Below the pieces are notes generated by a model, which saw only the letters and a list, made by a program, of their open reading frames with translations, had not been told where the DNA came from and did no database searches. This document shows positions 1 through 21,153 of a DNA stretch of 21,153 nucleotides, piece after piece. This DNA comes from a virus. Made by a program: the position numbers and the translations under genes. The first letter of the stretch is position 1, and each line of letters starts with the position of its first letter. The stretch spans positions 1-21,153 of IMG/VR virus record IMGVR_UViG_3300045971_000070; one strand, given 5' to 3'.

Positions 1-1
1 G

Positions 2-217
2 GCGTATTACGCGGACTATGACCATGTAGTCTTATGCCAGTTATTCGGCACGATGATGGATTTACCAGAGGGTTGGCCGATGTACACTTGCGATATTAAG
101 CAATTATGTGATTCATTGGGCAATATTGAGTTACCGGAACAAAAAAAAGGCGAACATAACGCGCTTGAAGATGCCAGATGGAATAAAGAAGCTTATGAAT
201 TTTTGATTAATTTGTAA
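2..217 (+). CDS. 3'-5' exonuclease, DEDDh type (3' end only)
   Basis: The gene enters from the left edge; 71 codons remain in frame 2, ending in TAA at 215-217. The remaining part begins with a DYDHVV segment (an exonuclease-fold Asp within a beta strand) followed by LCQLFGTM, and closes with HNALEDARW. The His plus Asp five residues later match the last motif of DEDDh exonucleases. This pattern resembles the phage and mycobacterial RNase AS-like family, which trims RNA or DNA 3' ends. The N-terminal motif with the first Asp and Glu is outside the window. It lies just before a glycosidase and the scaffold gene, so it appears to be an accessory nuclease at the edge of the morphogenesis block. 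The family call is from motif recognition; the substrate is unknown. Confidence 0.75.
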   Translation, partial: AYYADYDHVVLCQLFGTMMDLPEGWPMYTCDIKQLCDSLGNIELPEQKKGEHNALEDARWNKEAYEFLINL

Positions 218-267
218 GGGTAAATGATATGAAATTGTCATAATATTTAATAGTTGGAGTTTATGAA

Positions 268-1548
268 ATGAGTAAGCATCATTCACATGGTACGCATGGC
301 ACACATGGTGGAACACCTACACCACCTAATCCACCTGTGCCGCCTACGCCACCACCCACACCGCCTACACCACCAGTAACAGGTGGAAAAACTAATTTAA
401 TACTTGGCTTCCATGTGCACGACTCAATGGATATTCCATCCGCAGCAAGTACGGGCTATCAAGCCATTCGACTGTGGGACTCTGGGGTAGATTGGGCCAG
501 TCTGGAACCAAACTCCAATGCTTGGCAATATAAGGTTATTGATGGTTATATCACGAAAAGTAAAGCGGCTAACCTGAAAGTGTTATTGACGCTTGGGCTT
601 ACTCCCCGATGGGCGTCAGCTAGGCCCGATGAAGAATCGAATTATGCACCGGGTAATGCAGCGGAACCAGCGGATATAAATACTTGGAGAACCTATGTAC
701 GTACCATTGCTACCAAGTATAAAGGGAGCATTGAAGCCTATGAAATATGGAACGAGGTAAACTATCCGTATGACCCACAATTCAATGGTGATGGTGGCGC
801 GCCTAATGGGTTTTTTAGTGGCAATGTTAGCGATATGGTTGAGCTTACGCAAACAGCCTATGAAGAGATTAAGAAAGTTGACCCTAATGCTCTGGTGCTA
901 TCACCTTCCATTCATCCTGCCTCAGGTGACTGGGGTGGTAAGTTTGACGCCTTTCTTTCGCAAGGTGGAGCGCATTATATAGATGTAGTTAGTCAACATT
1001 ATTATTTTGACCCTGAGCCAGAAAGCATCATACCTGCCATGCGGTCTTTAAAAGACACTATGGTAAAGAATGGCGTCGGCAAGCTGCCTGTATGGAATAC
1101 TGAAGTTGGTCAAAGTTTCTTTGACGATGCTAAATTAAGAAAGACTATACCCGTAGAAGATTTGATCTATTCACTAACATTAAGAACCTATCTAATTAAT
1201 GTATCCGAAGGCATATCACGAGTATATTGGTACGCTTGGGACAATGACAGTATGGGGGTTTCTACTCCTGGAACTAAAAATCAATTGGGTAGTGCAGCGG
1301 TCAGTGCAGCAAACCATCTGCTTGATAATCTAACATCAGTGACATGCAGTTCAGCTAATAATGTTTGGGAATGCAAGGTACAGACAGGAACCAGCAAATT
1401 TAAAGTGGTGTGGTTACAAGGTATCAATGCTACCAGCAGTTTTAAAGTTACAGGTAATGCTACCCGATGGGGTAAAACCCAAGTGACCTACAGCGCTGGT
1501 CAAGCCATCCAACTTGATGAACGACCTGTCGTGATTCAAGGTTGGTAA
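268..1548 (+). CDS. Clan GH-A glycoside hydrolase with His/Pro-rich N-terminus
   Basis: A 426-residue protein. Residues 1-15 are His/Gly/Thr-rich (His 4, 5, 7, 10, 13) and residues 16-38 are a Pro/Thr linker. A TIM-barrel-like domain starts near residue 43. Two signatures fit clan GH-A: YEIWNEVN, with likely acid/base Glu163, and LPVWNTEVG, with likely nucleophile Glu279. The order and spacing (about 116 residues) suit retaining families such as GH39 or GH5. A small beta-rich C-terminal part follows from about residue 355. There is no signal peptide, so it would be released by lysis or carried on the virion. It is read from ATG 268, with TTGGAG about 8 bases upstream; an ATG at 263 stops after two codons. 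It probably cuts a host or environmental polysaccharide. The substrate is not predictable here. Confidence 0.8.
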   Translation: MSKHHSHGTHGTHGGTPTPPNPPVPPTPPPTPPTPPVTGGKTNLILGFHVHDSMDIPSAASTGYQAIRLWDSGVDWASLEPNSNAWQYKVIDGYITKSKAANLKVLLTLGLTPRWASARPDEESNYAPGNAAEPADINTWRTYVRTIATKYKGSIEAYEIWNEVNYPYDPQFNGDGGAPNGFFSGNVSDMVELTQTAYEEIKKVDPNALVLSPSIHPASGDWGGKFDAFLSQGGAHYIDVVSQHYYFDPEPESIIPAMRSLKDTMVKNGVGKLPVWNTEVGQSFFDDAKLRKTIPVEDLIYSLTLRTYLINVSEGISRVYWYAWDNDSMGVSTPGTKNQLGSAAVSAANHLLDNLTSVTCSSANNVWECKVQTGTSKFKVVWLQGINATSSFKVTGNATRWGKTQVTYSAGQAIQLDERPVVIQGW

Positions 1549-1567
1549 ACTAGAAGGTAATTAATAA

Positions 1568-2710
1568 ATGAGTAATGAAATTAATGTCACCACCGAATCC
1601 CAACCCTCACAGGCGGTAGGTAGTGTAACAGATCAAATATCGGCGTTATTGATGGAAGATCAAGCGCCAGAAGAAAAGAAAGAACCAAAAGCAGCCAAGC
1701 CCAAAGCTCAAGAGTCTAAGCCGGATTTACCCCTAAGCGAGGATTCAACAGAGGATGGTAACGAGGATGACGAGGGTGAATTCTATGAGAAAGACCTAGT
1801 TGACGAAAGTGAACTAGAAGAGCCTGAAATTGAAGACAATGCTGGCCCCAGTGAAGACGAGGAAGCCACATGGTCTAAGGTGTTAGGTGTACCAGAAGAT
1901 AAAATTATTCTTGATGACGAGGGTGACTTTGCTGGCTTTAAAGTTAATGTTGCTGGCAAGATTGAAGTTGTTCCTGCTGCTGAGTTAATCTCAGGATACC
2001 AGAAGAATAGAGCAATCGACCAGAAAGGCAAAGCCCTAGCGGAAGAAAAGAAAAATTTTGAATCCCAGAAAATGCAAACTTTGCAAGAGTATGGCACCAA
2101 GATTAAAGATGCTGAGGCATTAACCACATATCTTGAAAACTCTTTAGTTAAAGAGTATCAAGGTGTAGATTGGAATACCTTACGCTATTCTAATCCTGGT
2201 GAATATGCAGCACTGGTACAAGATTACAACATTCGTGTTGATGAAATACAAAAGATTAAAACGGCGACTGATACTGTAAAACAGCAAGAGACTGAAAAGT
2301 ATCAACAAGAGTTTGGTCAAAGAACGCAAGCCTATATACAAGAGCAAGTACAGAAAGCGATAGAGAAACATCCTGAGTGGCAAGATACCAATAAGTTTAA
2401 ATCTGCATTAAGCACTATGCAAAACTTTGTATCTGACACTTATGGCTTCTCCGCTCAAGAATTTGCTGATGTAAAAGACGCCCGTATTTTAGATTTGATT
2501 CTGGATGCTCAAAAGTATCGTGCTGGAAAGACGATAGCAGAAAAGAAATTGGCTAAGCCTGTAGGTAAGTTTCAGAAACCTACTGGACAGGTGAAAGCTA
2601 CCAAAACCAAATTAGAGCAGCTGACTAGCAAGGCTAAAACCTCAAGCGGTTACGCAAAACATGCAGCCGAGACGGATGCAGTGGCAGAGCTGCTCAAAAA
2701 TATTTATTAG
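1568..2710 (+). CDS. Capsid scaffolding protein
   Basis: A 380-residue protein directly upstream of the major capsid gene, the usual place for the scaffold that templates procapsid assembly. Residues 30-100 are very acidic and Lys/Glu-rich. Residues 100-165 contain a compact segment (FKVNVAGK, then ELISGYQKNRAIDQK) common in SU10-type scaffold-like proteins. Residues 155-300 are predicted mostly helical and coiled-coil-like (long Glu/Gln/Lys runs). The C-terminus is basic (KAKTSSGYAKH), like the coat-binding tails of known scaffolds, and ends DAVAELLKNIY. No protease motif is visible. The stop overlaps the AGGGG ribosome-binding site of the capsid gene. Role assignment rests on position, composition and that short conserved segment. 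Confidence 0.8.
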   Translation: MSNEINVTTESQPSQAVGSVTDQISALLMEDQAPEEKKEPKAAKPKAQESKPDLPLSEDSTEDGNEDDEGEFYEKDLVDESELEEPEIEDNAGPSEDEEATWSKVLGVPEDKIILDDEGDFAGFKVNVAGKIEVVPAAELISGYQKNRAIDQKGKALAEEKKNFESQKMQTLQEYGTKIKDAEALTTYLENSLVKEYQGVDWNTLRYSNPGEYAALVQDYNIRVDEIQKIKTATDTVKQQETEKYQQEFGQRTQAYIQEQVQKAIEKHPEWQDTNKFKSALSTMQNFVSDTYGFSAQEFADVKDARILDLILDAQKYRAGKTIAEKKLAKPVGKFQKPTGQVKATKTKLEQLTSKAKTSSGYAKHAAETDAVAELLKNIY

Positions 2711-2722
2711 GGGTAAATTAAA

Positions 2723-3106
2723 ATGAGCACAGCGAATCTTGATTCGGCCGATCTTAAAGCGGCCACATATAAAGGACTCATACGTGAAGACGTCATGAAC
2801 AGGATTTTTGACATCAGTCGAATCCCATTACCATTTACTGATATGATTGGAAGTGATACACACAAGAACGAATATACGGAGTGGACGCTCGATGTCCTGG
2901 CAACGCCTGACGTCACAAATGCTGTCGTGGATGGTTCTGACGCCTCTGGTAATAATACCGTTATTGGTAATCGTGTCGGCAATCATAGCCAGATCAGTCA
3001 GAAGGTGGTGCGTGTCTCATTTCGTGCGGATGCTTCCGATGTGATCGGAAGAACGAAAGAAACAAGCTATCAGGTCATGAGAAGGCAACAAGAACTTAGA
3101 AGGGAT
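2723..3106 (+). CDS. Major capsid protein, exon 1 (codons 1-128)
   Basis: This encodes the N-terminal 128 residues of an HK97-fold major capsid protein of the DUF5309/SU10 type. It has an AGGGG ribosome-binding site before ATG 2723. Unspliced, the frame runs nine residues further and stops at TAA 3134-3136. The true exon end is placed after GAT 3104-3106. Joining here to GTA at 4137 gives ELRRD-VDAICLQNQ, which matches the continuous helix of the family (R-D-hydrophobic-Glu/Asp-x-Ala). The last exon base is U, and AAGGGAU (3100-3106) can pair with GUCCCCUU (3120-3127), with a U.G at the splice site and one bulged C. The joined gene (2723-3106, 4137-4235, 5409-5972) encodes 348 residues plus stop. 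Confidence 0.88.
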
Positions 3107-3256
3107 AGATGGCATTTTAGTCCCCTTGCTGCGTAAGTAGCAATGTAATAACCGCGTGAATTGCTGGAACCCCTGAAAAGGGCAATCAGCAGCCAAGCTT
3201 TCCGGTGACGGATTGAAGGTTCAGAGACTAATGTATACGGTCTCATCGAAATGCTC

Positions 3257-3285
3257 TAGACAACAAGAGCTTAGTAGTATATAAT
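3257..3285 (+). promoter_or_regulatory. Sigma70-like promoter inside intron 1
   Basis: TAGACA (3257-3262), a 17-base spacer, then TATAAT (3280-3285) match the -35 and -10 consensus in 11 of 12 positions at ideal spacing. Transcription would start near 3292, inside the intron and after the R element, and would deliver the homing endonuclease ORF (ATG 3329) without the 5' half of the ribozyme. The surrounding sequence is AT-rich, which raises the chance of accidental TATAAT matches, but the paired -35 box makes it credible. Confidence 0.55.
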
Positions 3286-3328
3286 ATTATTTAATATGAT
3301 TTAATATTATTAACTAAAAGGTGAGATT

Positions 3329-4054
3329 ATGAAACAACACGAGTGCGCGGCAACCAAGTTATGTAAAACTTGTAATACAGAGAAGTCTGTCAGTGAATAC
3401 CATAGTTATTTTGACAACAGGAAAGGAAAGACATACCTGAAAGGTAAATGTAAACTTTGTGAGAATGCTAAAGAGAAAGAGCGTTATAACAGCAACGAGC
3501 AAGCTCGATTATTTAAATTAGCTAATCAAGCTGTAAAAAGATCAACGGATGAATTTAAGAAGAAATCATCAGATTATCACAAAGGTTACAACGTTTTGAA
3601 TGCTGGAAAAATAAGTATTCAGAAAAAAGAGTATAGAAACAAGCCTGATGTAATTGCTAGAGAAAAGGCCAGATTGGCTAAAACTTATGCAGAAAATAAG
3701 GACTTAATAGTTTCAAAAAGGAAGGCTTTTTATGAAGCTAATCCTGAAAGACTAGATGCTATTAGGGAATATCATAAGCAACATTTTAAAGAAAATGTTT
3801 CTTATTACACTGAAAAGACTGAAAGATATAGAACCAGAGCCAAACGAGCTAAACCCATTTGGTATAACGCAGCTAAAATAATTGAGCTACGCAAAGAGGC
3901 AAGGCGATTGACATTAAGTACAGGTGTACAACATGAGGTGGATCATATTGTACCTTTACAAGGTGAGTTGGTAACTGGTTTACACTGGCATGGCAACATG
4001 CAGATATTGACTAAATTGGACAATATCAGGAAAAGTAATAAACATCTTGGTTGA
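3329..4054 (+). CDS. HNH homing endonuclease of intron 1
   Basis: A 241-residue protein inside intron 1, preceded by AAAGGTGAG 4-5 bases before ATG 3329. The N-terminus has two CxxC pairs (Cys12/15 and Cys41/44), a likely zinc finger. Residues 50-175 are basic, helical and loosely repetitive (for example AFYEANPER). The C-terminus holds the HNH nuclease: HEVDHIVPL with Asp205-His206, then Asn223 and Asn232 in the NMQIL and LDNIRKSN segments. It would nick or cut intronless capsid alleles so that the intron is copied in. It is clearly related in design to the endonuclease of intron 2 (shared start MK-x-HEC, two CxxC, HNH end). The stop TGA 4052-4054 touches the S element of the ribozyme. Confidence 0.88.
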   Translation: MKQHECAATKLCKTCNTEKSVSEYHSYFDNRKGKTYLKGKCKLCENAKEKERYNSNEQARLFKLANQAVKRSTDEFKKKSSDYHKGYNVLNAGKISIQKKEYRNKPDVIAREKARLAKTYAENKDLIVSKRKAFYEANPERLDAIREYHKQHFKENVSYYTEKTERYRTRAKRAKPIWYNAAKIIELRKEARRLTLSTGVQHEVDHIVPLQGELVTGLHWHGNMQILTKLDNIRKSNKHLG

Positions 4055-4136
4055 TGATATAGTCCTATCCTTTAGGTAACTAAAGGTGGAGAGATAAAGA
4101 ACTCTCCCGCCCTGTAAACGGGACGTAAAAATAATG

Positions 4137-4235
4137 GTAGATGCCATTTGTTTACAAAACCAGGCTTCTGTCTCTGATGATGGTGGCTCTACAGCGGGTA
4201 AAGTCGGTGGTCTTCCTACTTGGTTATCTAGCCAT
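4137..4235 (+). CDS. Major capsid protein, exon 2 (codons 129-161)
   Basis: A 33-codon exon between the two introns, starting VDAICLQNQASVSDD and ending GGLPTWLSSH. This is the part of DUF5309-type capsid proteins just after the conserved helix, where homologs read Ala-Gly-Leu-x-x-Trp-Leu/Ile. The start follows the terminal G of intron 1. The end is after CAT 4233-4235, because GCCAU (4231-4235) pairs with GUGGC (4246-4250), with the U.G at the splice site, and because that end keeps the frame into exon 3. Without splicing of intron 2 the frame continues KLNCGLAA and stops at 4260-4262. The exon contains no start codon and cannot be a gene by itself. Confidence 0.86.
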
Positions 4236-4433
4236 AAACTTAATTGTGGCCTTGCAGCGTAAGCTACAAGTAAAAATTGGGTGAATTGCTGGGATATCTT
4301 TAAGGGTTAGTGGCTACAACATAACAGGTGACTGTAAGTGTGAATGCTTGAAAACACTAGCTTATATGACAATCAGCAGCCAAGGGACTTAGTGATAAGT
4401 TCAAGGTTCAACGACTAGGTTATACAGTCTTTA

Positions 4434-4462
4434 TTTGCATAATTATGGAAGTACACTATATT
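4434..4462 (+). promoter_or_regulatory. Possible weak promoter inside intron 2
   Basis: TTTGCA (4434-4439), a 17-base spacer and TATATT (4457-4462) match the sigma70 consensus in 4 of 6 and 5 of 6 positions. It sits just downstream of the R element and about 30 bases before the endonuclease start, the same relative place as the stronger promoter of intron 1. In AT-rich DNA such a match can be accidental. Confidence 0.25.
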
Positions 4463-4493
4463 TGTACTAACAGTAATTAAAAAGGTGAAGACG

Positions 4494-5375
4494 ATGAAAA
4501 CCCACGAGTGCCCGACAACCAAAAAATGTAAAGTTTGTTTAGAAATAAAGGTTTTATCCGAGTTCAAAGCAAGATCGTTAGAATGTAAAAGTTGTTTAAA
4601 CGTAAGAACAAGATTAGAAAGATCAACACCAGAAGGAAAGGAAAAACGCTCAAAAGAATGCAGAAAATATTATGAGGCTAATGCTGCTGTAATAGCAGAA
4701 AAGGCTCTTGAATATAGAAGCAATAATTATGAGTTATGTTTAGCTAAAGAAAGATCATACCGTTTGGCTAATCCTGATAAATTATCAGGAATAAGTAGAA
4801 AATGTTATGAGGCTCATAGAGAGCAAAGATTAGCTTATGGTAAGTACTATAATCTTTTAAATAAAGACAAGAGGTCTAAGCAGGCTAAGGAATGGAGATT
4901 AAATAATCTTGATAGATGCGTTAAAAATGCTAGAAAATGGCGAGATGCTAATATAGAAAGATGCAAAGTTAAAGATAAGGCTTGGAAAGAGGCTAATCCA
5001 GAACTTGTTTTTAAGTATGAAAAAACATCTTATTATAAGAACCAAAAGAAACGTATTGCCAAAACTAAAAAATGGCAATTGGCTAATCCAGAAAAAGCAG
5101 CAATTATTAAACGTGTCTGTCACGCAAATAGAAGAGCTGCAAAGTTAAGGGCTAGTGTTTCTTGGAAGAACAAAGATAAAATTAAAGCTATATATAAGGA
5201 AGCAATTAGACTTACTGAGTTAACAGGAATAGCGTTCCATGTTGACCATATAGTCCCTTTAAAAGGTAAGTTTGTAACTGGTCTGCATTGTGAGGCTAAT
5301 TTACAAATATTGCCTGCTTATGAAAATATGGCTAAAAGTAACAAGTTTTTGGTTGATGATATAGTCTATTCTTAG
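4494..5375 (+). CDS. HNH homing endonuclease of intron 2
   Basis: A 293-residue protein. I take ATG 4494 over the in-frame GTG 4485: it gives the start MKTHEC, matching MKQHEC of the intron 1 enzyme, and AAAGGTGAAG lies just upstream. Two CxxC pairs (Cys12/15, Cys31/34) form a probable zinc finger. Residues 52-213 are about eleven tandem 15-residue units of the form (K/R)xWRxANx(D/E)(K/R). The C-terminal HNH domain shows FHVDHIVPL (Asp251-His252), Asn269 in ANLQIL and Asn278, Asn283 in YENMAKSN. The reading frame runs through the ribozyme S element, adding the tail FLVDDIVYS. Expected role: cleavage of capsid genes lacking intron 2 at the exon 2/exon 3 junction. Confidence 0.87.
   Translation: MKTHECPTTKKCKVCLEIKVLSEFKARSLECKSCLNVRTRLERSTPEGKEKRSKECRKYYEANAAVIAEKALEYRSNNYELCLAKERSYRLANPDKLSGISRKCYEAHREQRLAYGKYYNLLNKDKRSKQAKEWRLNNLDRCVKNARKWRDANIERCKVKDKAWKEANPELVFKYEKTSYYKNQKKRIAKTKKWQLANPEKAAIIKRVCHANRRAAKLRASVSWKNKDKIKAIYKEAIRLTELTGIAFHVDHIVPLKGKFVTGLHCEANLQILPAYENMAKSNKFLVDDIVYS
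4647..5132 (+). repeat. 15-residue tandem repeats within the endonuclease
   Basis: The aromatic position of each unit falls at residues 60, 74, 89, 105, 119, 134, 149, 164, 180, 194, with Cys at 209, so the period is 15 residues (45 bases). Clear copies include KEWRLNNLDR, RKWRDANIER, KAWKEANPEL and KKWQLANPEK. At DNA level GGCTAATCC recurs. The units are basic and likely helical, forming an extended DNA-contacting spacer between zinc finger and nuclease. Confidence 0.75.
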
Positions 5376-5408
5376 GCGAGAGTTTAAGTAGTCGGTAATT
5401 AAAAAGCG

Positions 5409-5972
5409 ACTAATAATACAAAGAATTATGGTGGTACTGCTGGCGGGTTCTCTGGTTCGACGGGTTTAACGGTTGCCAGAATACCTACAGCGGCAAGAGG
5501 CTTAACTGAAACATTGGTGCGTGATGCTGTACAAGCTGTTTATACAGATGGTGGCGATCCTACTGTGATGATGTCTATTCCTGGGGTTATTCGTAAATTC
5601 AGTGAATACTTATTTACTAGCTCAGCACGTGTGGCTACCTTGATGAGCGATCAAGGCAAGAGTACAGAACAAGCTACTGCATTGGGTTCTGTAAACGTAT
5701 TTGTTACAGATTTCGGGACTCTTAAAATGGTGCCCAATCGACTGCAACAAAAACACACTGACTCTGGATCAACCCAGGTTGCTGATGTGTTTATACTTGA
5801 TCCTTCCTATTTATCCCTTTCATATCTTAAGGGCTATCGGACGGAAGACTTGGCTAAGACTGGCCTTGCTGAAAATAAACAAATGTCAGTTGATTGGACG
5901 TTGAAAGTCTTGACTGAAAAATCGATGGCGATCATTGGTGACATTAATCCAGCAACTGCTGTAACACTTTAA
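5409..5972 (+). CDS. Major capsid protein, exon 3 (codons 162-348)
   Basis: 187 codons plus TAA 5970-5972. It starts TNNTKNYGGTAGGF and continues through RGLTETLVRDAVQAVY, GGDPTVMMSIPGVIRKF, then VNVFVTDFGTLKMVPNR and FILDPSYLSLSYLKGY. This order (helix, GGxPdxxMxxP loop, beta strands with P-domain-like turns) is typical of the second half of DUF5309/SU10-type major capsid proteins. The exon boundary is fixed by phase: ACT begins a codon, and CAT ends one in exon 2. The first in-frame GTG or ATG within the exon would give only a truncated protein lacking the spine helix, so independent translation is unlikely to make a working coat protein. The capsid lattice protein is the most abundant virion protein, so its production depends on efficient splicing of both introns. 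Confidence 0.87.
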   Translation, partial: TNNTKNYGGTAGGFSGSTGLTVARIPTAARGLTETLVRDAVQAVYTDGGDPTVMMSIPGVIRKFSEYLFTSSARVATLMSDQGKSTEQATALGSVNVFVTDFGTLKMVPNRLQQKHTDSGSTQVADVFILDPSYLSLSYLKGYRTEDLAKTGLAENKQMSVDWTLKVLTEKSMAIIGDINPATAVTL

Positions 5973-6003
5973 ATAAACGATCAGAATAATACCTGCTAGT
6001 TTT

Positions 6004-6046
6004 CCTGCCTAATTGGTTATTCACCTTCCCAAATTAGGTAGGTTTT
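6004..6046 (+). terminator. Rho-independent-like terminator after the capsid gene
   Basis: CCTGCCTAATT (6004-6014) pairs with AATTAGGTAGG (6032-6042), 11 bp including one G.U, with a 17-base loop and then only four T's. The large loop and short T tract suggest a partial terminator that lowers, rather than ends, transcription into the following genes. The next gene has no clear promoter of its own, which fits read-through. Confidence 0.6.
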
Positions 6047-6063
6047 AATTCTTGGAGAATAAA

Positions 6064-6456
6064 ATGACAACTGAAACACCAAAGCACGTACCACATGTAA
6101 CGCCTACCACACCAGTAACCAATACTAGTGCTAAAGTAGCGCCAGCGCATACTACGCCTAAAGCCAAAGTATCGCCCAATGTAATTCAACCTTCACCTAC
6201 ACCAGAAACGCTTGTAGCTGAACCTAAACAGCCCAATCGTCCGCTGCACTCTACGCCAGATGATACGGCTAGAAGAGATGCCAGAGCGCGTGGTTATTCG
6301 ATCGGGCCAAATGAACCTGCTGCAACTATTAAGGTTAAGAACATACATACCATTGCATTGAATCTTGAAGCGGGCATTATTCAGCCTGGCGCTACAGGTC
6401 TTGCAACAGAGGCGGAAGTAAGTAATCTACTTGATCAATATTTGGAGAGATTGTAA
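6064..6456 (+). CDS. Pro/Thr-rich putative virion protein
   Basis: 130 residues from ATG 6064, with GGAG (6054-6057) seven bases upstream; an in-frame TTG at 6052 overlaps that site and is rejected. Residues 1-75 are low-complexity Pro/Thr/Lys/Ala, a probably disordered arm. Residues 76-130 form a small domain with TIKVKNIHTIALNLEAGIIQPGATGLATEAEV, written here only to show its beta-strand and turn pattern; it is followed by LLDQYLERL. It follows the capsid gene, where decoration and head-completion proteins are often found. No known family was recognised. The stop overlaps the next start (TAATG), indicating translational coupling. Confidence 0.7.
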   Translation: MTTETPKHVPHVTPTTPVTNTSAKVAPAHTTPKAKVSPNVIQPSPTPETLVAEPKQPNRPLHSTPDDTARRDARARGYSIGPNEPAATIKVKNIHTIALNLEAGIIQPGATGLATEAEVSNLLDQYLERL

Positions 6457-6689
6457 TGCCAACGACAGTAGCAACACCAACGTGTACCGGCATCGCAGTA
6501 GCCGCAATAGAAACTGCATTAAAGACCGCAGGCTTAGGTTCATCAGGTATGAAAGCCTCCCGATCGGAAGGCGGGGCTATAGATAGCGGTATCGCCTCAT
6601 CCCTGACATGTTCAGCACAGTCACCAGCTGCTGGTGTCGTGGTGGATTTAGGTACAAATGTCGCTCTTAAGTTTACCAATCGAATGTAA
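6456..6689 (+). CDS. Small PASTA-like protein
   Basis: 77 residues, start coupled to the previous stop by TAATG. The sequence has the shape of one PASTA-like unit. A helix with ETALKTAGL is followed by the strand CSAQSPAAGVVVDLGTNV and ALKFT, recalling the QSPAAGxxVxxGSxVxL end of PASTA domains of cell-wall-binding kinases. PASTA domains bind peptidoglycan fragments or beta-lactams in bacteria; in phages, similar folds serve as structural appendages. There is no signal peptide or membrane segment. Together with the two-domain protein at 7110-7676 it makes a small PASTA-like cluster behind the capsid gene. The fold assignment is by eye and moderately sure. Confidence 0.6.
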   Translation: MPTTVATPTCTGIAVAAIETALKTAGLGSSGMKASRSEGGAIDSGIASSLTCSAQSPAAGVVVDLGTNVALKFTNRM

Positions 6690-6691
6690 TT

Positions 6692-6772
6692 GTGGATATT
6701 ACTGCACAAATAATGGTTGCATTAGCAGTAATAACCGTAGTGTTAACTGTAATAACCGTATGGATGGACTAG
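6692..6772 (+). CDS. Possible 26-residue membrane peptide
   Basis: From GTG 6692 to TAG 6770-6772 the frame encodes MDITAQIMVALAVITVVLT followed by VITVWMD: an acidic start, one hydrophobic helix of about 18 residues and an acidic end. It exactly fills the gap between two coupled genes, with its stop directly abutting ATG 6773. ATG 6713 would give a shorter 19-residue version. No strong ribosome-binding site is visible; translation by coupling is possible. Function unknown; it could also be non-coding spacer. Confidence 0.4.
   Translation: MDITAQIMVALAVITVVLTVITVWMD
6728..6760 (+). repeat. 12-bp direct repeat, 21-bp period
   Basis: GTAATAACCGTA occurs at 6728-6739 and 6749-6760, exactly 21 bases apart. 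In the small hydrophobic frame each copy encodes VITV in the same phase, which fits an internal duplication of a coding segment or of a site. Confidence 0.6.
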
Positions 6773-7108
6773 ATGACTCAGTTTGATCCAACATTTGACG
6801 GGGTTATCAAGTCAGAGTTCTTAACGCACATTGACGAGATAGCCCATAAGCAAACGCAGCCATCAGAAGATTTGATCTTAGCTCGCAATGCCGAGCTAAG
6901 AAAGAATCCTGGGGTATTGTATGATTTAGGTGAACAAGATGGGCATCCCTGGGGCCGTATGGTTGCATCGATACCTATGAACATGTTTGAGAAGGCTATT
7001 CGGGAGGGTTATGCTTTAAATAGTCAAAGCCCAGATATAGCCGCCTCAGCAATGGCAAATTATTTATTAACGCCAGAAGGCAAAGCTTGTCTGGTTCAGG
7101 GGAAGTGA
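6773..7108 (+). CDS. Conserved phage protein of unknown function
   Basis: 111 residues. The pattern EDLILARNAELRKNPGVL, then GRMVASIPMNMFEKAIREGY, resembles a small helical protein common near the capsid genes of short-tailed phages. Those proteins share the segment ARNAELRKNPG and an R-x-VASIP turn. No catalytic motif, signal peptide or membrane helix is visible. ATG 6773 directly follows a TAG at 6770. It lies between two PASTA-like genes and ends one base before the next start, so it is part of the same translational chain. It may be a head-associated or minor capsid-assembly protein; this is inferred from position only. Confidence 0.65.
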   Translation: MTQFDPTFDGVIKSEFLTHIDEIAHKQTQPSEDLILARNAELRKNPGVLYDLGEQDGHPWGRMVASIPMNMFEKAIREGYALNSQSPDIAASAMANYLLTPEGKACLVQGK

Positions 7109-7109
7109 A

Positions 7110-7676
7110 ATGACTGGTCAGATAAGATACGCAGCCGCACAAGATGAAACAACACTTAAAACGGCTGATGGAAAGCTTGGAAAAGCCTTCTGTGCAGGTA
7201 GGCATGGATTAATTAATGGAGCAAATACTAACCCGCATGTCTCAGGCGATGAACTCTACGCAGCCTATGAAGCAGGCTATGCGACGACTACGCCAGAAGG
7301 GACATGGGATAACTGTGCGATGGCGATACCCATCACTATGCCTGATTTAGCGGGAATGACCATAGCGGTAGCAAGTGCGGCTATATTGAACGCAAATTTA
7401 GCAATAGGGGCGATTACTGGAGCGTATGGTGTGGTTACCTCACAATTACCCACAGCTGCTGCAAAGACACAACCCAATGACGTCGTAACCTTTACTGCAA
7501 AAGTAACCGTACCAGACTTAACAGGTATGACTTCCGCGAATGCTGAAGCGGCGTTAATCACAGCGCACTTAATTAAAGGTGTGGTTACTGGCACATCTGG
7601 CGTAGTCACTGTACAACTTCCGTTAGCAGCGGCTTTGGCAGTCAGTGGTTCGGCGGTAGCTTACACAATAGCATAA
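7110..7676 (+). CDS. Protein with two PASTA-like domains
   Basis: 188 residues in three parts. Residues 1-72 (CAGRHGLINGANTNPHVSG, then ELYAAYEAGY) form a small helical head rich in Gly/Ala, with faint likeness to ribosome-modulation-factor-type phage domains. Residues 77-131 and 133-187 are two PASTA-like repeats. Each opens (M/V)PDLxGMT, continues AxAAxxxANL or AEAALITAHL, and has strands GVVTxQLPxAA followed by VxFTA or VAYTIA. Single-domain relatives bind the bacterial wall; here they may project from the capsid or tail. The alternating conserved segments make the internal duplication clear at protein level. No signal peptide is present. Confidence 0.7.
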   Translation: MTGQIRYAAAQDETTLKTADGKLGKAFCAGRHGLINGANTNPHVSGDELYAAYEAGYATTTPEGTWDNCAMAIPITMPDLAGMTIAVASAAILNANLAIGAITGAYGVVTSQLPTAAAKTQPNDVVTFTAKVTVPDLTGMTSANAEAALITAHLIKGVVTGTSGVVTVQLPLAAALAVSGSAVAYTIA

Positions 7677-7680
7677 GACT

Positions 7681-9063
7681 ATGGCTAAGATAATTAACTT
7701 AAATTTCAGAAGAAACGTTAATGTCTTTATTAATGGTAACCCTAGTAGCGTTTGGCCTCATGTTTTACAGACTGTAGGGCTAAGAAAGAATTTACCAGCT
7801 GCCCTTCCCCTCGATGAACAGTACGCGACAACACCACAGCTAGATTCTCGTATGACATGGGCGCGTAACCATGCCTCAACAGTCTTAGCTTATGCACCTA
7901 CAGCGGTAGCCGGTAACTCGCCAATATTGATAACCTGTGCGGCTAATGAAGCGCGCTTTCAGAATGCACGTAGAATTAGTGAAGGTGTGTGGAGTTCAGT
8001 ATTAAACGATGGTTCGGCAATTACTTTGCCTATTACACTACTTGCTGAAGAGTCTCGGACTAATTTATTACTGCAGTCTAATTCGCTTACAACCGCACCG
8101 TGGGGTTCAGCGGGTGGGCCAGCAATAACACAAAATGTTATCGGTCTTGATGGAGCAACATCAGCATGGACAGTTACAGATGCTAGTAATTCAGCAGTAG
8201 ATATATTCCAAACTGGCCCATCTTTAACTTCTGCTACTACCTATGTAGCAACGCTACGTGTAAAGAAAACAGTAGGCGCACAGTCTAGTTATCCTGTTTT
8301 TTATGTCTATCTAGGTACTAATTATGCTCTAGTAACTATTGATACAACTAATGGTATCGCAACAGCGTGGACAGCAATAACCGGAGCCTCCATCCTAGCC
8401 TCTTCAGCTACGTGTGTACCGGCAACTAACACGTTCTGGCGTGTAGTATTGACCTTTACGACAGCAGCAACTGGCGCACATATTGTGCGCTTCATGCCCG
8501 CAGGTACAACCAATCCAACACAATCCACAGGGTCTGTTAGCACTACTGCACAGGGCTCAGCTGTAGTTACTAATTTCCAACTTGGACTCGGTTCTAAAGA
8601 GTCATCTTACATTCCAACAACTACGGTAGCCGTAACCCGTCCAGCGGATGTAGCCAGTTTCACCGGAGCTGGCTTAAATTGGTATAACAGTGAGCAAGGC
8701 ACTTTTGTTGTTAGAGCATCGGGTACAGCCTTCAGAACGCCTAGCGCCTTTGGTACGTTTAATATTACGTTTCCAACCTCTGGGACTTATGTTGTTGTTT
8801 ATAACAATTTGGTAAAAGATGGTAGCACGTATTTATACACATGGGCTGGCGGCTCAACGCCTACCGAATACACAGGAATCAGTGTTCCAACAATGATTAA
8901 CTTACTGCAAAGTGGCTTAGTTAATATTAGTAGACTTACTTATTATCCTATCGAGTTATCCAGTACGGATATTGTCAACTTGCTTGTGGCTAGTGTGAGT
9001 CATCTGGTTCTTGAAAATTCAAATAGTTTAATTACAGAAAACAACTTAAATATAAGTTATTAA
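7681..9063 (+). CDS. Virion protein with jelly-roll carbohydrate-binding-like region
   Basis: 460 residues. Residues 1-115 are a phage-specific head whose NEARFQNARRISEG segment often precedes such domains. The signature ESRTNLLLQSNSL (about 121-134) is widespread at the start of jelly-roll carbohydrate-binding-like domains of phage structural and tail-fibre proteins. Beta-rich Thr/Ser/Ala sequence follows to about residue 330, ending SYIPTTTVAVTRPADV, another common marker. Residues 335-440 look like a second beta-sandwich (GTFVVRASG, TLSRLTYYPIEL-like end). The C-terminal tail repeats Asn/Ser (LENSNSLITENN). Likely a virion-surface adhesin or fibre contacting glycans. No enzymatic motif was found. 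Confidence 0.7.
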   Translation: MAKIINLNFRRNVNVFINGNPSSVWPHVLQTVGLRKNLPAALPLDEQYATTPQLDSRMTWARNHASTVLAYAPTAVAGNSPILITCAANEARFQNARRISEGVWSSVLNDGSAITLPITLLAEESRTNLLLQSNSLTTAPWGSAGGPAITQNVIGLDGATSAWTVTDASNSAVDIFQTGPSLTSATTYVATLRVKKTVGAQSSYPVFYVYLGTNYALVTIDTTNGIATAWTAITGASILASSATCVPATNTFWRVVLTFTTAATGAHIVRFMPAGTTNPTQSTGSVSTTAQGSAVVTNFQLGLGSKESSYIPTTTVAVTRPADVASFTGAGLNWYNSEQGTFVVRASGTAFRTPSAFGTFNITFPTSGTYVVVYNNLVKDGSTYLYTWAGGSTPTEYTGISVPTMINLLQSGLVNISRLTYYPIELSSTDIVNLLVASVSHLVLENSNSLITENNLNISY

Positions 9064-9078
9064 GGGATAGGTGTTATT

Positions 9079-9516
9079 GTGACAGACATAAAAATTTCCG
9101 ATTTACCTGATGCATCAACGCTAGGGGGCACAGAGCTTATCCCATTAGTTCAATCTGGTGTGACAGCTAAAGTAGCGGTATCCAGTTTACCAAGGACAGT
9201 ATCACGCGTAACAACGCCAACTTATTCAGCAAGTTTAACGCTTAATTGGGCGGTTGCCGATGTGATTCGAGTGACGCTAACGGGTAATATCACTATTACA
9301 AATTCTGGTGCGGTAGATGGACAGAAGTGTGTCTTAGAGCTATTGCAAGATGGTACAGGAAGCCGCACGGTGGCCTTTACGGGAGAAACCCGTTATGGAA
9401 CCAGTATCCCTTCATTTACCGCAACAACGACAGCTAGTAAATTAGATAGAGTAGGTTTTATTTATACTGGCGTCACCTCAAAATACGATGTATTAGCAAT
9501 TTCAAAGGGGTTCTAA
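9079..9516 (+). CDS. Short tail-fibre-like beta protein
   Basis: 145 residues from GTG 9079, preceded by AGGGATAGGTG. The head ISDLPDASTLGGTELIPLVQ is a recurrent start of phage fibre and baseplate-associated chains. The rest, TLTGNITITNSG then GQKCVLELLQDGTGSRTV and LDRVGFIYT, is the beta-repeat type found in fibre shafts and tips of many phages. No chaperone or enzyme domain is seen. It is one of four consecutive beta-rich genes between the capsid block and the lysis block. Assignment to a fibre or decoration protein rests on these motifs. Confidence 0.7.
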   Translation: MTDIKISDLPDASTLGGTELIPLVQSGVTAKVAVSSLPRTVSRVTTPTYSASLTLNWAVADVIRVTLTGNITITNSGAVDGQKCVLELLQDGTGSRTVAFTGETRYGTSIPSFTATTTASKLDRVGFIYTGVTSKYDVLAISKGF

Positions 9517-9517
9517 G

Positions 9518-9910
9518 ATGGCAACAGCAACAAAAACAGTGACAACATTGGTTGCCGCAGCAACGTCTAATGCAGCAGGCGCAACAACACGCGGAACTGT
9601 GGATTTACGTACAGCACTTGGTGGTATTGTTACTTACAAAATGACGAATGGTGGCACAGGCCCAACGGTTCAGGCTGTGGCTAATCTATTAGTGGCACAC
9701 AATACGGGTGCAACCCCAACAGCGGGTAGTGCAGGTACAGACTGGAAGACCATTTATCAAGTAGGTAACGGGGTCGTAGCAAGCACCATTGGCGAGTGGA
9801 GTTATACCTTTGGCCCTGAAGTGATGCACCTTGAGATAGAATTTACCGGCAATACGGCTCAAGCAGTCGTTGTAGAGGCGTTTGTATCGGTGTTTGCAAG
9901 TCTGGCGTAA
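9518..9910 (+). CDS. Beta-sandwich virion protein
   Basis: 130 residues, starting one base after the preceding stop. Thr/Ala-rich strands TLVAAATSNAAGATTRGTVD, then GGIVTYKMTNGGTGPTVQA, and a C-terminal FGPEVMHLEIEFTGNTAQ suggest an immunoglobulin-like or jelly-roll fold. Similar short proteins occur beside fibres in tailed phages and are thought to be structural. There is no signal peptide or recognised motif for catalysis. Position between two adhesin-like genes supports a surface role. Exact location in the virion is unknown. Confidence 0.6.
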   Translation: MATATKTVTTLVAAATSNAAGATTRGTVDLRTALGGIVTYKMTNGGTGPTVQAVANLLVAHNTGATPTAGSAGTDWKTIYQVGNGVVASTIGEWSYTFGPEVMHLEIEFTGNTAQAVVVEAFVSVFASLA

Positions 9911-9913
9911 GTT

Positions 9914-10735
9914 ATGATTAGCCTAAATTCAAAACAGTTAGTTAGACCTAATTATCCGGCAAAACTGGATAGGTCGAATACACTTGCCAAGGGGTTAGTG
10001 GGTTATTGGCCATTGTCTGAGGGTAGTGGTGATACTGCTTATGATTTAACAGATTCCAAAGCTAATGGAACGCTGGTAGCTTCTCCAGGTAGTAGCCCTT
10101 ATCTGTTTGGAAAAGCGTTATTGTTTAATGGAACTAGCCAATATATAGATTGTGGCAATGTATTAAGTATGGGGGTTAATAATTGTACTTTTGGTGTATG
10201 GTTCAAAACAACCACAGCAGCAGCGGAAGCTATAATCTTTTCCAGAGGCTGTACTGGTTTTGCATCAGGAAGATACAGTATCTCTATAGTCGCAGGAAAA
10301 GCCAATTTTCAGGCATCTGGAACAAACGTTAATTGGGTTATTGCTAAGTCAACAACATCATTCAATGATGGCAAATGGCATCAATTAGTAGGGGTATTAG
10401 ATCGGCGTACTTCTGATGCGACTTTAAATTGTTATGTTGATGGTACGCTACAGGCTCAAACGGTAACCTCTGTTGGTTTGTTCAACACTGAAAATTTAAT
10501 TACCGCTTATAAATTATTAATTGGTGCTTTTGGCAATGCATCAGGGACAACGCCGCCCTACCCTGGAATAAGCTTTCCTGGTTCTATAGCTAATGTCAGT
10601 ATTCACTACCGCGCATTATCAGCTCCAGAAGTATTAAGCTTCTATCAAAATCCCTGGCAGGTTTACGAACAACCAAAAATAGCTGCTTATTTATCTGCAT
10701 TATCAAATGACTTAGGCTTTTTTGGGATATTTTGA
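9914..10735 (+). CDS. LamG/concanavalin A-like lectin-domain protein
   Basis: 273 residues. From about residue 30 the sequence follows the LamG type 3 pattern: GLVGYWPLSEGSGDTAYD, LFNGTSQYIDCGN, FGVWFKTT, then GKWHQLVGVLD, CYVDGTLQ, and closing FPGSIANVSIHYRALSAPEV. These are the classical landmarks (YWPLxEGxG, GxxQYI, WHQLVGVxD, VDG, SIxxVxIxxRALSxxEV). Such domains bind sugars or proteins. The N-terminal 28 residues could attach it to the virion. The stop overlaps the region just before the lipoprotein gene. Part of a run of adhesin-like genes; probably recognises a surface glycan. Confidence 0.8.
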   Translation: MISLNSKQLVRPNYPAKLDRSNTLAKGLVGYWPLSEGSGDTAYDLTDSKANGTLVASPGSSPYLFGKALLFNGTSQYIDCGNVLSMGVNNCTFGVWFKTTTAAAEAIIFSRGCTGFASGRYSISIVAGKANFQASGTNVNWVIAKSTTSFNDGKWHQLVGVLDRRTSDATLNCYVDGTLQAQTVTSVGLFNTENLITAYKLLIGAFGNASGTTPPYPGISFPGSIANVSIHYRALSAPEVLSFYQNPWQVYEQPKIAAYLSALSNDLGFFGIF

Positions 10736-10737
10736 TT

Positions 10738-11169
10738 ATGAAAATGCTAGCACTACTGATATTACTCACAGGCTGTGCAGCACACTACGAGCATTATGTT
10801 GAGTTAAATCAACCGCCAACTCTGTTTAATCAGGATTCCATTAACAGGTACTTGCTAACAAAGTATAAAGGCCAAGCTAATGAGCAAGCGCGTATTATTT
10901 ACTATCAGGACGACAAATATTTATTGGATGAAGTCGTGCAAGGCGGTGTAAATAAGGTTGCTACAAATGGCCTTCAGATCGTCGTTAATTGCACGATTAA
11001 AAAATGCAATCATGTTGTACTGGCACATAATCATCCTGGGCAATACTTTGGCAAGGCTTCACATATAGATTTAGAAAATGCTGATAAATTTAAAGAAATG
11101 ATGTCTCAGGCGTCTATAAAATCATCTTACTTGGTTATAGGAAACAGTGATGCGAATTGGCTTTATTAG
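10738..11169 (+). CDS. Lipoprotein with RadC-like JAMM/MPN metalloprotease domain
   Basis: 143 residues from ATG 10738; an in-frame TTG at 10732 overlaps the previous stop and is less likely. The start MKMLALLILLTGC is a very short lipoprotein signal, with lipidated Cys13 predicted. The mature part resembles the C-terminal domain of RadC. YYQDDKYLLDEVVQGG is the strand pair; HVVLAHNHPG and ASHIDLENA form the zinc site. The motif is His97-x-His99-x8-Ser108-x2-Asp111, one residue longer than the usual HxHx7SxxD. Glu65 may be the catalytic Glu. JAMM enzymes hydrolyse peptide or isopeptide bonds. Lipidation would put it in the bacterial envelope. This is inferred from motifs; activity is unproven. 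Confidence 0.75.
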   Translation: MKMLALLILLTGCAAHYEHYVELNQPPTLFNQDSINRYLLTKYKGQANEQARIIYYQDDKYLLDEVVQGGVNKVATNGLQIVVNCTIKKCNHVVLAHNHPGQYFGKASHIDLENADKFKEMMSQASIKSSYLVIGNSDANWLY

Positions 11170-11446
11170 TTTATTGTTATTAACGGCTTGTGCAGCAAAA
11201 CCCACTTGTGAGCAACAAGCTTATGAAGCGGCGGGAAATGCTATGGCTAACGTTCAGTACAATTTAAATCGACAGGCTGATCGCAATGCGATGGTTAATT
11301 GTTCATCGGCTAACGGGTGTCCTAACGTCCCACTAAAGGATACCTACGATACGGGTGAATCGTCAGGACAGTATAGCAATACTGCTTATCGTGGCCCTAA
11401 CGCCCGACAAGCTTATGATAGAGTGATTGCAAGGTGTGGAAGATAA
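11150..11446 (+). CDS. Small cysteine-containing lipoprotein
   Basis: 98 residues from ATG 11150, with TAGGAA eight bases upstream; it overlaps the JAMM lipoprotein gene by 20 bases. The signal MRIGFISLLLLTAC ends in a good lipobox (LTAC, Cys14). The mature part is polar, with Cys21, two further Cys flanking NGCPNV, and a Cys near the end, suggesting periplasmic disulfides. No family recognised. Gram-negative phages use an outer-membrane lipoprotein as o-spanin for lysis; the position just before lysis genes allows that, but the usual Pro-rich sequence and nested Rz partner are missing. Superinfection exclusion is another possibility. Confidence 0.65.
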   Translation: MRIGFISLLLLTACAAKPTCEQQAYEAAGNAMANVQYNLNRQADRNAMVNCSSANGCPNVPLKDTYDTGESSGQYSNTAYRGPNARQAYDRVIARCGR

Positions 11447-12128
11447 TAGAAAACCTGACCCCACAACCTTAACCACAGACGCGTTATTAAGGGAGATTGG
11501 GCATCTTGAAAAACAAATAAGTACAAGACTTGATGCGATGGACAGAGCGGTTGATGTATTTAAAGCTGACCTAGTTAGGTTTCCTACAGAACTGGATAGA
11601 CGACTGATACAACTTAAAGAGTTAACGGACGAGAAAATAGAAGGCATTGGTATACAGTTTGATGGGGTTGAAAAACGATTCTTAGAGCGGGATATACGGG
11701 TTAATCAGTCTACTGAGTCAGGCAAGGTAGCACTTGCTGCAGCACTAGCAGCACAGAAAGAGGCATCAAGCGATCATATTACGTCATTATCGCTAGCTAT
11801 TGGCAAGTCTGAGCAACATACAATAACTCAGCTTGAACAACAACGGACGGTGCTAATATCAGTAGAGAAGACTCTCTCCGATAAGATTACCGATGTATCG
11901 GACAGGATGAATAGATGGGAAGGTGTGGGTAGTGGCAAAGGACTGATATCTACCCCATTATGGGCGATGGCGGCATCTGTGTTGACAGCGTTAATGATAG
12001 CGGGAGTATTGATGTTATTTGACAATCCTGATAGTAAGCAGCCCAGTATCAATGCAGATAATATTGCGGTTATTAATAGGCGATTAGACGCTATAGAACA
12101 AATACTACAACGAGGATCGGTTAAATGA
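11427..12128 (+). CDS. Coiled-coil protein with C-terminal membrane helix
   Basis: 233 residues if TTG 11427 is used; GTG 11436 is an alternative start with three residues less. Residues 10-165 are heptad-rich (LLREIGHLEKQISTRLDAM, then EKTLSDKITDVSDRMNRWEG) and predicted coiled coil. Residues 177-198 (PLWAMAASVLTALMIAGVL) form one transmembrane helix. The last 35 residues are a short amphipathic tail (INRRLDAIEQILQRG). Proteins with the start DPTTLTTDALLREI are widespread in phages with unknown function. It overlaps the lipoprotein gene and begins a run of membrane proteins before the endolysin. It may be an inner-membrane partner in lysis, but the topology is not typical of Rz. Confidence 0.65.
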   Translation: MQGVEDNRKPDPTTLTTDALLREIGHLEKQISTRLDAMDRAVDVFKADLVRFPTELDRRLIQLKELTDEKIEGIGIQFDGVEKRFLERDIRVNQSTESGKVALAAALAAQKEASSDHITSLSLAIGKSEQHTITQLEQQRTVLISVEKTLSDKITDVSDRMNRWEGVGSGKGLISTPLWAMAASVLTALMIAGVLMLFDNPDSKQPSINADNIAVINRRLDAIEQILQRGSVK

Positions 12129-12131
12129 ATT

Positions 12132-12533
12132 ATGGAAGATGCTGAGTTATTAAATCACCAACGTCGTCAGGATGATCGCATTGCCTTATCGCTGGTTTAC
12201 ACACTAACTGAACGGGTATCAGCCATTATCAGACGTTTTGATGATTATTCACAGGAACAAAAAGACGTACAGACTGGTATACGATCAAAACTAGACGCGC
12301 ATGAATCGCTAGTTATTAAAACGCTGAATAGCTGGCACTGGTTTACGATGATAGTCACCTTGCTAAGCTCTGGCATAGTAGGTCTTGGAGTCTATGGATA
12401 CAATGAGTTTACGGCAATACGGGATTCGGTTTTAGCGCACCATGCCGAGGACGCGGGTAAAACCTTAAGGCAGAATGAATATAACGAAGACTTCGATACT
12501 CGAATTAAACGCTTAGAAGGTGGTAGAAAATGA
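12132..12533 (+). CDS. Small coiled-coil membrane protein
   Basis: 133 residues. A helical, charged stretch at 1-65 (RRQDDRIAL, RRFDDYSQEQKDV), one transmembrane helix at about 69-90 (WHWFTMIVTLLSSGIVGLG) and a second helical charged part at 95-130 (DFDTRIKRLEGG). The single central helix with long soluble ends makes a classic holin unlikely; it may assist the neighbouring holin or anchor a complex. ATG is three bases after the previous stop, and the TGA overlaps the next ATG. No known family identified. Confidence 0.65.
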   Translation: MEDAELLNHQRRQDDRIALSLVYTLTERVSAIIRRFDDYSQEQKDVQTGIRSKLDAHESLVIKTLNSWHWFTMIVTLLSSGIVGLGVYGYNEFTAIRDSVLAHHAEDAGKTLRQNEYNEDFDTRIKRLEGGRK

Positions 12534-12721
12534 AGATTAATATGAATGAAACATCTACACAAAGGGGCATTGTGTGGGTATTAACAGGCGCTATTAGCAT
12601 TGTAATGTCGTTATTCGGAATAGACCCAACGCCTGTGCTGTCTATTGGAAGTGCTGTATCTGGGGGCATGGCAGTATTGAAACCTGATGTCCCTAAGAAT
12701 TTGAATGAGGTTTCTAAATGA
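12530..12721 (+). CDS. Probable holin (two membrane helices)
   Basis: 63 residues with ATGA coupling to its neighbours on both sides. Two hydrophobic segments are visible: about residues 13-30 (GIVWVLTGAISIVMSLFG) and 35-51 (PVLSIGSAVSGGMAVL). They are separated by the IDPTP turn and framed by charged, polar ends. This is the layout of small class II holins. The GH104 endolysin two genes downstream lacks a signal peptide and needs a holin to reach the wall. Many phages carry this kind of protein (TKxGIxWxxxG, then GVDPxP turn) next to endolysin. Identity is by topology and position rather than a family motif. Confidence 0.6.
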   Translation: MKINMNETSTQRGIVWVLTGAISIVMSLFGIDPTPVLSIGSAVSGGMAVLKPDVPKNLNEVSK

Positions 12722-13038
12722 ATCTAATCCCAGGAAGAAGAAAGGGCGATAGTGACGACGCCCATACCTTTCGTCACAGAAACTTTGAGGATTTTATACT
12801 TATGAAAATATCAGAATTACTGACTGCAAACCAGTCAATCAAGGGTCAATTGAACAAAGCGGAAGCTGAAATCGTTGGTAAAGTTGCGGAACTCAATGCC
12901 AAGATTGATGAGCTTATCGCTGCTGCTGGCAATGCCGATTTGCCTGAAGAGGTAAATCAATCCATTGCTGAAGTTCAAACAGCGGCTCAGGCATTGGACG
13001 ACATTGTAGCTGATCCTGTTCCTGTACCTGTAGAGTAA
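12718..13038 (+). CDS. Small coiled-coil phage protein
   Basis: 106 residues from ATG 12718 (ATGA overlap with the holin stop). ATG 12802 is an alternative start giving a 78-residue protein beginning KISELLTANQ, which matches better the size of related small phage proteins. The region 30-75 is amphipathic helical (LNKAEAEIVGKVAELNAKID), followed by Ala/Gly AAAGNADLPEEV, another helix, and an acidic Pro/Val tail (DPVPVPVE). Homologous-looking proteins are common in tailed phages without known function. It stands between holin and endolysin genes. It has no membrane segment. Confidence 0.6.
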   Translation: MNLIPGRRKGDSDDAHTFRHRNFEDFILMKISELLTANQSIKGQLNKAEAEIVGKVAELNAKIDELIAAAGNADLPEEVNQSIAEVQTAAQALDDIVADPVPVPVE

Positions 13039-13052
13039 GCATTGGAATCAGC

Positions 13053-13505
13053 ATGACTAAGAATATGGAAGCATTCCTGTCCATGATTGCTTATAGTGAA
13101 GGTACTTCAACCATACAGGACTCTGACAATGGTTACAATGTACTGGTTGGAGGCGCTCTGTTTCATAGTTATGCTGATCATCCAAGACGACATATTTATT
13201 GTAAACGTCTTAACGTGTGGTCAACTGCTGCTGGACGTTATCAGATACTCGAAAGATTTTACGATGCCTATAAGCACATGTTAGGGCTGTCTGATTTTGG
13301 GCACAATAGTCAGGATAAGATTGCTATGCAATTGATTAAAGAGTGTGATGCTACTGTGGATATTGATTTGGGAAATATAGCCATTGCTATTAATAAGTGT
13401 CGATCACGATGGGCAAGTTTACCTAACTCAGGCTATGGACAACATGAGAATAAGAAAAATGATTTGCTTATGGCTTATCTGGAAAAGGGAGGGAAACTAG
13501 CATGA
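13053..13505 (+). CDS. Endolysin, lambda gpR-like lytic transglycosylase (GH104)
   Basis: 150 residues; almost the full length of lambda gpR (158). Landmarks: FLSMIAYSEGTST, with catalytic Glu16; NGYNVLVGG; YADHPRR; STAAGRYQILERFYDAYKHM; LSDFGHNSQDKIAMQLI; and SRWASLPNSGYGQHENK near the end. All are hallmark blocks of lambda lysozyme, which cleaves peptidoglycan between MurNAc and GlcNAc, leaving 1,6-anhydro ends. No signal peptide and no separate wall-binding domain, as in phages of Gram-negative hosts. Start ATG 13053 has GGAA six bases upstream. The stop overlaps the next ATG. Confidence 0.92.
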   Translation: MTKNMEAFLSMIAYSEGTSTIQDSDNGYNVLVGGALFHSYADHPRRHIYCKRLNVWSTAAGRYQILERFYDAYKHMLGLSDFGHNSQDKIAMQLIKECDATVDIDLGNIAIAINKCRSRWASLPNSGYGQHENKKNDLLMAYLEKGGKLA

Positions 13506-14137
13506 CTTATGAAGAGATTTTTGATACATCACTGGCTTATGCGGATAGGACAGACGACGCTGTTGTTTCTAGAGTCGATTTGTTTATGCGTATGGTTGAA
13601 TCCCGTATAAACAGACTGTTGGTTATTGAGGACATGAGCATAAGGTATGTATTTCCTGAGCCTAATCCAACCAATGGTAGATACACTTTACCAACAGATT
13701 TTTCCGCTATACGTGATATAGCGATTGTTAATACTTTGGATATAACTGACAGGGAAACGTTAAGTTTAATCAATCCAGAGCAAATGAATACGGCGACGAG
13801 TACAACCAATGTTATTAATAGCCTTAAGCATTTTTATCAAATATTGAATAATCAATTAATTATTCAACCTGTGGTTGTCGATGGCGTTCATTTTCTTGAG
13901 ATTGTCTATTATGGGAATATTATTCCACTTAGCAGCTCTACAATATCAAACTGGATATCTTCAAACCACCCAGATTTATACATCAATGGCATACTCGTTG
14001 AGATTAATGCTTTTGTTAAAGACCCTGAAGCCACAGCCCTATGGGATGGTAGGTTCAGACAAGTGATTGGCGAACTGATGGATGCAGATAATATTCTTGT
14101 CTATTCGGGAACGCCTTTGCAAACTCGAATAGGATAA
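13502..14137 (+). CDS. Head-to-tail adaptor, SU10 type
   Basis: 211 residues. The N-terminal helix pair (RVDLFMRMVESRINRLLVIEDM) with SRINRLLR-like segment, the beta part (GRYTLPTDFSAIRDI), and the closing HPDLYINGILVEINAFVKD, WDGRFRQVIGELMDAD follow the pattern of SU10/P22-type head-tail adaptor proteins. These form the dodecameric ring under the portal that joins head and tail. The gene follows the endolysin and precedes fibre and nozzle genes. It agrees with the capsid type in suggesting an SU10-like podovirus plan. ATG 13502 overlaps the endolysin stop (ATGA). Confidence 0.8.
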   Translation: MTYEEIFDTSLAYADRTDDAVVSRVDLFMRMVESRINRLLVIEDMSIRYVFPEPNPTNGRYTLPTDFSAIRDIAIVNTLDITDRETLSLINPEQMNTATSTTNVINSLKHFYQILNNQLIIQPVVVDGVHFLEIVYYGNIIPLSSSTISNWISSNHPDLYINGILVEINAFVKDPEATALWDGRFRQVIGELMDADNILVYSGTPLQTRIG

Positions 14138-14141
14138 AACG

Positions 14142-14924
14142 ATGTCTTTGGAATCAACCACTACTATTGCGGGCTTAGTGACCGCTAACCCTACAGCGGG
14201 AGACCCGTTTAGCCAGGGGGATGACCATCTACGCTTATTAAAGACTGTATTAAAGACTATCTTTCCAGGTGCAGGAGGTGTTGGCTTTGCCTCTCAAATA
14301 ACCGCTACTGAAGTGGAATTAAATTGTGTGCATGGAGTAACCTCTCCCATACAAACACAACTCGCGGCGATAACCGCATTAATTTCTACTAGAGTTCCAG
14401 GAGGGGTGATTTGCATGTGGCATGGTACTATCGCCACTATCCCCGCCGGTTGGTATTTATGTGATGGCACTAACGGAACTCCAGATTTAACAGGTAAATT
14501 TGTACTATGCTATGATTCAGTAAACTACCCAACTATAAGTGCTGGTGGTGGTTATGCTGATGGTCAGATTTTGACACATACCCACGTTGCTACATCTACG
14601 CCTAACATAGCGGGTCTATCCACAGCTTCTGCAACACATACGCACAGTACTGATCCGCAAAGTGCAGATCATACTCATCAATATACTCAGATAGTCCCAG
14701 GAACAGGCTTGGCAGGAGGTACCAATTTCAGTGCTGTTACTGCGAATACCGGAACTATGAGTGCCGGCCATTACCATAATGTTGGTGCTGGCGGTGCCCA
14801 TGTTCATGATGTCACTGGCTCAATGACTGTGGCTACAACTAACGCGGCTCCTGCTGGCGCGGTTGCGGTAACAGGTAGAAACATGCCTCCGTATTATGTG
14901 TTGGCCTATATAATGAAGTCGTAA
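14142..14924 (+). CDS. Tail fibre with collar-like domain and HxH motifs
   Basis: 260 residues. Residues 1-80 are a shaft start (GDPFSQGDDHLRLLKTVLKT is widespread at fibre N-termini). Residues 86-125 match the phage tail-collar motif: VPGGVICMWHGTIATIPAGWYLCDGTNGTPDL in pieces, then GKFV. The C-terminal part has five His-x-His motifs (146/148, 166/168, 177/179, 210/212, 220/222). It ends RNMPPYYVLAYIMKS, the usual last strand. In phage T4 short tail fibres, HxH motifs bind metal ions in the trimer axis and stabilise the needle; the same is likely here. Function: host receptor contact. Confidence 0.85.
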   Translation: MSLESTTTIAGLVTANPTAGDPFSQGDDHLRLLKTVLKTIFPGAGGVGFASQITATEVELNCVHGVTSPIQTQLAAITALISTRVPGGVICMWHGTIATIPAGWYLCDGTNGTPDLTGKFVLCYDSVNYPTISAGGGYADGQILTHTHVATSTPNIAGLSTASATHTHSTDPQSADHTHQYTQIVPGTGLAGGTNFSAVTANTGTMSAGHYHNVGAGGAHVHDVTGSMTVATTNAAPAGAVAVTGRNMPPYYVLAYIMKS

Positions 14925-14928
14925 GATC

Positions 14929-16572
14929 ATGCAACAGCTACTAACCATAAAATTAACAGGGAACTATGGGGTTAACTATGACCTTGAACCCTGCGACCTG
15001 GACTTAAATACTTTAACAAGTGGTAAGAATTTTCTATTGCGCAATGGTAAAGTTTTGTCGTTTTATGGTTCCACCTTTATTACATCTGATATAGCCACCC
15101 ATCAGCTCGCACAATTCATGTTTGTAGCCTCATCGCCTAATAAGTATTATCTCTGTATGGGTAGACAGGCGGTCTATATATTTGATGGTTCAGCGTGGAC
15201 ACCTATTGGCTATGGGCCATATTCATTAATGTCCTCCGGGGATGAGTATTTCTGGACGTATTGCAATATGGGCCTAATACCGGTGATTAATAATCCACAG
15301 GGTTATCCGCAATATTGGTCACCGCAAGTCACCAGTCAGGTATTAAAAGACCTGCCTTACGATACTACCCACACTTGGACAACTAAAGGTTTCCGATGCG
15401 ATGTTATACGATCACATAAAAATTTCTTATTTGCTCTCGGAATGTATGAAGGTGGTACTTATTATCCTAATAATTATCGTTGGTCTACCGCTGCTGATAA
15501 TAACGGCATCCCTTATACTTGGGAACCTACTGACTTAGCAGGAATAGCGGGACAAGCGTCTGTGTTAGGTGATAATGGGCCTATAGTCGATGGCTTATCT
15601 TTGAAAAATGCCTTCTGTATCTATACAACTGATGGTATCACTATCCTTGAGCCTTCAGGTGACAGTTATATATGGCAAGCTAGATCACTTTCCAACACAG
15701 TAGGCTTATTAACCACTAATTGTATTGCCAGTATGAACGGTGTGCATATATTCCTATCACGTGGGGATATTATGCTTAATGATGGTAACGCCATACGAAG
15801 TGTCGTTGATAAGAAAATAAGAACACGCTTAAAAGGCTTGGCTAATGGTACTTACTTCAAAAGAAGCTATTGCGTATGCGATGAAAGAAATAAAGAAGTA
15901 TGGTTCTGTATTCCTGTTGATGCCAGCGCTTATCCAAACTTCGCAATTATCTATAATGTAGTCGATGACACCCTGTCTATGCGTTATATAGATCGGCCCA
16001 TTACCGCAATGACCTATGGCCCCTCATCAATAGGTTCAACGTCTTGGAGCGGGTTAATTGACCCTTATACAACCTGGGATTCATCTCCCTATACCTGGGC
16101 TACAATGCCTGGATTCTTTGGCACAGGTATTGAGTCATCAGTAACTTGGGCAACTAAAAAGGGTAATTGGAATACAGATGATTCAAGTCCATTCTCATAT
16201 CAAATTTTAGGCATAGAACCCGATGCGGGTGGCATATACGATATGTCGAATAACGATGGTACATCTGGCGATAAACTGTTACTCGAAAGAACGGGAGCTG
16301 TGTTTAGTGATCAACGCTCTGTTGAAAGCATCGTAAGAGCTTATCCACACATGCAAGGCTCTTCTCCGGTTTCAATTCAACTAGGTTCTCAGGAAGCGGT
16401 AGGGCAAGCGGTTAACTGGAGTAATCCAGTAGCTTTTACGCCTAATGCGGATAGAAAGGTAGACATACGCACTACAGGTAAGCTACACGGTTGGCGACTA
16501 GAGTATACCGATAACGTTGATCTTACGTTTTTTGGCATGGATGTTGAGTACGTCAATAATGGAGTAAGGTGA
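14929..16572 (+). CDS. Tail nozzle/stabilisation-like protein
   Basis: 547 residues, rich in Trp, Tyr, Asn and Asp, with repeating beta blades (FICIYTTDGITILEPSG-type strands, GVHIFLSRGDIMLNDG, NKEVWFCIPV). The recurrent DGITILEP and hairpin spacing suggests a beta-propeller or similar fold, as in P22 gp10-type stabilisation proteins and other short-tail nozzles. Aromatic-rich TTWDSSPYTWATM near 380-392 and SSVTWATKKGNWN near 402-415 look like repeated loops. It lies beside adaptor and fibre genes, where nozzle genes commonly sit. No catalytic motif. The homology call is from pattern recognition and moderately certain. Confidence 0.65.
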   Translation: MQQLLTIKLTGNYGVNYDLEPCDLDLNTLTSGKNFLLRNGKVLSFYGSTFITSDIATHQLAQFMFVASSPNKYYLCMGRQAVYIFDGSAWTPIGYGPYSLMSSGDEYFWTYCNMGLIPVINNPQGYPQYWSPQVTSQVLKDLPYDTTHTWTTKGFRCDVIRSHKNFLFALGMYEGGTYYPNNYRWSTAADNNGIPYTWEPTDLAGIAGQASVLGDNGPIVDGLSLKNAFCIYTTDGITILEPSGDSYIWQARSLSNTVGLLTTNCIASMNGVHIFLSRGDIMLNDGNAIRSVVDKKIRTRLKGLANGTYFKRSYCVCDERNKEVWFCIPVDASAYPNFAIIYNVVDDTLSMRYIDRPITAMTYGPSSIGSTSWSGLIDPYTTWDSSPYTWATMPGFFGTGIESSVTWATKKGNWNTDDSSPFSYQILGIEPDAGGIYDMSNNDGTSGDKLLLERTGAVFSDQRSVESIVRAYPHMQGSSPVSIQLGSQEAVGQAVNWSNPVAFTPNADRKVDIRTTGKLHGWRLEYTDNVDLTFFGMDVEYVNNGVR

Positions 16573-16826
16573 TGGCAACAGAAAAAGTATATTGTACTGA
16601 ATGTGAATGGAAGGGTTACTTCATAGAGGTGTTAAGCGCGCCTAATCCCTTTGATATAAATGATACTTGCCAAGGTTGTCCTAAATGTAAAAGCGTTAAT
16701 ACAATATTATATGCTTGTGATTATAAAAATTGTTGGAAACCTGTAATCTGTGGAACACCTACAGAAAGTGGGTATAGAACAACTTGTTCAAAACACAGAC
16801 CTTCATTGAGTTCTAGGGAATCCTAA
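16572..16826 (+). CDS. Zinc-ribbon protein
   Basis: 84 residues from ATG 16572, which shares its first base with the previous TGA; GTG 16569 would add one Met-like residue and is not preferred. Cysteines are paired: Cys8/Cys11 with Cys36/Cys39 (CTEC and CPKC) form one zinc ribbon, and Cys33, Cys49, Cys54, Cys60, Cys72 and His75 may form another site. The C-terminus is basic (KHRPS). Such proteins usually bind nucleic acid or act as structural knobs. The place between nozzle and fibre genes is unusual for a regulator and more in line with a structural role. Function not known. Confidence 0.65.
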   Translation: MATEKVYCTECEWKGYFIEVLSAPNPFDINDTCQGCPKCKSVNTILYACDYKNCWKPVICGTPTESGYRTTCSKHRPSLSSRES

Positions 16827-17395
16827 TGGAACAACCGCCCGAAGGGACACCGGAAAAATTGTCAGAATATCTAACTAGATACTTCAACAGCCTGATTTTA
16901 TCTGTTAATTCATTAAAAGATACGGTTCGTCTGTGGAACAAGAATGGCTTTACAGGAGCTTTTATAGGCAACTTAACGGGTAATGTAATCGGTAATAGTT
17001 TTACCTTTCCCGCTACACAAGTATCCTCAGCTAATGCCAACACCTTAGATGATTATGAAGAAGGTACTTTTAATCCGGTCGTAACGGCAAGTAGTGGGAC
17101 GATAACCTCTTATACAGCTGTGGGTACTTATACAAAAATAGGCAATCTGGTTTCGTTTCATTTTAGTGTGACTATTACCAATAAGGGCACAGGTACAGCG
17201 GGATTAAAAGTAACCTTACCTTTCACTTGTGTTTCAACGTCAATAGGTTCTGGAAGAGAAAACGCTGTCACAGGTGTTATGTGCCAACTTACTGCTTTTA
17301 GTACCTATTGTAATATTCTTGATTACAGTAACGCCACGATTATAGCCACTAATAATATTATTCTTGGCTCGATTACTTATCAGGCGGCTACATGA
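16826..17395 (+). CDS. Short tail-fibre/tip protein
   Basis: 189 residues. The first 40 residues are helical and polar (LSEYLTRYFNSLILSVNSLKD). Residues 45-75 are a thin beta shaft (GAFIGNLTGNVIGNSFTFP). From about residue 73 comes the widespread phage tip signature NTLDDYEEGTFNPVV, then GTYTKIGNLVSFHFSVTITN and LPFTC. This domain closes many host-recognition fibres. TAATG couples its start to the Zn-ribbon gene. The final part (TYCNILDYSNATIIATN) is probably the variable tip. Role: receptor contact; ligand unknown. Confidence 0.75.
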   Translation: MEQPPEGTPEKLSEYLTRYFNSLILSVNSLKDTVRLWNKNGFTGAFIGNLTGNVIGNSFTFPATQVSSANANTLDDYEEGTFNPVVTASSGTITSYTAVGTYTKIGNLVSFHFSVTITNKGTGTAGLKVTLPFTCVSTSIGSGRENAVTGVMCQLTAFSTYCNILDYSNATIIATNNIILGSITYQAAT

Positions 17396-17829
17396 GTAAG
17401 TATCGATTTGAGATATTACATCCTTACACCATGATTAAGAAATGGGATGAGTTATTGATACATATAGAACGTGTGGTTAGAGTGAGCAATAATGAGTTTT
17501 CGGCTGAGTCTATTAAGCAAAGGATATTATCAAACAACGGAATGATGATGGTAGTTTATGAAGATGAACAAATAAAAGCAGTCAATACAGCGGAAGTGGT
17601 TACTTTTGATAGTGGTAAACGAGCCTTAATGATACCTATATTTGAAGGTGATGATTTGTTTACTTGGGGCCCGTCTTGGTTAGAAATGTTAGTAGATATT
17701 GCAAAAGAATATAACTGTACAGAATTGCGTGGACTAGCGGTTAGAGGCGGTTGGTCACGTGCGTTAAAACATTACGGCTGGCGCGCTAACTATGAAGTTA
17801 TCACTATGCCAATAGGAGAGCAATTATGA
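17392..17829 (+). CDS. GNAT-fold-like phage protein
   Basis: 145 residues, ATGA-coupled on both sides. The alternation of helix and strand, with GMMMVVYEDEQIKAVNTAEV and the closing LRGLAVRGGWSRALKHYGWRANYEV, is like the GNAT-type proteins often seen among tail genes of short-tailed phages. The typical acetyl-CoA loop (Q/RxxGxG/A) is not present; RGGWSRAL occupies a comparable region. It may have lost enzyme activity and act as structural or assembly factor. The gene lies between the fibre tip and ejection-type proteins. Enzyme function should not be assumed. Confidence 0.6.
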   Translation: MSKYRFEILHPYTMIKKWDELLIHIERVVRVSNNEFSAESIKQRILSNNGMMMVVYEDEQIKAVNTAEVVTFDSGKRALMIPIFEGDDLFTWGPSWLEMLVDIAKEYNCTELRGLAVRGGWSRALKHYGWRANYEVITMPIGEQL

Positions 17830-18719
17830 GTGGTAGTTCCAGTCAAAACAGCGGCATGCAAATGTCAGGCATGAACTCTGCTAATCAGAAGTCTGGTGGT
17901 AGTTCATTTGGGCAAAATGTATCTAATCAACCCTGGCTTGAGCAATTATATAATCAAGCAGGAAATTTGTTTGGTCAACAGTCGGGTATGCAGCAGGGAA
18001 TGATACCTGGTGCTATGAACTTTTCTAACCAACAAGCTCAAGGCGCAGCCAATGCCAATGCAGGTATGCAGCAGGGGGGCGCTTATGGTGGATTAGGGAT
18101 AGGGAATCAGTTAATGGATTCTTTAAAGCAGTCGCAGAATAGTCCTTCAAATACACAACAAGTTTATAATCAAATGATGGGACAAGGCAATAGTTATCTA
18201 GGCCCATTAAAAGCATCTATGGAACAGAATCAAGCTAATGCACAAGCACTTAATTCTGGCACTAATGCTGCTCAAGCGGCAGCAGCGGGTATGTCTGGCG
18301 GTAGTAGACAGGGAACACAAGACGCATTAATGAAAACATTAGGTAATCAGCAATTGACTTCCGCTGAAAATCAAATGGGTTACGATACCTACGATAAGAC
18401 ATTACAGAATAGACTAGGTATTGCACAACAAGCTGATGCCAATACGTTGGGTAGACAGAACCTAATGAGCGGTATGCTAGGCAATCAAAATAATGCCATG
18501 CAACAAGGTATTGGTAATACCGCAGGTATCCAGGGGCTAGGTATGAATCAGTTCAATGTCGCCAATCAACCTTATCAAGGATTACAAGCCTATCAAAATG
18601 CAATAGGTGGGCCGAATGTTCTTAACTCCGGTTCAAGTCAGAATCAAGGTTCGGGCACTTCATCAGGTTGGGGTTATGGACAGAACTCAGGTGGAAGCAA
18701 GGGCGGTGGTATTCTGTAA
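17826..18719 (+). CDS. Gln/Gly/Asn-rich putative ejection protein
   Basis: 297 residues dominated by Gln, Gly, Asn, Ser and Met, with units such as GQQSGMQQGM, GMQQGGAYGG and GNQNNAMQQG. The middle (residues 140-200) is Ala-rich and helical (NAAQAAAAGMSGG, then MKTLGNQQLTSAENQMGY), and the end is Gly/Ser/Asn-rich. Low-complexity, Gln-rich proteins next to Gly/Ala-rich ones in tail modules are typical of internal virion/ejection proteins of podoviruses, which leave the capsid before DNA. No enzymatic motif. The last bases overlap the next ATG (TAATG). Assignment is by composition and location. Confidence 0.55.
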   Translation: MSGSSSQNSGMQMSGMNSANQKSGGSSFGQNVSNQPWLEQLYNQAGNLFGQQSGMQQGMIPGAMNFSNQQAQGAANANAGMQQGGAYGGLGIGNQLMDSLKQSQNSPSNTQQVYNQMMGQGNSYLGPLKASMEQNQANAQALNSGTNAAQAAAAGMSGGSRQGTQDALMKTLGNQQLTSAENQMGYDTYDKTLQNRLGIAQQADANTLGRQNLMSGMLGNQNNAMQQGIGNTAGIQGLGMNQFNVANQPYQGLQAYQNAIGGPNVLNSGSSQNQGSGTSSGWGYGQNSGGSKGGGIL

Positions 18720-19144
18720 TGCCTAAAGGATGTCAAGAAATTGCACAATATACCAATTTACTTGAACTTGAAAAGGCCATTCGTGAACATATAGAACCTG
18801 TTGAATTTCATGTAGATCATTATTTTATCAATGGTGTATATGTTAGAGCCATTGTAATACCAAAGAATCACATTGTTACAGGACGTATCCATAAGCATGA
18901 ATGTATTAATATTATGGCTAAAGGGAAGATGGTTATAACAGATGAACATGGGTTAAGAAGATATTTAGGTGCTGGCGATATATTTGTAAGTCACGCTGGC
19001 ACTAAAAGAGCTGTTTATGCGGAGGATGATTCTGTTTATGTAACAGTACATCATACGTTTAAAACGGATATTGATGCTGTAGAAGATTATCTGGTTTGTA
19101 ATAGCGTTAATGATTATATTAAATACTTGGAGAATGTGACATGA
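18719..19144 (+). CDS. Cupin-domain protein
   Basis: 141 residues starting at ATG 18719, coupled to the previous stop by TAATG. An in-frame upstream extension to 18668 exists but lies inside the previous gene and its residues look like shadow translation, so it is rejected. Residues 48-113 form a cupin barrel: NHIVTGRIHKHECINIMAKGKM (first motif; His58, His60, Glu61 as possible metal ligands), LRRYLGAGDIFVSHAGTKRAVY, and VYVTVHHT, with His111. Cupins in phages may be structural or metal-dependent enzymes. It interrupts a run of ejection-type genes and shares their translational chain. Confidence 0.75.
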   Translation: MPKGCQEIAQYTNLLELEKAIREHIEPVEFHVDHYFINGVYVRAIVIPKNHIVTGRIHKHECINIMAKGKMVITDEHGLRRYLGAGDIFVSHAGTKRAVYAEDDSVYVTVHHTFKTDIDAVEDYLVCNSVNDYIKYLENVT

Positions 19145-19827
19145 CATTCGCAGCAATAGGAGGAGCTTTAGGTAGTGTATTAAGCTCTGTTGGGCTTGGT
19201 GGGGCGGCCGCAGGTACAGGTGCAGCAGCAGGTGGTTTGGGTACATTAGGCGGTGCTGGAACAGCCGCAGCTACATCCGCATTAACGCCAGCATTAGCCT
19301 CAGTGGCTCCAGCAGCAGCCGCAGCGCCAACTATTGCCGCTACCATAGCGCCAGCCGCCGCGACAACAGGAGCAGGCTCAGGGATATCTGGTGCATTGAC
19401 AGCGGGAAGTCAGGCTATGGGTGGCATTCCTGGTGCGATTGAGGCAGGTGTTAATGGCTCAGGAACAGGCTTTATGGGTACTGTAGGCGATATGATAAAT
19501 GGCTATGCAGGCGGTAATTCTGCTGCCGGTATGAAAGCATTAGGCAATCAGGCGGGGCTATCTGAAGGTGCTATGTCAGGCATCAAAGGTGCTTTAGGAC
19601 AAGGTGGAGGTGGCGGCGGTGGAGGCGGTGGTTCATCTGGCCCGCTAGGTGAAATAGGTGCTTTGCTATCAAAATCCAAGAAGTCAGGATTAGGTGCAGC
19701 AACCCCACAACCTATCGACATAACACAAGGCATGAAAGGTTATGTCGATCAATCCGATCCAGGACAATTTGAAGATTCACCGATGGATATAAACGGATTT
19801 ATCTCACACATAAAAAGGGGAATGTAA
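19141..19827 (+). CDS. Ala/Gly-rich putative ejection protein
   Basis: 228 residues. Residues 1-115 are very Ala/Gly-rich and hydrophobic (AAIGGALGSVLSSVGLGG; later ASVAPAAAAAPTIAATIAP), like membrane-active internal virion proteins. Residues 118-155 are Gly/Ala/Met-rich and helical, then comes a run of ten Gly at nucleotides 19606-19635 as a flexible joint. The C-terminus is ordered and more polar (PQPIDITQGMKGY to GFISHIKRGM). ATGA coupling upstream, TAATG downstream. In podoviruses such proteins insert in the cell envelope to pass DNA across it. No homolog recognised; role inferred from composition and neighbours. Confidence 0.6.
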   Translation: MTFAAIGGALGSVLSSVGLGGAAAGTGAAAGGLGTLGGAGTAAATSALTPALASVAPAAAAAPTIAATIAPAAATTGAGSGISGALTAGSQAMGGIPGAIEAGVNGSGTGFMGTVGDMINGYAGGNSAAGMKALGNQAGLSEGAMSGIKGALGQGGGGGGGGGGSSGPLGEIGALLSKSKKSGLGAATPQPIDITQGMKGYVDQSDPGQFEDSPMDINGFISHIKRGM

Positions 19828-21119
19828 TGGCACAGGATAATACAGCGGGTTTAGGTACAATGCTTTCATTCTTGGGGCAAGGGGCTGATGCGGGTGACGT
19901 ATCTCCTGCCGCTGTAGCACTGCCACAAATAAATTTACCAGAGATTAACTTACCTAATCAGCAACGCCAAGGGAGTGGAGTATTAGGAAGTCTTTTAGGC
20001 AATCTTGCCAGTGCTTATGTGGGCAATAAACTACAGACTCACATGGATAATGAGGCGGCTAAAGAACAAGGAGCCTCACTTAAGCCCATTATAGATGAAC
20101 ATAGGAAAGCTTTACCTGGAAATAGCCCACAGGCTGCGTATTTAGATCGTGTAAGCAAACTCATAGACTCAGGCAACCTTGACAATGTAAAGGCTGGCGT
20201 AACGGCTTATGGCAATTACACATCCTCTATGGCGGATAACTTTAAAACAACAGCTACTCAAAAAGATTTAGAAGATCCAAAGGTACAAGCTGAAGTACAT
20301 AGAAAAGAAGGCTTAGGGCCAGTTCCATCAGGCACAACTAGGGATGAAAATGGCGTCCTAACTTATGCGCCTATGTCAACGGGTGGTAATTATGGGGATG
20401 CTTTAGATAACAGGGCTCTAGCTTTAAAAAACGAAGTGACACCTGTGCAACAAGCACAATTAAACCTGGCAAAACAGGCTAACTCAAGAGCAGATGAAGC
20501 CGCTAAACGTGCTGAGGCTAAAGCTAAACTGGATGAGGAGCGGTATCAAAATTCATTAATAAAAGATATTAATCCAACACATAGAATGGCTTATACAGGT
20601 AATTTAACCACTATAAAACAGATAGATAACGCGCTTAAGTTAATTGATGAAAGACCTGAGTCTTTTGGTCTAAAGTTCTCTGGAGGGGATGTCATTAATC
20701 AGAGGCTTGATCCTGAAGGCGTAAAATACAGGTCGGCGGTTTCACAAATTGCCAGTGTCAAACGTCATGATTTATCGGGCGCAGCAGTATCACCATCAGA
20801 AGATAAATATTTAAGGCCCTTCCTGCCTAATGAGACGGATACTCCAGAGGCGGCAAAAGAGAAATTACTCGCGCTAAGAGCAAACATTGCTGGCGTTAAT
20901 AATGATATAGGTGGCATGTATAAAGAAGGTTATCGGCAGGCGTTACCTCCAGTTCCAAAAGACCCTTATACTCAGGACAGGGAAAATAGAACAGTTAACG
21001 GAACGGTATTAAACTTTAGTAGTGCAGTTCCTAAAGCAAAACAACAAGCCATATTAGAAGCTATCAAATCTGGACAATTAGATGTTGAGGAAGGCCGTAA
21101 AAGAGGGTTTATTCAATGA
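19827..21119 (+). CDS. Putative ejection/internal virion protein
   Basis: 430 residues. Residues 1-75 contain hydrophobic, Pro/Asn-rich sequence (LPQINLPEINLPNQ) and GVLGSLLGNLASAYVG. Residues 195-250 are a charged coiled coil (RADEAAKRAEAKAKLDEER). Residues 265-365 hold a domain recurring in large phage structural proteins: KQIDNALKLIDERPESFGLK, then INQRLDPEGVKYRSAV, KRHDLSGAAVSPSE, and LRPFLPNETDTPEAAKEKL. The last 40 residues end AILEAIKSGQLDVEEGRKRGF. The gene is coupled to the Ala/Gly-rich gene upstream and overlaps the next ATG. Probably leaves the capsid with DNA; the precise role is inferred. Confidence 0.6.
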   Translation: MAQDNTAGLGTMLSFLGQGADAGDVSPAAVALPQINLPEINLPNQQRQGSGVLGSLLGNLASAYVGNKLQTHMDNEAAKEQGASLKPIIDEHRKALPGNSPQAAYLDRVSKLIDSGNLDNVKAGVTAYGNYTSSMADNFKTTATQKDLEDPKVQAEVHRKEGLGPVPSGTTRDENGVLTYAPMSTGGNYGDALDNRALALKNEVTPVQQAQLNLAKQANSRADEAAKRAEAKAKLDEERYQNSLIKDINPTHRMAYTGNLTTIKQIDNALKLIDERPESFGLKFSGGDVINQRLDPEGVKYRSAVSQIASVKRHDLSGAAVSPSEDKYLRPFLPNETDTPEAAKEKLLALRANIAGVNNDIGGMYKEGYRQALPPVPKDPYTQDRENRTVNGTVLNFSSAVPKAKQQAILEAIKSGQLDVEEGRKRGFIQ

Positions 21120-21153
21120 AAACCGTGGACGTTGTTCAATACTTTATGGATAA
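21116..21153 (+). CDS. Start of next gene (partial)
   Basis: ATG 21116 overlaps the TGA of the previous gene. Twelve codons, MKTVDVVQYFMD, remain in the window. The start V-x-YFMD is like the first helix of phage tail lysozyme-type proteins, but it is too short to decide. Continuing the coupled chain, it is likely another ejection or tail protein. Confidence 0.5.
   Translation, partial: MKTVDVVQYFMD

Follow-up and report, generated by a model that had tools for sequence, protein, structure and literature searches.

Two group I introns, each with a homing-endonuclease-type gene, split an SU10-type viral major capsid gene and have counterparts at many sites of the capsid family

How can a major capsid gene accommodate two long insertions only 99 nt apart and still encode one coat protein, and are such insertions exceptional in a gene whose product is in high demand? 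These questions are raised by a 21,153-nt stretch of viral DNA (IMG/VR record IMGVR_UViG_3300045971_000070, positions 1 to 21,153; henceforth the window), in which all features described below lie on the given (+) strand. The reading that we favour, with a probability of roughly 0.9, is that two group I introns, each with a mobile-type nuclease, split an SU10-type capsid gene, a reading that includes spread of such introns within the gene.

The capsid gene consists of exon 1 (2723-3106, codons 1-128, ending in AGAAGGGAT), exon 2 (4137-4235, the 33 codons 129-161 in 99 nt) and exon 3 (5424-5972, codons 162-343 and the stop), the first two delimited by reading frame, P1 pairing and homologues, and the third by homologues and splice-site rules. 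Joined, they form a single frame of 343 residues, the length of the intronless homologues, with a scaffolding gene (PHROG 3927) upstream. The SU10-type capsid domain PF17236 spans the spliced product (Pfam E 9.6e-66, scored on a 348-residue version), and the predicted structure of its intronless allele in locus L004, 94% identical in protein to the window capsid, has the Pa223 capsid (9ny2) as best match, the SU10 capsid also matching (pLDDT 69, pTM 0.67). The product is hence an SU10-type HK97-fold major capsid protein. A first-pass annotation of this DNA had joined three exons in frame into one coat protein, which frames, Pfam and PHROG all bear out, and had correctly placed the join 3106/4137, the 5' splice site at 4235 and the 33 codons of exon 2. 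Its second join, 4235/5409, had to be dropped for 4235/5424: intron 2 ends at 5423, not at 5408, and the predicted product of 348 residues shrinks to 343 since TNNTK is intron and not protein. The corrected junction follows from P10 pairing (see below), from a related intron at site 216 of locus L017 that shares the ending ACAAAG with intron 2, and from the intronless genes of L004, L005, L006, L007 and L147, all of 343 codons and with CAT-AAY-TAY (SH-NYGG) at this site; L004 DNA there, ACTTGGTTATCTAGCCAT-AATTATGG, has the same letters as the exons joined 4235/5424. These five relatives also provide intronless alleles at the same sites, as is typical of mobile introns. An intein or programmed bypass is ruled out by the stops and ribozyme cores within the inserts, and an assembly artefact or chimera by a second record, L015, which is 99.99% identical over 8,561 bases, both introns included.

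Both insertions are of an ordinary kind, group I introns with HNH-type nucleases, and carry the P, Q, R and S elements that had been noticed from the sequence alone. The Rfam model RF00028 matched each in two halves, in the correct order and with the nuclease gene between them, at E values of 2.5e-7 (intron 1) and 4.8e-7 (intron 2) for the 5' half, and 1.5e-5 and 0.0036, respectively, for the 3' half, each match being under the gathering score. We also built a covariance model, R1, from 24 introns of other capsid genes that lack an open reading frame, with no window sequence included. RNAalifold found compensatory changes in 26 of the 35 consensus pairs of these 24 introns, in helices that appear to correspond to P3, P4, P5, P6, P8 and P9 (the helix names are our assignment). 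The search for group I cores by covariance model, which had been proposed as a check, succeeded with R1 for both introns, at 89.7 bits (1.9e-26) for intron 1 and 93.2 bits (1.6e-27) for intron 2; R1 also matched the 3' halves of both at ~28 bits.

Intron 1 (3107-4136, 1030 nt) follows residue 128 and intron 2 (4236-5423, 1188 nt) residue 161, both in phase 0, with extents set by the RF00028 halves and R1 together with, for intron 2, homologues and P10. Exons 1 and 2 each end in a U paired to a guide G and each intron ends in a G, the P1 helices being of 5 bp with U.G at the splice site: GGGAU/GUCCC at 3106, where the internal guide sequence GTCCC (3120-3124) pairs with exon GGGAT, and GCCAU/GUGGC at 4235, where GTGGC (4246-4250) pairs with exon GCCAT. 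In intron 2 a P10 of 5 bp forms between TAATT (4241-4245) and AATTA of the 3' exon (5424-5428); a P10 of intron 1, looked for by pairing, was not evident. Placed by sequence and RF00028 alignment, the Q element is AATCAGCAGCCAAG in both introns (3184-3197 and 4371-4384) and the R element is AAGGTTCAGAGACTA in intron 1 (3216-3230) and AAGGTTCAACGACTA in intron 2 (4403-4417). The S elements, from the RF00028 alignment, lie at 4056-4064 (the P7 3' strand, directly 3' of the nuclease stop) and 5358-5366. The P3 5' strands are CCGCGTG (3152-3158), with 7/7 pairs to 3344-3350, and TTGGGTG (4277-4283), identified by R1 and pairing.

The two nuclease genes encode putative zinc-finger/HNH proteins of homing-endonuclease type, of 241 residues in intron 1 (3329-4054) and 293 residues in intron 2 (4494-5375), in which a CxxC/CKxC zinc ribbon at the N-terminus is followed by a long helical part and an HNH-like C-terminal end. 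Alignment revealed a conserved motif, VDH..PL..N..N..K, besides CxxC/CKxC, and PHROG matches were to families 26577, 1035 (endonuclease VII, at 8e-11 and 1e-13) and 2340 (endonuclease), the last of which has been listed for DNA-polymerase introns in Bastillevirinae as well (PMC11878797). Neither protein matched a Pfam domain, and the best fold match of a nuclease structure model was a weak one to Hpy99I (E 0.3). A search with the HNH alignment retrieved mostly distant nucleases and no additional split SU10-type capsid gene that could be recognised; BLAST of the window introns against annotated phages gave short core matches only.

That each nuclease gene sits between R and S, as first described, is right for its position, but the frames reach into the ribozyme itself: both overlap the P3 3' strand, and that of intron 2 also overlaps S/P7, its final codons (VDDIVYS) traversing the S element with DDIV as the S codons. 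The P3 3' strands (3344-3350, from pairing and covariation; 4509-4515, from R1, pairing and covariation) are codons 6-8 of the nucleases, and the same holds, with covariation, for 9/9 nuclease-bearing introns of SU10-type capsid genes (two in the window, two in L010, four in L017 and one in L216). In all of these the strand is at nucleotides 16-22 of the frame from the ATG of an MK/MN start (19-25 counting a preceding ATG), and at least six of its seven nucleotides pair with the P3 5' strand, the sequence of which differs among introns. In a control, lone 7-nt matches were not rare by chance, so that the claim rests on the fixed position in 9/9 and not on single 7-nt matches. Overlap of nuclease frame and intron core is already known as 'core creep' (PMC3073962; also PMC3984707); here the arrangement, a nuclease frame starting within the ribozyme core, is seen in nine cases with covariation. 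Because codons 6-8 are the P3 3' strand, an RNA that is being translated into nuclease should be unable to fold as a ribozyme, and vice versa. A TATAAT-like element stands 26-43 nt 5' of the nuclease ATG in several introns; in the window, sigma70-like elements are TAGACA-17-TATAAT in intron 1 (3257-3285, 11/12 matches, 43 nt 5' of the ATG) and TTTGCA-17-TATATT in intron 2 (4434-4462, from a promoter-pattern scan), such elements being weak in AT-rich DNA, with single-site p from 0.02 to 0.75. A short transcript from such an element would start 3' of the P3 5' strand and might be translated, and we infer that the promoter-like element may in this way separate nuclease expression from splicing.

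To place the window among related genes, we examined IMG/VR viral contigs with three generic core patterns, which gave at least 255 loci with a core, and 26 of the 255 (~10%), among the matches listed, had an SU10-type capsid match on the same strand. The initial view that introns in a coat gene are unusual, given the demand for its protein, thus finds no support as a general rule. Exact splice sites were set in 27 SU10-type capsid genes, including L010, L017, L216 and the window (by hand in L357, L340, L345, L310 and L415; L083 was left out, and L385/L386 and L429/L430/L433 are near-copies). These genes hold at least 42 introns at at least 29 residue/phase positions, site numbers being alignment-dependent within 1-2 residues in genes 22-34% identical to the window; one gene has four introns, four have three, four have two and 18 have one. 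All 42 introns leave in-frame joins without stops, and the exons of L010 (three introns) and of L017 (four) add up to exactly 343 residues, as in the intronless L004-L006. The exon-end U and intron-end G were demanded by the splice-site search and are not independent support; the splice model is supported because the joins restore the frames of homologues and P1 helices form. Most of the introns (33/42) are 208-319 nt long, too short for a nuclease gene.

Sites are unevenly distributed along the gene. The helix of residues 107-133 in the L004 model, which we read as the probable HK97-fold spine helix, has 9 of the 29 positions against 2.3 expected (binomial p ~3e-4), and residues 19-33 of the N-arm have 7 of 29 (binomial p ~2e-4); both regions were picked after viewing the data, and a scan statistic over 20 codons gave p 0.003. 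The proposed hot spot for homing in the conserved helix-to-Trp segment is therefore real in so far as sites cluster in the spine helix, but partial, since there is a second cluster in the N-arm and the remaining sites are scattered. No other phage of the sample has an intron at the second site of the window (161).

A tree and nearest-neighbour scores of the intron cores indicate kinship of two kinds. Introns at different sites of the same gene were nearest relatives in 7 cases against 1.2 expected (p 0.001, shuffle), and introns at the same site of different genes in 5 against 0.6 (p 0.002), base composition and shared locus ancestry being possible contributors that the shuffle keeps. The same-site relatives, which occur in diverged genes (25/2 in L010 and L216; 123/2 in L117 and L357), are compatible with homing, and the same-gene relatives suggest local spread within the gene, which may proceed by off-target cutting by the nuclease, by reverse splicing into capsid mRNA or by recombination between resident introns. 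Gene conversion between resident introns, with no movement to a new site, could by itself produce same-gene kinship, and we take this seriously without favouring it: the L415 introns are almost identical in their cores and wholly different at their P1-P2 ends, with the site-33 end matching that of L305 at the same site, whereas the L340 introns resemble each other in guide as well as core and share their AGAU target, which is what one would expect of transposition. More tentatively, the SU10-like capsid gene may be an island on which introns hop from site to site, perhaps because capsid mRNA, as the most abundant late RNA, offers reverse splicing its best target, and the nucleases may next have carried each new site through the population; in addition, exon 2, its 99 nt being a multiple of three, is perhaps skippable, which could give a second, shorter coat protein. 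That the many sites reflect independent arrivals from outside and same-site homing only, with no spread within the gene, seems somewhat unlikely. Introns 1 and 2 of the window are indeed not close kin (score 0.53, versus 1.15 for intron 2 and the L017 intron at site 216), and site 116 is occupied by three non-sister introns; yet in L415 and in L340 introns that occupy different sites of the gene are each other's nearest relatives (87% and 86% identity, respectively), and intron 2 is nearest to L017 introns at other sites, 216 and 88, while intron 1 groups elsewhere. Profiles of identity to L004-L006 in 15 codons were too noisy to show a co-conversion tract; L004 has a local stretch of high identity at the second site (44/45 nt).

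Under the reading that we prefer, the capsid pre-mRNA would hold two group I ribozymes that fold through P1 with its U.G pair, P3-P8 and S, and each would remove itself with guanosine, so that exons are joined at 3106/4137 and 4235/5424 into the mRNA for the 343-residue coat protein. Cleavage of intronless gene copies in co-infecting relatives is the most likely role of each zinc-finger and HNH nuclease, and repair would then copy the intron into the empty allele. The introns might instead be kept because they are useful, whether the nuclease serves to attack rivals or splicing serves to switch capsid production. A precedent is the phiPA3 intron nuclease acting against phiKZ (PMC11620839; discussed in PMC11878797), and capsid genes are essential and conserved targets, but 33/42 introns have no room for a nuclease, one L017 nuclease frame is broken by a stop, close relatives are intronless and selfish spread suffices as explanation, and hence we judge usefulness unlikely. 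Loss of splicing, with a broken gene or with fragments made as separate polypeptides that assemble, is highly improbable in spite of the in-frame stops 24-30 nt inside each window intron (3134-3136 in intron 1), given that a stop just within the intron is usual for working group I introns (PMC3073962), that the catalytic pairings are preserved and the splice-site rules obeyed, with exons conserved and in phase, and that the capsid gene is essential.

Searches of the open-access literature, where absence is not proof, retrieved no major capsid gene with more than one intron, nor a description of the scale seen here, one capsid family with at least 29 sites and up to four introns per gene. Among known systems, the tail-tube gene orf142 of Twort has three introns, and I-HmuI is one of the HNH nucleases of SPO1-type DNA-polymerase introns. 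Mycobacteriophage LittleE, like the window, has a probable group I intron in its major capsid gene, with a homing-nuclease open reading frame and empty sister alleles, and splicing of this intron was demonstrated by RT-PCR and protein sequencing; unlike the window, it has a single intron, a different capsid protein and a LAGLIDADG-like frame on the opposite strand (PMC3706429, which also cites a single capsid intron in Tuc2009). Up to three group I introns per phage gene occur in the DNA polymerase and terminase genes of Bastillevirinae and in Twort orf142, a set of multi-intron genes for which exon skipping is reported (PMC11878797), whereas here up to four introns occur in one major capsid gene, and the family as a whole has at least 29 sites. 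The SPO1-type introns resemble those of the window in that an HNH nuclease is encoded in the P8 region and its frame touches the core (PMC3073962), but the window proteins are zinc ribbon, helical linker and HNH; codons 6-8 of both take in the P3 3' strand, and the C-terminal codons of the intron 2 protein take in the S element. Fungal rDNA introns, for which reverse splicing has been proposed, also occupy very many sites of a highly expressed gene, with kin across sites (PMC1299323); in the present case the gene is a protein-coding phage gene and some introns have nucleases.

The capsid gene is thus a repeated landing ground for probably mobile, putatively self-splicing introns in bacterial viruses. 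The question, raised in recent work, why phage introns occupy polymerase, reductase and terminase genes needs restating because one capsid family hosts about one-tenth of the listed IMG/VR intron loci, and in its restated form it is open to existing metatranscriptomes. Relatives of ~90% protein identity with 0, 2, 3 and 4 introns form a natural series with which to tell homing from reverse splicing, to look for exon skipping and to gauge what splicing costs a gene of very high expression. Capsid families other than the SU10 type are also affected. Among the 105 open frames flanking introns in the matches listed for the first pattern, where one protein may match two families, the flanking frame is not necessarily the interrupted one and the numbers, set by an exact motif and by the matches listed, do not stand for population frequencies, the most frequent non-nuclease families of named function were SU10 major head (6), gp32 single-strand binding (5), phrog_267 major head (5), phrog_283 major head (3), phrog_9953 major head (2), DNA polymerase (2) and tail sheath (2), with head proteins the commonest identifiable non-nuclease class beside introns among those matches; the phrog_267 capsid gene is clearly interrupted in L098 and L039.

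In the viral locus L017, a relative of the window, the SU10-type major capsid gene (1858-6823; 343 codons) is divided into five exons by four group I introns, each of which has a nuclease frame of its own, the fourth of these frames being broken by a TAG after 107 codons. The corresponding gene of a further relative, L010 (909-4124), contains three introns, the third of which (3134-3356) is just 223 nt long, lacks a nuclease and occupies the same insertion site (88/0, as residue/phase) as one of the nuclease-bearing introns of L017. Two introns also occur together in one gene of L415 (972-1221 and 1882-2139); their cores are almost identical and their P1-P2 ends unrelated, a pattern that looks as though the core alone had been exchanged.

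Capsid genes of a different major head family, phrog_267, are split too, with a group I core adjoining, in loci L098 and L039. Outside the SU10-type capsid set, a nuclease frame beginning MKPHER lies on the minus strand of L055 (~4495 of the reverse strand), and its codons 6-8 likewise hold a P3-like 3' strand. The core of window intron 1 matches 72 nt of phage phiKZ (AF399011, 65446-65517) at PHIKZ072.1, a match found again in many phiKZ relatives.

Elsewhere in the window, the stretch immediately 5' of the scaffolding gene (268-1548) weakly matches a glycoside hydrolase family 42 domain, the protein encoded at 7110-7676 has repeats that by eye resemble PASTA modules (VPDLTGMT..A), and a RadC-like JAB-domain protein (10732-11169; Pfam E 1.5e-7) is encoded amid structural genes.
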